A stretch of 64,000 nt of DNA. It comes from Caldicellulosiruptor changbaiensis (GTDB lineage Bacteria; Bacillota; Thermoanaerobacteria; Caldicellulosiruptorales; Caldicellulosiruptoraceae). The position numbers and the translations under genes are program-made. The stretch lies in NCBI RefSeq assembly GCF_003999255.1, contig NZ_CP034791.1:369501-433500 (forward strand), read 5' to 3'. The notes under the pieces were generated by a model. The model was given only the letters and a program-made list of their open reading frames with translations, was not told the DNA's origin and did not search any database. Below, piece after piece: positions 1-64,000 of this stretch (position 1 is the first letter of the stretch; each line of letters starts with the position of its first letter).

Positions 1-201
1 CCAGGTTATATGGCAACAGATAATACAAAGCCACTTCGCGAAGACCCTGTCAGAAGTGCGGAGATTCTTTCCAGAATTCCAGCAGGCAGATGGGGTACCC
101 CAGAAGATTTGCAAGGTGCTGTTGTGTTCTTGGCATCATCAGCTTCTGACTATGTAAATGGCTGTATCTTGAACGTTGATGGTGGCTGGCTTGCAAGGTA
201 A
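1..201 (+). CDS. kduD: SDR-family dehydrogenase, KduD-like, C-terminal end (partial)
   Basis: This is the last 66 codons of a short-chain dehydrogenase; the open frame runs in from the window edge. The segment around [22 protein letters not shown] and the terminal [14 protein letters not shown] are the usual C-terminal signature of classical SDR enzymes. They are closest to 2-dehydro-3-deoxy-D-gluconate 5-dehydrogenase (KduD), which acts late in unsaturated uronate catabolism. The neighbouring GH105 and GH28 genes fit a pectin pathway. The Rossmann nucleotide-binding half lies outside the window, so the substrate assignment is inferred, while the SDR family is clear. Confidence 0.75.
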
Positions 202-216
202 CCTTTCAATACTTAT

Positions 217-251
217 CCCCGAGGGCTTAAGTATTGCCCTTTGGGGGTTTT
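217..251 (+). terminator. intrinsic terminator after the SDR gene
   Basis: A GC-rich stem pairs CCCCGAGGGC with GCCCTTTGGGG around a short AT loop and is followed by TTTT. It lies 16 bases after the stop codon and should end the upstream operon. Confidence 0.75.
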
Positions 252-597
252 ACTATCTTGTGCGAAAATCTCTTTTGGCAGATGTTCTTATGAGCAGCGC
301 AAATGCTTTAAAAGAATGAATCCTATCAATGTTAGCTGTTCAGACAATAGAATTTGGAAGAATTTTTGGTACAAAAAATAAAAATTATAAAACACATACA
401 TTATAAACCTTAGCAAAATACTAAGGTTTGTGTACATTTTTAATATGATGAAATTTAAAATTAGGACTTTAAAATAGTCTGTGTTAGATTAAAAAAATCC
501 ACCCAAATAATTAGCATTTATTGAATTATATGTTGGTAAAATATTAATTTAGTCCTTTGAAGTTTAAATTCTTCTTGAAAGCATTTTTGATTTAACG
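252..597. other. intergenic region with one small hairpin
   Basis: I find no convincing gene here. A 9-bp perfect hairpin (AAACCTTAG / CTAAGGTTT, 405-429) is followed by TGTACATTTTT and may be a weak terminator or leader structure. The rest is AT-rich and contains the approach to the next promoter. Confidence 0.4.
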
Positions 598-606
598 TGC
601 TATAAT
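598..606 (+). promoter_or_regulatory. extended -10 promoter of the solute-binding protein gene
   Basis: TGCTATAAT is a perfect extended -10 element. It lies about 45 bases before the start codon and has no good -35 hexamer at 17 bp (a TTGAAA lies 20 bp upstream), as expected for a TGn-dependent promoter. Confidence 0.55.
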
Positions 607-650
607 AGGCTCAAACCCAAAAGAGAAATAAGCCTATAAGGAGGGAAACT

Positions 651-2246
651 ATGTTAAGAAAAGGATTTTTGAAGGTTACAGTAATTTATTTGCTTTTTAG
701 CTTTTTCTGTTTAACAATTTTTAACTCTGCTTTTTTAACACCAAAGGCTGAGGCAGCCACAAAAGTTACATTGACTTATTGGGTACCTATGGGTGCAGAA
801 CAGGCCCTGCATTACAAAAGCTATAACGAACTTCCCTGCTACCAAATATTACAAAAGAAAACAGGTATAAAGATTGTTTTTAAACACCCACCACTCAGCA
901 GTTCTGCAGCAAATGACCAGTTCAATTTAATGATTGCTTCACGCCAGATGACAGATATAATAGAATGGGGTTGGAATGGTTATCCGGGTGGTCCACAAAA
1001 GGCATTACTTGATAAAGTTATTATTCCATTAAATAACTACATTCCAAAGTATGCTCCTAATTTGAATAATTATCTAAAAAAGAACCCTGATATAAAGAAA
1101 ATGGTATCAACAGTGGATGGTGATTTGTACTGTTTCCCTTCACTAAAGGAACTTCCAATTGATGCTTATTATGGTCCTCAAGTAAGGAAAGATTGGTTAA
1201 AGAAACTCAACATTGACCCGCCTGAGACAGTTGATGAATGGTACAAAATGTTAAAAGCTTTTAAATTGAATGACCCAAATGGAAACGGTCAGCGCGATGA
1301 GAGGCCATTTTCGATTTTAAGAGGAGCTTCAAATCCACGTGCTGCCTTTGATTATAGTAGTTTTTTAGTTGGCGCATGGGGAATAAAAACAGATTTCTTC
1401 CAGATAAATGGCAAGGTTAAGTATGGCCCATTAGAACCTCAATTTAAATCTTTTATGAGCACGCTGGCAAAATGGTGGAAAGAAGGTTTAATCGACCCTG
1501 ATGTACTGACAATGGATAGAAAAGTAATAGAAGCAAATGTGCTTTCTGACAAGATAGGTTCATGGCTTGGTCTTATAGGTGGACAAATGGGAACATATCT
1601 GACAGTAAAAAAAGGTACATCGTTTGATCTTATAGGAGTACCATATCCTTCTCTGAAAAAAGGTGAAAAAGTAAAAATCGGGCAAAACGAGTATCCGTTT
1701 ACTGGTAGAGGTGCAGCAATTTCTACAAATTGTAAGAATATCGAAGCTGCATGTAAGGTTTTAGATTGGGCTTATAGTAAAGAAGGATATTTAGTAATGA
1801 ATTTTGGAGTCCAGGGAAAATCATATGTAATTAAAAATGGACGTCCACTTTATACTGACGAGATTATGAATAATCCAAAACTTGGACCTAAAGAAGCGCT
1901 TGGTAAATATGTTCCTATATTAGGTGCTTTTGTTCAGTCAAGGGAATACAGTCTGCAGATATCCTTTTTACTTCCTCAACAAAAGGAAGCATCTAAGAAC
2001 TGGTCAAAGGTTACAAACGAGATTGCTTTGCCACCAATAACTCTATTTTTAACTCCTGAAGAGTCAAATAGACTCGCAAATATTTTGAATACTGTTAATA
2101 CTTTCTATGATGAAATGTTTCTTAAAATGATGACAGGTAAATACAATAATTACGATTCGTTTGTAAAGACATTAAAAAGAATGAAGATAGATGAAGCGAT
2201 AAAAATTTATCAAAATGCATATAACAGGTATATGCAAAGGAAATAG
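651..2246 (+). CDS. extracellular solute-binding protein of a carbohydrate ABC importer (LplA/YtcQ type)
   Basis: The 531-residue product begins with a signal peptide of about 35 residues (basic start, hydrophobic core, AEA cleavage motif). No lipobox cysteine is visible, which is unusual for a Gram-positive binding protein. The mature part has the family 1 layout seen in LplA-like proteins, including a WVPMG start, a YYGPQVRKDWLKKL segment and DPNGNGQRDE near the middle. Such proteins capture oligosaccharides from pectin or hemicellulose and pass them to two permeases. No permease gene follows; the next genes are glycosidases. GAGGG precedes the ATG at good spacing. The specific ligand is inferred from context only. 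Confidence 0.85.
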   Translation: MLRKGFLKVTVIYLLFSFFCLTIFNSAFLTPKAEAATKVTLTYWVPMGAEQALHYKSYNELPCYQILQKKTGIKIVFKHPPLSSSAANDQFNLMIASRQMTDIIEWGWNGYPGGPQKALLDKVIIPLNNYIPKYAPNLNNYLKKNPDIKKMVSTVDGDLYCFPSLKELPIDAYYGPQVRKDWLKKLNIDPPETVDEWYKMLKAFKLNDPNGNGQRDERPFSILRGASNPRAAFDYSSFLVGAWGIKTDFFQINGKVKYGPLEPQFKSFMSTLAKWWKEGLIDPDVLTMDRKVIEANVLSDKIGSWLGLIGGQMGTYLTVKKGTSFDLIGVPYPSLKKGEKVKIGQNEYPFTGRGAAISTNCKNIEAACKVLDWAYSKEGYLVMNFGVQGKSYVIKNGRPLYTDEIMNNPKLGPKEALGKYVPILGAFVQSREYSLQISFLLPQQKEASKNWSKVTNEIALPPITLFLTPEESNRLANILNTVNTFYDEMFLKMMTGKYNNYDSFVKTLKRMKIDEAIKIYQNAYNRYMQRK

Positions 2247-2267
2247 TTAAGTGACAATCCAGATGTT

Positions 2268-2318
2268 CGAGGGCTGTCTCATAATATAGCGCAATAATTG
2301 TTGTTTAGACAGCCCTCG
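2268..2318 (+). terminator. long perfect hairpin between the binding-protein gene and the glycosidase genes
   Basis: A 12-bp perfect inverted repeat (CGAGGGCTGTCT / AGACAGCCCTCG) encloses a 27-base loop. Only a mixed T-rich stretch follows, so it could be a partial terminator that lowers expression of the glycosidase genes, or a stabilising 3' end for the binding-protein transcript. Confidence 0.5.
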
Positions 2319-2364
2319 ATAAATTTGATTTTTGAGAAGGTAGCAAACAAGGGGTGGAATATTA

Positions 2365-3951
2365 GTGATTTCAACTTTATGGGACCCAAACGTAGATGAA
2401 GAAAGATATAAAAATCCCATAATACATGCTGACTATTCAGATCCTGATGTAATCAGGGTTGGCAGTGACTATTTTTTAGTTGCGTCAAGTTTCAACTGCG
2501 TGCCAGGTCTTCCCATACTTCATTCAAGGGATTTAATCAATTGGAAAATTGTAAATTACGCAGTTGAGAGACTTCCTTCACCTGAGTATGATACTCTTCA
2601 GATAGGTAAAGGTATATGGGCACCTGCAATTAGATATCATGAAGAGAAGTTTTACATATATTTTAGTATGCCTGATAATGGTATATATGTATGCTATACA
2701 GATGACCCGTTTGGCAAATGGTCGGATATCCACTTGGTAAAAGCAGCAAAGGGATGGATTGATCCATGTCCTTTTTGGGATGAAGACGGAAATGCTTACC
2801 TTGTAAATGCCTTTGCAAAGAGCAGGATAGGGTTTAATAGCAAGCTTTGTGTCTCAAGGTTATCAGCAGACGGATTAAGAGTATTAGATGAGGGTAAAAT
2901 CGTCTTCGATGGCGCAAAAACACAGCCGACAATTGAAGGGCCTAAACTTTATAAGAGAAATGGTTATTATTACATATTTGCACCTGCAGGTGGAGTAAAA
3001 TTTGGGTGGCAGACGGTTTTGAGATCGAAAGATATCTATGGGCCATACGAAGAGAAGATAGTGCTTCATCAGGGAAAGACCAAAATAAATGGTCCTCATC
3101 AAGGTGCATGGGTTGAGACAGAAAAAGGTGAGCACTGGTTTGTGCATTTTCAAGACAGAGGTCCGTATGGAAGGGTAGTCCATCTTCAGCCCATGAGATG
3201 GGAAGATGATTGGCCAGTAATTGGCGTTGATATAGATGGTGATGGTATTGGAGAGCCTGTTGAAGAGTATAGAAAGCCAAACACAAACCACAAAAATGAA
3301 TATGATTTTTACTTAGAATGCTCAGACCATTTTGAAAAGCCCCAAATTTCACTACAATGGCAATGGCACGCAAATCCTCAAGATAATTGGTATTCACTTG
3401 AAAAGAGAAAAAGCTATTTGAGATTATATGCGGTTGGGAATCTGATAAATAACAATAAAGTAAAAAGTATATTCTTTATGCCAAATCTTTTACTACAAAA
3501 AATTCCAGCACCTGAATTTATAGCAACTGCAAAACTTGAGGTTAATTTTAATAAAGAAGGTTCTTATGCTGGCATAATAGTAAGCGGCAATAGATATTCT
3601 TCTATTGGGATAAAAAGAGAACAAAAAAAGTTAAGTCTTGTGCAGATTTTAGGTGATGTGAAAGAAGATGTGGTTGAGAAAACAGTGGCTAAGATGCCGA
3701 TAGAAGCATCTCAGGTTTTTTTAAAAATCAGTGTTAAAGAAGGAGCCGTTTGTAAGTTTTCATTCAGTTTTGATGGCAAAAAATTTATAGATTTCGGTAC
3801 AGAGTTTATACCCCGAGAGGCTATCTGGGTCGGCTCAAAAATAGGGCTTTTCTGCATAAATACCTCAGGAGAAAATAGAGTTATCCAATCAGATTATGCT
3901 GACTTTGATTATTTCAAGATTGAAAACTTTAGAAAGGAAGATGGGTGTTGA
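2365..3951 (+). CDS. GH43 family beta-xylosidase / alpha-L-arabinofuranosidase-like enzyme
   Basis: This 528-residue enzyme carries a GH43 five-bladed propeller over about residues 15-310. The catalytic base lies in HADYSDPDVIR (about residue 26) and the general acid in IEGPKLYK (about residue 191). The remaining 200 residues resemble the concanavalin-like C-terminal domain typical of GH43 xylosidases. No signal peptide is present, so it probably acts on imported oligosaccharides in the cytoplasm. GTG is the start, preceded by AAGGGGTGG. It overlaps the next gene by 7 bases, indicating one operon. Whether xylose, arabinose or galactose is released cannot be read from the sequence. Confidence 0.88.
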   Translation: MISTLWDPNVDEERYKNPIIHADYSDPDVIRVGSDYFLVASSFNCVPGLPILHSRDLINWKIVNYAVERLPSPEYDTLQIGKGIWAPAIRYHEEKFYIYFSMPDNGIYVCYTDDPFGKWSDIHLVKAAKGWIDPCPFWDEDGNAYLVNAFAKSRIGFNSKLCVSRLSADGLRVLDEGKIVFDGAKTQPTIEGPKLYKRNGYYYIFAPAGGVKFGWQTVLRSKDIYGPYEEKIVLHQGKTKINGPHQGAWVETEKGEHWFVHFQDRGPYGRVVHLQPMRWEDDWPVIGVDIDGDGIGEPVEEYRKPNTNHKNEYDFYLECSDHFEKPQISLQWQWHANPQDNWYSLEKRKSYLRLYAVGNLINNNKVKSIFFMPNLLLQKIPAPEFIATAKLEVNFNKEGSYAGIIVSGNRYSSIGIKREQKKLSLVQILGDVKEDVVEKTVAKMPIEASQVFLKISVKEGAVCKFSFSFDGKKFIDFGTEFIPREAIWVGSKIGLFCINTSGENRVIQSDYADFDYFKIENFRKEDGC

Positions 3952-5072
3952 AAAAGTTAAAGGAGCTTGTAAAGAAGAATTACTCTGTTAGGATGTCAGA
4001 CAGTGTTATTAAAAAGTTTCCGAACCTTACTGATAAATGGCAGTATGACTATGGTGTTGTTTTTAAAGGGATGGAATATGTTTATGAGATGACAAAAGAT
4101 GAGAAGTATTATGAGTACATTAAAAGAAACATAGACTTCTTTGTGAATGAGGATGGGTCAATAAAGAAGTATTCTAAAGAGGAGTACAACATAGACCATA
4201 TAAACAATGGAAAAGCAATTCTGTTTCTATATAGGAAAACTGGTGAAGAAAAATACAAAAAGGCGGCACAGCTTCTACGCGACCAGCTAAGAACGCATCC
4301 AAGGACAGTGGAAGGTGGTTTTTGGCACAAAAAAATCTACCCACATCAAATGTGGCTTGATGGTATCTACATGGCATCACCTTTTTATGCTGAATACGCA
4401 ACGTTAATAGGGCAGGATGAGGCAGACGAGATCTTTGACGATGTTGCAAAGCAGGTAATCTTGTGTGCAAAACATACCAGAGACCCTGTCACAGGTCTCC
4501 ACTACCATGGCTGGGATGAGAGAAGAGAGCAAAGATGGGCAAACAAAATTACAGGCTGCTCGCCAAATTTCTGGGGAAGGGCAATGGGCTGGTTTGCAAT
4601 GGCCGCAGTAGATGTCCTTGACTTTCTGCCGCAAGACCATCAGTCAAGAGAAACAATTTTGGCTATCTTCAAGCAGCTCGTTGACGCTGTTATCAAGTAT
4701 CAAGACCCTGAGATAGGTGTTTGGTACCAAGTTGTTAACTTTATAGGCAGAAATGGAAATTATCCAGAAGCATCAGCTTCTTGCATGTTTGCATATGCAC
4801 TTGCAAAGGGTATAGAAAAGGGGTATTTGGACTGCAGTTATGTAAAAGCACTTGAAAGAGCGTATGAAGGAATAATCTACAGGTTTGTTGAAGAGGATGA
4901 AGAGGGGCTTTTGAATCTCAATGGTGTTTGCATGGTAGCAGGCTTGGGTGGAAATCCGTATAGAGATGGTTCTTTTGAGTACTATATAAGCGAGCCAATA
5001 AAGACAAACGACCTCAAAGGTGTTGGGGCGTTTATAAAGGCAAGTGCATGGATTGAAAGACTATTCAAATAA
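3945..5072 (+). CDS. GH105 unsaturated rhamnogalacturonyl hydrolase (YteR/YesR family)
   Basis: The 375-residue protein matches GH105, an (alpha/alpha)6-barrel family that removes the unsaturated galacturonyl residue left by rhamnogalacturonan lyases. Family features visible are WQYDYGVVFKGMEYVYE near the start, HQMWLDGIYMASPFYAEYA at about 140 with the conserved catalytic aspartate, and WGRAMGWFAMA at about 210. There is no signal peptide, so it is cytoplasmic. The start is GTG inside the end of the GH43 gene; a TTG one codon later is equally possible, both served by AAGGAAG, so translation is coupled. With GH28 downstream it points to pectin degradation. Confidence 0.88.
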   Translation: MLKKLKELVKKNYSVRMSDSVIKKFPNLTDKWQYDYGVVFKGMEYVYEMTKDEKYYEYIKRNIDFFVNEDGSIKKYSKEEYNIDHINNGKAILFLYRKTGEEKYKKAAQLLRDQLRTHPRTVEGGFWHKKIYPHQMWLDGIYMASPFYAEYATLIGQDEADEIFDDVAKQVILCAKHTRDPVTGLHYHGWDERREQRWANKITGCSPNFWGRAMGWFAMAAVDVLDFLPQDHQSRETILAIFKQLVDAVIKYQDPEIGVWYQVVNFIGRNGNYPEASASCMFAYALAKGIEKGYLDCSYVKALERAYEGIIYRFVEEDEEGLLNLNGVCMVAGLGGNPYRDGSFEYYISEPIKTNDLKGVGAFIKASAWIERLFK

Positions 5073-5111
5073 GTTGTGGAACAGAAAATTTTTAAAAGGA
5101 GGACAACCCTG

Positions 5112-6455
5112 ATGTTTTTAAATGTTCGTGATTTTGGAGCGGTGGGAAATGGACAGGTAAAAGATACAGAAGCATTCAAAAAGGCGATTGAAGCAAGTTG
5201 GGAACAAGGCGGTGGGACGGTTTATGTACCTGCTGGAGTTTATCTAACCGGTCCCATTCATCTGAAGAGCAATATAACCCTCTATATAGAAAGTGGGGCT
5301 ATATTAAAATTTTCCAACGACCCGGCTGATTTTCCTTTAGTTTATACAAGATGGGAAGGCGAAGAACAAGAAGTATACTCTCCACTAATTTATGCCGAAA
5401 ATGCAGAAAACATTGCAGTTGTTGGATTTGGCACAATAGATGGGCAGGGCGAGATGTGGTGGAAACTTCACAGAAATAAAGAACTAAAATATCCAAGACC
5501 AAGGACAATTTGCTTTTACAGGTGCAAAAACGTGACTATTGAAGGAATAAAGATTGTCAATTCACCAAGCTGGACGGTAAACCCAATCGAATGTGAGAAT
5601 GTCACAGTTCACAATGTCAAGATTCAAAACCCTTATGATTCTCCTAACACAGATGGGATAAATCCTGAGTCTTGCAAAGGTGTTAGAATCTCAAACTGCT
5701 ACATAGATGTTGGCGATGACTGTGTAACTTTAAAATCCGGAACAGAAGATTGCAAGGTGAGGATTCCTTGTGAGAATATAGCAATTACAAACTGCATAAT
5801 GGCACATGGTCATGGTGGGGTTGTCATTGGCAGTGAAATGAGCGGTGGTGTTAGAAATGTTGTCATTTCAAACTGCATTTTTGAGGGCACAGACAGGGGA
5901 ATAAGAATAAAAACCCGCCGTGGAAGAGGTGGGATTGTTGAAGATATAAGAGTTTCAAACATTGTGATGAAGAATGTAATGTGTCCATTTGCGTTTTATA
6001 TGTACTATCACTGCGGCAAAGGTGGAAAAGAAAAGAGAGTTTGGGACAAGTCTCCTTATCCTGTTGATGAATCGACTCCAATTGTAAGAAGAATTTATAT
6101 AAGCGATGTGATTGTAAGGCAGGCGCGAGCAGCAGCTGGATTTTTGTATGGTCTTACAGAGATGCCAATTGAAGATGTTATGTTTTCAAATGTCACAGTT
6201 GAGATGGCACAAAACCCTGAGCCTGAACTTCCTGCTATGATGAGCTATTTAGAGCCGATGGCAAAAAAAGGGTTTGTCATAAATACTGTGAAGAATATAA
6301 GATTTATGAATGTTACTGTGCTGGAACAGGAAGGTGTTGCTTTTGAACTTAACAATTGTGAAAATGTAGAGTTTTACAGATGCAGGGCAAAAGATACAGC
6401 AGATTATGCCAAGATTTTGAGTCTGAATAATACAATGAATCTGATTGCCGAGTGA
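5112..6455 (+). CDS. GH28 polygalacturonase / exo-polygalacturonosidase
   Basis: This is a 447-residue right-handed beta-helix glycosidase. The GH28 signature residues are present in order: NTDGINPES (about 178), VGDDCVTLKSG (about 200), HGHGGVVIGSEMSGG (about 235) and RIKTRRGRGG (about 260). The N-terminus NVRDFGAVGNG is the usual pectin-lyase-like start. No signal peptide is visible, so intracellular cleavage of oligogalacturonides is likely. An upstream in-frame GTG exists at 5076, but AAAAGGAGG directly before the ATG at 5112 decides the start. It is the last gene of the glycosidase operon and is followed by a strong terminator. Confidence 0.9.
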   Translation: MFLNVRDFGAVGNGQVKDTEAFKKAIEASWEQGGGTVYVPAGVYLTGPIHLKSNITLYIESGAILKFSNDPADFPLVYTRWEGEEQEVYSPLIYAENAENIAVVGFGTIDGQGEMWWKLHRNKELKYPRPRTICFYRCKNVTIEGIKIVNSPSWTVNPIECENVTVHNVKIQNPYDSPNTDGINPESCKGVRISNCYIDVGDDCVTLKSGTEDCKVRIPCENIAITNCIMAHGHGGVVIGSEMSGGVRNVVISNCIFEGTDRGIRIKTRRGRGGIVEDIRVSNIVMKNVMCPFAFYMYYHCGKGGKEKRVWDKSPYPVDESTPIVRRIYISDVIVRQARAAAGFLYGLTEMPIEDVMFSNVTVEMAQNPEPELPAMMSYLEPMAKKGFVINTVKNIRFMNVTVLEQEGVAFELNNCENVEFYRCRAKDTADYAKILSLNNTMNLIAE

Positions 6456-6483
6456 GAGGGAAATTAAGTATTTGCTAAATGTA

Positions 6484-6531
6484 GGGGTATGCTCTTTGGC
6501 AACAAGGCAAAAAAGAGCATACCCCTTTTTT
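6484..6531 (+). terminator. strong terminator after the GH28 gene, convergent with lacZ
   Basis: GGGGTATGCTCTTT pairs with AAAGAGCATACCCC and is followed by a run of six T. It sits between two convergent genes and could also help stop transcripts from the minus strand. Confidence 0.85.
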
Positions 6532-6537
6532 GTATTC

Positions 6538-9669
<3,132 letters not shown>

Positions 9670-9671
9670 TC

Positions 9672-9701
9672 ATTTTACTTTATCAAAATGTAGACATACA
9701 A
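9672..9701 (-). promoter_or_regulatory. putative lacZ promoter
   Basis: On the minus strand TTGTAT and TAAAAT are spaced by 18 bases and lie about 55 bases before the lacZ start. The -35 is imperfect. Confidence 0.4.
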
Positions 9702-9745
9702 TATCAAAAAACTAAAAACAATATAAGGATATTAAGATCAAACAA

Positions 9746-9791
9746 AAGGAAAAAAATAAGGAGCTGCCAACTTATTTCTGTGACAGCTCCC
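9746..9791 (-). terminator. terminator of the ABC/GldG/DUF4340 operon
   Basis: On the minus strand GGAGCTG and CAGCTCC form a stem followed by TTATTTTTTT. It lies 14 bases past the stop codon of the DUF4340 gene. Confidence 0.8.
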
Positions 9792-9804
9792 ATTTTTTGA
9801 ACTT

Positions 9805-11250
9805 TTAATTTTCTGGTGGTTTATACTTGCCTGCAACCAGGTCCTCTAAATCTTTTAGCACCTTTTGAACCTGCTCTTTTGCAATCACAAAATCAGACTT
9901 TCCGTTTCGAACAACCATGTAAAAGTCGTCGTTGTAAGGGATGTACTCCATCACATCAACCTTTTTGTTGACAAGATAGAACTTCATGGTAACCTCGGGT
10001 GTGCCTGTTGGCTTTTTGTCGTTTTCACCGTCAATTAGAAGGCCAATGATTTCCTGATAGAATTTTTTGAATGTATCTTCGTCAATCTTTCGACCGTCTG
10101 CCTGGAAGTTATATTTGTACTCATCAGCTTCTTCTTCGCTTCTTGCTTTTTTGATTAGCTTTTTGTCAAGTATAAGGGTGTGTTTCTTCTCTTTTGTGAA
10201 GATTTCAATCTTGTCAACATAATCGATGTTTACAATATAAGCAAACTTTTCTATGAGGTCAAAAGGCTTTATGGTATTCATGAAATCTGTTTTGTAAGTT
10301 GACATTGTAAATACAACTTTCGAGTCAGCCATTCTGCAGTAAACAGTTGAGTCATCTGCATTGTTGCCGACAAAAAGATGCAAAGTGTTTTTGTTATCCT
10401 TTACAATGAGCTCTATCCTTGGCGACTGCAATCCGTACTTAGGATTGTATACATCTTCACCAACTATGTCTTCAGGACTGAAATTTGGAACATTTTCAAT
10501 GAACTCTGAAAACTTATCGCTTGCAACTCCCACTGGCTGGCTGTATGGCTGAACCAAGTTCCAAAGCCTTACATAGTATTTCCATTCATTATCTTCTTTG
10601 TTCTTTTCGTCTACTTTCTTTATTTCAATTGTCGGCTGTCCTTTTCTCACAAGCTTTACATAAGTGATATTTTGAGTATCAATCTCTGGTATCTTAACAC
10701 TCAGAAGCTTCTGAGGTTTTATGGTAAAATTTTCTGCATGGTTTGTCCACACAACATAAACTTTTGGGTCACCTTTTTTCATTAAATAATAAGTGGAAGT
10801 TATTGGTGTCTCTGACCCAAGATAAAATGTAACTTTTTTACCGTCGCTGAGTGTTGCCTCAACAATTGATTTTGGATTGTCAAGACCGTATTTTTTAAGG
10901 TCTTTGGGGTTGGTGTCAGCAACCTTTTCGGCTGTCATTTGAGCGCATGAAAAGGCTATGTCGTCTATCTTGTCCTGGTCGAAATAAAGAGGGTTGTTGA
11001 TTCCATTTACAATCCACTTGTCTTTGACCTTTTCGAGCACAAGGTGAATGCCATCGTGCTTAATATCTATCTTTGTAATCTTGTTTCTATCAAAATTTGT
11101 TATGGTAACAGAGGCTGAAGAGGACTTTTTTTCTTCAGCCTCTTGTTTTTTCTTGTTCACATAGCTTACATAAAAGTACGCGCCAATTATAAGCACCAAA
11201 ACCAAAAGTACTGATACAATTGTGAAAAGCCTGTTTTTCTTCTTTCTCAT
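9805..11250 (-). CDS. DUF4340 domain protein, accessory to an ABC-2 transporter
   Basis: The 481-residue protein has a basic start, one membrane segment at about residues 9-30, and a long extracytoplasmic part containing repeated DUF4340-type beta-rich units. Such proteins are regularly encoded beside GldG-like proteins and ABC-2 permeases; their role is unknown. The start is fixed by an ATGA overlap with the stop of the preceding gene and by GAGGAGGAG just upstream. It is the last gene of a four-gene operon. I infer that it forms the outside part of the transporter assembly. Confidence 0.8.
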   Translation of the reverse strand: MRKKKNRLFTIVSVLLVLVLIIGAYFYVSYVNKKKQEAEEKKSSSASVTITNFDRNKITKIDIKHDGIHLVLEKVKDKWIVNGINNPLYFDQDKIDDIAFSCAQMTAEKVADTNPKDLKKYGLDNPKSIVEATLSDGKKVTFYLGSETPITSTYYLMKKGDPKVYVVWTNHAENFTIKPQKLLSVKIPEIDTQNITYVKLVRKGQPTIEIKKVDEKNKEDNEWKYYVRLWNLVQPYSQPVGVASDKFSEFIENVPNFSPEDIVGEDVYNPKYGLQSPRIELIVKDNKNTLHLFVGNNADDSTVYCRMADSKVVFTMSTYKTDFMNTIKPFDLIEKFAYIVNIDYVDKIEIFTKEKKHTLILDKKLIKKARSEEEADEYKYNFQADGRKIDEDTFKKFYQEIIGLLIDGENDKKPTGTPEVTMKFYLVNKKVDVMEYIPYNDDFYMVVRNGKSDFVIAKEQVQKVLKDLEDLVAGKYKPPEN

Positions 11251-12704
11251 AGATGTCTCCTCCTCAGCCATACAGTTAATCCTAGTACCAGAATAACAAT
11301 TGGTATTCCAACAACAGTGATTGCTGCCCAGACCATAGCCTGTGTTGTACTAATATTGAGCCTGAAGGTTGTAAGGTCTTTTGGTTGAATTTGCAGGTTG
11401 TCTTTTTTGTCCTGAAGCCAATTAAGGGCGTTTACTACAAAGTTAAGGTTTCCAGGCACACCCTTGGATACCTGAAAACTTGCAAAAGTTGCATTGCCAA
11501 CTATCACAACCTTTGCATCTTTTGGCCTTAACTTTGTATTGAGAGCATCAGCTTTGTCTGTTATTGCAACAGCCAAAGTGAATGGACCGCTTATATCGCC
11601 CTTTTCCTTAGATAGCGAGGTTGAATTTAAATCTTTTCTGAGCCATGAATTTGACGTTGTTGTGAGAAGTTTTTCAATAGTTATTGTTCTTTTCTTAAAT
11701 TTTGTCTCTACAATTGCCTGAGCGCTTGGCAAGAGCATATACATATTGTTTAAGTCTATTGGGTTTACAATATCATGTGATTCAAGCTTTGGTAAAATCC
11801 ATACAGGATTGCCTGCATTGTAGTTGTTATCCCCTTCCATAACAACACCATGTTCAAGCCTTACACCTAAGCTTTCAAAAAGGCTGTTGAAGTTTTTAAG
11901 CTCATCTTTGAGAAGGTCCATCAAAAATAGAACTCTTCCGCCACCATTTATATAGTCTTTTAATTTCTTTAGCTCTATGTCAGATATATCAGTCTTTGGT
12001 GAAATTACTACAACAGCTGATGCATCCTGTGGAACACTTTTTTCAGTAAGAAGATTTAAATCCTTTATCTCAAAATTTGCAGCTTCAATCTCACTTGAGA
12101 TTCCAAGTCCAACAAATGTCTCTTCTCCATGACCTTTTAGTTCATATACAATAGGTGTTTTTTCAGAAGTAACATAAAGTATCGCAGGTGTCAGTTTTTG
12201 TTCAATTGTAAGACCTGTTACGTTTGATTCGCCTGTCTGCTCATCGTATGAATAATCAACCATGTCATATCTGTTTATTACTCTGAACTTGCTACCGCTT
12301 TCGACAATGAGTGATCCCTCATCAATTCCTGAACCGCTTGTGTCATATTTTTTAACAAACCCTGGGTTTTTATAAGGGTCTATGTATTTAATTTTTACAT
12401 GAGAGGATTTTTCAGCATATTTCTGGATAAACTCAGATATTACAGGGTTTTCATTTCCGGTCGGGAAAAGAGCATAAATTGTAACGTCTTTTTTTAGATT
12501 TTTCAAAAGGTCAACTGTGGGCTTTGAAAGTGAGTATAGTCTGTTGTGTGTAAGGTCAAGCTTTGCTGGAATTTGACCAACCAAAAGGTTCAAAACTATC
12601 AGGATAGCGATTACAGATGCAGTCAGCATAGCAGCGTATCCGCCATATTTGAACTTTCTTGTCTTAAATGAGCTTTTTATACTCTTTAAATCGAGCTTCA
12701 CCAT
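11247..12704 (-). CDS. GldG-like ABC transporter auxiliary membrane protein
   Basis: This 485-residue protein has a membrane segment near residues 25-45, a long soluble region resembling the GldG / ABC-type uncharacterised transport domain, and a second membrane segment near the C-terminus ending in RRRHL. The RLYSLSKPT and TIYALFPTGNE segments match this family, including the GIDEGSLIVES region. The ATG at 12704 has AGGGGG upstream; an earlier ATG at 12728 overlaps the permease gene and lacks a good ribosome site. In Bacteroidetes GldG belongs to a gliding-motility ABC complex, but in Firmicutes the substrate is unknown. Confidence 0.8.
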   Translation of the reverse strand: MVKLDLKSIKSSFKTRKFKYGGYAAMLTASVIAILIVLNLLVGQIPAKLDLTHNRLYSLSKPTVDLLKNLKKDVTIYALFPTGNENPVISEFIQKYAEKSSHVKIKYIDPYKNPGFVKKYDTSGSGIDEGSLIVESGSKFRVINRYDMVDYSYDEQTGESNVTGLTIEQKLTPAILYVTSEKTPIVYELKGHGEETFVGLGISSEIEAANFEIKDLNLLTEKSVPQDASAVVVISPKTDISDIELKKLKDYINGGGRVLFLMDLLKDELKNFNSLFESLGVRLEHGVVMEGDNNYNAGNPVWILPKLESHDIVNPIDLNNMYMLLPSAQAIVETKFKKRTITIEKLLTTTSNSWLRKDLNSTSLSKEKGDISGPFTLAVAITDKADALNTKLRPKDAKVVIVGNATFASFQVSKGVPGNLNFVVNALNWLQDKKDNLQIQPKDLTTFRLNISTTQAMVWAAITVVGIPIVILVLGLTVWLRRRHL

Positions 12705-12718
12705 TTCTTCCCCCTTTT

Positions 12719-13582
12719 TTAGCTCCATCTTCTTTTCTCAAGTACTCTTATTGTGAGGAATATGAAAACAAATATAAAAGATAGATAGTAGACTATTGAT
12801 GACAAATCCAGAAGTCCGTTTGTGAATTTTTGATATCTACTTAAAAGCGAAAACCATTTGAAAAATCTAACTATAGCATTGTCGTAAAACTCTGGTTTTA
12901 AGATGTATACTGCAACAAATGACCCTGCTCCTATAATTGCTGCTGATACACTAATGATTATATTTCTTATAGTGAGGTAAATCCACGCGCAAACCAGACC
13001 TACAAGGATTAGAACAAATACAAATCCTGCAACTCTATCTGTTGGAAGAGCACTTTCCAGCCAATCTATAACCCATGTCAAAAGCAAAGCAGAAAATGTC
13101 ACAACAGCTGCAATGAACTGGTTGTCTGTCAGTGATGATATAAAAAGACCTATTGAGATAAATGAACAGCCAAGAAGGAAAAATCCTATATATGCACCCA
13201 AGGTTTCTGCAACGGGAATGTCACCGTAAAAAGAAAGTATTATGGGATACAATATGGTAACGGCAATGGTGATAACAAAAACAGTAACAGCAGCCAAATA
13301 CTTGCCAAGCACAATTTCAGTAAGTTTCAGCGGTGATGTTAAAAGAAGCTGGTCTGTCTTTGTTCTTGCTTCTTCACTTAATAGTCTCATTGTAAGCACT
13401 GGCACAACAACTAAGAATATGAACGTTATGTTACCAAGCACTGATGTATAGTTCGGGCTTGCTGGAAAAAGGTTTGACACTGCAAAGAAAAATCCTGAAA
13501 TCAAAAGGAAAAATCCCATGAATATATATCCTGTTGGTGTTGAGAAATATATTTTTAGCTCTTTTTTCAAAACTGCACTCAT
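12719..13582 (-). CDS. ABC-2 type permease (GldF-like)
   Basis: The 287-residue product has about six hydrophobic segments and starts with MSAVLKKELKIYFSTPTGYIFMG, the standard opening of the GldF / ABC-2 permease family. The loop MRLLSEEARTKTDQLLLTSPLKLTEIVLGKYLA is also a family hallmark. The start codon overlaps the stop of the ATPase gene in an ATGA, so the two products are translationally coupled. It is the membrane channel of the export complex made with the neighbouring ATPase. Confidence 0.87.
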   Translation of the reverse strand: MSAVLKKELKIYFSTPTGYIFMGFFLLISGFFFAVSNLFPASPNYTSVLGNITFIFLVVVPVLTMRLLSEEARTKTDQLLLTSPLKLTEIVLGKYLAAVTVFVITIAVTILYPIILSFYGDIPVAETLGAYIGFFLLGCSFISIGLFISSLTDNQFIAAVVTFSALLLTWVIDWLESALPTDRVAGFVFVLILVGLVCAWIYLTIRNIIISVSAAIIGAGSFVAVYILKPEFYDNAIVRFFKWFSLLSRYQKFTNGLLDLSSIVYYLSFIFVFIFLTIRVLEKRRWS

Positions 13583-14532
13583 ACAGCTTCAGCCTCCTTC
13601 TCCTCGGTTGTGAGCTGCAGGAATATCTCCTCAAGCGTCAGGTCAACTGCTCTCATCATAAGAATAGGAAGTTTTGCTTCGCTCAGCGCATAAAATATAT
13701 CTGCCCTTATATCTATATCATTTTCTGATTCAACAATGACCTCAACAGTATTTGGTTCTTTTGGACCGATAAATTCTATGTATTTTACTCCTGGCACCTT
13801 TTCAAGTATTCCATAAACCTTTTGTCTTTGACCTAATACTCTCAATTGTAGTTTGCTTCCGTGGGTAAGTCTTTTTGACAGATTCTCAGGCGTGTCACTT
13901 GCAACTATCTTTCCTTTGTTGATTATAAGAACTCTTTCACACACTGCGCTTACCTCTGGCAGGATATGTGAGCTCAAGATTATTGTATGTTCACTTCGAA
14001 GATTCTTTATAACAGACCTAATCTCAATTATCTGCTTTGGGTCAAGTCCGATTGTAGGTTCGTCCAGAATCAAAACAGGTGGGTTTCCAATCAAAGCCTG
14101 GGCAAGTCCAACTCTTTGCTTGTAGCCTTTAGAGAGATTTTTTATGAGCCTGTTTCTCACGTGGGCAATGCCAACAGTTTCCATTATCTTGTCTATGCTT
14201 CTTTTTTTCTCTTTTTTATCTACCTTTTTAATGTCGCTCACAAAATCAAGGTATTCTTGCACAGTCATGTCCATATAAAGCGGTGGGTTTTCAGGAAGGT
14301 ATCCAATTCTTTTTTTCACTTCTTCGGGCTCTTCTAAGATGTCAAATCCGTCAACGTAGGCTGTTCCTTCTGTGGGTGATAAATACCCTGTTATGATATT
14401 CATGGTGGTAGACTTTCCAGCACCGTTTGGACCCAGAAAACCAACAATTTCCCCCTTTTGCACTTCAAATGAGATGTCGTGAATTGCATAGTGCTGGCCA
14501 TACTTTTTAGTTAAGTGTTCGACCTTTATCAA
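13579..14532 (-). CDS. ABC transporter ATP-binding protein (GldA/CcmA-like)
   Basis: This 317-residue ATPase has Walker A GPNGAGKST (about 36), signature LSKGYKQRVGLAQAL (about 135), Walker B LILDEPTIGLDP and the switch histidine in ILSSHILPE. The C-terminal 80 residues are the extra domain seen in drug and polysaccharide type ABC-2 ATPases. The start is TTG, preceded by GGAGGG at good spacing. It is the first gene of the ATPase-permease-GldG-DUF4340 operon, so the transcript begins just upstream, near the inverted repeat at 14581. The exported substrate is not indicated. Confidence 0.9.
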   Translation of the reverse strand: MIKVEHLTKKYGQHYAIHDISFEVQKGEIVGFLGPNGAGKSTTMNIITGYLSPTEGTAYVDGFDILEEPEEVKKRIGYLPENPPLYMDMTVQEYLDFVSDIKKVDKKEKKRSIDKIMETVGIAHVRNRLIKNLSKGYKQRVGLAQALIGNPPVLILDEPTIGLDPKQIIEIRSVIKNLRSEHTIILSSHILPEVSAVCERVLIINKGKIVASDTPENLSKRLTHGSKLQLRVLGQRQKVYGILEKVPGVKYIEFIGPKEPNTVEVIVESENDIDIRADIFYALSEAKLPILMMRAVDLTLEEIFLQLTTEEKEAEAV

Positions 14533-14580
14533 AAATTATCCCTCCTCAGATTGACAATGTATATGGTTGTACAGTTTTAA

Positions 14581-14598
14581 TTATAGTATAAACTATAA
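14581..14598 (-). promoter_or_regulatory. inverted repeat (candidate operator) upstream of the ABC operon
   Basis: Two 7-bp arms, TTATAGT and ACTATAA, flank a 4-base spacer. The repeat sits about 50 bases before the TTG start, where -10-like TATACT and TATAAT motifs also occur on the minus strand. A dimeric repressor such as a GntR-family protein could bind here; no such regulator gene is adjacent. Confidence 0.35.
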
Positions 14599-14863
14599 CA
14601 TAATGTGTGAACAATTTGTTAAATTATTTTTTGCTCAGTTTCGTTTGAATATCTTCTTTTAGCTATCACATACAAGCTTTAATAAGATTCTTGCTTATCA
14701 CAGGCTGTGGTGCACACTTGGGCATTGAGAAAACAGCAATTTACCACGATTCCAAAGATGAGATGTGCATATTGACTGGTCATTTGTAAAAGCTATTCAA
14801 ATCACAGTGGAGAATCATTTGGCTTGTTCAGAATATCTGAGTTAACAAATATAAGTGTTTCAA
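14599..14863. other. intergenic stretch with a possible decayed coding remnant
   Basis: No intact gene is present. One plus-strand frame (about 14695-14790) reads GAHLGIEKTAIYHDSKDE, which looks protein-like and faintly recalls the Rieske-domain tail of FAD-dependent oxidoreductases. It is too short to assign. Confidence 0.2.
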
Positions 14864-14896
14864 CAAAAAAGACTCTCCGCTTCTCTGCAGAGAGCC
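14864..14896 (-). terminator. terminator of the coiled-coil protein gene
   Basis: On the minus strand GGCTCTC and GAGAGTC form a stem followed by TTTTTT. It lies about 28 bases after the stop codon. Confidence 0.75.
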
Positions 14897-14923
14897 TTTA
14901 CTGCTTTAAGATTTATGTATCTT

Positions 14924-15382
14924 CTAAATTTTCACACCCTTTAAAAATGCGATGTCTTGCATATTCTTCCCACATACAGATTCAATAATTGTCATATCCT
15001 TTTCGAGTTTTACAATTTTTTGAGTATTCTCCTCAGTTTGTTTAAATAGAGCTTGATGTTCTTTGCTGTTATTTGAAATTACAGAGTTTAACAAACCTTC
15101 CATCCTTGCAAGCTGGTGAGTAAAGTTGTCATGTTCAGCTTTGTTTACCTGTGCTAAATGTTCTAATGCTTTTAAGATTTGAGTATTTTCTGCAACTTGA
15201 AGTTCTAATTTTTCAACTCTCTTTTCGAGACTATCAACTCTCTTTTCAAGGTTTTCCACTCTCTTTTCAAGGCTTTCGACTTTCGTTTCAAGTCTGTCAA
15301 GCCTTGCCTCAAGCCTGTCAATCTTTTGGTCCAAGGTTTCAACCTTTTGTAAGATAAGCTCTAAGATTTCTCTATCACTCAT
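14924..15382 (-). CDS. small coiled-coil protein with tandem heptads, unknown function
   Basis: The 152-residue product is almost entirely predicted coiled coil. Residues 17-66 consist of seven near-identical heptads of the type LEKRVEN / LEKRVDS, with leucine and valine at the a and d positions. The rest is a charged helix without a membrane segment. GAGGAG precedes the ATG. The gene stands alone, with its own terminator. The heptad region is a DNA-level tandem repeat of 21-base units, so its length may vary between strains. I do not recognise a function; a scaffold or oligomerisation role is only a guess. Confidence 0.7.
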   Translation of the reverse strand: MSDREILELILQKVETLDQKIDRLEARLDRLETKVESLEKRVENLEKRVDSLEKRVEKLELQVAENTQILKALEHLAQVNKAEHDNFTHQLARMEGLLNSVISNNSKEHQALFKQTEENTQKIVKLEKDMTIIESVCGKNMQDIAFLKGVKI

Positions 15383-15460
15383 TTTTATCTCCTCACGAAA
15401 GTTAAAATACGACTTGACTATAATTATAACTCATTTAGTTGGAAAAATCTATTCAAAAGA

Positions 15461-16465
15461 TTATAAAAAGATATATCCTAAGAAGATCAAGTATAAAACC
15501 CCACCAAACAAAAGTGCAATTGGATTTACAGATTTTTTAATCTTAACCCATGTAAGATTTAAAAGAGCAGACATAAATGCCAAAATAGCTGAAACCATTG
15601 TTATACCTTTTAAATTCCATGGTGTAAATATTATTCCAAACACAACTGGAACAGAGGATTGAAATACCATTGCACCTGTGATATTTCCGAGGGCAAGAGT
15701 GTCTTTATTCTTTCCAATCCAGATAATAGAATTTAGTTTCTCAGGTAGCTCTGTTGCTATAGGTGTAATGATTATTGAAAGTATTAATGCAGGCACACCA
15801 ATCAGCATCGCAACCTTTTGGACATAATCAACAAATAAATGAGCGCCATAAATTATCAAGAAAAGGGAAAATAATAGCTGTATCAATATCCACAAAAGGT
15901 TATTAGGAAGTTTTAAAAACCTTGTAAAGTAAAGTTGTTCTAACTCTTGTCCTTCATCATTATCACTCTCATCTGCAAGTGTCTTTTTTGCATATATAAG
16001 ATAAGCTACAAACAATCCAATTGCAATTATTCTTCTTATAACTTTATGATTGTGAATAAATGTTGTCAAAACTGCAATTCCATATACAATGAGAAAATAA
16101 GTAAGGTCACGCTCAAATACACTCAAGTCAACATTCATCTTCAATGTCCTTTTTCTAAAAAGAGTGTAGACTATTACAGCAAGTCCAGTTATGAAAAAGG
16201 CCAAAGTACCGAGCATAAAAGGGGCGCCGGCAATTGCCCCAATACCAACATCATGTGAGCTTTCTCCTTTGGCAAACAGAATTGCAATAATAGGTATTAT
16301 GGTCTCGGGCAGAGCAGTTCCAACCGCTGCCAGGATACTTCCAACTGCCCCCTGTCCTAAGTTCATCCTTTTGCCAAACCATTCAACCGCATTGGTGAAA
16401 AAGGTACATCCAAATAGGATTACAACTAAGGAAGCAATGAGTTTTATAACATATCCAACTACCAC
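15461..16465 (-). CDS. Na+/Ca2+ exchanger family (CaCA) membrane protein
   Basis: The 334-residue protein has about ten membrane segments in two halves. Each half holds an alpha-repeat motif, AAVGTALPETIIP near residue 45 and ITPIATELPEKLNSIIW near residue 245, with the acidic residues that bind the cation in CaCA exchangers. The central acidic loop (DESDNDEGQELEQ) is a plausible metal-sensing loop. The start is GTG with a GGGATGG site. It lies 116 bases after the P-type ATPase gene on the same strand; a weak TTGACA-containing promoter may lie in the gap, so it may be co-transcribed or separately expressed. The ion is probably Ca2+ but Mn2+ is possible given the neighbour's riboswitch. Confidence 0.82.
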   Translation of the reverse strand: MVVGYVIKLIASLVVILFGCTFFTNAVEWFGKRMNLGQGAVGSILAAVGTALPETIIPIIAILFAKGESSHDVGIGAIAGAPFMLGTLAFFITGLAVIVYTLFRKRTLKMNVDLSVFERDLTYFLIVYGIAVLTTFIHNHKVIRRIIAIGLFVAYLIYAKKTLADESDNDEGQELEQLYFTRFLKLPNNLLWILIQLLFSLFLIIYGAHLFVDYVQKVAMLIGVPALILSIIITPIATELPEKLNSIIWIGKNKDTLALGNITGAMVFQSSVPVVFGIIFTPWNLKGITMVSAILAFMSALLNLTWVKIKKSVNPIALLFGGVLYLIFLGYIFL

Positions 16466-16581
16466 TTTGTGCCATCCCTTTCTTTTGTAGTGATTTTATT
16501 CTTTTGGATAAATAAAGAGTACTACGTTAATACAAAAAATGTCAAGCAAAAGTAACTTTTTAAAACCTATAAAAGTTTTTT

Positions 16582-19254
16582 CTAATTTCCTTTATGTTCA
16601 TCTACAAAAAAGTGGCGAGTTATATATTTTACTACTTCTACAATGGGTATTATGGAAATTGAAGCCAGAATTACAATTGTCCATTGAGTAAAACTTAAAA
16701 CAGCAAGCCTAAATATTTCTCTCAACTGAGGAACTACTAAAACCACGGTTTGAAGTGCAAATGAAGCAATAAACGCAAGATTTAGATATTTATTAGAAAA
16801 CACCCCCATTTTAAACAATGAATTTATATTTGAACGAACATTGTAGGCATGGGTAAGCTGTATAAGACTTAATGTCATAAATGTCATAGTTATAGCAACC
16901 TTTGTATCATAGAATTTGCTTCCAATAAAAAATACCAAAAGTGTTATCAGGCCCTTTAAAAGGCCTTGATAGAGAATCGAAAAGCCAAGACCACCTGCAA
17001 AGATATTCTCAGAAGACTTTTTAGGTTTTCTTTTCATAACATCACTTTCTGCCTTTTCTACGCCAAGTGCCAAAGCTGGGAAAGTGTCAGTCACAAGGTT
17101 TACCCAAAGGATGTGTATAGGGTACAATACTGTCCAATTCAAAAGGGTTGCCAAAAACAGCGTGACAACCTCACCAATGTTTGATGACAGCAAAAACTGT
17201 ATTGCTTTTCTGATGTTATCATATATCTTTCTTCCTTCCTCAACTGCTGCAACAATTGTTGCAAAGTTGTCATCAGCCAGAATAATATCAGAAACACTTT
17301 TTGTAACATCAGTTCCTGTAATTCCCATTCCAACTCCAATGTCAGCCGCTTTCAAAGCAGGGGCATCATTGACACCATCACCTGTCATTGCAACTATTTT
17401 ACCATGGTCTTTCCATGCTTTGACTATTCTCAATTTGTGCTCAGGAGAAACTCTTGCATATACTCGTACCTCTTTTACTTTTTCTTTTAAAGTCTCATGG
17501 TCTAACTTCTCAATTTCAGTGCCTGTCAAAACTTGAAGGTTTTCGGCTTTATTTGTATCAATTATTTTCAAGTCTTTTGCAATAGCTAAAGCTGTGTCTT
17601 TATGGTCACCTGTTATCATAACAGGCAAAATTCCAGCATCATAGCAAACCTTGACAGCATCATACGCCTCTTTTCGAGGTGGGTCAATCATGCCAACAAG
17701 TCCGACAAAAATTAGATTATCTTCAATTGTGTTTTTGTTTTGAAGCTGAGTTTCATCTATTTCTTTATAAGCAAAAGCTAAGACTCTTAAGGCATTTGAA
17801 GACATTTCTTTATTTGCCTGCAAAATTTTGTTAATAGCTTTTTCATCAAGAGGAAGTATCTCATCTTTTATCATTATAAATCTGCATTTGTCAATTATCA
17901 CATCAACAGCACCTTTTGAAAAAACCACAAGGTTTTGGTCATTTTTAACCTCATGAACTGTTGTCATCATCTTTCTTGTAGAGTCAAATGGTATTTCATA
18001 TACACGCTTCATTACTTTCTCAATAGCATTTTTGTTGAGTCCCTTTTCATAAGCAAATTTTACAAGCGCAGTTTCTGTTGGGTCTCCAATAAATTTTGGC
18101 TGTTTGTCTATTAACTCCATTTTGACATCGTTGCAAAGAGCCATTATCCTGAATAAAATCTTTGTGGTTGTGTCTTCAAGGTCGAGATTATCTGATAAAT
18201 TATCGTTGCAATAAATTTTTACAACATTCATCTTGTTTTGTGTAAGAGTACCAGTTTTATCTGTGCAGATGACCTCTACTCTTCCCAGAGTTTCTATTGA
18301 AGAAAGCCTTCTGATAATAGCATTTCTTCTTGCCATTTTTTGCACACCAATTGCAAGCACAATGGTAACAATTGCAGGAAGACCTTCGGGAATTGCAGCA
18401 ACAGCTAATGATACTGCTGTTAAAAACATCTCAAATACATCTCTTTTGTAAAGAACTCCTGTGATAAAGACAATAAATGCAATTGCTAAGATTCCCACAG
18501 TTAGATACTTTCCGATTTCTTCTAACTTTTCATGAAGGGGTGTTTTAGTCTCTATGTTAGATTGGATATTCACAAAGTTGGCAATTTTGCCTATCTCTGT
18601 TTTCATACCTGTTGCAACAACTACACCTTTTGCCCGACCGTATGTGACAACTGTACCCATAAAAGCCATATTGGTTCTTTCTGCAATAGGCGAAGATTGG
18701 TCTAAGATTGCATTTGCATCTTTTTCAACAGGAATAGATTCGCCGGTTAAAGCGGACTCGTCTATTTTTAGGTTGTAACTCTCAACAAGTCTTAAATCTG
18801 CTGGAACAATGTCTCCTGCCTCAATTTCAACTATATCTCCGACTACAAGCTCATCTGTCTTGATTTGCATAAGATGACCATTTCTATAAACCTTTGCATA
18901 AGGCATATTGAGTTTTTTAAGTGCTTCTATGGCCTTTTCAGCTTTTAGCTCTTGTGCAACTCCAAAGACAGCGTTAATAATCAAAACAGCAATAATTATT
19001 GCAGCATCCGCAGCCTCGCCAAGAAAGATTGAGATTATGGCTGCAGCAATTAATACAAGTACCATTACATTTTTAAACTGTTCCACAAAAAGGGAAAATA
19101 TTGACTTTTTCTTTCCTTCTTCAATAATGTTTTTTCCATATAGTTTTAGTCTTTGCTCAGCTTCGTCAAAAGCAAGACCATTTGGACTTGTTTTTAGATT
19201 TTCAATCACTTCCTCAATGCTCTTTGAATGAAAATTAAAACTTTGTTGGATCAA
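16582..19254 (-). CDS. P2-type cation-transporting ATPase (Ca2+/Mn2+ efflux)
   Basis: This 890-residue ATPase has the P-type order: N-terminal cation_ATPase_N domain, actuator motif LTGES, the ion-site motif AAIPEGLPAIVT in M4, phosphorylation motif DKTGTLTQNKM, and hinge motif GDGVNDAPAL, followed by six C-terminal membrane helices. The PEGLP motif is that of SERCA/PMCA-like Ca2+ and Mn2+ pumps. The frame stays open upstream, but GGAGGTG before a TTG at 19254 fixes the start; an upstream ATG at 19365 lies inside the terminator hairpin. The leader carries a yybP-ykoY Mn2+ riboswitch, so Mn2+ export is the most likely physiological role. Confidence 0.9.
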   Translation of the reverse strand: MIQQSFNFHSKSIEEVIENLKTSPNGLAFDEAEQRLKLYGKNIIEEGKKKSIFSLFVEQFKNVMVLVLIAAAIISIFLGEAADAAIIIAVLIINAVFGVAQELKAEKAIEALKKLNMPYAKVYRNGHLMQIKTDELVVGDIVEIEAGDIVPADLRLVESYNLKIDESALTGESIPVEKDANAILDQSSPIAERTNMAFMGTVVTYGRAKGVVVATGMKTEIGKIANFVNIQSNIETKTPLHEKLEEIGKYLTVGILAIAFIVFITGVLYKRDVFEMFLTAVSLAVAAIPEGLPAIVTIVLAIGVQKMARRNAIIRRLSSIETLGRVEVICTDKTGTLTQNKMNVVKIYCNDNLSDNLDLEDTTTKILFRIMALCNDVKMELIDKQPKFIGDPTETALVKFAYEKGLNKNAIEKVMKRVYEIPFDSTRKMMTTVHEVKNDQNLVVFSKGAVDVIIDKCRFIMIKDEILPLDEKAINKILQANKEMSSNALRVLAFAYKEIDETQLQNKNTIEDNLIFVGLVGMIDPPRKEAYDAVKVCYDAGILPVMITGDHKDTALAIAKDLKIIDTNKAENLQVLTGTEIEKLDHETLKEKVKEVRVYARVSPEHKLRIVKAWKDHGKIVAMTGDGVNDAPALKAADIGVGMGITGTDVTKSVSDIILADDNFATIVAAVEEGRKIYDNIRKAIQFLLSSNIGEVVTLFLATLLNWTVLYPIHILWVNLVTDTFPALALGVEKAESDVMKRKPKKSSENIFAGGLGFSILYQGLLKGLITLLVFFIGSKFYDTKVAITMTFMTLSLIQLTHAYNVRSNINSLFKMGVFSNKYLNLAFIASFALQTVVLVVPQLREIFRLAVLSFTQWTIVILASISIIPIVEVVKYITRHFFVDEHKGN

Positions 19255-19340
19255 AGTTCCAAAACACCTCCTCAGACAGTTTTTTTGAAAGTTTTGCAAC
19301 AGTATATTATGAGTATTGCCAAAAGTTTTTATGGGCAAAT

Positions 19341-19388
19341 AAAAAAGACTTTTAACATGTGACACTTAACATCACATGTTAAAAGTCT
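19341..19388 (-). terminator. riboswitch-controlled terminator of the cation ATPase leader
   Basis: On the minus strand a perfect 17-bp stem (arms 19372-19388 and 19346-19362, 9-base loop) is followed by five T. The 5' arm contains CTTTTAAC, which is also the 3' strand of the riboswitch P1 stem. The two structures therefore exclude each other. Confidence 0.88.
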
Positions 19389-19491
19389 CGCACGCCCACG
19401 TCTTTTGATGGGCCCTTATCCCCAGAGAAGGTAAAAAAACCTTCTCGCGAATGTTGAGGATAAGGCTTTTGTGGTGCTACTCCCTTTTAAC
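19378..19491 (-). ncRNA. yybP-ykoY manganese riboswitch aptamer
   Basis: Read on the minus strand, the element opens with GTTAAAAGGGAGTAGC and closes with GCGAGACTTTTAAC. GTTAAAAG and CTTTTAAC pair to form P1. Between them are a long hairpin (GCCTTATCC / GGATAAGGGC, containing CTCAACATTCGCGAG) and a short one (GCCCA / TGGGC). The GGGAGTAGC and GCGAGAC blocks at the two ends are typical of yybP-ykoY elements, which bind Mn2+ and commonly control P-type ATPase and exporter genes. Metal binding should stabilise P1, free the 3' arm from the terminator and switch the pump on. The identification rests on motif recall and base pairing, not on a covariance search. Confidence 0.82.
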
Positions 19492-19574
19492 ATAAACAAA
19501 GGAAATAGCAAAGTTATAAATAGTGATTAATGTATTAAAAATCTTGTTAAAAATTTTATTAGACACTATTCTTT

Positions 19575-19830
19575 GTTAGGCTACATTCAGCCTAACTGGG
19601 TGTAACCCCACACCCTCTCTCCCCTCTGCTAACGCTTTGGGGAATACTTTCTAATTCTTTTTAGTTAGTTAACTCCTTTATGCACACCATTGTTTTGGCG
19701 CCTAACTATGCAAGGTTTGATAACCTTACAGTGAGCGAATTCCACCGAGGGGTTTTCAACCTCTGTGCATAAATTCATCGTCCTTCGAATTAAGAAAGTA
19801 TTAAGGTCTAAAACCTTTCTTATTATTTGT
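19575..19830 (+). ncRNA. candidate structured RNA, unassigned; strand uncertain
   Basis: This stretch is crowded with pairing segments: GTTAGGCT / AGCCTAAC, GGGTGT / ACACCC, CCCC / GGGG, a 10-bp stem TTTATGCACA / TGTGCATAAA enclosing three smaller hairpins, a possible pseudoknot AGTTAG / CTAACT, and a final AAGAAAG / CTTTCTT hairpin before a T-rich tail. A promoter-like TTGTTA-17-TATTCT lies at 19544-19572 on the plus strand, which favours plus-strand transcription. No ORF is plausible. I could not match it to a known RNA class; a partial likeness to the cobalamin riboswitch core is not backed by a B12 box. Confidence 0.4.
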
Positions 19831-19953
19831 CAACTCTTTTATATCATAATTCTACATTAAAAAAAATAAATTTTCAAGTCGTTTTGAAGATTTGAGTAAA
19901 AGCTTTTTCTGTGTAAATTTAACCATAAAGTCCATATTATTTCAAATTAGAAA

Positions 19954-19982
19954 TTGAAATTTTGTGATATACATCTTAAAAT
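19954..19982 (+). promoter_or_regulatory. promoter of the PBP1A gene
   Basis: TTGAAA and TAAAAT are separated by 17 bases and lie about 60 bases upstream of the GTG start. Confidence 0.55.
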
Positions 19983-20040
19983 TTTTCAATAGAAAAATTG
20001 ATAACAACTTTGGGCTTTCCACGAAAAGGGGGAAGGCAAA

Positions 20041-22362
20041 GTGAAGGGACGAAAAAGGCCTCTACAAACTTTTTTTAAATCTTTGGCGTTTACCTTAGCA
20101 GCGCTAATGATATTTTCTATCGGAGCTGTAGGTGGAACAATTGCAGCTTATATTAAGGCCATTCCCCCTGGAACTTTGGATGAGATTGCAGAAGATACAA
20201 TAAATAGTACTACCATAGTATTTGATGAAATGGGAAAAGAGGTAGCTACTTTAAACAGGGGGCAAAGTGGTATTAGAGTTTCGTATAATCAAATTCCCAC
20301 AGACCTTATAAATGCTTTTATTGCAATTGAGGATGAAAGATTTTGGTATCACAATGGGATTGACATAAAAAGAATTATTGGGGCCTTTATCCATAATCTT
20401 CAAAGAAGAAGCTTATCAGAGGGTGCAAGCACAATAACCCAGCAGCTTGTGAGAAATAAGCTTTTGATGTTTGAAAAGTCATTTAAAAGAAAGATACAAG
20501 AGCAGTATTTAGCAGTTCAGCTGGAAAAGAGACTTACAAAACAGCAGATTTTAGAAGAGTATTTAAATACAATAAACCTTGGAAGTGGTGCCTATAGTGT
20601 TCAAGCTGCTGCATATACTTACTTTGGCAAAGATGTCTCAAAATTATCTTTGGCTGAATGTGCGCTGATTGCCGGGATAACAAAAAATCCTTCTTACTAC
20701 AATCCATTTAAGTTCCCTGAACATGCAAAGAAAAGGCAAGAACTTGTATTAAAAAAGATGTTAGAATTAGGGTATATTACTGAAAAACAATATTATCAAG
20801 CAATTAATCAAAAGCTTGTGTATGCAAAAAATAACAGCAGAAATTTACTTCCATACAAACATCCTTATTTTGTGGATTCTGTTATAGATGAGGCCATTGA
20901 AATACTTCAAAGACAAAGGGGAATTACAAAAGAAGAGGCAGAGGACTTGGTCTATGGGGGAGGACTTAAGATTTACACAACATTGGACAGTAGTATTCAA
21001 AGCGCGATGGAGCAAGTTTTTTCAGATTCAAGGTATATGCCTACAGTTAGGTTTTATGACAAAAATGGAATTCCCCAGCCCCAAGCAGCAGCTGTGTTGA
21101 TTGATTTTAGAACAGGGGCTGTAAAAGGTATAATGGGTGGCAGAGGGAATATGAATGCAGTCCGAGTTTTTAACAGAGCTACCATGTCTGTACGCCAGCC
21201 AGGCTCTGCAATAAAGCCTATTGCTGTTTATGCCTTAGCTTTAGAAAGAGGTTATAGCCCATGGAGCATTGTATTAGATGCACCTTTCTCCATTGGTGGA
21301 TATGCACCTAAAAACTGGTATGCAAATAAAACTGGCTATAGCAGTTACAAAGGTTATATGACACTTAGACAGGCTCTTGTGTGGTCAGCTAATGTGCCGG
21401 CGGTAAAGCTTGCATACAAGTTGGGTGTTCAAAATGTTTATGAAAATCTCCGAAAATTTGGATTTACTACTTTGACCGAGGAAGACAAAAACAACTTGTC
21501 CATTGCAATTGGTGGTTTTACCTATGGAGTAAAACCAATTGAACTGACGGCTGCATTTGCAGCAGTTGCAAATGGAGGAGTATATAAAAAACCACATTTT
21601 ATCACAAAAATAGAGGATAGATACGGCAATACTATTTATGAGTACAGTTATGAGAGCAAAAGAGTGATGGAAGAAAAGAATGCGCAGCTTTTGACTGATA
21701 TGCTTCAGAGTGTTGTAAAAACAGGGATAACCATTGGTACGAGCTTTGATTATCCTGTTGCAGGCAAAACAGGTACAACTGACGATAACAAAGACAGGTG
21801 GTTTGTAGGATATACCCCCGATTATGTTTTAGGTGTGTGGGTAGGTGAAGATGAGCCAAGGTCTTTGGACTATCTTGATGGAACAAATCCTGCAGTAAAG
21901 ATTTTTAAAGGAATTATGGATAAGATTGTGAGTGAGAGAGGAATAAAACATAACTTTACAAAGCCATATGTGGTGTATAAAAGTTATAATTACAAAAATA
22001 TAAAGTCTTCAGAGAATTCGCAACTGGTTACCAAACCTCAGACAACAACATTGGAATCAAAATTTTACAATATTCTGAAGGTAAATGAAATGAATAACCC
22101 TCAAAATCTAACTGTCAATACACAATCTCCCTCACAAAATACTGAACCTACGGTGATGGAAGAGCAGAAAGACACTGGTGGTACCCAGGCTGTTGGTACG
22201 CAACAGGAAAAAATAGATGAAAAACCACCCGTTCAATCTTCAGATGAACAAATTTCAGAAGATGACAGTTCAACACAGGCAAATGTACACCAAAATGAGA
22301 CATCTACAGGCACCTCATCACAAGGTGTCTTAAGCGTAGAAGAAGAGGTATACGGTAATTGA
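20041..22362 (+). CDS. class A penicillin-binding protein 1A (glycosyltransferase/transpeptidase)
   Basis: The 773-residue protein has one N-terminal membrane anchor (about 13-35), a GT51 domain with EDERFWYHNGID, GASTITQQLVRNKLL and the KRKIQEQYLA block, and a transpeptidase domain with the SxxK motif in PGSAIKPIA, SAN, and GKTGTT. It polymerises and cross-links peptidoglycan outside the membrane. The last 110 residues are rich in Q, T, S, E and P and look disordered, a common tail in Firmicute PBP1. GTG is the start, after AAGGGGGAAGG. It is transcribed alone and followed by a strong hairpin. Confidence 0.93.
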   Translation: MKGRKRPLQTFFKSLAFTLAALMIFSIGAVGGTIAAYIKAIPPGTLDEIAEDTINSTTIVFDEMGKEVATLNRGQSGIRVSYNQIPTDLINAFIAIEDERFWYHNGIDIKRIIGAFIHNLQRRSLSEGASTITQQLVRNKLLMFEKSFKRKIQEQYLAVQLEKRLTKQQILEEYLNTINLGSGAYSVQAAAYTYFGKDVSKLSLAECALIAGITKNPSYYNPFKFPEHAKKRQELVLKKMLELGYITEKQYYQAINQKLVYAKNNSRNLLPYKHPYFVDSVIDEAIEILQRQRGITKEEAEDLVYGGGLKIYTTLDSSIQSAMEQVFSDSRYMPTVRFYDKNGIPQPQAAAVLIDFRTGAVKGIMGGRGNMNAVRVFNRATMSVRQPGSAIKPIAVYALALERGYSPWSIVLDAPFSIGGYAPKNWYANKTGYSSYKGYMTLRQALVWSANVPAVKLAYKLGVQNVYENLRKFGFTTLTEEDKNNLSIAIGGFTYGVKPIELTAAFAAVANGGVYKKPHFITKIEDRYGNTIYEYSYESKRVMEEKNAQLLTDMLQSVVKTGITIGTSFDYPVAGKTGTTDDNKDRWFVGYTPDYVLGVWVGEDEPRSLDYLDGTNPAVKIFKGIMDKIVSERGIKHNFTKPYVVYKSYNYKNIKSSENSQLVTKPQTTTLESKFYNILKVNEMNNPQNLTVNTQSPSQNTEPTVMEEQKDTGGTQAVGTQQEKIDEKPPVQSSDEQISEDDSSTQANVHQNETSTGTSSQGVLSVEEEVYGN

Positions 22363-22392
22363 TATAAAGTAATAACAAATATATGTTCGCTA

Positions 22393-22490
22393 TTGACATT
22401 AAAATAGACACCTTTATAATACAAGATATAAAAAAATAAACAAACCGATGGCAAAGGTGCCTCGGAGAAGAGGTACCTTTGCCTTTTTTA
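22393..22490 (+). repeat. promoter-plus-hairpin unit A (short transcript or terminator module)
   Basis: The unit has a near-perfect promoter (TTGACA 22393-22398, 16-bp spacer, TATAAT 22415-22420), a 29-base A-rich leader and a hairpin (GGCAAAGGTGCCTC / GAGGTACCTTTGCC, 22450-22483) followed by TTTTTT. Transcription from this promoter would yield an RNA of roughly 60 bases unless it reads through. It closely resembles unit C at 33186, including the preceding TATGTTCG-N-TATTGAC. Confidence 0.65.
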
Positions 22491-22686
22491 ATTTCATATG
22501 GCTTTTTAAAACATAATAGCTTTTATACCTCTCTTTCACTTTTTTGGCATTGAGATAGGCAATTACTATTATATCATCCTAAAGAGTCTATTGCAACAAG
22601 CAAAAAAGGGGTAGCTTAGGGGGAGAAGAATTGAAGGAGGTATAAGTCCAAAATGTCGCATTGTCATGTATTATGAGGTGTTTTAA

Positions 22687-23248
22687 ATGGACTTAAAACA
22701 GATAAATGAAGTATATTGTATACTAAACTCAACAAATATTGGAAGTATTAAAGATGGTAAAAAGATTATTCTTTTAGATAGGGGATTAGATGATGATACA
22801 GCCAGGAAAATACTAAAAATCTTGGAGTAAAGTAAGTTTTTACCCAAAAGCCTTAATAAATATACATTCTTATCCAGACCATTGTGGAGGGAACTCTTAT
22901 TTGAAAGAAAAAATACGTGCAAAAGTATAAGCTCATGAAATAGAAGCTGGTTTAACAGAATGTCTTATTTAGGCCATTGTGTTTCTTTTCAGAGGCAAGT
23001 ACTATTAAAGATAAAAAAAATAAATTCTTAATGGCAAGACCTTCCGCGGTTGATTATGTTACTAAGAAATGACGGAAGAAAATTATTTTTTGATGAAACA
23101 GAATTGGAAATTATTCAGTTGCCAGGATACTCGCCTAACCAAAGTGGTATAGCAATTAAAGACATTTTATTTTGTGCAGATTCTGTTTTATATAGATATT
23201 GATAAACAAAAAGAAACTTTAAAGTTTCTTAAGGAACACCAACTATAA
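22687..23248 (+). pseudogene. decayed metallo-beta-lactamase-fold hydrolase
   Basis: The first 47 codons read as a normal start of an MBL-fold protein (MDLKQINEVYCIL, then IGSIKDG and LLDRGLDDDTARKILKILE) with an AGGTG site before the ATG, then a stop. Later pieces in shifted frames continue the same protein: HSYPDHCGGN (a damaged HxHxDH metal site), GNSYLKEKIRAKV, IIQLPGYSPNQSGIAIKD and DKQKETLKFLKEHQL. The metal site has lost a histidine and several frames are broken, so the gene is dead. Unit A lies just upstream and may have been its leader. Confidence 0.75.
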
Positions 23249-23288
23249 ATTTTATATCCCAAGTTATGTATAAACATCAAGCAGTATT

Positions 23289-23447
23289 ATGTATTTGGTT
23301 GATACTAGTTTAGAGATGATCAAGAGTGTTAAGAGATATCTTACGGAGGATATAGGAGGGGAGAAAATGAGTGAAGAAATTTTGAAGGAATTATGTGGTC
23401 ATTATAAAATTAAAAATTATGAAATTGAAAAAAGCAATATTACTTGA
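23289..23447 (+). CDS. short ORF of 52 codons, possibly a gene remnant
   Basis: An open frame encodes 52 residues including EMIKSVKRYLTEDIGGEK followed by MSEEILKELCGHYKI. The internal ATG at 23367 is preceded by AGGAGGGGAG, an excellent ribosome site that suggests the true start of a 26-residue peptide or the start of a truncated gene. No family is recognised. It lies between two decayed or unassigned stretches, so I lean to a remnant. Confidence 0.3.
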   Translation: MYLVDTSLEMIKSVKRYLTEDIGGEKMSEEILKELCGHYKIKNYEIEKSNIT

Positions 23448-23861
23448 TGAATACAGTAACAATGGTTTTTCTAAGTTCGATGGATAAAAGAAGTATGTTT
23501 GAGTTCGCAATAAAAGAACAATATTTTATACTGGTGAAAGAGATAATGATACCAACTTCACTGGTGGGGAACACTCGGTTGTGTTTCTCCTTGCCCTCAT
23601 TTCGGTCAGGTGATATAACGCCGGTTATCCGGTGCACTTCGTTCGACTAAAATCTGATTCAGCTGGACTTCGTATAGCCTGATTAATTCGTGTTAGATAT
23701 TTTACATTATACTCTTAAAAAATTTAATCAAAAATTGCTCAACAAAAAGAAGAGTTTGAAAGAGAGATATTTTTGTCTTTTTTGATAGCAAAAGTATAAC
23801 TAAGTTGGATTGAAATATGACTTTAATATACCAATATTTAACAAAAAGGAGGTTAGCCAAA
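23448..23861. other. non-coding stretch with a GC-richer insert
   Basis: No gene is supported. Bases about 23565-23645 are noticeably richer in G and C than the surroundings and do not look like local coding sequence; they may be a fragment of an imported element. The last 30 bases hold the AAGGAGG site of the next gene. Confidence 0.3.
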
Positions 23862-24974
23862 GTGAATATAAATTCATTTTATTACATTCCTACAAAAATT
23901 ATCTTTGGGCAAAATTGCATTATGCAAAATCCGGAGGTTTTTTCAATAGGTAAAAAGGCATTTATTATTACTGGAAAAAGCTCAAGGTTAAATGGTTCGC
24001 TTCAAGATGTCGAGGCTGTGCTTGAAAAAAATAAAATAGAGTATGAAGTCTTTGATGGGGTAAAGAGCAATCCAGACTTTGAAAATGTTGATATGGCAGC
24101 AGAAAAAGCAAAAAAGGTAAAGGCAGATTTTATAATTGCGATAGGTGGGGGGTCTGTAATTGATGCTGCTAAAGCAGTAGCTGCGATGGTGACAAATGGA
24201 TTCGAGGCTGAAGAACTATTTTCAAAAAAGATAAGCAATATGCCTTTACCTATCATAGCTATACCAACTACAGCAGGCACAGGTAGTGAAGTTACTCCTT
24301 ATTCAATCTTAACTTCTCATAAAGATGGTACAAAAAAGAATTTTTATAATCAACACAATTTCCCTGTAGTAGCTTTGTTAGATCCACGATATACTTTAAG
24401 TTTGTCATATGAAGTTACAGTTGATACTATGTTAGATGCTTTTTCACATTTGGTAGAGGGATATTTTTCAAAAAAGTATAATATCTTATACCAGGGATTT
24501 GTAGAAAATGGCTTAAAGTATTTAGGAAAGTCACTAAAGGATATAGAAAAAGGTACAATTGATATACAAACCAGAGAAATGCTACTCTTTTCCTCTTTGT
24601 TAGGAGGGATAGTAATTGCTCATACAGGCACATCTTTTGTCCATGCAATGGGTTATCCTTTGACCTATTATAAAGATATTCCCCATGGAAGAGCTAATGG
24701 TATATTAATTTCAGAATTTCTTAGATTTTATCTTGATTCGGAAAAAGATAAGGTATTGAATGTATTGGGACTGTTGGGTTTAAGAAGCATAGAAGAGTTG
24801 GAGAATATAATAGATAATTTGATAAAAGACAAAATTGTTATCCTTAAGTTTACAGACGAGGAACTTAAACATTACACTACGATTGCATTTAGTTCACCAA
24901 ATATTTTGAATAGTAGTAAACCAATTAATGAGACTGGTATATATGAAATTTACAAAAGGATATTTTTAAAATGA
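23862..24974 (+). CDS. iron-containing alcohol dehydrogenase, putative malonate-semialdehyde reductase
   Basis: The 370-residue product is a group III Fe-dependent alcohol dehydrogenase with IGGGSVIDAAKAVA (cofactor site), [14 protein letters not shown], and metal ligands in TMLDAFSHLVEGYFS and IPHGRANG. The track of family landmarks is complete, so it should be active. The start is GTG, fixed by AAAAAGGAGG upstream; an ATG 45 bases earlier lacks a ribosome site. It precedes the PucR gene and the pyrimidine genes on the same strand, so I infer that it reduces the semialdehyde formed by the aminotransferase. Substrate identity is not visible in the sequence. Confidence 0.82.
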   Translation: MNINSFYYIPTKIIFGQNCIMQNPEVFSIGKKAFIITGKSSRLNGSLQDVEAVLEKNKIEYEVFDGVKSNPDFENVDMAAEKAKKVKADFIIAIGGGSVIDAAKAVAAMVTNGFEAEELFSKKISNMPLPIIAIPTTAGTGSEVTPYSILTSHKDGTKKNFYNQHNFPVVALLDPRYTLSLSYEVTVDTMLDAFSHLVEGYFSKKYNILYQGFVENGLKYLGKSLKDIEKGTIDIQTREMLLFSSLLGGIVIAHTGTSFVHAMGYPLTYYKDIPHGRANGILISEFLRFYLDSEKDKVLNVLGLLGLRSIEELENIIDNLIKDKIVILKFTDEELKHYTTIAFSSPNILNSSKPINETGIYEIYKRIFLK

Positions 24975-25012
24975 AAACCTAATTTTAGGTTTAATCAGAA
25001 GGTGAAGACATT

Positions 25013-26260
25013 ATGATTAAATGCAAAGAGATTCTCTCTTTGCCTGCCTTGAAAGATTTGAGATTAGTTGCTGGTGAGAATGGTCTTGATAGAAATTTGA
25101 CATGGATTCATATATCAGATGTTCCTGAGGTTGCTGAATATGTTCAAGGTGGGGAGTTGCTCTTCACAACAGGACTTTACATAAGGAATGATGCCGAGAA
25201 ATGGATTAAGTTAATTCAAAAAATAAATGAAAAAAATTTGGCTGGATTAGTTATAAATGTAGGACCGTATATTGACGATATTCCTTTCGAGGTTGCTAAA
25301 TGTGCGGAAAGTTTGGACTTTCCTCTTTTTAAATTACCTTGGGATGTAAAACTTGTTGAGGTTACTAAAGAGATTTGTGACTATATTATAAAAAGGCGGA
25401 TAGAAGAGAGAAATAAAAACGAACTGCTTGAGAATATTTTATTCGGTGATTTTGATGCTAACGAGAATGAAATTTTATTTTCTAAAGCTGAATACTACGG
25501 ATATAAACTGGACCAAAGACATTGTATTGTAATAGTTGATATAGATAACTTTGGAGAATTTTTAAAAAAACATGACATAAAAGAAGAGCAAACAATTACC
25601 GAAATAAAGTATAAATTACAGCAGATTGTAACTAATACATTCGAAGAGTTTAATAAAAAATTTCTTTGGATATTCAAAAAAGATTCTATCATCTTAATGG
25701 TGAGATGTTTAGAAAACCAAAGTGAATTTTCACTGAGACCTATTCTAAACACTATTAAAGAAAGAATAAGTCAAAGGTTAAAACCACTTACCGTGAGCAT
25801 AGGTGTTGGCAAGTGCTATTCTGAGATTAGTCAAATGCAGAAAAGTTTTAAAGAGGCTGAAAAGGCTCTGAAGTTCGCACATTGTATAAAAAGAGGCAAT
25901 TCAATTGCCTATTATTCAGAAATGGGAGTCTTTTGCCTGTTGTATGAATTTGAGAGACACAAAGAAAAGTTGGAAGAATTTTGCAAACAAATGTTAGGAC
26001 CATTAAAAAAGTATGATGAAGAAAATCAAACAGAACTTTTAAAAACATTGGAGGTTTTTTTAGATGAAAATTGCAATATGGTACATTCAGCAAAAAAGAT
26101 GTTTATTCACAGGAGTACTCTTATGTATCGATTAAAAAAGATTGAAGAAATTTTGGGTATTGAGATTTCAAACAGTGAAAATAGATTTAATTTAAAACTA
26201 GCATTAGAGGTAAACAAGTTTTTAGATTCATACAGAATGAAGGAGAATGAATATGAATAA
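25013..26260 (+). CDS. PucR-family transcriptional regulator
   Basis: The 415-residue protein begins with a PucR domain (residues 5-125, including ISDVPEVAEYVQGGELLFTTGL), has a central GGDEF-like domain without the GGDEF motif, and ends with the PucR C-terminal helix-turn-helix (VHSAKKMFIHRSTLMYRLKKIEEILGI). PucR proteins typically activate purine, amino-acid or GABA catabolic genes in response to a pathway metabolite. AAGGTGA precedes the ATG. Its place between the dehydrogenase and the permease genes suggests that it controls this island, perhaps through the promoter in unit B. Confidence 0.87.
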   Translation: MIKCKEILSLPALKDLRLVAGENGLDRNLTWIHISDVPEVAEYVQGGELLFTTGLYIRNDAEKWIKLIQKINEKNLAGLVINVGPYIDDIPFEVAKCAESLDFPLFKLPWDVKLVEVTKEICDYIIKRRIEERNKNELLENILFGDFDANENEILFSKAEYYGYKLDQRHCIVIVDIDNFGEFLKKHDIKEEQTITEIKYKLQQIVTNTFEEFNKKFLWIFKKDSIILMVRCLENQSEFSLRPILNTIKERISQRLKPLTVSIGVGKCYSEISQMQKSFKEAEKALKFAHCIKRGNSIAYYSEMGVFCLLYEFERHKEKLEEFCKQMLGPLKKYDEENQTELLKTLEVFLDENCNMVHSAKKMFIHRSTLMYRLKKIEEILGIEISNSENRFNLKLALEVNKFLDSYRMKENEYE

Positions 26261-26277
26261 TTAATACTTTCTGTACG

Positions 26278-26376
26278 ATGACAAAAAGAAGAAGAAAGGC
26301 TAAAATAAAATCAAGAGTTGGCAAAGGCGCCAGCAGAGAGGGATAATATACCCTCTTGTTGGCGCCTTTAGTATTT
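26278..26376 (+). repeat. promoter-plus-hairpin unit B in the leader of the pyrimidine operon
   Basis: ATGACA and TAAAAT are spaced by 17 bases (26278-26306). A 13-base leader then leads into a long stem (AAAGGCGCCA / TGGCGCCTTT outer arms, GAGGG / CCCTC inner arms, 26323-26369) followed by AGTATTTT. It lies 20 bases before the permease start region. It could end the regulator transcript or act as an attenuator of the catabolic operon. The GGCAAAGGCGCC core is shared with units A and C. Confidence 0.6.
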
Positions 26377-26396
26377 TAAAAGGGAGGTTTGTAAAA

Positions 26397-27845
26397 ATGT
26401 TAAAGGAACAGAATTATGATAGAGAACTTTACAATGAGGATTTAGCTCCTACAACTGAAAATCAAAGAACATGGACTACTTATCACTATGTTGCTTTATG
26501 GCTTGGAATGAGCATATGTATCCCGACTTTTATGTTAGCATCAGGATTAATTGCTGGTGGTATGAGTTGGAAACAAGCAATATTTACCATCTTCTTGGGA
26601 AATGTTATTGTACTTATTCCTATGATCTTGAATGGTCATCCAGGAACAAAGTATGGAATTAACTTTCCAGTATTTGCAAGATTGGCTTTTGGGGTAAAGG
26701 GTGCAAACATTCCAGCTATCATGCGCGCTATTGTAGCGTGCGGGTGGTTTGGTATTCAAACGTGGATTGGTGGTGAAGCATTAAATGCTTTTATTAGTGA
26801 GGTAGTACCTGGATGGAAAGGCTTTTCACTTGGTATATGGATTAGTTTCATCGTGTTTTGGATTTTGAATATGTGGATTGTATTAAAGGGAATGGAGATG
26901 GTAAAAAGATTCGAAAGTTTTTCTGCGCCAATATTGATTATAGCCTCTTTAGCTTTGTTGGCATGGGCGATCTTTGCAGCAAAAGGCTTGGGCAACTTAC
27001 TTTCCCAGCCTTCAAAGTTTAAAACATTTGGAGAGTTTTTTAAGTTCTTTATTCCATCTTTAACTGGTGTAATAGGATTTTGGGCAACACTCTCCTTAAA
27101 CATTCCTGATTTTACGCGGTTTGCAAAAGATCAAAAATCTCAAGCTGTGGGACAGGCAATAGGGTTACCGTTGTCAATGACATTCTTTTCATTTATAGGT
27201 GTGGTTGTTGCTTCAGCGAGCGCTGTTGTGTATGGGCAAGCTATTTGGGATCCAGTTACATTGATATCAAAGTTTAATAATCCTATTGTGGCACTTGTTA
27301 GTGCATTTGTTGTGAGTATTGTTACTCTTACTACCAATATTGCAGCAAATGTTGTGTCACCGGCTTATGATTTTACTAACTTATTTCCCAAAATTTTGAA
27401 CTTCAAAAAAGGAGCTATTGTTACCGGAATTATTGGGATAATAATAATGCCATGGAAATTATTGTCAGACTATAGCACCTACATTTTTAGTTGGTTAAAC
27501 GGATATGCTGCTTTCTTAGGACCTATAGCTGGTATATTGATCGTGGATTATTACTTGATCAGAAATACTAATATCGATGTTAGTGAACTTTTTAGACTAA
27601 ATGGCAGATATAGTTATTCTAATGGATATAATTCAAGAGCAATTATCGCACTAGTAATTGGAATATTAGTGGGAATTATAGGAAGAGTTATTCCACAGTT
27701 AAAGACTTTATATGATTATGCATGGTTTGTAGGATTCTTTATATCTGGTATTATATATTACATTCTGATGGTTGGAGAAAAGAAAATTGAAGAAATAAAT
27801 ATGAGCAAAGAGGATGCTTATGCTAAGGCAGGTGAAACTTATTAA
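26397..27845 (+). CDS. NCS1-family nucleobase permease (uracil/cytosine/allantoin type)
   Basis: The 482-residue protein has about twelve membrane segments and the NCS1 hallmarks: NQRTWTTYHYVALWLGMSICIPT at TM1, GTKYGINFPVFARLAFGVKGANIPA, and GWFGIQTWIGGEAL at TM3 with the tryptophans and glutamine that contact the base. NCS1 members take up uracil, cytosine, hydantoins or allantoin with Na+ or H+. GGGAGG precedes the ATG. As first structural gene of the operon with dihydropyrimidinase and PreA, uracil or thymine uptake is the best inference. Confidence 0.87.
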   Translation: MLKEQNYDRELYNEDLAPTTENQRTWTTYHYVALWLGMSICIPTFMLASGLIAGGMSWKQAIFTIFLGNVIVLIPMILNGHPGTKYGINFPVFARLAFGVKGANIPAIMRAIVACGWFGIQTWIGGEALNAFISEVVPGWKGFSLGIWISFIVFWILNMWIVLKGMEMVKRFESFSAPILIIASLALLAWAIFAAKGLGNLLSQPSKFKTFGEFFKFFIPSLTGVIGFWATLSLNIPDFTRFAKDQKSQAVGQAIGLPLSMTFFSFIGVVVASASAVVYGQAIWDPVTLISKFNNPIVALVSAFVVSIVTLTTNIAANVVSPAYDFTNLFPKILNFKKGAIVTGIIGIIIMPWKLLSDYSTYIFSWLNGYAAFLGPIAGILIVDYYLIRNTNIDVSELFRLNGRYSYSNGYNSRAIIALVIGILVGIIGRVIPQLKTLYDYAWFVGFFISGIIYYILMVGEKKIEEINMSKEDAYAKAGETY

Positions 27846-27882
27846 ATTTTGAGATTTTAGAACAAAGGAGATGAGGGCAAAT

Positions 27883-29274
27883 ATGAAAGCTTATGATATG
27901 GTTATAAAAAACGGAATAATAGTTACTGCAACAGATGTTTATAAAGCTGATATAGGAATAAAAAACGAAAAAATTATAGAAATAGCCAAAGAAATCGATT
28001 CTAATAGTGCTGGAAACGTTATTGACGCGACTGATAAATATGTTTTTCCGGGAGCTATAGATGTGCATACGCACTTAGACATGCCATTTGGTGGAACAGT
28101 ATCGAGTGACAATTTTGAAACAGGAACAGTAGCTGCAGCATATGGTGGAACGACAACTATTATTGACTTTGCTCTTCAGTCAAAAGGGGAGTCATTAAAA
28201 AAGGCATTGGAGATTTGGCACAATAAAGCGCAAGGCAAAGCTTTTATAGATTACGGATTTCATATTGCAATTACAGATATGAATGATGAGATACTTGATG
28301 AAATGAAAGAACTCATTAAAGAAGGTTATCCAAGTTTTAAGCTTTTTATGACATATGAAGGTTTGCGAGTGAATGATGATGTACTTTTAAAAGCTTTGCT
28401 TTTAGCAAAAGAAGAAGGTGGGTTAATTTGCGTCCATGCGGAGAATTTTTATATAATTGACTATTTAGTAAAGAAGTTCATAAGAGAAGGTAAGACTCAT
28501 CCTAAATTTCATGCTCTGAGTAGACCAACTATTGCAGAATGGGAAGCTGTGAGTCGGGCCGTAAAGATTGCCCAGTTTGCTAATGCACCATTGTATATTG
28601 TGCATTTGAGCTGTATGGAAGCGTTAAAAGAGGTCACATATGCGAGAAATCGGGGATTACCAATTATGGCCGAAACATGTCCACAGTATCTGTTGCTAAG
28701 TGAAGAAAGATATGAAGAAGAAGGCTTCAATGGCGCGAAGTATGTTATGTCTCCGCCTTTGAGATCATCAGAACATCTTCAGGCTTTATGGGAAGGGCTA
28801 AAATGTGGGCAGCTTCAGGTAGTTTCAACTGATCATTGTCCATTTTTTTTGAAAGGGCAAAAAGACCTTGGCAAAGATTCTTTTGATAAGATACCAAATG
28901 GAGCTCCAGGGATTGAGCTAAGACTTGCATTGTTATTTAGCTATGGGGTAATGACAAAGCGCATTACACTTCAGCAATTTGTAGAAATCATTTCCACAAA
29001 CCCGGCTAAGATATTTGGCTTATATCCACAAAAAGGGACCATCGCAATAGGAAGTGATGCTGATCTGGTTATATTTGATCCAAGTATTGAAAGGAGAGTC
29101 ACTAAAGAGTTGCTACACGAAAATGTTGATTATACACCTTATGAAGGTTTTAGGATAACCGGTTTGCCTGTGGCAACTATTGTTAGAGGTGAAGTAGTAA
29201 TAAAAGATGGAAAGCTTGTGGGACAAAAAGGATATGGTAAATTTTTGAAAAGAAAAAATCTGATGGTGGTGTGA
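27883..29274 (+). CDS. hydA: dihydropyrimidinase (D-hydantoinase family)
   Basis: This 463-residue amidohydrolase opens the ring of dihydrouracil or dihydrothymine to the N-carbamoyl-beta-amino acid. The binuclear metal site is visible as DVHTHLD (about 60), the lysine to be carboxylated in PSFKLFMTYEG (about 150), CVHAEN, and IVHLSCMEAL. STDHCPF supplies the catalytic aspartate and DSFDKIPNGAPGIELRLALLFSYGV is a dihydropyrimidinase signature. The ATG at 27883 follows AAAGGAGATGAGGG; an earlier ATG at 27871 sits inside this ribosome site. The gene follows the permease by 37 bases in one operon. Confidence 0.9.
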   Translation: MKAYDMVIKNGIIVTATDVYKADIGIKNEKIIEIAKEIDSNSAGNVIDATDKYVFPGAIDVHTHLDMPFGGTVSSDNFETGTVAAAYGGTTTIIDFALQSKGESLKKALEIWHNKAQGKAFIDYGFHIAITDMNDEILDEMKELIKEGYPSFKLFMTYEGLRVNDDVLLKALLLAKEEGGLICVHAENFYIIDYLVKKFIREGKTHPKFHALSRPTIAEWEAVSRAVKIAQFANAPLYIVHLSCMEALKEVTYARNRGLPIMAETCPQYLLLSEERYEEEGFNGAKYVMSPPLRSSEHLQALWEGLKCGQLQVVSTDHCPFFLKGQKDLGKDSFDKIPNGAPGIELRLALLFSYGVMTKRITLQQFVEIISTNPAKIFGLYPQKGTIAIGSDADLVIFDPSIERRVTKELLHENVDYTPYEGFRITGLPVATIVRGEVVIKDGKLVGQKGYGKFLKRKNLMVV

Positions 29275-29319
29275 TTAAAAATAATTTGTCAAAAAATAAT
29301 GGGAAGGGGTTGGTTAAAA

Positions 29320-30543
29320 ATGATTTGGACTGAGATTATCAGATGTAGTAATGATTTCAAAGAAGATGTGATTGCTTTTGCGCAAAAACTTATTCAAACT
29401 CCCAGCCTTAGTGGTAGTGAGGGTGATGTGGCAGAGTTGTGCTTGAACGAGATGAAAAAACTGGGTTATGATGAAGTTTTCATAGATGATATAGGGAATG
29501 TGGTTGGCATAATTAAAGGTACTGGCAATGGACCTAACATAATGTTCAACTCACATATGGATCATGTAGACCCCGGTGATGAGTCAAACTGGGAATATCC
29601 ACCTTATGGCGGCATAATAGCTGATGGTTACATTCATGGTAGGGCAGCAAGTGATGTGAAGGGTGGCTTAGCGGCTCAAATCTATGCAGGTGGAGTACTG
29701 AAAAAGCTTGGTATAAAACTAAAGGGAGATTTTATATTCACAGGAGTGGTTCAAGAAGAACCGGCTGAGATGTTTGGTATGAGATACTTATGTGATAAAA
29801 CATTTGCCCAAAAAGGCATTAAATTTGATCTTATGGTTTCTTCTGAGGCTACTTCAATGGACATATATTTGGGGCATCGGGGAAGGATAGAGTTGGAAAT
29901 AGTAACAAAGGGTAGAACAAGTCATGGAAGCGCTCCTTGGCGGGGTATAAATGCTATAACTCTTATGGTTCCTGTAATAACTGAAATTCAGAAATTAGCC
30001 AAAAATTTGCCGAAACATGAATTTTTGGGTCAATCCACGATAGCGCCTACTATAATTAGCTGCAGTCCAGGACGATTATCTATAATACCGGATAGGTGTA
30101 CACTTTGTGTAGATAGGCGAATTGTTCCTGGCGAAACAAAAGAAGAAGTGTTAAGCCAAATTCAACAAATATTAGATATGTTAAAACAAAGTGTGCCAAA
30201 TTTCAATGCAGAGGTCAGGATAAGAAAGGTTGTTGAGACTTCGTATAAAGGATATTCTGAAGAATGTGAAAAATATATGATGCCATGGTATGTTGAGCCA
30301 GACCATCCATTTGTAATAAAAGCAGTTGAGGCATTGAAACAGATAGGACAAAATCCAGGTTTTGGCAAATGGGATTTTGGGACAGATGCAAGTTATGTTA
30401 CTGGTGTGCTTGGTATTCCTACTATTGGATATTCTTGTATGGAAGAAAAGTATGCGCATACGCCATATGACCGCGTTAAGATAGATGATTTGATAAAGTC
30501 TGTAGCGGGTAATGCCGCTATTGCATATAACATTGCGGGATAA
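29320..30543 (+). CDS. M20-family metallo-amidohydrolase (YgeY-like), putative N-carbamoyl-beta-alanine hydrolase
   Basis: The 407-residue protein has the M20 fold with zinc ligands and catalytic residues in NSHMDHVDPGD (about 77), GRAASDVKGG, VVQEEPAEMFG (about 145) and a dimerisation lid containing GHRGRIELEIVTKGRTSHGSAPWRG. It resembles YgeY-type hydrolases found in purine/pyrimidine gene sets of anaerobes. No other carbamoylase is in the operon, so it most likely converts N-carbamoyl-beta-alanine to beta-alanine, NH3 and CO2. The start at 29320 uses GGAAGGGG; an in-frame ATG at 29299 has no ribosome site. The substrate is inferred. Confidence 0.8.
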   Translation: MIWTEIIRCSNDFKEDVIAFAQKLIQTPSLSGSEGDVAELCLNEMKKLGYDEVFIDDIGNVVGIIKGTGNGPNIMFNSHMDHVDPGDESNWEYPPYGGIIADGYIHGRAASDVKGGLAAQIYAGGVLKKLGIKLKGDFIFTGVVQEEPAEMFGMRYLCDKTFAQKGIKFDLMVSSEATSMDIYLGHRGRIELEIVTKGRTSHGSAPWRGINAITLMVPVITEIQKLAKNLPKHEFLGQSTIAPTIISCSPGRLSIIPDRCTLCVDRRIVPGETKEEVLSQIQQILDMLKQSVPNFNAEVRIRKVVETSYKGYSEECEKYMMPWYVEPDHPFVIKAVEALKQIGQNPGFGKWDFGTDASYVTGVLGIPTIGYSCMEEKYAHTPYDRVKIDDLIKSVAGNAAIAYNIAG

Positions 30544-30575
30544 GAAATAAGCTCAAGGGGTGAAATATTTTTAAA

Positions 30576-31898
30576 ATGGACATTAGGCAACAACAACATG
30601 TAAATGAACGCGATTATGTACTGTTTCCATGGTCTGTTCAATCAAAGGTAAATCCAATTAACATAGTAAAAGGTGAAGGAATATATTTTTGGGATGACAA
30701 AGGAAATAGGTATATGGATTTTGCTTCGCAATTAGTCAATTTAAATATTGGATTTAACCATCCTAAGGTAATCAAAGCGATAAAAGAACAAGCGGAAAAA
30801 CTATGTTATATTGCACCATCATTTGGTAATGAAGCACGAGCAAAGCTGGCAAAAAAGATAGTGGAAATTACTCCTTCAAATATTTCTAAGTGTTTTTTTA
30901 CTACAAGTGGTGCAGATGCTAATGAAAACGCTATAAAAATAGCTAGATTTTTCACAGGGAAACAAAAAATTATTGCACGTTATCGTTCGTATCACGGTGC
31001 CACCTTTGGTGCTATCTCGGTGAGCGGTGATCCAAGAAGATTTGCAGCTGAGCCAGCCTTAAATGGAATTATAAGGGTATTAGATCCGTACTGTTATCGA
31101 TGCCCCTTTGACAAAGAGTATCCTCAATGCCATATCGAATGTGCAGAGCATGTGAGAGAGATAATCCAGTTTGAAAACCCAGATTCAATTGCAGCTATGA
31201 TAATTGAACCAATAACAGGAAGTAACGGGATTTTCATACCACCTGTTGAATACATGAAAAGAATCAGAGAAATTTGTGATGAATATGGAATATTACTAAT
31301 CGCAGATGAAGTAATGACTGGATTTGGGAGAACTGGCGAGTGGTTTGGTGTAAACTTGTATGGTATAGAACCTGATATTATGACCATGGCAAAAGGGTGT
31401 AATTCTGGCTATGTTCCTCTGGGTATTGTTGCAGTTTCAAGCAAGATAGCAGAGTATTTTGAAGATAAAATGCTTTACTGTGGACTTACCTATAGTGGTC
31501 ATCCATTGGCTTGTGCAGCTGCCTTAGCTACTATCGAGGCGTATGAAGAAGAAGGGATTATAGAGAATGCAAGGGCAATGGGAAATCTTCTGACCGAATA
31601 CCTAAAAAAGATAAAGATGAATCATATTTGTGTTGGAGATGTAAGAAATGCTGGGCTTTTTGGATGTATAGAATTGGTAAAAGATAGGAAAACAAAAGAA
31701 CCTCTTTGTCCATGGAATGGATCTTCTGCTATAATGGATAGAATAAAGGAAGAATTGTGGAATGAAGGACTTTACCTTTATATCAGATGGAATTATATAT
31801 TTCTTGCTCCTCCGCTTATTATTAACCAACAACAACTAGAAGAAGGAATGAAATTGGTTGATGAAAAGCTTCATATGGTAGATAAGCTAATTTCTTGA
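30576..31898 (+). CDS. class III PLP aminotransferase, putative beta-alanine aminotransferase
   Basis: The 440-residue enzyme is a fold-type I, class III (omega) aminotransferase. It shows FFTTSGADANENAIKIAR, YRSYHGATFGAISVSGDPRR, IADEVMTGFGRTGEWF and the PLP lysine in MTMAKGCNSGYVPLG (about 270). It is closest to taurine or beta-alanine:pyruvate aminotransferases. In this operon it should move the amino group of beta-alanine or 3-aminoisobutyrate to a keto acid, giving malonate semialdehyde or its methyl form. AGGGGTG precedes the ATG. Confidence 0.87.
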   Translation: MDIRQQQHVNERDYVLFPWSVQSKVNPINIVKGEGIYFWDDKGNRYMDFASQLVNLNIGFNHPKVIKAIKEQAEKLCYIAPSFGNEARAKLAKKIVEITPSNISKCFFTTSGADANENAIKIARFFTGKQKIIARYRSYHGATFGAISVSGDPRRFAAEPALNGIIRVLDPYCYRCPFDKEYPQCHIECAEHVREIIQFENPDSIAAMIIEPITGSNGIFIPPVEYMKRIREICDEYGILLIADEVMTGFGRTGEWFGVNLYGIEPDIMTMAKGCNSGYVPLGIVAVSSKIAEYFEDKMLYCGLTYSGHPLACAAALATIEAYEEEGIIENARAMGNLLTEYLKKIKMNHICVGDVRNAGLFGCIELVKDRKTKEPLCPWNGSSAIMDRIKEELWNEGLYLYIRWNYIFLAPPLIINQQQLEEGMKLVDEKLHMVDKLIS

Positions 31899-31914
31899 AA
31901 AGAGGGTGATATTA

Positions 31915-33120
31915 ATGACGATGATAGATATTACAACAAGCTTTTGTGGTATAGAGTTGCCTAATCCATTTATCTTAGCCTCAGGTCCACCTACATCAGA
32001 TGGCAGAAAGATAATAAAGGCTTTTGAGAATGGTTGGGGTGGAGCCATTGTAAAAACGTTGAAACCTGACCATTTAGAAGTTGTAGATGTAGGACCACGT
32101 TTTGCTGTTTTGAAAAGCAAAAAAGGCGAGATAATAGGTTTTCAAAATATAGAACTTGTTTCAACACGCAGTTTGGATGTATGGCTCGAAGAAATAAAAG
32201 AGATAAAAAAATATTATCCTGCTCATGTTTTAATTGGTAGTATAATGGCGGATGTTAAAAAGGGCAGTTGGCAGGATATGGCTTATAAGGTTCAAAAAGC
32301 AGGAGTTGATGCTATAGAACTCAATTTTTCATGTCCTCATGGTATGCCTGAAAAAGGAGTTGGAGCTGCAATAGGACAAAATGCTGATTTGACTGAGGAG
32401 ATAACCAGATGGGTAAAAGAAGCAGTCGATGTTCCTGTTATTGTAAAATTAACACCTAATGTTACCGATATTACTGAAATAGCAAAGGCGGCCTTAAAAG
32501 GTGGAGCTGATGCGATAAGTGCTATAAATACTGTTCAGTGTCTTATTGGAATAGATTTAGATACCTTAGAACCTCTACCTTCTGTTGATGGTTACTCTAC
32601 ATTTGGCGGATATTCAGGTATTGCCATAAAACCGATAGGTTTAAGGGCAGTTGCACAGATAGCAAAAACGGTCAGTGTTCCAATATTGGCAACAGGTGGA
32701 GTAAGTAAATGGGAAGATGCAGTAGAATATCTCCTTGTAGGAGCTTGTGTAGTCCAAGTTTGCACTCAAGTGATGTTAGAGGGATATGGCATTATACGTT
32801 CATTTATTGATGGGTTAAAAAGATTTTTGATGGATAAAGATATGCAGTCAGTAAGAGAATTAATAGGTCTTTCCTTAGGAAAACTCAAGAGTCACTCTGA
32901 ATTATCATTAAAGAGCAAAAAACCATATATAAGAAAACAGTTATGTAAAAGCTGCTTAAAATGCATGAAAATATCACACGAAGTCGGATGTGGTGCAATA
33001 AAATTAAATGAGTTAGATGGATTGGAAATTGATTATTCACATTGTGACGGATGTTCATTATGTGCTCATGTATGTCCATATGAAGCTATATCTATGTCAG
33101 AAGCAGTTTATAGCTTATAA
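31915..33120 (+). CDS. preA: dihydropyrimidine dehydrogenase subunit, PreA-like, with ferredoxin domain
   Basis: The 401-residue protein joins an FMN-binding dihydroorotate-dehydrogenase-like barrel (residues 5-300; NPFILASGPPTSDGRKI, ELNFSCPHGMPEKGVGAAIGQ, VKLTPNVTDI, ILATGGVSKWEDAVEYLLVGA) to a C-terminal two-cluster ferredoxin region (CKSCLKCMK and CDGCSLCAHVCP). This is the PreA layout, which reduces uracil or thymine to the dihydro form. The usual NADH-oxidising partner PreT is not in the window, so electrons may come from ferredoxin or a partner coded elsewhere. The ATG at 31915 has GAGGGTG upstream. It is the last gene of the operon. Confidence 0.87.
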   Translation: MTMIDITTSFCGIELPNPFILASGPPTSDGRKIIKAFENGWGGAIVKTLKPDHLEVVDVGPRFAVLKSKKGEIIGFQNIELVSTRSLDVWLEEIKEIKKYYPAHVLIGSIMADVKKGSWQDMAYKVQKAGVDAIELNFSCPHGMPEKGVGAAIGQNADLTEEITRWVKEAVDVPVIVKLTPNVTDITEIAKAALKGGADAISAINTVQCLIGIDLDTLEPLPSVDGYSTFGGYSGIAIKPIGLRAVAQIAKTVSVPILATGGVSKWEDAVEYLLVGACVVQVCTQVMLEGYGIIRSFIDGLKRFLMDKDMQSVRELIGLSLGKLKSHSELSLKSKKPYIRKQLCKSCLKCMKISHEVGCGAIKLNELDGLEIDYSHCDGCSLCAHVCPYEAISMSEAVYSL

Positions 33121-33185
33121 AAGAGAGTTTTGTAATTTTAATTTAGTATCCAAATCTTATAGCTACTACAAACCTATGTTCGATA

Positions 33186-33280
33186 TTGACCCTAAAAACA
33201 AGAAAACTATAATAGAATTCAAAAGAAAAAGGAACGGAAGGCAAAGATGCCTACCGAAAAAGGTATCTTTGCCTTTTTTA
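33186..33280 (+). repeat. promoter-plus-hairpin unit C
   Basis: TTGACC and TATAAT are spaced by 16 bases (33186-33213). A 26-base leader leads to the hairpin GGCAAAGATGCCT / AGGTATCTTTGCC (33240-33273) and TTTTTT. It ends the pyrimidine operon region and repeats the order and much of the sequence of unit A, 10.8 kb away in the same orientation. Confidence 0.65.
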
Positions 33281-33629
33281 ATTAATACATACCCTACAAG
33301 ACTTCATCTTCTAACTCAATTGCAATTGAAACACAAAAAGATAGTGCATCATGTACTATCATACATTATATCATCTTAAACTTATTGTTACAATACTATT
33401 AACCGCTTGCAAAATAAGTGTTGGCCAAAATAAATAAAATAAATGCGAAATATATATATTGAAATAGCCACGGTAATTATACGTAGAGTAAACTCAACTT
33501 ATAATTCAAAATGTGTATGGATTTAATAAAAAGTAAAAAGAAAACAAAATTTTCATAGTTCTCTTGAACCTACTTTATTCAGAAAAGTCTGAGAGAAGTT
33601 TGAAGTTAAAAATATTTTTGAAAGTAATT
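33281..33629. other. AT-rich intergenic region
   Basis: I see no gene, hairpin or repeat that I can support in this stretch. Confidence 0.5.
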
Positions 33630-33865
33630 TTATATAGATAAAATAAAAACATTTTCAAGCAACAAGTTTTTTGAGTTTGTTAACCTTTTAAGATTGAAGT
33701 TTTTGTAAGTGTTTTTCAACATATCAGTAAGGATGAAGATTAGCAAGAAAAAGATAGCAAATAGAAGCAAATTAGAGAACAAGAAAACATGGTCAGAAGG
33801 TCGAAAATTGTCATAACCCCTGCAAGATTTAAGATGGGAGATAGTTTGTTCAATAGTGGGTCTTT
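33630..33865 (-). pseudogene. transposase C-terminal remnant
   Basis: On the minus strand an open frame of about 78 codons starts without an initiation codon and reads YKKRPTIEQTISHLKSC, then RGYDNFRPSDHVFLF, followed by a hydrophobic tail ending at TAA. RPTIEQTISHLK with the conserved glutamate is the C-terminal YREK-like motif of IS4-type DDE transposases. The upstream part is gone. It is not a copy of the intact transposase at 42217. Confidence 0.7.
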
Positions 33866-34057
33866 TTTTATAGAGAAATTAAGAATTCCTCAAAATTTAT
33901 ATTAATGCCGGGGAAAGCGCGCAGGTTATCAAAGAGAGATCATTATTTGTGAGGAGGGAGTTTATCTTTTACGGATTTTTGGAATAACTAATAGCACTCA
34001 TTTTGAGCATTCTTGCAAAACATTAGGACCTAATCCGAAAAAGGAGGGATCTCACAG

Positions 34058-35224
34058 ATGTATTTTAATTCCACTCGAGATGTAAATATGTTAAGACCCT
34101 CTCGAGCACTCATTGATCTTGATGCAATTGTGCACAACATACGAGAGATCCGTCGCTACCTCCGGCCTGGTACGATTTTCATGGCTGTGGTGAAAGCTAA
34201 CGGCTACGGACACGGAGCCATTCCGGTGGCCCGGGCAGCATTGGATGCTGGTGCTGAGTGGCTTGGTGTGGCCACTGTGGAAGAAGGTATTCAGCTCCGA
34301 CGCGCTGGTTTGACAGCACCTGTGCTCGTCATGGGGCCTATTCTGCCGACGCAGGCAGATCTAGTGGTCGCTTATGACCTGCGCGCGGCTGTTTTTGAAC
34401 CCGAACTTGCACAGGCATTGTCGGCAGCCGCCCGCCGCTTAGGGCGTCCGGTCCGGGTTCATCTCAAGGTGGATACGGGGATGGGTCGAATTGGTGTACG
34501 TCCCGATGACATTACTGCTTTTGGACGAATTCTTATGGATTTACCGAGGCTTGAAGTAGAGGGGGTGTTCACCCATCTTGCAAAAGCTGGTGATCCTGAT
34601 CCTACCTACACGCATGAGCAATTGTCACGCTTTGAAACAGCTTTAGCTTCTTTAGAAAGCATTGGCTTGAAGCCGCGATATCGTCACGCTGCCAATAGTG
34701 CGGCCATCCTCAGCCATCCCGAAGCTCACTACGACCTGGTACGCGCAGGAATTGCCATTTACGGACTTGTTCCTGGTTGTAGACAGTCCTGGCCTGTCAA
34801 TCTTCGGCCGGCGATGCGTGTGGTGAGTCGCATTGCCTATATCAAAACAATGCGACCAGAAGAATGTGTGTCTTACGAAGCTACATGGACTGCAAAGGGT
34901 GGCGAACGTATTGCCACCATCCCAATTGGCTATGCGGATGGTTTCCGCCGACTTTTCAGTAACCGTGGCTTCATGGTAGTAGGAGGAAAACCGTGTCCTG
35001 TCGTCGGTCAGGTGTGCATGGACCAGACTATGATTCAGATTCCGCCAGATGTGCCGGCAACTGTTGGGGATGAAGTAGTCGTTTTAGGACCGGGTTTCAC
35101 TGCTGACGATTGGGCAAGGGTCCTGGGAACTATCAGTTATGAAGTTGTATGTTTAATTGGTCGGCGTCTCCCTCGTGTGTACTTACGCGAGGGGAAAATT
35201 GTTGAAGTTGCAGAGCCAGATTAA
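34058..35224 (+). CDS. alr: alanine racemase, GC-rich and foreign-looking
   Basis: The 388-residue enzyme is a standard PLP-dependent alanine racemase that supplies D-alanine for peptidoglycan. The PLP lysine lies in MAVVKANGYGHG (about 46), followed by VHLKVDTGMGRIG and GVFTHLAKAGD; the second catalytic tyrosine lies in VSYEATW (about 272), and VGQVCMDQTMIQ closes the active site. Its base composition is clearly richer in G and C than every neighbour, and codons such as CGG, GCC and GTC replace the local AT-rich choices. AAAGGAGGG precedes the ATG. It sits between a transposase remnant and a broken Uma2 gene, so recent horizontal gain is likely. Confidence 0.92.
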   Translation: MYFNSTRDVNMLRPSRALIDLDAIVHNIREIRRYLRPGTIFMAVVKANGYGHGAIPVARAALDAGAEWLGVATVEEGIQLRRAGLTAPVLVMGPILPTQADLVVAYDLRAAVFEPELAQALSAAARRLGRPVRVHLKVDTGMGRIGVRPDDITAFGRILMDLPRLEVEGVFTHLAKAGDPDPTYTHEQLSRFETALASLESIGLKPRYRHAANSAAILSHPEAHYDLVRAGIAIYGLVPGCRQSWPVNLRPAMRVVSRIAYIKTMRPEECVSYEATWTAKGGERIATIPIGYADGFRRLFSNRGFMVVGGKPCPVVGQVCMDQTMIQIPPDVPATVGDEVVVLGPGFTADDWARVLGTISYEVVCLIGRRLPRVYLREGKIVEVAEPD

Positions 35225-35297
35225 ATCTATCGTTGACCATTCTTGGATACCTTATCTGGCAGTTGATTCAACAAAATGCATGAGATTGCAATGTATA

Positions 35298-35644
35298 TCA
35301 CAATATACCCGTTAGAAAATCTAAGGCAGCCTTTTTTAGTGAGTTTTCTTTTGTTGCAATTGATTGATATATCAAAGATTGCATAGCATTAATAGCCTGC
35401 ATTCCTCCTGTCCTTCTTTCAACAAGTACAACATCAAAAAGAGCAGTATAAATTTCACATAACTTTTTGCTTCTGCGCAAATAGCTACCTATTGTAATTG
35501 TGAGTTCAGACACAATCTTTTGATGCACCCTTGAAGGTGCAGGGCTAATATTGTAAAGCTACCCTCTATTATTTCTACTCTTATATCCTCAGGCAGCTTG
35601 AGATTGTTTTCATATGTCCAAAGCTTGGGAATTCTCTCTTCCAT
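35298..35644 (-). pseudogene. broken Uma2-family (DUF820) endonuclease-like gene
   Basis: On the minus strand the first frame reads MEERIPKLWTYENNLKLP and DIRVEIIEG, then a frame change near 35530 leads to VHQKIVSELTITIGSYLRRSKK and IYTALFDVVL. This is the N-terminal half of a Uma2 protein, whose family carries a PD-(D/E)XK-like fold and is expanded in thermophiles. After FDVVL the sequence no longer follows the family and ends 40 residues later, so the gene is both frameshifted and truncated. Confidence 0.65.
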
Positions 35645-35996
35645 TAGACTCCATTCCTTAAATTACTTTTCCTAAAACAACTTTTCTAAGTATTTCTCCA
35701 GAAGTATTATCAGAGCTTGTTTTGGTTTATTTATGAAAAGCATAGAGGTAAAAATATCTTTTTTAATTTTATTATCCTTCAGATGCAAATCTATTTTAAC
35801 ATCCTATTTTGCCTTTTCGGTTTCTTAGAATTTATTCAATTGTATGCTTCAAACACTATAGATTCTTTGTTAGTCAAATTACGAATTGAAGATTATTTTA
35901 AAAGGACTTGAAGTTTGGAGAAATAAATTATATAATCTTACAATGAAACTCGGTCAAAAAAGAAAAAGCAATGGTAAAGAATATAATAGGAATAAA
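35645..35996. other. intergenic region before the RNA-like element
   Basis: No gene is supported; a 63-codon plus-strand frame at 35717 has no ribosome site and a hydrophobic, low-complexity product. TATAAT at 35982-35987 without a clear -35 could start a transcript at the first stem of the next element. Confidence 0.35.
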
Positions 35997-36190
35997 CTTG
36001 ACATATGCTAAAAGGCAGAGGAGTAAAAGGTAAGGTTATTAGATGATTTCTATCCCTGCCAGGCTGCCAAAGCATATGTCAAGTAGGTATATCCCCGTAT
36101 TAGCCCAAAGTTTAGGCTGTTTAAAGGTATATCTACTTAGACAGAAGGCACCTGGTTTTATGAGAAAATAAGACCAGGTGCTTTTTATTT
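35997..36190 (+). ncRNA. candidate structured leader RNA with terminator, unassigned
   Basis: Three stacked structures lie in a row. First is a perfect 12-bp stem CTTGACATATGC / GCATATGTCAAG (35997-36083) enclosing GGCAG / CTGCC. Second is a GTAGGTATATCC / GGTATATCTAC stem (36083-36136) enclosing AGCC / GGCT. Third is a strong terminator GCACCTGG / CCAGGTGC with TTTTT (36148-36190). The aptamer-then-terminator order resembles a transcription-attenuating riboswitch for the sensor gene 130 bases downstream. I could not match it to a named class. Confidence 0.5.
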
Positions 36191-36318
36191 AAAAAAAATT
36201 AGTATATCGTTTGCTTAAGAGATTTTCTTTACAAAAGGTTTGTATGTAAACCTAAAAATTCCTTGTTTGTTTTTGAATTTATGGGTATATTCATTCCCAA
36301 TCAGGAGGGGCAATTTTT

Positions 36319-37463
36319 ATGTTAAATTTCGTTGGTAACATGAAAGTTTTTATAGGAAAGATTGACAAAGTATTCATTTTGTTCGTTTTCTACTCAATAA
36401 CCTTATTGTTTTTGGCAAAGATAATACCCACAGTTTTTATTGCAATTTTAGCATTGTTTTTAATTATTGGTTCTGCTTTATATTGGGGATTAGTAGGTGG
36501 AATAGCATCAGCAATTTTAGCCACTTTTATAAATATTGTGTCTTTTTATGCCACCAAACAAGCAACGGTCTACAGCTTAATTGTAGGAAGCATAGCTTAT
36601 TTTACAATAGGAATATTGTTGGGCAGGTTCATAAATCTCTTTCGAAGCCAAAGAGCGGAACTGCAAGAAAGTGAAAGCCGTTACCGAAATTTATTTGAAA
36701 AAGCAAACGATGCTATTTTTATTATAGATTCAAAAGGGAAGATTCAAGATTGCAATCCAGCTGCTTGCAATTATTAGGCTATACTCGAGATCAACTGCTG
36801 ACAAAACATCTTACTGATATTATTACACCTGAAGATTTGACCGAAAAACCTCTAAACTTCAATAGGGTTTTAAGTGGAGAATCTGTTACTGTTGAAAGAA
36901 ATTTTAAGACCAAAGAAAAAAGAGAAGTTATGGTAGAGATAAATGTCTCAAAGTTAGATAATGATTTGCTTTTAGGGATAGCTCATGATATAACTAAGAT
37001 AAAAGAAGCTGAGAAACAAAAACTAAAACGATTACACCTTTTAGAAATACTATACAGTGCAACTCAAAGGTTTTCAGAGAGTTTAAATTTAGAGCAGGTA
37101 GCTTATGAGGTTACAAGAACATGTGTTGAAAATTTGGGAGCATCTTTAGCTTGGATAGGACGTGCAGAGGTCGACGGCACAGTAACAGTCTTATATCAGT
37201 ATCCAAATGATCATCCCTATCCTAAGAATATAAATGTTCGTTGGGATGATACTCCAGAAGGCCAAGGACCAACAGGAATTGCTATTCGCACTGGCGTTCC
37301 ACAGATAGTAGAAGATATTGCAAGCTATCCAAAGTTTGAGCCGTGGCGTATGAAAGCTTTGATTGAATCAGGATTTTTCACAGCTGCAGCTTTTCCATTA
37401 ACAACACGGGGGCGCACTTTTGGTGCTCTAAATATTTACAGTGACAAAAAAGGGTTTTTTTGA
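36319..37463 (+). pseudogene. N-terminal half of a frameshifted sensor protein (membrane, PAS, GAF)
   Basis: The first frame (36319-36777) encodes about four membrane segments and the start of a PAS domain (ESRYRNLFEKANDAIFIID). It stops at a tag, while the PAS domain continues in another frame (36750 onward: QLLGYTRDQLLTKHLTDIITPEDL) followed by a GAF domain (ILYSATQRFSESLNLEQVAYEV, VLYQYPNDHPYP). A shift near 36765 joins them. The second frame ends at a run of seven T, where one T fewer would continue into the next segment. AGGAGGGG precedes the ATG at 36319. Two independent shifts argue for real decay, although sequencing error in homopolymers cannot be excluded for the second. Confidence 0.7.
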
Positions 37464-39399
37464 TGCTGAGAATATCCAGCTTTTTCAAACGTTTGCTCAT
37501 CAAGCTGCTGCAGCTTTAGAAAACGCTAACCTTTACGAGAAATCAACGCGGCGTTTACAGCATATTCAAGCACTTAGGAAAATTGATATGGCTATTAATG
37601 GAAGCATTGATCCACGCGTTGCATCAACTGTAGCTTTGCAAGAGACTATTAAAGAGTTAAACGTCGATGCAGCTGCTATTTTTAGGTTAAATCCTTATAT
37701 ACAGAAGTTAGAGTTCGTAGCTGGATATGGCTTTTATACTGACACGATTGAAGAAATTTCTCTTAGTTCGAAAAAAAGCTTTGCAGGACGTGCTGTATTA
37801 GAAAGGAAAACTATTTATATACCTGATATTGAAAAAGAAGACGAAGATATAGCAAAAGACCTATTCCGAGTGGAAGGTTTCAAAGCTTATTGTGTTGTTC
37901 CACTTATTGCAAAAGGTCGTGTATTAGGAGTATTGGAAGTTTTTATGCGAAATCCACGAATTGTTAATAATGAATGGCGAGAATTTTTAGAAACATTGGC
38001 AGGGCAAATTGCAATTGCAATTGACAATGCTGAACTTTTTAATAATTTACAAAGGTCAAATATTGAACTTCTGAAAGCTTATGATGAAACAATAGAAGCG
38101 CTTTCCTATGCTCTTGATCTTAAAGATAAGGAAACTGAGGGTCACAGTCAGCGTGTGACAGAGCTAACTCTTAGCATTGCCAAAGAAATTGGTATTCCTG
38201 AAGAACAGCTAATCCATATAAAACGAGGAGCTTTATTACATGATATTGGCAAGATGGGTATACCAGACAGTATACTTCTCAAACCAGGGAAGCTTTCAGA
38301 TGAAGAGTGGGAAATAATGAAAATGCACCCTGTATATGCGTATCAGATGCTTTCTCACATTGAATACTTACGACCGGCCTTGGATATACCTTATTGTCAC
38401 CATGAAAAATGGGATGGCAGCGGTTATCCACGCGGATTAAAAGGGAAGGAGATACCTTTAGCAGCACGTATTTTTGCAATAGTTGATGTTTTTGATGCAT
38501 TGACCAATGATCGGCCATACAGAAAAGCAATAATATACAAGATTGAACTGGGGTTTATTGGTCTACGAGAAGGCGACAAAGTTAAGATAGCACAAGCTAA
38601 AGGCGAGTATGGACAACTTTTGGCTGGGAAGGAATGGTCGATGGTTCATCCAGTAATTGAGAAAATTTTTTTGACGGTTGAACCGTCATTTTTGGACATT
38701 AATGAATTGAAAACCTTAGATGGTTTTATAGATTTAGAAGCTGATGTTGGAAATAAAATTATGATTTATCCCTTGTGGACCTCTATTGGTGCTGTGGGAT
38801 TATTAGGCATAATGTTTTCACCTGACTCAATAGATGAAAATGATAACAAAAATCTCCAGATATACGTAAATTTTGCTGCAATAGCTTTGGCCAATGCAAA
38901 GATTGTAAGCCGCTTAGAGAAAGAAGCTGAAACTGACTTTTTGACAGGTTTCTTTAATAAGCGGACAATCCAAAATATATTGATTAGTGAACTTGAAAGG
39001 GCAATTAGGTATAGACTTCCTTTGGCAGTTATTTTTCTTGACATTGATGACTTTAAGGCTTACAACGACACATTTGGTCATGTGGCTGGCGATGTAATGG
39101 TACAAAAAACAGCAGAGATAATAAAGAATTCTATAAGAACTGTGGACATTGCGGGGCGCTTTGGTGGTGAGGAGTTTGTAATTATTCTTCCTGGGACAGA
39201 TGAAGAGGGTGCAATTGCAGTTGCAGAGAGAATACGAAAAGCCATTGAAAGCTATCCTTTTCCTCATAGAAGGGTAACTGCGAGCTTAGGAATAACATTA
39301 GCAAGAAGCGGTGACTCAGTTGAGTCCTTACTGGAAAGGGCAGATCGGGCGCTATATCAAGCAAAAAGAGAAGGCAAAAACCGCTGTTGCTTAGCTTAA
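37441..39399 (+). CDS. C-terminal part of a c-di-GMP sensor: GAF, HD-GYP, GAF, GGDEF
   Basis: This frame continues the sensor after the seven-T run and has no credible start of its own. In order it holds the end of one GAF domain, a second GAF domain, an HD-GYP phosphodiesterase domain (HDIGKMGIPD, GSGYPRGLKG), another GAF-like segment, and a diguanylate cyclase domain (GGEEF active site, with the RTVD inhibitory site five residues before it). The HD-GYP domain stops at NDRPYRKA and lacks its usual last helices; unrelated sequence follows directly. I infer an in-frame deletion that fused two signalling genes. The cyclase part looks catalytically complete, but expression is doubtful. Confidence 0.75.
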   Translation: MTKKGFFDAENIQLFQTFAHQAAAALENANLYEKSTRRLQHIQALRKIDMAINGSIDPRVASTVALQETIKELNVDAAAIFRLNPYIQKLEFVAGYGFYTDTIEEISLSSKKSFAGRAVLERKTIYIPDIEKEDEDIAKDLFRVEGFKAYCVVPLIAKGRVLGVLEVFMRNPRIVNNEWREFLETLAGQIAIAIDNAELFNNLQRSNIELLKAYDETIEALSYALDLKDKETEGHSQRVTELTLSIAKEIGIPEEQLIHIKRGALLHDIGKMGIPDSILLKPGKLSDEEWEIMKMHPVYAYQMLSHIEYLRPALDIPYCHHEKWDGSGYPRGLKGKEIPLAARIFAIVDVFDALTNDRPYRKAIIYKIELGFIGLREGDKVKIAQAKGEYGQLLAGKEWSMVHPVIEKIFLTVEPSFLDINELKTLDGFIDLEADVGNKIMIYPLWTSIGAVGLLGIMFSPDSIDENDNKNLQIYVNFAAIALANAKIVSRLEKEAETDFLTGFFNKRTIQNILISELERAIRYRLPLAVIFLDIDDFKAYNDTFGHVAGDVMVQKTAEIIKNSIRTVDIAGRFGGEEFVIILPGTDEEGAIAVAERIRKAIESYPFPHRRVTASLGITLARSGDSVESLLERADRALYQAKREGKNRCCLA

Positions 39400-39449
39400 G
39401 ACATGGTACATGTTTGTATCCTCCAAGAAGTTATAAATAAAATCTTTCT

Positions 39450-39669
39450 GTTGACAAAATAATTGCAGAACTCAAAAGATGTATAGGGAAGGACTTTTGA
39501 GATAGAAGGTGAAGATGCAGTATTAAAAGTAATTGCCGAAAGTAGAGGTGATTCAAGATCTCAACTACTGATTCAGAAATGTTGTATAATAGTAGCTAAA
39601 AGGGCACATAAAAACTTCAAGCTAAAAAAAGTTAACAATGAAAAGATTGTTTACGCTTGTAAAGAATAA
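39450..39669 (+). pseudogene. short gene remnant, possibly from an AAA-type protein
   Basis: After a frame break near 39495, 56 codons stay open and read EIEGEDAVLKVIAESRGDSRSQ and then KRAHKNFKLKKVNNEKIVYACKE before a stop. The AESRGDSR stretch faintly resembles the sensor-2 region of AAA+ proteins. No start codon or ribosome site is present. The identity is not secure. Confidence 0.3.
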
Positions 39670-39772
39670 GGTGCAAAAAAACTTGGAAGCAGGAATAGAT
39701 TAAAAGAGAGGTTGTTAAAACAATAGGCAAAAGTCGAAAAGTTAATTTTTAACGAAGGGAGGCAAAATAAAA

Positions 39773-40327
39773 TTGAAAATTGGTGTTATAAGCGATACTC
39801 ATGGCGATTATAAATCCTGGGAAAAGGCTTGGAGGTTTTTAAAAGATACTGAGGTTATATTTCATGCAGGTGATGTGTTGTACCACGGTCCGCGCAATCC
39901 AATTCCTGAAGGGTATAATCCAAAGGAGCTTTCTAATGCGTTGAATACTTGTCCTATTCCTTTAGTTATTGCAAAGGGTAACTGCGATGCTTTTGTGGAT
40001 CAAATGATGCTTGATATACCTATACAAACTCCATATGTTTTTTCCGTAATCTATGGTAAGAAATTTATGGTCCAACATGGGCATGATATTTCGGATGAGG
40101 AGATTAGTAAATTGGCTCAGAGATATAAGTTAGACTTTTTCATAGTAGGACATACCCACATTCCGCTGTTAAAAAAGGTTGGCGACTGTGTGCTTATTAA
40201 TCCGGGCTCCACATCACTTAGCAAACGAGAGGACAAGATTAATTCAATAGGAATTATTGATGATGAGGAAGTTCAGATAATAGACTTAGAGACAGGAAAA
40301 GAGATTTTGGTTCTTGAAATAGCTTAA
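39773..40327 (+). CDS. yfcE: YfcE-family metallophosphoesterase
   Basis: The 184-residue protein is a compact calcineurin-like phosphodiesterase. Metal ligands are in ISDTHGD (about 7), HAGDVLYHGP (about 36), AKGNCD (about 66), QHGHD and VGHTHIP, and the NPGSTS motif near residue 145 is typical of YfcE/MJ0936. Family members hydrolyse artificial phosphodiesters and their natural substrate is unknown. The start is TTG, supported by AAGGGAGGC. It stands alone between remnants. Confidence 0.88.
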   Translation: MKIGVISDTHGDYKSWEKAWRFLKDTEVIFHAGDVLYHGPRNPIPEGYNPKELSNALNTCPIPLVIAKGNCDAFVDQMMLDIPIQTPYVFSVIYGKKFMVQHGHDISDEEISKLAQRYKLDFFIVGHTHIPLLKKVGDCVLINPGSTSLSKREDKINSIGIIDDEEVQIIDLETGKEILVLEIA

Positions 40328-40337
40328 ATACAGCCTT

Positions 40338-40496
40338 TTTTATGATCATCTTAAGCATCCTACAAGGCGAGGTAAACTTTCGAAGTATACTGTAATTGCT
40401 ATTCCTGCTTTTGGCATCTTTCAAGAAGTAGTTTTATCACATAAACAAACCTTAGAGTTGACAAGAAGACAAATAAAAGTGATTTTTGAAGAATAG
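40338..40496 (+). pseudogene. C-terminal gene fragment, unidentified
   Basis: Starting without an initiation codon, 52 codons read FYDHLKHPTRRGKLSKYTV and IPAFGIFQEVVLSHKQTLELT before TAG. The composition is protein-like but I recognise no family. It lies directly behind the YfcE gene and in front of the dehydratase gene. Confidence 0.3.
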
Positions 40497-40506
40497 GATG
40501 ATCAAA

Positions 40507-41757
40507 ATGAACTATTTAAATATCTACAGCACCGTTATTAACAACTTTCTCAAGAAAAACAAAAATGCTTATAATCTTCTCAAACTTGGCATCTTCATTG
40601 GCAAAAACTATGTAAAGTTTTTTCCTGATAAAAGATTGCCAAAATCGCTAAGATATTTACATCAAATTGCATTTAACTGGACGTATAGAGGAATGACAAG
40701 TAAAAGATGTGTTTGGGTTAACCTATTTGCACCAGCTGAAATTTTGCTTGCATTTAATTTGGACCCAATCTTTGTTGAGGCAATATCTGCTTTTTTGTCT
40801 GGACTTGGACTTGAAGATGAGCTAATTTTGAGGGCAGAGAGTTTTGGTATAAGCGAGAGCTTTTGTAGCTTTCACAAGGTATTTATTGGTGCTGTGCTTT
40901 CAAACCTCTTAAAAAAGCCAAAATTCTTGATTGCAACATCAAGTATTTGTGATGCAAATTTAAACACGTTTAGATTTATTTCGGAAAACTTAAAAATTCC
41001 ATTTTTCTTTTTAGACGTTCCAAGAGAATACTCTAAAGAGGCAAAAGATTATTTGAAACTGCAGCTAAAAGAGTTGATTAGTTTTGTTGAAAAAGAGACA
41101 GGAACCAAGCTTGATTTACATAAATTGTCAAGAATAATCGAAATAGAAAACCAAGTAAGAAGCCAAATGAAAGAATGTTTAAAGCTTCTTGGGAAAAAGC
41201 AAATACCTTCAACCCTGACATTTGAGATGTTTATGCTTTATACATCTCATACATTTATTGGCAAGGAAGAAACGCTGAGATTTTACAAGATGCTTGTAGA
41301 GGACTTAAGAAATGCTAAGGAGAAGGATAAAAAGGGAGTGTTTTTTATACATACTCTTCCTATGTTTGAGGAGAGTTTTAAAAATCTTTTTAATTTTAAC
41401 AAGGATTTGACTATCATTGGTATGGATTTGAATTATGATTTTTTAGAAGAGCTGCCGACAGACGACCCAATTGAAGCGCTTTCAATAAAGCTTTTGAAAA
41501 ATCCGTACAATAGCGATTTTGAGAGAAGAATTGAACACATAAAGAAGCTAATTTCTTTAACCTCACCCGATGCTGTGATTCAGGTCTGTCAAATGGGTTG
41601 CAAGCAGTCGATAGGATGCAGTATGTTATTTAAGGAGGAGTTTAAAAAGCTTGATATTCCGTTTACCTTTATAGATGTTGATTGTGTCAATAAGAAAAAT
41701 AACAATCATGGTCAGATAAAAACTCGTCTTGAAGCATTTTTTGAAAGCATCAAGTAG
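40507..41757 (+). CDS. 2-hydroxyacyl-CoA dehydratase subunit-like protein (HgdB/D-component family)
   Basis: The 416-residue protein belongs to the HGD-D family, whose members hold a [4Fe-4S] cluster and, with an ATP-driven activator, dehydrate 2-hydroxyacyl-CoA or reduce benzoyl-CoA. Features include WVNLFAPAEILLAFNLDPIFVEA, the cysteine in SFCSFHK, ATSSICDANLNTF, and VIQVCQMGCKQSIGCSML near the end. The start is placed at the ATG behind TAGGATGA; in-frame starts up to seven codons earlier are possible. The next gene encodes the activator part but is split by an IS element. The substrate is unknown. Confidence 0.75.
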   Translation: MNYLNIYSTVINNFLKKNKNAYNLLKLGIFIGKNYVKFFPDKRLPKSLRYLHQIAFNWTYRGMTSKRCVWVNLFAPAEILLAFNLDPIFVEAISAFLSGLGLEDELILRAESFGISESFCSFHKVFIGAVLSNLLKKPKFLIATSSICDANLNTFRFISENLKIPFFFLDVPREYSKEAKDYLKLQLKELISFVEKETGTKLDLHKLSRIIEIENQVRSQMKECLKLLGKKQIPSTLTFEMFMLYTSHTFIGKEETLRFYKMLVEDLRNAKEKDKKGVFFIHTLPMFEESFKNLFNFNKDLTIIGMDLNYDFLEELPTDDPIEALSIKLLKNPYNSDFERRIEHIKKLISLTSPDAVIQVCQMGCKQSIGCSMLFKEEFKKLDIPFTFIDVDCVNKKNNNHGQIKTRLEAFFESIK

Positions 41758-41770
41758 GGGGCTTACTTTT

Positions 41771-42090
41771 ATGATAGCATATGTTTGCAAATATACACCA
41801 ATTGAGATTATAAAAGCTTTCGGAGAGGATGTTTTTTGTATTGAGCCAAAGATATCTTCTTATGAAAATGCAGAAAGGCTTTTGCACCCCAACATGTGCA
41901 GCTTTGCAAAGGCCATTGTGGAATATGTCTTGCAAAGTGGTATAAAAAATCTTGTCTTGACAAATTGTTGTGATAGCATAAAAAGGGTATATGATGTTTT
42001 GAAAGATAGAGTGGAATTTATAGAAATTATTGACTTTCCTCGAGAAAACACACCGGCATCTGCCCAGTTTTTTTATTATCAATTAGAAAC
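41771..42090 (+). pseudogene. 5' part of a dehydratase subunit-activator fusion gene, cut by an IS
   Basis: AGGGGG precedes an ATG that opens MIAYVCKYTPIEIIKAFGED, the N-terminus of an HgdB-like subunit, with conserved cysteines in NMCSFAKA and TNCCDSIKR. The frame reaches FFYYQLET at the insertion point; the same residues reappear in frame after the IS at 43208. Without the IS the gene would encode a protein of about 540 residues joining a dehydratase-type domain to a BcrAD/BadFG activator domain. Confidence 0.8.
42075..42090 (+). repeat. left direct repeat flanking the IS
   Basis: ATTATCAATTAGAAAC here is repeated exactly at 43206-43221. It lies two bases outside the left terminal inverted repeat and marks the insertion site. 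Confidence 0.85.
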
Positions 42091-42092
42091 AG

Positions 42093-43204
42093 AGGTTGTT
42101 GAATAAAAGAAATAACCATATAAAGTAAACATAGTAACAAATGAAAAAAACCCCTTGTGTTATAATTTAATTTAAGAGAAAACCACAACAAAACACAAGG
42201 GGGAAAAGATATACTCATGAATATTAAAGCACAAAATAAGAAATTTTTAAAGCTACTTTTTGTAGTGAAAAAGGTTACTGAAGCTCTGACAAGGAGAATA
42301 AAGCACAATAGAAGAGGACGCCCAAGGAAATTTAATTTGTTTCAAATAATAGCTTGTCTGGTTTACAAAGTTAAGAAGGGGATAAAGAGTTTCAGAGAAT
42401 TAGAATATCGAATAAATCAAGACACAGAGTTTAAGCAAGTAGTAGGTATAGAAGAAAGTCCGGACTATTCATATTTTGCGAAGTTGTCAAGAAAAATAGA
42501 AAAAGAATACATGCAAGATATAAAAGACATATTAATAGCTAAGATAGAACCTGATATGAGTATAGCGATAGTAGATTCTACACCTTTGAGAAGTGCCAAA
42601 AATGATTCAGAAGCAAAAATAGGTATACATATTACAATAGGATTTTACAGGGGATACAAATTACATCTTTTGTGTACAGGTAAAGAAGAAGTAATACCAC
42701 TTTTCTGGATTTTAACAGGGGCAAATGAACATGACTCAAGACAAGAAGAGCTTTTATATAGGGCATGGGGCTTTGGCTGTGAGATTGTATTAGCAGATGC
42801 GGGATACGATTGTAGCAGATGGTTTAATATAGCAAATGAGCTTAAGGTTAAATTTGTTGCTGGGATAAACAAAAGAAACATGAAAGATAAAAACAATGTT
42901 AAGAATGTTTTTAGAAGAAATAACATAAGATTTTTAGAAACTGAAGAGGGCAAAAAGCTATACAAGCATAGAACAAAGATTGAAAGACTATTTAGTAAAT
43001 TAAAAGGTGAATATAATCTTGAGAATGTAAGGCTCAGGAGGTTTAAGAATTATAAAAGGTATATTGATTGGATACTAATTACTTTTTTGTTTGAGCAACT
43101 TCTCAGAAAAGTAGAAGGTAAGAAGTTTTCTTTCGCATATGAATGGAATCAATAACTTTTGCTCATTTTATGTATTATTGGTAATAATTTTTATTCAACA
43201 ACCT
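42093..43204 (+). mobile_element. intact 1.1-kb insertion sequence with a DDE transposase
   Basis: The element is bounded by the inverted repeats AGGTTGTTGAATAAAA (left, 42093) and TTTTATTCAACAACCT-like sequence (right, ending 43204). It holds one transposase gene and an internal inverted repeat, CCCCTTGTGT / ACACAAGGGG (42151-42202), just upstream of that gene, with TATAAT inside it. A 16-bp direct repeat flanks the element, with two extra bases on the left and one on the right. The intact gene and perfect flanking repeat suggest a recent insertion. Confidence 0.88.
42217..43155 (+). CDS. IS4/IS5-type DDE transposase
   Basis: The 312-residue protein has an N-terminal helix-turn-helix region with RRGRPRKFNLFQIIACLVYKV and a DDE catalytic core: the first aspartate in IVDSTPLRSAK (about 117), the second in VLADAGYD (about 190), and the glutamate in KHRTKIERLFSKLKGEYNLE (about 265). 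GGGGGAAAAG precedes the ATG. The gene is complete, so the element may be active. The exact IS family needs database comparison; length and motifs fit the smaller IS5-like or IS4-like groups. Confidence 0.88.
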   Translation: MNIKAQNKKFLKLLFVVKKVTEALTRRIKHNRRGRPRKFNLFQIIACLVYKVKKGIKSFRELEYRINQDTEFKQVVGIEESPDYSYFAKLSRKIEKEYMQDIKDILIAKIEPDMSIAIVDSTPLRSAKNDSEAKIGIHITIGFYRGYKLHLLCTGKEEVIPLFWILTGANEHDSRQEELLYRAWGFGCEIVLADAGYDCSRWFNIANELKVKFVAGINKRNMKDKNNVKNVFRRNNIRFLETEEGKKLYKHRTKIERLFSKLKGEYNLENVRLRRFKNYKRYIDWILITFLFEQLLRKVEGKKFSFAYEWNQ

Positions 43205-44515
43205 AATTATCAATTAGAAACATTTAAAAGCAAACTTTCAAAAAGACTAAATAAAGAATTTGATGAAGAAGTATTTATAAGCCAAGTAAATAAGCTAATA
43301 GCTCAAAATAAAGATAGCAGCTTTGACATAGCGATTGTGGGGGCACGTGCGAAAGAGGAACTGGTTGAATTTATATCTTCAATTACGGGTGGTAGGGTTT
43401 TGAATCTTACTTGCTCTGGCGAGAGGTTTTGCCAGGATGATGTCAAATTTGATGGAAGTTTGAAAAGCTACGCTAAAGTCCTTTTAAGTTTCCCTCCTTG
43501 CATGAGGATGAACATGAAGAGAAAATTTATAGAAGGGAATTCTTTCAAAGGCATTATCTACAATACAATAAAGTTTTGTGACTTTTATTCATTCGAGTAT
43601 GCGAAGATAAAAGAAAAAAGCAACATGTTGAAAATCGAAACAGATTTTAGCCAAAATGCAAATGAACAAGTCAGAACGCGAGTGGAGGCATTTGTGGAAA
43701 AGATCTTGCAAAAAGCTACTACTTCAAAATCAATCTCTAATAAAAAATATTTTGCTGGGATTGATAGTGGTTCAACCTCCACCAATGCAGTTGTTATTGA
43801 CAGTAGCAAGAACATTTTGGGTTACTGTACGGTAAAAACTGGGTTTGATGTGGTCTCAAGTGCAAAGTTAGCTCTTTTAAAAGCCTGTAGCATGGCAGGC
43901 ATTGAGGAGGATGATATAAGCTTTATTACCTCCACTGGATATGGAAGAATAAGTATTCCATTTTCAAACATGCAGGTTACAGAGATAACTTGCCATGCAA
44001 AAGGTGCCCATGCCCTTTTTCCGAGTGCAAGAACTATCATAGACATTGGTGGGCAGGATAGCAAAGTGATAAAAATAGATGAAGATGGCAATGTATTGGA
44101 TTTTGTTATGAACGATAAATGTTCGGCAGGCACTGGTAGATTTATTGAATACATGGCAAGAGTTTTGGAGTTAGAGCTTGAGGATTTTTCGAGGTGTTCA
44201 AATTTTTCAGAGGATTTGACAATTTCGAGTATGTGCACTGTCTTTGCCGAGTCAGAAGTGATAAGCCTCATCGCGCAAGGTAAGAAAAGAGAGGATATAG
44301 TAAGAGCTATTAACAAGGTTGTGGCAATAAAAGCAATTTCGTTAGTAAATAGAGTAAAAGGTGAAAAGGATTTTGTCATAACAGGTGGGGTTGCAAAAAA
44401 TAAGGGTGTTGTTTTAGAGCTTGAAAAAAGGCTTGGATGCAGGCTTTTGATTCCCTTTGATCCGCAAATTGTTGGTGCTCTGGGCGCAGCACTAATTGGG
44501 CTTGAGGGTGGTTAG
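43205..44515 (+). pseudogene. 3' part of the dehydratase subunit-activator fusion gene
   Basis: The frame continues the interrupted gene with NYQLETFKSKLSK. It first completes the HgdB-like domain (LLSFPPCMRMN, then SFKGIIYNTIKFCDFYSFEYA with its cysteine) and then encodes an activator of the BcrAD/BadFG ATPase family: FAGIDSGSTSTNAVVID, TSTGYGRIS, IIDIGGQDSKVIKI, NDKCSAGTGRFIEYMA, MCTVFAESEVISL and ITGGVAKNKGVV. The two cluster-binding cysteines (DKCSAG and SSMCTVFAES) are retained. A start inside the IS tail at 43139 keeps the frame open but has no ribosome site. The fusion order is unusual, since activator and subunit are normally separate genes. Confidence 0.8.
43206..43221 (+). repeat. 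right direct repeat flanking the IS
   Basis: Exact second copy of the 16-bp sequence at 42075-42090, separated from the right terminal repeat by one base. Confidence 0.85.
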
Positions 44516-44580
44516 ATAGATTTCAATTCCAATTTAACAGGTATAGTTAGCTTTATTGTATGGAGGAAAGAAGGCAGACA

Positions 44581-45732
44581 TTACTCAAATTGCCAAGCTA
44601 TTTTTATTATGTTTTCTTTTTCAAGGTCATTTTTTACATTTCTTGCAAGTTCAAAAAATTGTTTTTCACGTTCATCTCTCTTTTTTAAGTAAGTATTTTT
44701 ATCTATTTTCCCTTTTTCAACATTCTCTATAATTTTTCTCTGACTTTTCCAATACTCAATTGCAAGGTTAGTTTTTTCCTCGGTGAAGAAAAGATCTATG
44801 TTATCAACAAACCATAGAGGCTTATATATAGAAAGACATGGAAGTGAACTTCCAGTTGCGAAGATGTTTATTTTTCGGTCAATTAATTCAACAATAAAGC
44901 TTCCAGTTGTTTCACTTGAGATAATGCTTTTTGAATGCATGCAAATGTTTTTCATAGATCCATACAAGAAATTTTTGCTATTTAAATTATAATGGTATCG
45001 CAATATGCTTTTGAAATCTTCTATAGTTAACTTTCCCTTTTTTTCTTCCAGCATTTTTTGGGTAAGCTGCTGTCTAAAATTACCACATGCAAATTTAGTT
45101 ATAAGTGGGTTTTCAAACTCTTTTTTAAAATCAATGATTTCTCGTTTTATCATCTTGCTTTTCATATCATAATCGTTTCTTATGCTCAACGCATTTGAAA
45201 TGCTTCTTACATCTTTAACTTTTTGCAAAGCCCAATAGACACCTGCTGTTTCTAATACCCATGCATTTTCAAAGTCAGCAATTAAAAATGAGTTGTGGTA
45301 TTTTAGATTCTTTGTATACCCGCATTTTCCACCTTGTCCATATCTTTCAATAAAGTAAATAATGTTGTCAACTGCTTCTTTTGCTGTCTTGCTTCGCTCA
45401 AGTGCAAGTCGCAGAATATCCATCCCAAGAAGTGCTGGTGGACCTTGTCTTTGATTTGTAAACACTGCTTCATTTCCAATAACAACTCCGAATTCATTAA
45501 CTCCCATTTCAGCGCCCCATATCCAAGATGGCTTAAATAAAAAACAATCATATGTAACTTCTGCCTGCTCCACTTCAATATATGTACACTTGACCTTTTC
45601 TCCTTTTTTATGTTCCTTTCTGGGGACTCTTATAACTATATGAGGCTCATTTTTCTCTCTATCACTGTTTTTGCCAAATAACACACAGTTATTCAGCGTT
45701 GAATTTTTCAAGGCAACAATAGTATCGCACAT
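44581..45732 (-). CDS. C69/secernin-family dipeptidase
   Basis: The 383-residue protein starts with MCDTIVAL, where cysteine 2 becomes the N-terminal nucleophile of this Ntn-hydrolase family. NCVLFGKNSDREKNEPH, the SWIWGAEMGVNEFGVVIGNEAV block and LETAGVYWALQKV are family hallmarks. Members are secernins and bacterial dipeptidases of family C69. There is no signal peptide, so it would act on imported or turnover peptides. AGGGGG precedes the ATG. The convergent gene upstream is the broken activator gene, and no operon partner is visible. Confidence 0.85.
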   Translation of the reverse strand: MCDTIVALKNSTLNNCVLFGKNSDREKNEPHIVIRVPRKEHKKGEKVKCTYIEVEQAEVTYDCFLFKPSWIWGAEMGVNEFGVVIGNEAVFTNQRQGPPALLGMDILRLALERSKTAKEAVDNIIYFIERYGQGGKCGYTKNLKYHNSFLIADFENAWVLETAGVYWALQKVKDVRSISNALSIRNDYDMKSKMIKREIIDFKKEFENPLITKFACGNFRQQLTQKMLEEKKGKLTIEDFKSILRYHYNLNSKNFLYGSMKNICMHSKSIISSETTGSFIVELIDRKINIFATGSSLPCLSIYKPLWFVDNIDLFFTEEKTNLAIEYWKSQRKIIENVEKGKIDKNTYLKKRDEREKQFFELARNVKNDLEKENIIKIAWQFE

Positions 45733-45814
45733 AAAATAAACCCCCTTGTAATTTTAATTATTATACCTCAAAGACAATTCTATTCTAACATCCTATATTA
45801 TTTGACTGAACCTT

Positions 45815-45982
45815 TTAGAGGAATACGAAATTGAATATGTCCAGCTTGTAGAAAGAGTCAAACAAGGATGTGCAGGTAGTATGGATAAATTTGAATTAAA
45901 TGTTGCAAAATTAGTTGACAAAAAAATACAAAAAAATTGTAAAAGAAAAACAAGAAAAATAAAAACACTAAAGCTAAAATAG
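45815..45982 (+). pseudogene. short decayed coding remnant
   Basis: A 55-codon open stretch without start codon reads LEEYEIEYVQLVERVKQG and then becomes very lysine-rich. The VERVKQG motif is the type seen at the start of sigma-70-like regions, but the match is too short to name a gene. Confidence 0.22.
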
Positions 45983-46021
45983 CTGAAAATATGATACTGG
46001 CAGAGATAAAGAACACTTTGT

Positions 46022-46339
46022 TTATGGTCCTGTGCCAACAGAGGTTATCTTCCAAAGACCTGATTCGTCTTTTTTTAAATAGAAAAATCGAAGTTCCATA
46101 CCTGTTACTCGGTCAGTAAAGCCTTCGACAACGTATTGCTGTCCATAAAATTTGTCAATATATTTACCGCGGATAATTTTCACATTAGACAGTGCCCATG
46201 GACCTTTATGAAGAACAATATAAAAGCGAATTGCACCTTCAGGTGTTTTGTGAAATTCTTTAAAAGTAATGACAAAAGCTACTGAGAAAATAACTACCAA
46301 AAGAATCAAGGTAGCAGCCAAAAGGATTTTCTTCTTCAT
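46022..46339 (-). CDS. small exported or membrane-anchored protein, unknown function
   Basis: The 105-residue product has an N-terminal hydrophobic segment (residues 4-26) after KKK, then a soluble domain of about 75 residues with a mixed beta-strand pattern ending in LWKITSVGTGP. This resembles the DUF4878/NTF2-like or YfiR-type small exported proteins in outline only. There is no lipobox. GAGGTGG precedes the ATG. It follows the radical SAM gene on the same strand with a short gap. Confidence 0.6.
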   Translation of the reverse strand: MKKKILLAATLILLVVIFSVAFVITFKEFHKTPEGAIRFYIVLHKGPWALSNVKIIRGKYIDKFYGQQYVVEGFTDRVTGMELRFFYLKKDESGLWKITSVGTGP

Positions 46340-46378
46340 ATTTCCACCTCATACCTTTACATTAAACTCCTGCTATAA

Positions 46379-47389
46379 TTATATCACAAAAATTTTCGAA
46401 GAAGGAACAAAATTGCCAAGTATTAAAAGTATTGTGTTAATCATTTCTTCTTTTAACTCTTTCGGGTAAGTGTAGATATTTTGTGATTCTTCATAAGGAA
46501 AAGAGGTAATTTCGTTTGCAAATACTTTTTTCATTCTCTTAAGATAGTCTTTTGGAATTCTAAACACTCCAACTGAAATATCTACAATCTTATCAGGGTT
46601 CAACTCTCCGAAAACCTGGTTCAAAAATCTTTCATAGACCATTTTCCAGTCTTCAATATACAAAATTGGGTCAAAACAAAGCCTTACTTTCCAGCCATTT
46701 TCTGTAGCTTTTTTAATTGCAGAAAGTCGTGAAGACAAAGAAGGTGTGCCATGTTCAAACTTTTCTACAATTTCTTGAGGAGACAGTGTCCACGCTAAAA
46801 TTACATTATCTTGAGGTTTCAAGTTTTCTAAAGCTTGGAAGTTGGTACTTTTTGTTCTGATTTCAATTGTCAAGTTTTGCTTTGAAGCTGCGTATTCAAT
46901 CCATGCAGAAGAAAATGGCGCAATTTTTTCAAGTGCTAAAAGGTCTGTTTCGTATGATACAGAAAGATACAGCGGCTTATTTTTCAAAACAGCATCAATC
47001 TCTTTGAAGTAATCTTCGATGTTTACAAATATTACTACATTTGCAGAGGAATACATTCCTTTTAAAAAGCAATATTCACAGCTGTAAATACAGTTCAAAA
47101 TGTTGCTTATATAAAAAAAGTTACTATATCCAAAGTTGTGGCAAATTGAAGGGCCGGGATAGAGAAACTCTCCCCATTTTTTTGCAAGTATTAGTTTTTT
47201 GCTCTTTTCCTGAAGAGAATAATTTTGCCCTGCTCTGCAGAAAACTTCTTTGTAGTTATCTATTTTAACTATTTGAGATCTTCGCAGGTTCTCTAAAATC
47301 TTTATTGTAACAGGATGAGAAAGAACGTCTTTTTCAACATAAACATGAGAAAAGTGTTTAGCTATGAAGGATTTTTCTGAGCTTGTCAA
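46379..47389 (-). CDS. SPL-family radical SAM protein (spore photoproduct lyase-like)
   Basis: The 336-residue protein has the radical SAM cluster motif CIYSCEYC (about 100) inside the SPL-family context ILNCIYSCEYCFLKGMY. A conserved C-terminal part includes VRLCFDPILYIEDWKMVYERFL and SVGVFRIPKDYLKRM. Spore photoproduct lyase repairs thymine dimers in spores, but many SPL-family members occur in non-spore-formers and their role is unknown. The start (TTG at 47389) lies inside the end of the upstream nucleosidase gene and follows AAGGAGGG, so the two are translationally coupled. Confidence 0.82.
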   Translation of the reverse strand: MTSSEKSFIAKHFSHVYVEKDVLSHPVTIKILENLRRSQIVKIDNYKEVFCRAGQNYSLQEKSKKLILAKKWGEFLYPGPSICHNFGYSNFFYISNILNCIYSCEYCFLKGMYSSANVVIFVNIEDYFKEIDAVLKNKPLYLSVSYETDLLALEKIAPFSSAWIEYAASKQNLTIEIRTKSTNFQALENLKPQDNVILAWTLSPQEIVEKFEHGTPSLSSRLSAIKKATENGWKVRLCFDPILYIEDWKMVYERFLNQVFGELNPDKIVDISVGVFRIPKDYLKRMKKVFANEITSFPYEESQNIYTYPKELKEEMINTILLILGNFVPSSKIFVI

Positions 47390-48197
47390 AGTAATTTTTG
47401 CCCTCCTTTTTAGAGTTTATTTGAACTTCAAAAAATTCAAAAATAGAATCAGGTAGTTTTTTATGCCTTATTATATAGTCTTTTAACAAACTTTCAAGCT
47501 CATTGGTCATATAAGTTGTAAGATGTAAACTGTTTTTTAGTATATTTACAAGTAGATGTATATTATCAATTTCAGGCGTATTGTTACAAAATTCAAGATT
47601 TAATTTTAAGAGGGAATTTATCAGATTTTCTATGTGAGGAATACTTTGTTTTATCAGATTTTCAACTTCAGTAGGGTCTATCTTTTCAAAGTCCAAAAAA
47701 TCATAAACAACCTTGATGCAGTGAACATTGTGCAGGGGCAAAAAGGATGAAGCTGCTTCGAAAAATCCAGCGCCTTCCATGTCAACTGTATCCCCTTCAA
47801 TTTCAAGTGGTAAGCTGTCTTTTTTCACAGGATGCATAAAACTTTCGAGTGATGCTTCTTTCATGCTATGCTGAATTAAAATATCTGGATAAAATCTCCT
47901 TTTTGAGTAGTGATTTATTATCTTGTTGCAAAGAATAACATCGCCTTTTGAAAAGGCATTTTCCACAGCTCCGCAAATCCCAATGTTCAGGGCTATATCT
48001 TTACTACCTGCTCCAAACTTTGTCAAGGCAAATGTTGTTGCAATACTGCTCTTTACAATTCCTTCCTTGCTTTCTATAAGAAGAATATCATTGCCAGAAA
48101 AAATTTGAAATTTTGAAGGTTCATATAATTTCTTCAGGCCGAAATGTTTTATCAAAGCTTTTGCTTCTGCATGAAAAGCAGTGACAATGTATATCAT
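47358..48197 (-). CDS. nucleoside phosphorylase/nucleosidase superfamily protein
   Basis: The 279-residue protein has an MTA/SAH nucleosidase-like N-terminal half (YIVTAFHAEAKALIKHF, then LNIGICGAVENAFSKGDVILC and the VDMEGAGFFEAA motif with the ribose-binding methionine and glutamate) and a helical extension of about 100 residues. The extension is not part of ordinary nucleosidases. The ATG at 48197 follows AGGAGCGAG; an upstream in-frame ATG is unsupported. It overlaps the SPL-like radical SAM gene by 32 bases, so the two proteins probably act together, for example in handling an adenosine product or damaged nucleoside. Confidence 0.75.
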   Translation of the reverse strand: MIYIVTAFHAEAKALIKHFGLKKLYEPSKFQIFSGNDILLIESKEGIVKSSIATTFALTKFGAGSKDIALNIGICGAVENAFSKGDVILCNKIINHYSKRRFYPDILIQHSMKEASLESFMHPVKKDSLPLEIEGDTVDMEGAGFFEAASSFLPLHNVHCIKVVYDFLDFEKIDPTEVENLIKQSIPHIENLINSLLKLNLEFCNNTPEIDNIHLLVNILKNSLHLTTYMTNELESLLKDYIIRHKKLPDSIFEFFEVQINSKKEGKNYFDKLRKILHS

Positions 48198-48346
48198 TAA
48201 AAGCTCGCTCCTTCTGTTGCTGTTTGCAGCTTTCAGATTCCAATTTCGATTATACCATATATCAAAATTCTCTGATATTGTTTGAAAGCACAAACTTTTG
48301 ATTTCCTTGAAGTTTAAAAATATAAAGTAGCTTTCACAAAGTTAAA

Positions 48347-48372
48347 AAGTGCTATAATAAAAAATAGCACTT
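48347..48372 (+). promoter_or_regulatory. inverted repeat overlapping an extended -10 promoter
   Basis: AAGTGCTAT and ATAGCACTT form a 9-bp perfect palindrome with an 8-base AT spacer. The left arm contains TGCTATAAT, an extended -10. It lies in the divergent region between the nucleosidase and transglutaminase genes, so a repressor bound here would block the promoter. Confidence 0.45.
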
Positions 48373-48569
48373 GACAGTAGCTTATTTGTTTTGCGTCCTC
48401 TAAAATAGGGGACCAATCCCTTTTGCTTGACTGCCGGGGGTGTTTTATTGCCTGTTGGATATTTTCTACATCTTTTATGCGCTCTTGTATTTAAATGTAT
48501 ACAATTTTATTAGAAATATGGATAAATTGCAAGAGATTAAGAAGAGTATATGAAAGAGGAGATGAGATT

Positions 48570-49883
48570 ATGGATTTTCTTATATGCAAAGTACCAGAAG
48601 AGATCGAGAGAGAAGAAAAGCTTGGCAATTTTTGCTTGGCTTTGAGATTGATAGACAGGTGGCTGGCTGATGAAAGAATCACTGAGGTACAAAGAAAACG
48701 TCTAATGTACGAGAAGAATAGAATAAACAGAATACTCGAAAGTTATCCTTTTGATGAAGAAACTGCTTTAAAGAAGGCAATGGAGCTGATTGATTCTTTT
48801 TCTCGAGAGGAATTTTATCACCTTTTGTCAGAAGGGTATCTTGATTACATAGTAGTTGAAGGAAAAAGAAGATTCGAAGAACGCTTTGTTCACAATATAG
48901 CTTTTGCTCTTCCATCATACAGAGAAAGACTCAAGAAAGATCCTGTTGCACAGAAAGCAAGAGAACTGCTTGACAAGAGATTAGAAGAATTGACGCAAGG
49001 TGGCCCTCCCAAAAGATACCGAGTACGTGCAAAGATGACTGTTGCTATCAAAGACGATGCAGGTCATTTTCGTGTTTGGCTTCCATTTCCAAAAGAAGAG
49101 TTTCAGGTTTGCGATGTGAAACTTGTTTCAGCAGGCCACAGAGACTATTTTCTTGCAGACAATAAGGTTTCACAGAGAACTATTTATTTTGAGGGCAAAG
49201 AAAAAGAATACTTTGTTGAGTTCGAGTACACTATAAATGAGTGGATAAACAAAGTTGATCCAGAAAAGGTTGAAAAAAATGATTTGGATGAATTTCTTTG
49301 TGAACAGCCACCTCATGTGGTGTTCACGCCATACCTGAAGCTTTTAACCAACGAAGTAGTTGCTGGCGAGAAGAATCCCTATTTAAAAGCAAAGAGAATC
49401 TTCGATTGGATTACAAAGCATGTTAAATATTCCTATGTTCGACCATACGCAACCTATGAGAACATACCACAGTATGTTGCAGAAAACTTGAAAGGAGACT
49501 GTGGCTTTCAGGCTTTGCTTTTCATCACTATGTGTCGAATTGCTGGAATACCTGCACGATGGCAGTCTGGCTGGTACATAAATCCTCTTATGGCTTCTCC
49601 ACATGACTGGGCATTGTTTTACATCAAGCCTTACGGTTGGCTTCCGGCAGACCTTTCATTTGGTGGGGCAAGACGGGAGAACGAAAAACTTCGCAGTTTC
49701 TATTTTGGTAACTTAGATGGTTTTAGGATGGTTGCAAATTCAGATTTTATGAAAGATTTTGTGCCGAAACCAAATTTTCTGCGATTTGATCCTACAGATA
49801 ATCAGCTTGGTGAGGCTGAATCTTCATCTGGGAAAGTTAAAATTGAAAGCAAGATTGAGGTAATCTCTTTTGAAGAAATCTGA
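48570..49883 (+). CDS. transglutaminase-like cysteine protease domain protein
   Basis: The 437-residue protein has a helical N-terminal region (1-140), a beta-rich middle (about 150-250) and a transglutaminase core (about 280-380). The catalytic triad is visible as LKGDCGFQALLF, SPHDWALFYI and GWLPADLSFGG. No signal peptide is present. Bacterial members of this group hydrolyse peptides rather than cross-link them. The start at 48570 follows GAGGAG; an earlier ATG at 48495 is unsupported. It is followed at once by a dipeptide epimerase gene, which suggests cytoplasmic cell-wall peptide processing. Confidence 0.85.
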   Translation: MDFLICKVPEEIEREEKLGNFCLALRLIDRWLADERITEVQRKRLMYEKNRINRILESYPFDEETALKKAMELIDSFSREEFYHLLSEGYLDYIVVEGKRRFEERFVHNIAFALPSYRERLKKDPVAQKARELLDKRLEELTQGGPPKRYRVRAKMTVAIKDDAGHFRVWLPFPKEEFQVCDVKLVSAGHRDYFLADNKVSQRTIYFEGKEKEYFVEFEYTINEWINKVDPEKVEKNDLDEFLCEQPPHVVFTPYLKLLTNEVVAGEKNPYLKAKRIFDWITKHVKYSYVRPYATYENIPQYVAENLKGDCGFQALLFITMCRIAGIPARWQSGWYINPLMASPHDWALFYIKPYGWLPADLSFGGARRENEKLRSFYFGNLDGFRMVANSDFMKDFVPKPNFLRFDPTDNQLGEAESSSGKVKIESKIEVISFEEI

Positions 49884-49905
49884 AAAGAGGGGGTATAAAT
49901 TACAA

Positions 49906-50937
49906 ATGAGCAAGATAGTAAATGTGAAATTTGATGTCAAACACTACAAATATGACAAGCCTTTTCACATCACTGGAAGCATATCTTCTGAGACAAGAAA
50001 CGTGGAAGTAGAAGTGTTGCTTGAAAGTGGTGCCAAAGGCTGTGGTGAAGCTGCGCCTTCGTTTAGGGTCAATGGAGAAAAGGTTGAAATGCTCACTGCA
50101 CTTGAAGCTTATGTAAGAGATTTGCTGGTTGGACTTGATGTGCGGCAGTATCGAAAGATCTTTGAAATAACAGATAAGCTATTTGCGGTGCCAAGTTTGA
50201 AGGCTGCCATTCAATATGCTGTTTTGGATGCTTTAGGTGAAGAGACGGATATTCATGTCTACCAACTTCTTGGAGGAGCATTGAAAGAGATTGAAACAGA
50301 TAAAACAGTAGGAATTGATACAATTGAAAATAGAGTTAGAGAAGCAAAGAAGATCTTTGACTCGGGCTTTAGGGTCATAAAGATAAAGGTTGGAGAAAAT
50401 TTGAAAGAGGATATTGAAGCAATGTTGGAGATTTACAAGGTGACCAAAGGTGCAAAATACATTGTAGATGCAAACATGGGATATACACCAAAACAAGCTG
50501 TGGAGTTTGCGCAGCAGGTTTACAGAGCTGGAATAGACATAGCGGTGTATGAACAACCGGTTGTTTGGAGTGATATTGAAGGGCTTAAATTTGTCAGATT
50601 TCACGTTCCTTTTCCTGTTGCTGCCGATGAGTCTGCCAAGACAAAGTTTGACGTTATGAGATTGATACGTGAAGAAGCTGTTGATTATGTGAACATAAAG
50701 CTAATGAAATCTGGAATAAGCGATGCTCTCTCCATTGTCGAGCTTGCAAGGAGTGCTAACCTCAGGTTAATGATAGGATGTATGTCCGAATCAAGCGTGG
50801 GGATTAATCAGAGTGTTCACTTTGCCCTTGGAACTGGAGCGTTTGACTTCCATGACCTTGACAGTCATCTGATGCTACAAGAGCCAGAGTTTAGAGGTAA
50901 ATTTATTCAAAATGGAGCTAAGATCATTGGGTATTAA
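49906..50937 (+). CDS. L-Ala-D/L-Glu epimerase-like dipeptide epimerase (enolase superfamily)
   Basis: The 343-residue enzyme has the enolase-superfamily capping domain and barrel. The first catalytic lysine pair lies in VIKIKVGEN (about 155), the Mg2+ ligands in IVDANMGYTP, YEQPVVWSD and VAADES, and the second lysine in VNIKLMKSG (about 260). The DFHDLDSH motif near the end is typical of dipeptide epimerases that convert L-Ala-D-Glu to L-Ala-L-Glu in murein recycling. AGAGGGGG lies upstream of the chosen ATG. The distance to the transglutaminase gene is 22 bases, so both are one operon. Confidence 0.87.
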   Translation: MSKIVNVKFDVKHYKYDKPFHITGSISSETRNVEVEVLLESGAKGCGEAAPSFRVNGEKVEMLTALEAYVRDLLVGLDVRQYRKIFEITDKLFAVPSLKAAIQYAVLDALGEETDIHVYQLLGGALKEIETDKTVGIDTIENRVREAKKIFDSGFRVIKIKVGENLKEDIEAMLEIYKVTKGAKYIVDANMGYTPKQAVEFAQQVYRAGIDIAVYEQPVVWSDIEGLKFVRFHVPFPVAADESAKTKFDVMRLIREEAVDYVNIKLMKSGISDALSIVELARSANLRLMIGCMSESSVGINQSVHFALGTGAFDFHDLDSHLMLQEPEFRGKFIQNGAKIIGY

Positions 50938-50952
50938 GTTATAATCTCAGTA

Positions 50953-50981
50953 TTGACACCTCAAAAATTGTAGTATAAAAT
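50953..50981 (+). promoter_or_regulatory. promoter of the Rrf2 regulator gene
   Basis: TTGACA and TAAAAT are spaced by exactly 17 bases, a near-consensus promoter. Confidence 0.75.
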
Positions 50982-51008
50982 AAAAGTGCACTAAATCAGT
51001 ATACTTTA
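50982..51008 (+). promoter_or_regulatory. candidate Rrf2 operator (autoregulatory)
   Basis: AAAAGTGCACT, a 5-base spacer and AGTATACTTTA form an 11-5-11 palindrome directly downstream of the -10. It differs in two core bases from the perfect copy at 51471. Confidence 0.6.
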
Positions 51009-51027
51009 ATTAGGCAAGGGTGAGTAA

Positions 51028-51442
51028 ATGAGACTTACGCAAGCATCCGACTATGCACTCAGAATAGTGCTTCACCTTTCAAAGAAAAAAGGGAATGGTA
51101 GTTGAGGCAGACACTATCTCGGAAGAAGAAAAGATTCCCAAAAGATTTTTGTTGAAAATATGTAGGGATTTGATAAAGGCAGGAATTATAGAATCCGCAC
51201 GGGGCAAAAATGGAGGTTATATCCTTGCTAAAAATCCTGAAGACATAACAATGAAAGATGTGATACTGGCGGTAGAAGGTACCTTGGCTTTGAACAGGTG
51301 CCAGATAGACCCTTCTGCTTGTAGTAAAAGAGCTACTGGGTATTGCGCTGTGCACAAAGCTTTTTGTTCAGTGATGGAGATTGTTGCGAAGGAGTTTGAA
51401 AAGTATAACTTTGCTGAGCTTGCAAAAATGGATGGAAACTAA
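51028..51442 (+). pseudogene. Rrf2-family [Fe-S] regulator, frameshifted
   Basis: The gene starts MRLTQASDYALRIVLHLSKKKG, the standard N-terminus of Rrf2 regulators, and then runs into a stop. One base earlier or later the frame continues with VVEADTISEEEKIPKRFLLKICRDLIKAG, followed by the wing GGYILAKNPEDITMKDVILAVEG and three clustered cysteines (NRC, SAC, GYC) like those that bind a [2Fe-2S] cluster in IscR and NsrR. A single-base shift in the A6G3 run near 51085 causes the break. It may be a true mutation or a sequencing error. The remaining sequence is undamaged. Confidence 0.8.
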
Positions 51443-51470
51443 TTTCAGTTTCCATCTTTATTTTGTAAAC

Positions 51471-51497
51471 AAAAGTATACTAAAATAGTATACTTTT
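51471..51497 (+). promoter_or_regulatory. perfect 11-5-11 palindrome, candidate Rrf2 operator
   Basis: AAAAGTATACT and AGTATACTTTT are exact inverted repeats with the spacer AAAAT. The site lies between the Rrf2 gene and the CO-dehydrogenase remnant and shares size and sequence with the site at 50982. Confidence 0.7.
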
Positions 51498-51506
51498 AAA
51501 ATATGA

Positions 51507-51752
51507 AAGAATCAATTAATATCGCGGAAGAAACAAGCACTGGCTGATGGTGCTTTTGGACTGGCGCTTGGATTGCCTTTACATCTTTCAATTCCACCTT
51601 TTATAACAGGAAGCAAGCTGGTGACAGAGATTCTGACAGAAAAGTTGCCAGACATAACTGGAGGACGGCTGATTATAAATAATGATGTAAAATCTTCTGC
51701 TGATGAGCTTGAAGGTATCATCCTTCAGCGCAGAAAAGATATGGGTATCTAA
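51507..51752 (+). pseudogene. cooS: C-terminal remnant of anaerobic CO dehydrogenase (CooS)
   Basis: An open frame without start codon reads ALADGAFGLALGLPLHLSI, PPFITGSKLVTEILTEKLPD and GGRLIINNDVKSSADELEGI before ending in RRKDMGI. This is the last 75 residues or so of a nickel-iron CO dehydrogenase, including the PPxxGSxxVTxILT block and the ADELEGIILQRRK tail. The catalytic part is missing. The operator in front suggests that the original gene was a target of the adjacent Rrf2 regulator and lost its 5' end by deletion. Confidence 0.72.
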
Positions 51753-51862
51753 GTGAAGAGGTGTGTGCCAGTGAAGAGAATATGGGTAGAGCTGGGTGTA
51801 TGTCCGGCTCTACATCTATCCTCTGCTCTATAGTTACTCTAACAATTGAACAAGATGGGGAT

Positions 51863-51898
51863 AAATCTTCCCTTTTGAAAAGGGAAGATTTTTTTTAT
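51863..51898 (+). terminator. strong intrinsic terminator
   Basis: AATCTTCCCTTTT and AAAAGGGAAGATT form a near-perfect stem with a tiny loop, followed by TTTTTT. It insulates the MarR operon from the upstream remnants. Confidence 0.88.
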
Positions 51899-51960
51899 TT
51901 TGTCATTAAGTTTGGCTCATTTTACATTCCAGAGTTTAATTTACTTCTTTCCACAGGTAA

Positions 51961-51989
51961 TTGACACAGAATTCTTTTGAGCGTAAAAT
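51961..51989 (+). promoter_or_regulatory. promoter of the MarR-ABC exporter operon
   Basis: TTGACA (51961) and TAAAAT (51984) are separated by 17 bases. Confidence 0.75.
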
Positions 51990-52000
51990 ATATAGCATGC

Positions 52001-52025
52001 AAAATATTCTTATACGAAATATTTT
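52001..52025 (+). promoter_or_regulatory. candidate MarR operator
   Basis: AAAATATT and AATATTTT are exact inverted repeats with a 9-base spacer, just after the predicted transcription start. The position suits autorepression by the MarR protein encoded next. Confidence 0.5.
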
Positions 52026-52045
52026 AAATTGAAAGGGGCGCAAAG

Positions 52046-52489
52046 ATGGATGATATAAGCAAAGGACTTAAGATAATTGAGCTTGTGAAGGAAATAATGA
52101 AAATAACAAAGAAAATAGCAAGGCACCAGTTTGACCAATTTGACATCACAGCACCTCAGGGGATGCTTCTGGGGCAGCTGATTCGCCATGGAAAGATGAA
52201 GGTGAGCGATTTGAGCAAAAAAATGGGGCTATCTAACAGCACTGTCTCAGGAATAATTGACAGGCTTGAAAAGCAGGGGATGGTTCAGAGAATAAGAAGT
52301 CAAGAAGACAGAAGAGTTGTGTATGTTGATGTCACACCAAAGTTCAAAGATGCTTTTGAGAAAAATTTCAAGGATATGGAGAAGAGGTTTGAAGAAATAC
52401 TCAACAGGGCAGACGAAAAAGAGATAGATACAATATTAAATGGCCTTGAAACCTTAAAAAAGGTTTTAGATAGGTATGTGCACAAATAG
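52046..52489 (+). CDS. MarR-family transcriptional regulator
   Basis: The 147-residue protein is a typical MarR winged-helix repressor. The recognition part is MKVSDLSKKMGLSNSTVSGIIDRLEKQGMV and the wing RIRSQEDRRVVYVDVTPK. Flanking helices form the dimer interface. AAAGGGGCG precedes the ATG. It is the first gene of an operon with two ABC half-transporters, the usual arrangement for a drug- or metabolite-sensing export switch, and it probably represses its own operon at the palindrome at 52001. Confidence 0.9.
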   Translation: MDDISKGLKIIELVKEIMKITKKIARHQFDQFDITAPQGMLLGQLIRHGKMKVSDLSKKMGLSNSTVSGIIDRLEKQGMVQRIRSQEDRRVVYVDVTPKFKDAFEKNFKDMEKRFEEILNRADEKEIDTILNGLETLKKVLDRYVHK

Positions 52490-52552
52490 AGTTTTGTCTA
52501 CAATAGCTATTTTGGCTAAAGATCCAAAAACTAACAAAGAAGGTGAGATAAC

Positions 52553-54781
52553 TTGACAAAACTGGCAAGATACTTGAAACCATATGTCTTCCTACTCTTT
52601 ATGGTCATCTTTTTTGTAGTAGTTCAGGCGATGAGCGACTTGTCCTTGCCTGATTACATGTCAGATATTGTCAACAAAGGTATCCAGCAAGGTGGTATAG
52701 TAAATGCAGTACCAGAAGCTATAAGAAAGACACAGATGGATAAACTCTTGCTCTTTGTATCAGATAGAGATAAGGAAAGAATTTTAAATGACTACAAACT
52801 AATTGATAAGTCAAGCAGTGAGTATGAAAAGTATTTGAAGAAATACCCCATTTTGTCCAAAGAAGCTGTATATGTATTGAAAAAAGTTGACAAAGAAGAG
52901 ATAGATAAACTGAATATACCCATGGCAAAAGCACTTTTAACAGTAGCAGGGATTGAAAAGGCAAAAGCAAATGCAAAAAATGGCGTAATTGAATTCAGTG
53001 GCAAACAGATTCCAGCAAATGTAGACCTTTTCATGCTTTTGAGCCAGCTTCCAAAGGATCAGCTTCTTAAAATTAGGGATGAGATAGACAAAAAGTTTTC
53101 TTCTTTAGGTGATAACATGGTAGTGCAGGCAGCAGCTGCTGTAATTAAAGATGAGTATAAAAAGATTGGGATTGATACAGGTACCATTCAAACAAACTAT
53201 ATATTGCGCATAGGACTTTTGATGCTTCTAATTACTCTTTTGAGCGCATTTTCTACTGTGATGGTTGCATTTTTTGGTTCAAAGGTTGCAGCTGGCGTTG
53301 CAAGAGATTTAAGGAAAGACATTTTTACAAAAGTAGAGAGTTTTTCAATAGCTGAATTTGACAAATTTTCAACGGCTTCTTTGATTACAAGAACAACAAA
53401 CGACATTGCTCAGATACAGATGCTTCTTGTAATTATGATAAGATTGGTATTTTATGCGCCTGTGATGGGCGTTGGAGGAGTGTTCAAGGCTCTTAGCAAA
53501 AGCCATTCAATGTCGTGGATTATAGCTTTGGCAGTTATAATTCTTTTAGGGCTCATAGCTGTACTTTACACAGTTGCAATGCCAAAATTTAAACTTATGC
53601 AAAAACTCATTGACAGGCTGAACCTTGTTGCAAGAGAAAACCTCTCTGGTATTATGGTTGTCAGAGCATTTAACAGTGAAGAGTTTGAAAAAAAGCGGTT
53701 TGACGATGCAAACAAAGATTTAACGAGGGTTGGTCTTTTTGTCAACAGAACAATGGCAGTCATGTTTCCGACCATGATGCTTGTTATGAACGGAATTACA
53801 CTTTTGATTGTATGGGTAGGGGCTCACCAAATTCAAAACTCAAGTATGCAAGTTGGAGATATGCTTGCGTTCATGCAGTACGCTATACAGATTATATTTG
53901 CCTTTTTGATGCTATCTGCCCTGTTTATTATGATACCAAGAGCTTCTGTATCTGCACAGCGTATTGCTGAAGTACTATCAACAGAACCTTCTGTAAAAGA
54001 CCCTGAAAATCCAAAAAGCTTTGATGAGAGCAAAAAAGGCATGGTTGAGTTTAGAAATGTTTCTTTCAAATACCCCGGTGCAGAGGAATATGTTCTAAAA
54101 AACATAAGCTTTACAATTTTACCCGGCCAGACAGTTGGCATTATTGGAAGGACAGGCTCAGGAAAAAGCACACTTGTAAATTTAATTTTGAGGTTTTATG
54201 ATGCAACAGAAGGTCAAGTTTTAGTTGATGGGGTAGATGTGAGAGAAGTTAAGCAAGAAGACTTGAGAAAGAGAATAGGATATGTCCCACAGAAGAGCTG
54301 GCTTTTTAGTGGAACTATAAAATCTAATCTCAAATACGGCAGGGATGACGCAACAGACGAAGAGATTGTAGAAGCAGCAGAGATTGCCCAGGCGCTTGAG
54401 TTTATCAATGAAAAGCCCAACAAGTTTGATACCGAGATTGCTCAAGGTGGGACAAATGTGTCAGGTGGACAAAAACAAAGACTTTCTATTGCAAGAGCTC
54501 TTGTTAAAAAGCCTGAGATTTACATCTTTGATGAGAGCTTTTCAGCTCTTGACTTTAGAACAGAACTTGCTCTGAGAAGGAAACTCAGAGAAAAGTTGAA
54601 AGACAGCACAGTTATTATGGTTTCGCAAAGGGTTGCAACTATGATGCATGCTGACCAGATTATAGTATTAGATGATGGTGAGCTTGTTGGGATAGGAAAA
54701 CACGAAGAACTTTTAAAAACTTGTCCAACCTATAGAGAAATAGCACTATCACAGCTGCCAGAGGAGGAGTTGCTGGTATGA
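52553..54781 (+). CDS. ABC exporter half-transporter A with a large extracytoplasmic insertion
   Basis: The 742-residue protein has six membrane helices and a C-terminal ATPase (Walker A GRTGSGKST, signature VSGGQKQRLS, Walker B IYIFDESFSALD). Between TM1 and TM2 is an insertion of about 180 residues (about 35-215), rich in charged residues, that would lie outside the cell; ordinary exporters have only a short loop here. The FDESFSALD wording is that of one partner of YheI/YheH-like heterodimers. The start is TTG with AAGGTGA. It overlaps the next gene by 4 bases in ATGA. Confidence 0.88.
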   Translation: MTKLARYLKPYVFLLFMVIFFVVVQAMSDLSLPDYMSDIVNKGIQQGGIVNAVPEAIRKTQMDKLLLFVSDRDKERILNDYKLIDKSSSEYEKYLKKYPILSKEAVYVLKKVDKEEIDKLNIPMAKALLTVAGIEKAKANAKNGVIEFSGKQIPANVDLFMLLSQLPKDQLLKIRDEIDKKFSSLGDNMVVQAAAAVIKDEYKKIGIDTGTIQTNYILRIGLLMLLITLLSAFSTVMVAFFGSKVAAGVARDLRKDIFTKVESFSIAEFDKFSTASLITRTTNDIAQIQMLLVIMIRLVFYAPVMGVGGVFKALSKSHSMSWIIALAVIILLGLIAVLYTVAMPKFKLMQKLIDRLNLVARENLSGIMVVRAFNSEEFEKKRFDDANKDLTRVGLFVNRTMAVMFPTMMLVMNGITLLIVWVGAHQIQNSSMQVGDMLAFMQYAIQIIFAFLMLSALFIMIPRASVSAQRIAEVLSTEPSVKDPENPKSFDESKKGMVEFRNVSFKYPGAEEYVLKNISFTILPGQTVGIIGRTGSGKSTLVNLILRFYDATEGQVLVDGVDVREVKQEDLRKRIGYVPQKSWLFSGTIKSNLKYGRDDATDEEIVEAAEIAQALEFINEKPNKFDTEIAQGGTNVSGGQKQRLSIARALVKKPEIYIFDESFSALDFRTELALRRKLREKLKDSTVIMVSQRVATMMHADQIIVLDDGELVGIGKHEELLKTCPTYREIALSQLPEEELLV

Positions 54782-56658
54782 ATGAAGACAAGGGAACACA
54801 ACAAAGAAGTGTGCATGGGATAAGACCTCGAAGGGGTATGGGCCATAGATCGCGTGGTTTTGTCCCCGGTGAGAAAGCAAAAGATTTTAAGGGGACTATG
54901 AAAAAACTTATAAAATATTTGTCTGCCTATAAGATTTCTTTCATAACTGTGCTGGTTTTGGCAATTTTGAGTACATCATTTTCGATTGCAGGACCCAAGA
55001 TTTTGTCAAAGGCAATTACAAAGATCTTTGAAGGTATAATGAACAGAATAACCGGGCAGGGCAGCGGCATAGATTTTGAATATATTGGAAAGATTTTAAT
55101 TATTCTACTTGTACTGTATGGGCTCAGCAGCATTTTCGGGTATTTGCAAGGATGGATAATGTCTGGTGTTTCAATGAAAATCACATACAGATTTAGAAAA
55201 GAAATATCAGAGAAGATAAATAGACTCCCTCTGAAATATTTTGAGAGCACCAACCAAGGTGAGATTTTATCGAGGATTACAAATGACGTTGATACAATTA
55301 CACAAACACTTAATCAGAGCATGACACAGATAATTACCTCTGTGACAATGGTCCTTGGTGTGCTTGTGATGATGATCAGTATTAACTGGCTGATGACCTT
55401 GGTTGCACTTTTGATCATACCTGCATCTTCAATTATCATTGCCTTTATTATCAAATACTCTCAAAAATATTTTAGACAACAGCAAGATTATTTAGGACAT
55501 TTAAATGGGCATATAGAGGAAATGTATGGTGGGCATCATATAGTCAAGGCCTTTAATGGCGAGAAAAAGAGTATTGAAAAGTTTGATAGCCTTAACAATA
55601 CATTGTACAATGCTGCTTGGAAGTCGCAGTTTTTGACAGGTGTGATGATGCCGCTTATGAACATCATTGGCAATTTAGGATATGTAGTGGTAACCGTTCT
55701 TGGCAGCTGGCTTGTTATAAAAAATGCAATTGAGGTTGGGGATATTCAGGCGTTTATACAGTACATCAGGTCATTTACACAGCCGATTGCCCAGATTGCA
55801 AATATCTCAAACATCTTGCAACAGACTACTGCGTGCGCTGAAAGAGTATTTGAGTTTTTAGAAGAAGATGAAGAAGTGCCAGATACGCCAAAACAGATTA
55901 ATCTTGAGGATATAAAAGGGGAGATTGAGTTTAGAAACGTCAGGTTCGGTTACAGGCCAGACAAGATTGTTATAAACAATTTCTCTGCAAAGATAAAAGC
56001 AGGGCAAAAGGTGGCAATTGTTGGACCAACTGGTGCTGGCAAGACTACCATTGTAAAGCTTCTTATGCGGTTTTACGATGTTAATGATGGTGCAATTTTG
56101 ATTGACGGACATGATATAAGAGAATTTTCACGAAAAGACCTACGATCTTTATTTGGCATGGTTTTGCAAGACACATGGCTTTACAATGGAACTATTAAAG
56201 AGAATATAAAATACGGAAAGCCAGATAGCACAGACGAAGAAGTGATAAGAGCAGCAAAGCTTGCCCACATTGACCACTTTATAAGGACACTCCCACAAGG
56301 GTACGACACAGTGTTAAATGAGGAGACTACGAATATATCTCAAGGTCAAAAACAGCTTTTGACAATTGCACGTGCTATCTTGAAAAATCCAAAAATTCTT
56401 ATACTTGACGAAGCAACAAGCTCTGTTGACACACTCACAGAAATCCAAATACAAAAGGCTATGGACAATTTAATGAAAGGAAGAACCTCCTTTATAATAG
56501 CGCACAGGCTTTCTACAATAAGAGATGCTGATTTGATACTTGTCATGGACCATGGCGACATAGTGGAACAGGGTACACACCAAGAACTTCTCAAAAAGGG
56601 TGGATTTTACGCGAAGCTTTACTACAGCCAGTTTGAAAAAGAAGAGCTGGCAAGTTAA
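54778..56658 (+). CDS. ABC exporter half-transporter B
   Basis: The 626-residue partner starts with a basic tail of about 40 residues (RPRRGMGHRSRGF), followed by six membrane helices and an ATPase with Walker A GPTGAGKTT and Walker B ILILDEATSSVD. Its signature is ISQGQKQLL, a departure from LSGGQ, which suggests asymmetric ATP sites in a heterodimer with the preceding gene product. The two genes overlap in ATGA. The exporter probably removes drugs or other hydrophobic compounds under MarR control. Confidence 0.9.
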   Translation: MNEDKGTQQRSVHGIRPRRGMGHRSRGFVPGEKAKDFKGTMKKLIKYLSAYKISFITVLVLAILSTSFSIAGPKILSKAITKIFEGIMNRITGQGSGIDFEYIGKILIILLVLYGLSSIFGYLQGWIMSGVSMKITYRFRKEISEKINRLPLKYFESTNQGEILSRITNDVDTITQTLNQSMTQIITSVTMVLGVLVMMISINWLMTLVALLIIPASSIIIAFIIKYSQKYFRQQQDYLGHLNGHIEEMYGGHHIVKAFNGEKKSIEKFDSLNNTLYNAAWKSQFLTGVMMPLMNIIGNLGYVVVTVLGSWLVIKNAIEVGDIQAFIQYIRSFTQPIAQIANISNILQQTTACAERVFEFLEEDEEVPDTPKQINLEDIKGEIEFRNVRFGYRPDKIVINNFSAKIKAGQKVAIVGPTGAGKTTIVKLLMRFYDVNDGAILIDGHDIREFSRKDLRSLFGMVLQDTWLYNGTIKENIKYGKPDSTDEEVIRAAKLAHIDHFIRTLPQGYDTVLNEETTNISQGQKQLLTIARAILKNPKILILDEATSSVDTLTEIQIQKAMDNLMKGRTSFIIAHRLSTIRDADLILVMDHGDIVEQGTHQELLKKGGFYAKLYYSQFEKEELAS

Positions 56659-56681
56659 CAAGGAAAAATGCCTGAACAAAC

Positions 56682-56715
56682 AAAAGTCCTGGGGCAAAAC
56701 CCAGGACTTTTTTTC
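56682..56715 (+). terminator. terminator of the ABC exporter operon
   Basis: AAGTCCTGGG and CCCAGGACTT form a perfect stem around GCAAAA, followed by TTTTT. It lies between convergent genes. Confidence 0.9.
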
Positions 56716-56758
56716 TTAAGGAGTTTCCTTGAACAGATAAGATCGACACTTTTTGTTC

Positions 56759-57586
56759 TTAGCTATTTAGAGTTTTCTTGTATAAGTTTGGTGTAACTCC
56801 AAACTTGTTTTTGAATTCTTTAATAAAATGAGAAATATTTTCATATCCTATATCATAACACACATTGGTAACATTTTCAAATTTTAATAGCTCTTTTGCT
56901 TTATTAAGTTTTAAATCTTTAATATATTCTTTCGGAGATTTCCCTGTGAACTTTTTGAAATACCTGGTAAATTCATATTCTTTCATGTTAAATTCTTTGG
57001 CAATATCTGAAATCTTTAATTTGCGCAAATAATTGGTGTTTATATAATCCAAGATATGATATATTTCTGAATTTTTATCGTTTATTATCTTCTCAGCACC
57101 TCTGTATTTGAAGATATCATATACAAACTCTTGAGTATATAAATCAAGGAGAAACTCTCTGTTGACTTTTCTGCTGAAGAATGTATCAACAATCTTTTTG
57201 TATGTCTCTGTCAAATCTGGGCTGTACTTTCCTACAAAAAGTACATTATTGACAATGCCAAGTTCATAAGGTTCAAACTCCATTTTTAGCTTGCTCAAAA
57301 CGTGGTTCATTAAATAGCTGTCTATTTCTATAACTAATGCTTTAGTTTTTTCTTTAATTTCTAATTTAACTCTTGAATAAGGCGGCAAAATTACAAAACT
57401 ATTACTATCATACTTAAATTTTTCAGAATCATTTATTTCCACATATTTATCTCCTTGTAGAATACTGCAAAATCTCAGATAGTTTTTTGATGAATAACTT
57501 GCTCTTATATAATTATCGAAATCATAGTAAAATACTCTAACATGTTCTGCCTCTAAAACAGATGTTGGTATTAGGTCACTTACCAT
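56759..57586 (-). CDS. AraC-family transcriptional regulator
   Basis: The 275-residue protein has an N-terminal cupin-like sensing domain (about 20-120) and a C-terminal pair of helix-turn-helix motifs (LKISDIAKEFNMKEYEFTRYFKKFTGKSPKEYI and VTNVCYDIGYENISHFIKEFKNKFGVTP). GGGGGTA precedes the ATG. It is transcribed divergently from the Fe-alcohol dehydrogenase gene, 111 bases away, so that gene is the likely target. The inducer is unknown. Confidence 0.9.
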   Translation of the reverse strand: MVSDLIPTSVLEAEHVRVFYYDFDNYIRASYSSKNYLRFCSILQGDKYVEINDSEKFKYDSNSFVILPPYSRVKLEIKEKTKALVIEIDSYLMNHVLSKLKMEFEPYELGIVNNVLFVGKYSPDLTETYKKIVDTFFSRKVNREFLLDLYTQEFVYDIFKYRGAEKIINDKNSEIYHILDYINTNYLRKLKISDIAKEFNMKEYEFTRYFKKFTGKSPKEYIKDLKLNKAKELLKFENVTNVCYDIGYENISHFIKEFKNKFGVTPNLYKKTLNS

Positions 57587-57697
57587 TTCTATACCCCCGG
57601 CAAAAATGAAATATTATTTGCAAAAAAGAATTAGAAGAAGAGAAAAAGTGCATGTTAAAATTATAACAACATTTGCAGCAGATGTGGAGGGGTAAAT

Positions 57698-58849
57698 GTG
57701 AAAACATATAGATTTTACATGCCACCTATTAGCTTAATGGGAAGAGGATGTTTAAAAGATGTTGGGCAAGAAATCAAAGGTCTCGGTTATAAAAAAGCAC
57801 TAATTGTAACAGATAAAACGTTAGTAAAGATTGGTTTAGTTAAAAAAGTTACTAACATATTGGATGAAGCAAATATAAGTTATGTGATATTTGATGAAAC
57901 AAAACCTAATCCAACAGTAAAGAATGTTGAAGACGGCTTAAAAGTGTTAAAAGATAATAATTGCGACTTTTTAATATCAATTGGAGGCGGCTCACCACAT
58001 GATTGTGCCAAAGGTATAGGACTTGTTGCAACTAACGGAGGTTCAATAAAGGACTATGAAGGGGTAAACAAATCACAAAACCCGATGCTTCCTCTTGTTG
58101 CTATCAATACAACTGCAGGAACAGGCAGTGAAGTGACAAGATTTGCAATTATCACTGATGAGGATCGACATGTAAAGATGGCAATAGTTGACTGGCATGT
58201 GACACCACTTATTGCTGTAAACGACCCAGAACTTATGATTGAAATGCCAAAGTCGCTGACTGCTGCAACTGGAATGGATGCGTTAACACATGCAATCGAA
58301 GCATATCTTTCCACAGATGCAACACCGGTTACAGATGCTTCAGCCTTGATGGCAATTGAATTGATTTTCAAATATCTAAAAAAAGCTGTTGAAAATGGTA
58401 ATGATATTGAAGCAAGAGAAAAAATGGCCTATGCTGAGTATTTGGCAGGGGTTGCATTTAACAATGCAGGTTTGGGCTATGTTCATGCAATGGCACATCA
58501 ATTAGGAGGATTTTATGATTTGCCGCATGGAGTATGCAATGCAGTGCTATTACCACATGTTTTAGCATACAACTTAAAGGTAGTTCCACATAGGTTTATT
58601 GACATTGCAAAAGCAATGGGACTTGATGTAGAAGGGGTATCAGCTGAAAAAGCTGGTGAAATGGTAATTGAGGGCATTAAAGCTTTGTCAAAAGAAATAG
58701 GAATACCAGCTGGTTTGAAAGAATTAGGTGTAAAAGAGGAAGACATAAGGACTTTAGCTGAAAATGCTTTAAAAGATGCTTGTGGTTTGACAAATCCAAG
58801 ACAAGCTACTGTAGAAGAGATAATGGAAATTTATAAAGCAGCATTTTAA
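57698..58849 (+). CDS. iron-containing alcohol dehydrogenase (Adh group III)
   Basis: The 383-residue enzyme has the cofactor motif [16 protein letters not shown] (about 95), [15 protein letters not shown], and metal ligands in [15 protein letters not shown] and the histidines of [22 protein letters not shown]. It is close to ethanol or butanol dehydrogenases and 1,3-propanediol-type dehydrogenases that regenerate NAD(P)+ in fermentation. The start is GTG with GGAGGGG. It shares less sequence with the dehydrogenase at 23862, so the two probably have different substrates. Control by the divergent AraC protein is likely. Confidence 0.9.
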
Positions 58850-58869
58850 AAAAATTTTTGAAAAAACTT

Positions 58870-58912
58870 AAAGGCGGGCGATTCTGAGGAAATTGCCCGC
58901 CTTTTAATCTTT
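58870..58912 (+). terminator. bidirectional terminator between convergent genes
   Basis: AAGGCGGGCGATT and AATTGCCCGCCTT form a strong stem. T-rich tracts flank it on both strands, so it can serve the dehydrogenase and the GH13 gene. Confidence 0.85.
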
Positions 58913-58950
58913 TAATATTGCCTTAAATGGAAATTTTACGATTCTGACTG

Positions 58951-60495
58951 TTAATTTAAAATGATAAAGGAATAAGGTTTTATTGAAAAAGCAAGTTTTC
59001 CATTTTTTAAAGACAAGATTTTCCCAGATCCTTTAACTATTTTGCCGGCAAGCTTAATATTAGATGGCAGGCTTATAGTCTTTGATAACTCCTTGCCTGT
59101 AAAATTAAAAATTACAACCATTTTTTGGTTTTTATAAACTCTTGCGAAACTAAGTATATCAAAAGAGGTTTTAATTAGCTGAAAGTCACCTTTTAATGAC
59201 GGTAGGTTCTTTTTTCGGAAACTAATCATGTCTCTGTAGAAATTGAGCAGAGAATTTTTGTCTTTTTCTTGTTTTTCAACTGAAGCAACATCAGGGCCGC
59301 TATTGTAAAGGCTCATCTCCCAGTTTGTCTGTCCTTTTTTCCATGTCTCATACCATTTGAATGGCTCTCTAATATATTCATCTGGTTTTTGCCCTTTCAT
59401 GCCAATTTCTTCACCATAGTAGATGAAAGGATTGCCAGGCAGTGTCAATAATAATGCTGCAGCTAATTTCATTTTGCTGTTTGACCCAATTTCGCTATAA
59501 GCCCTGTTCATATCATGGTTTGTCAAAAATGGTGCATCAACAAATTGGGGATTGACATTTTTGTAGAGATTGTATATTGAAGAGAGGTTATTTTGCAAAG
59601 TTTGAGTATTTTCATATTTTACTCCTTCAATGATGTTTTGAGCAATAGTAAAGTTAAAACAAGAATCAAATATCTTTGCATATTGCCCTATTCTTTGAGG
59701 ACTATCCCACACTTCTGCTATAAGGTATACATCTTTTTTAATACTTCGGCAGAATTTTGCATATTCTTCCCACCACGCAAGAGTATCTTTTTCTCTGCTC
59801 AAAGGATAAATATGCTTTGCGGCATCAAGCCTAAAACCATCTACTCCTTTTTCTAACCAAAACTTGGCAATTTTCTTCATCTCTTCTCTCACAGCTTTAT
59901 TGTCAAAATTGAGGTCTGGCATCTCAGACCAAAATATAGCGTTGTAGTAACTATCACCCTTTTTATACCATTGTCTTGTGCCAAGGTCTGATGGTTCATC
60001 GAGGTTTGTGTTTGGTGTTGCCCAGATATAATAGTTTCTGTACTTGCTATTTTTATTGCTTGATGCCTCTATAAACCAAGGGTGTTTGCTGCTTGTGTGA
60101 TTTATCATCATATCTATAATTACTTTGATACCCATCTTGTGAGCCTTTTTTATGAAGTTGACAAAATCCTCATTTGTACCATAGTCGGGATTGACTTTGT
60201 AATAGTCTGTTACATCATATCCATGATAGCTTGGAGATTCGAATATTGGCATAAGCCAGATGGCATTTACATCTAAGGATTTAATATATGGAAGTTTTTC
60301 AGCCAAACCATTTATGTCCCCTATGCCATCACCATTACTATCGTAAAATGACCTGACAAAAACTTCATAGAAAATCAAACCGTCTTTTTTAGTTTGAACT
60401 GGGCTTTGAGAATTAGAAAAACCTGCCAAAAATGAGCTGAGTCCAATTACGAAAACGATAGCAAATATAAGTATGTACCTTAAGATTCTCTTCAT
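58951..60495 (-). CDS. secreted or membrane-anchored GH13 alpha-amylase family enzyme
   Basis: The 514-residue enzyme starts with a hydrophobic signal or anchor (about 5-25) and has the four GH13 regions in order: DMMINHTS, GFRLDAAKHI (nucleophile Asp), LIAEVWDS (acid Glu) and FLTNHDMNR (transition-state Asp). The C-terminal beta domain ends in IKPYSFIILN. It should hydrolyse alpha-1,4-glucans or maltodextrins at the cell surface. No lipobox cysteine follows the hydrophobic stretch. The ATG at 60495 follows AAAGGGG; an in-frame TTG 7 codons earlier overlaps this site and is rejected. Confidence 0.9.
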   Translation of the reverse strand: MKRILRYILIFAIVFVIGLSSFLAGFSNSQSPVQTKKDGLIFYEVFVRSFYDSNGDGIGDINGLAEKLPYIKSLDVNAIWLMPIFESPSYHGYDVTDYYKVNPDYGTNEDFVNFIKKAHKMGIKVIIDMMINHTSSKHPWFIEASSNKNSKYRNYYIWATPNTNLDEPSDLGTRQWYKKGDSYYNAIFWSEMPDLNFDNKAVREEMKKIAKFWLEKGVDGFRLDAAKHIYPLSREKDTLAWWEEYAKFCRSIKKDVYLIAEVWDSPQRIGQYAKIFDSCFNFTIAQNIIEGVKYENTQTLQNNLSSIYNLYKNVNPQFVDAPFLTNHDMNRAYSEIGSNSKMKLAAALLLTLPGNPFIYYGEEIGMKGQKPDEYIREPFKWYETWKKGQTNWEMSLYNSGPDVASVEKQEKDKNSLLNFYRDMISFRKKNLPSLKGDFQLIKTSFDILSFARVYKNQKMVVIFNFTGKELSKTISLPSNIKLAGKIVKGSGKILSLKNGKLAFSIKPYSFIILN

Positions 60496-60517
60496 TGAAA
60501 TATTCCCCTTTCTCAAA

Positions 60518-60562
60518 TGATATCGTTTGCATTATTATATACCATATGAACTTTTTTGTCTA
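60518..60562 (-). promoter_or_regulatory. promoter and LacI/CcpA-like operator of the GH13 gene
   Basis: On the minus strand TAGACA and TATAAT are spaced by 17 bases (60557-60562 and 60534-60539). TGCAAACGATATCA follows directly (60518-60531) and covers the transcription start. Its GCAAACG core resembles operators of LacI-family sugar regulators or a degenerate cre site, so sugar-dependent repression is likely. Confidence 0.55.
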
Positions 60563-60609
60563 TATTGTCTAATTTAATGCAATAAATAAAAAAAGAGGGA
60601 TAAATCCCT

Positions 60610-60828
60610 CTACTTGTTCTCTTCACTTTTAGGTTTATCCAGTGCAACTAATTCTTCACTGTGGTGATGTTGATGGAACTGGTGATCTTTGGGGTCAGAC
60701 GCTTTTTGGGTTTCATTGCTGTGGTGGTCATGGCCGTGGCAACCTCTTCCCATCATTGCTTTGTGCATAAAAATGTGTGCAAGCAAACAGCTACTTATTG
60801 CAAGAAGTATAAGCAGTGCCTCTTTCAT
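60610..60828 (-). CDS. small His-rich single-span membrane protein
   Basis: The 72-residue protein has one hydrophobic segment (about 3-24) with a cysteine and histidines, followed by a tail with CHGHDHHSNE and FHQHHHSEE. The layout recalls small DUF2933-like proteins and suggests binding of a transition metal at the membrane face. GGAGGGGG precedes the ATG. It lies 23 bases after the spermidine-synthase-like gene, so it is the last gene of a three-gene operon with that gene and ccdA. Confidence 0.65.
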   Translation of the reverse strand: MKEALLILLAISSCLLAHIFMHKAMMGRGCHGHDHHSNETQKASDPKDHQFHQHHHSEELVALDKPKSEENK

Positions 60829-60851
60829 CCCTAAATTCCCCCTCCCGTTTT

Positions 60852-63110
60852 TTATTTAGCAATTACCAAATTTCTATTTTGTAAACTTATAAACCCATAT
60901 AAAATAGCTCCTGCAAGCATGGCAATGGTAAATCCAAACTCCATTGAAAGCATAATTGATAAAACTGAGCCTATAACTGACATTGCACCATTGAGTCCCC
61001 ACATCACAGGAATTGTTTTGCTTTTCTTTTTATTTTCGCTTAATATCTTTATACCTCTTGGGAACGGCATTCCCATGAAAAAGCCTTGAATCATAACCAC
61101 TATGGCTGCAATTAGTATTTTGTTGACTAAACTAAAATTGGAGGTCACTTTGAATATTGAGTTTAAAGAGAATATTAGACCAATATTTATTACCATGACC
61201 AAAAGAGTAGGTAAGTATATTCTATTTGACAGATTGTTAAACACCTTTGCATTGCTAAAATGTGCACCTATTCCGCTGCCAATCAAAAGCCCAGCAAGTA
61301 CATAATTGAAGGCAATTACTGGATGACCCAAGTATAGAATAAATTTTTGAATAAGCGGAATCTCAATTAGCATGTATCCTATTCCTAAGCTTGAAAAATA
61401 CAAAGAAGGTTTGAACGCTTTTTCTTGGGAGATAATTGGTGTAAATAGAATTATGCTTCCCAGAAGTATGAAAAAGAAGATAAATACCAGCACAGGTGAA
61501 ACACCTTTGCTAAAGTCATAGAAGTATGGCTTGTCGTCTGTTGCAGGTGTTGCGCTAAATGAAAATCCGTTTTCGAACTCTACTAAAGTCAAATGTCCTT
61601 GCTTTATGTGATAAAGTGGTCCCTTGTCATTAACATAAGGAATATAAAGCGGGACAATCTTTCCTTTGTCTGCAGTCTCTTTTAATTTCTTGCTTTCAAG
61701 TTGTGAAAAAGGCTTGTTTTTTACAATGATCATTGGATAATGAATATGTTCATTGCCGTTCATTAGTTGAATTTCTTTGGTGAAGATAGCCATATACTTT
61801 GGAGCTTCTTTGATTGATATACCTCTTTTATTCAGTACGCGCAAAATAGTTGCTATCAGTTTGCTCATATCCTCTTTGTCGTGAGCTAAAAAGGCGAGTT
61901 TTCCATTATCTGTTAAGTGGCTCCTATAGTCCTCAAGAGCTTCAACTGTAAACAGATAGTTTTCTGAAAGAGCATAACCTATGTTTTGGGATGCATTTGT
62001 CATGACCAGTGCTAAGAATATCACATCATATTTTTCTTTAGATTTTCTTACAAAATTTCTACCATCTTCACCATAGATTTTTACTTCTGGCCTGTTGTAG
62101 ATATCTCCATTGAACTCTTTAAAGTGCCTTACAGCGTCAATACTTGATGTATTTATTTCGACTCCAGTTATTTCTTTGCTATTCCCAGCCAAGGCATAGA
62201 GAATATCCCTACCCCCACCAGGCCCAATTATCAACGTTTTATGATTGTTTCCAAAAGAAAAAGGCAGATATTCAATGTCATCTTTATATTTGCTCAAGCT
62301 ACTTTTTTTACCGTCAAATCTATACATAGGTGCATTTGCTGTTCCATCAATTGTTACTATCATTTCATCGTTATCACCTTCTACTTTAATGACATCTGTT
62401 CGTGAAAATGCATTCCATTTAGTGTAGACAATCTTAGCTTTTTGGTTTGACTTTGCAATAGTGCCAAGTGTTTTTGTTTTGTTTGTGATAAATCCAATAA
62501 AGTTTTGTTCAATTGAATATACGTACCTGTTTGGGATAAAGAGCGCTAACATGAAAAGAATCAATACACCAATACCACCAAGCAAAGTTTTCTTTTTTAG
62601 CTGCATAGTGAGAAGCAGCCAAGCTATTACTGAAATAACACAAATCAAAATTACAGACCGATATATTCCAAGATTGTTAAGTAGAAGCAACACAATTATA
62701 CTGCCAAATCCTGAGCCTATGAGGTCTGCAAAATATAGCTTGTTGCTTATTTTTCCAAACTGCTCAAATACATTAGAGAAAAAGTAACCACCTGCTACAA
62801 AAGGTAATGTGGCCAGAATTAAATAAATCAATACGTTGTTTTGAAACGGCAATACATATATGATTACCAGTGAAAATATGTACGAGATAGATAGAAGAAA
62901 TAAGGCCTTAACCAATGAATGAGTTTTTAAATTTTCACTTTTTTGACGCTGATTGTAAGCTATTATTCCACCTATTCCAAGCCCAAATATAGCAAATGAT
63001 GTAATTAAAAAGGTATAATGATACCAAAATAAGGCAGAATATATTCGATTTAAAATGACCTGATATATGAACAATGAAATTGATGCTAAACTTATAACAA
63101 CTAAAGTCAC
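60852..63110 (-). CDS. polytopic membrane protein with a spermidine synthase-like domain
   Basis: The 752-residue protein has about seven N-terminal membrane helices, a soluble SAM-binding domain of the spermine/spermidine synthase type (about 235-480; IIGPGGGRDILYAL, VEINTSSIDA, YGEDGRNFV and the DVIFLALV stretch) and about seven more helices at the C-terminus. Such membrane aminopropyltransferase-like proteins exist widely but their substrates are unknown. GGAGG is placed for a GTG at 63110; an ATG five codons earlier overlaps it. The gene follows ccdA with a 36-base gap. Confidence 0.8.
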   Translation of the reverse strand: MTLVVISLASISLFIYQVILNRIYSALFWYHYTFLITSFAIFGLGIGGIIAYNQRQKSENLKTHSLVKALFLLSISYIFSLVIIYVLPFQNNVLIYLILATLPFVAGGYFFSNVFEQFGKISNKLYFADLIGSGFGSIIVLLLLNNLGIYRSVILICVISVIAWLLLTMQLKKKTLLGGIGVLILFMLALFIPNRYVYSIEQNFIGFITNKTKTLGTIAKSNQKAKIVYTKWNAFSRTDVIKVEGDNDEMIVTIDGTANAPMYRFDGKKSSLSKYKDDIEYLPFSFGNNHKTLIIGPGGGRDILYALAGNSKEITGVEINTSSIDAVRHFKEFNGDIYNRPEVKIYGEDGRNFVRKSKEKYDVIFLALVMTNASQNIGYALSENYLFTVEALEDYRSHLTDNGKLAFLAHDKEDMSKLIATILRVLNKRGISIKEAPKYMAIFTKEIQLMNGNEHIHYPMIIVKNKPFSQLESKKLKETADKGKIVPLYIPYVNDKGPLYHIKQGHLTLVEFENGFSFSATPATDDKPYFYDFSKGVSPVLVFIFFFILLGSIILFTPIISQEKAFKPSLYFSSLGIGYMLIEIPLIQKFILYLGHPVIAFNYVLAGLLIGSGIGAHFSNAKVFNNLSNRIYLPTLLVMVINIGLIFSLNSIFKVTSNFSLVNKILIAAIVVMIQGFFMGMPFPRGIKILSENKKKSKTIPVMWGLNGAMSVIGSVLSIMLSMEFGFTIAMLAGAILYGFISLQNRNLVIAK

Positions 63111-63146
63111 TTTTATTTCCTCCATTATTACAATTTTTCATATCTA

Positions 63147-63878
63147 TTACATTCCAAATGGCAATTTATAAGGTAGTAGCCTGCTAAAAATTGCTGTCAA
63201 GTCTTGGAGTTTGTTTAAAAACATCACAATGCCAAGGAAAATGAGAGTAGCTCCTGCAACTGTGCAGATAGCATTTTGGAATTTCTTTGCCCTTTTTATG
63301 GCATTAATTGCGTGAGGTAGATAATAACCAACAAGCAAATACGGTATTGCAAGACCTAAGGAAAATAATAACATGATTGTCATGCCTACAAAGGCACTTT
63401 TTGTGGTTGTGGTATATATCAATATGGAGTATAAAATTGGCCCGATGCAATGGGAACATACTATAGCAAAAAACAGACCTATTAAGAAAGTAGTAAAATA
63501 TCTTGATGGTGTCTTGATGTTATCTGCACTATATTTATTCAAAAATGAAAAATTTAGATTTAGCAGACCAATCAGATTTAGTCCCATTATTATGGTTATT
63601 GCCCCACCTATTTTATTCATTATCGTGGTGTAACCACTTAGCCATCTGCCAATACTTCCTCCTAAAGCCCCTGCGATTGTAAAAACAAGTGTAAAGGCAG
63701 ATACAAATATAAAGGTATTTATAAGTATAAATTTTCTCATTCTTTTGTGAACTTCTATATCCTTCAAATCTCTAACCGAAACACCTGTAATAAGTGAAAA
63801 ATATACACTTATCATAGGTATTATGCAGGGGGAAAAGAAAGATGCTAAGCCTGCTGCAAAAGGTAGTAAATAAGCCAC
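63147..63878 (-). CDS. ccdA: CcdA/DsbD-type thiol-transfer membrane protein
   Basis: The 243-residue protein has six membrane helices and the two redox cysteines of the CcdA family in SPCIIPM (about 17) and CSHCIGP (about 140, with one additional cysteine). It carries reducing power from cytoplasmic thioredoxin to proteins outside the membrane. The start is GTG after AGGAGG. No cytochrome c maturation genes are nearby, so the electrons probably serve the next two gene products or other extracytoplasmic thiols. It is the first gene of the three-gene operon. Confidence 0.87.
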   Translation of the reverse strand: MAYLLPFAAGLASFFSPCIIPMISVYFSLITGVSVRDLKDIEVHKRMRKFILINTFIFVSAFTLVFTIAGALGGSIGRWLSGYTTIMNKIGGAITIIMGLNLIGLLNLNFSFLNKYSADNIKTPSRYFTTFLIGLFFAIVCSHCIGPILYSILIYTTTTKSAFVGMTIMLLFSLGLAIPYLLVGYYLPHAINAIKRAKKFQNAICTVAGATLIFLGIVMFLNKLQDLTAIFSRLLPYKLPFGM

Positions 63879-64000
63879 TTTTATAGATCCTCCTAATTTA
63901 AAAACTTCTTATCCCACCTATAAATTCTCGATTTGACACCTCCAATATTTTGTAACTCCAATTGGATATATTTGGTTTTAGATGTAATAAGGTTTTTACC

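Follow-up and report, generated by a model that had tools for sequence, protein, structure and literature searches.

The leader of a P-type ATPase gene in Caldicellulosiruptor changbaiensis (contig NZ_CP034791.1) is very probably a Mn2+ riboswitch of the yybP-ykoY class, in a form that lacks the P2 helix and works as a transcriptional ON switch. The element lies on the minus strand of the window—the whole stretch of 64,000 nt that was analyzed—where the sequence between 19493 and 19341 reads AUGUUAAAAGGGAGUAGCAC...GUGCGAGACUUUUAACAUGUGAU...GUCACAUGUUAAAAGUCUUUUUU. An earlier note, made from the letters alone, had described yybP-ykoY blocks and a P1 stem at this place, and all of these parts were found there. 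A DNA-similarity search supplied relatives from all 11 congeners, from a sister genus carrying two copies, and from one distant genome, and a covariance model, R1, was built from a 12-sequence alignment, A2, with the structure P1, P1.2, P3a, P3b, and P4. The parts of the element are:

19377..19493, minus strand: probable yybP-ykoY (Mn2+) aptamer, P2-less three-way-junction form (115 bits with R1; covariation in A2; L1 and L3 blocks common to RF00080 elements)
19484..19491, minus strand: P1 5' strand GUUAAAAG (from the sequence; 99% of its cells paired in A2)
19378..19385, minus strand: P1 3' strand CUUUUAAC, common to the terminator 5' arm (from the sequence)
19478..19483, minus strand: L1 5' side GGAGUA, metal-site loop (invariant in A2)
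19386..19389, minus strand: L1 3' side GAGA (A2)
19466..19473, minus strand: joining strand CACAAAAG, 8 nt in place of P2 and too short for a hairpin (A2; comparison with P2-bearing elements)
19414..19465, minus strand: P3 (P3a 19465-19456/19423-19414; P3b 19446-19440/19431-19425)
from 19455, minus strand: L3 block (AACAU...)
19394..19413, minus strand: P4 hairpin (covariation)
19346..19388, minus strand: intrinsic terminator hairpin of 18 bp with a 7-nt loop, competing with P1 (arms 19388-19371 / 19363-19346; present in relatives)
19341..19346, minus strand: terminator U-tract UUUUUU (from the sequence)

The leader folds at -68.3 kcal/mol vs -36.9 in shuffles (z -7.8), and both of its characteristic loops follow the class. 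Specifically, the L1 consensus (GGGGAGUAG... / ...GAGAC, between P1 and P1.2) appears here as AGGGAGUAG / GCGAGAC, and P3 carries the internal loop L3 (UCAACAU / CUGG) as CUCAACAU / CUGGGG. In A2, 98.7% of cells are paired under the five-helix structure, and 13 pairs changed on both sides (vs 2.5 in shuffles and at most six in slid controls), among them 7 of the 10 P3a pairs and 3 of the 7 in P3b, such that covariation backs all five helices. The loops are invariant or nearly so across the same relatives (L1: GGGAGUAG, AGAC; L3: CAACA, CUGG).

Assignment to the family depended on the model used. The earlier note had proposed a covariance-model search as its check and a missing match as grounds for refutation, and Rfam RF00080 was blank at every threshold tried: at its gathering score (45 bits), across the whole genome, and even at E <= 10 in a small region and with the locus searched together with others. 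Taken formally, this goes against the class assignment; the model of the P2-less form, however, recovers the window element and RF00080 elements together. R1 recognizes elements from the same bacterial class that RF00080 had picked up on its own, ahead of UPF0016-type and other genes (E 5e-11 to 0.03 in 100 kb), and L1 (GGAGUA / GAGAC) and L3 (CAACAU / CUGG) match RF00080 elements of that bacterial class located before UPF0016, P-type, and other genes. By this cross-recognition the window element is homologous to yybP-ykoY, from which it differs by the 8-nt strand in place of P2, and RF00080 is blind to it because that model expects the absent helix. Other Rfam models at lax thresholds returned chance matches only (e.g., manA on the opposite strand). 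Riboswitch element, terminator, and pump are kept in 11/11 sampled congeners and in the sister genus (the pump partly deleted in one congener), and the class named in the earlier note has good support from homology, covariation, and this conservation.

The same evidence bears on whether the leader might be a constitutive terminator or attenuator only, without a ligand and with a chance likeness to yybP-ykoY. The blank RF00080 search fits such a reading; the compensatory change seen throughout the five helices alongside an invariant L1 and near-invariant L3, the cross-recognition with independent RF00080 elements, and the recurrent link to metal exporter genes speak against it. We consider it highly improbable, and the covariation in the aligned sequences has largely refuted it already.

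The proposed ON switch follows from the overlap of the two competing structures. The P1 3' strand was said to double as the 5' arm of a terminator, and 19378-19385 does lie wholly inside 19388-19371, so P1 and the terminator—correctly placed in the earlier note, though counted there as 17 bp rather than 18—are mutually exclusive, as is expected of a transcriptional ON switch; the overlap recurs in many distant elements. Without ligand, ViennaRNA favored the terminator state both at 37 C (-56.5 vs -44.9 kcal/mol) and at 75 C, a guessed temperature for a thermophilic host (-12.9 vs -7.2 kcal/mol), which makes OFF the default. Without metal, then, the 18-bp hairpin and U-tract would form and transcription would end before the ATPase gene, while with enough Mn2+ L1 and L3 would dock around the ion and hold P1 closed. 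Closed P1 would sequester the terminator 5' arm and let the ATPase be expressed, read-through would also yield the exchanger encoded behind it, and the two proteins would export excess metal. Homology, covariation, and conservation lend good support to the predicted exclusive terminator of the ON type; the identity of the metal and the direction of switching in vivo are inferred. Against the ON reading, a review describes members of the class as OFF switches.

Compared with canonical four-way RF00080 elements such as L. lactis yoaB, the window element has the same P1, L1, P3, L3, P4, P1-overlapping terminator, and downstream exporter genes, but an 8-nt strand instead of the P2 hairpin, a difference on which the earlier note was silent. 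Nor is its architecture new, since a three-way-junction yybP-ykoY element has been published before the Mn2+/Ca2+ P-type ATPase gene mgtA of S. pneumoniae, the aptamer of which is reported also to bind Ca2+ (PMC9495176, on NAR 2019, doi 10.1093/nar/gkz494). The two systems share a three-way element before a P-type ATPase with metal turning transcription on; they differ in lineage and in the CaCA exchanger gene behind the window pump. The mgtA aptamer introduces another reading, namely that the leader responds to Ca2+ at least as well as to Mn2+ and that the operon, with its SERCA-like pump and Na+/Ca2+-type exchanger, serves to export calcium or both metals together: that aptamer is reported to have a higher affinity for Ca2+ than for Mn2+, though Mn2+ activates transcription more (PMC9495176). 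The genes and the upstream feature of the locus are:

16582..19254, minus strand: P-II type cation ATPase, TTG start, RBS GAGGAGG 19273-19267 (TIGR01116 726.7 bits, over cutoff; Pfam; closest solved chains 6zhf and 9euq, LMCA1/lmo0841)
15461..16465, minus strand: CaCA-family exchanger, second gene of the putative operon (PF01699; adjacency in the genus; relatives with their own Mn2+ riboswitch)
19849..19877, minus strand: candidate promoter TTGAAA-17-TAGAAT (in three congeners a similar sequence immediately precedes the riboswitch)

TTG 19254, preceded by GAGGAGG, is the most likely start of the ATPase, and the whole switch then lies before the ribosome site. That it would be called a calcium P-type ATPase by sequence holds: TIGR01116 is over cutoff, the nearest solved chain is the Listeria Ca2+ pump LMCA1, and a full-length alignment shows the domains and catalytic motifs of LMCA1 and SERCA, from both of which it differs in that its gene stands under a Mn2+ riboswitch. 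Like SERCA, it retains the M5 Glu (SERCA E771 position), which LMCA1 has lost. The pump also keeps the SERCA-like motifs PEGLP, SNIGE, and NLVTD, which favor the Ca2+ reading. Across pumps, the ion-site residues of M4/M5/M6/M8 separate neither riboswitch-linked from other pumps nor Mn2+ from Ca2+, since Ca2+ pumps and putative Mn2+ pumps have them in common; an attempt to read ion specificity from them gave no signature, because pumps linked to a riboswitch are spread over SERCA-like, LMCA1-like, and other P-II types. The further suggestion that the pump exports Mn2+ is therefore supported only through association: the riboswitch and precedent (L. lactis YoaB; the C. difficile orthologue) argue for it, while the ion-site residues do not indicate Mn2+. 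Mn2+ movement by this pump is plausible.

A second P-II ATPase in the same genome, 46% identical to the pump, has no riboswitch, since R1 finds one element only; named relatives from genome contigs were distant (31-47% identical) and had no R1 element. In one congener (L003; G003:C1:2295605-2298001) the ATPase is internally deleted, with flanking riboswitch and exchanger retained, which shows that the switch need not always serve the pump.

The exchanger, which the earlier note had passed over, is the most useful further finding. Its gene begins 116 bp behind that of the ATPase, an order kept in the genus, and the two would be co-transcribed. In the sister genus (G012), an exchanger 75% identical to it occupies another locus, where a P2-less riboswitch of its own (L020) precedes it, and homologues 44-50% identical stand directly downstream of an RF00080 element in seven more genomes (G074, G083, G121, G155, G040, G086, and G158), giving eight genomes from five families in which it directly follows a Mn2+ riboswitch. 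A more distant CaCA protein is also behind an RF00080 element (L118), and L134 likewise has a CaCA exchanger directly behind a Mn2+ riboswitch. Many homologues stand without an element, including those of the class relatives G014-G018, in whose exchanger flanks R1 found none, and the viral collection yielded no exchanger relative. The protein resembles NCX_Mj in its two alpha repeats (GTALPE / ATELPE) but differs where Asn81 and Asp240 align. Membership of the CaCA family favors the Ca2+ reading, while the differences from NCX_Mj, the presence of the exchanger behind P2-bearing, RF00080-type elements as well, and the occurrence of P2-less elements before genes for Mn2+ such as UPF0016 and TerC count against it; on balance the Ca2+ reading is unlikely, and Mn2+ remains our preferred ligand. 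Recurrence behind Mn2+ riboswitches suggests that these proteins are probably a subfamily of Mn2+ exporters annotated as calcium antiporters, and "Na+/Ca2+" exchanger annotations within it should probably read Mn2+ exporter.

Upstream, the promoter-like TTGAAA-17-TAGAAT of three congeners lies ~50 nt from P1, whereas the window has ~325 bp more between the two. Its inner part (19511-19651) shares 88-91% identity with the terminal sequence of several TnpB-like-gene elements of the same genome, some of which adjoin recognizable serine-recombinase sequence, and at least three further copies genome-wide have this end. To judge by these matches, 19511-19835 (approximate) looks like a decayed IS607/TnpB-type insertion between conserved promoter and riboswitch, and the remnant may retain an omega-RNA end without the TnpB gene.

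While the riboswitch itself is ordinary, the form missed by RF00080 and the exchanger subfamily are useful by-products. Strict filters, so that neither scan is a census, left R1 carriers in 42 of 398 genomes of the phylum and RF00080 matches at E <= 0.001 in 62 of 398, only eight of which reached the gathering score—a score cut-off, not a structural feature. Twelve genomes are in both lists, and 30 of the 42 R1 carriers (7 of these 30 from the window's own genus) have no RF00080 match, which means that the Rfam model overlooks P2-less Mn2+ riboswitches that are widespread. The P2 helix of the four-way junction is absent in the window element and in every A2 relative, and its hairpin is absent in 28 of 61 parsed distinct elements (sampled with both models, hence biased in proportion, and not counting the window's genus, which was unparsed); P2 is therefore optional in the class. 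P-type ATPase leaders were 12 without and 2 with P2 (one of the latter judged by eye from where the protein begins), and UPF0016 leaders 6 without and 20 with, an association that is a lead and not a result because the sample is model-biased and related genomes are counted separately. Were P2-less elements a functional subclass tuned to both Ca2+ and Mn2+, with pump and CaCA exchanger as a joint export operon for the two metals, this preference for ATPase genes would be a trace of it; we give that proposal little credence.

Two further loci deserve mention. At L077 (G408:C1:1962882-1965050), a P2-less Mn2+ riboswitch is followed by an apparent IS110-type transposase and then an exchanger gene fragment. 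At L031:1509-1626, a yybP-ykoY element is matched by Rfam SSRC10 (Streptococcus sRNA 10, RF02617; 41.6 bits, below gathering score), which raises the possibility that this "sRNA" family is in fact a Mn2+ riboswitch.
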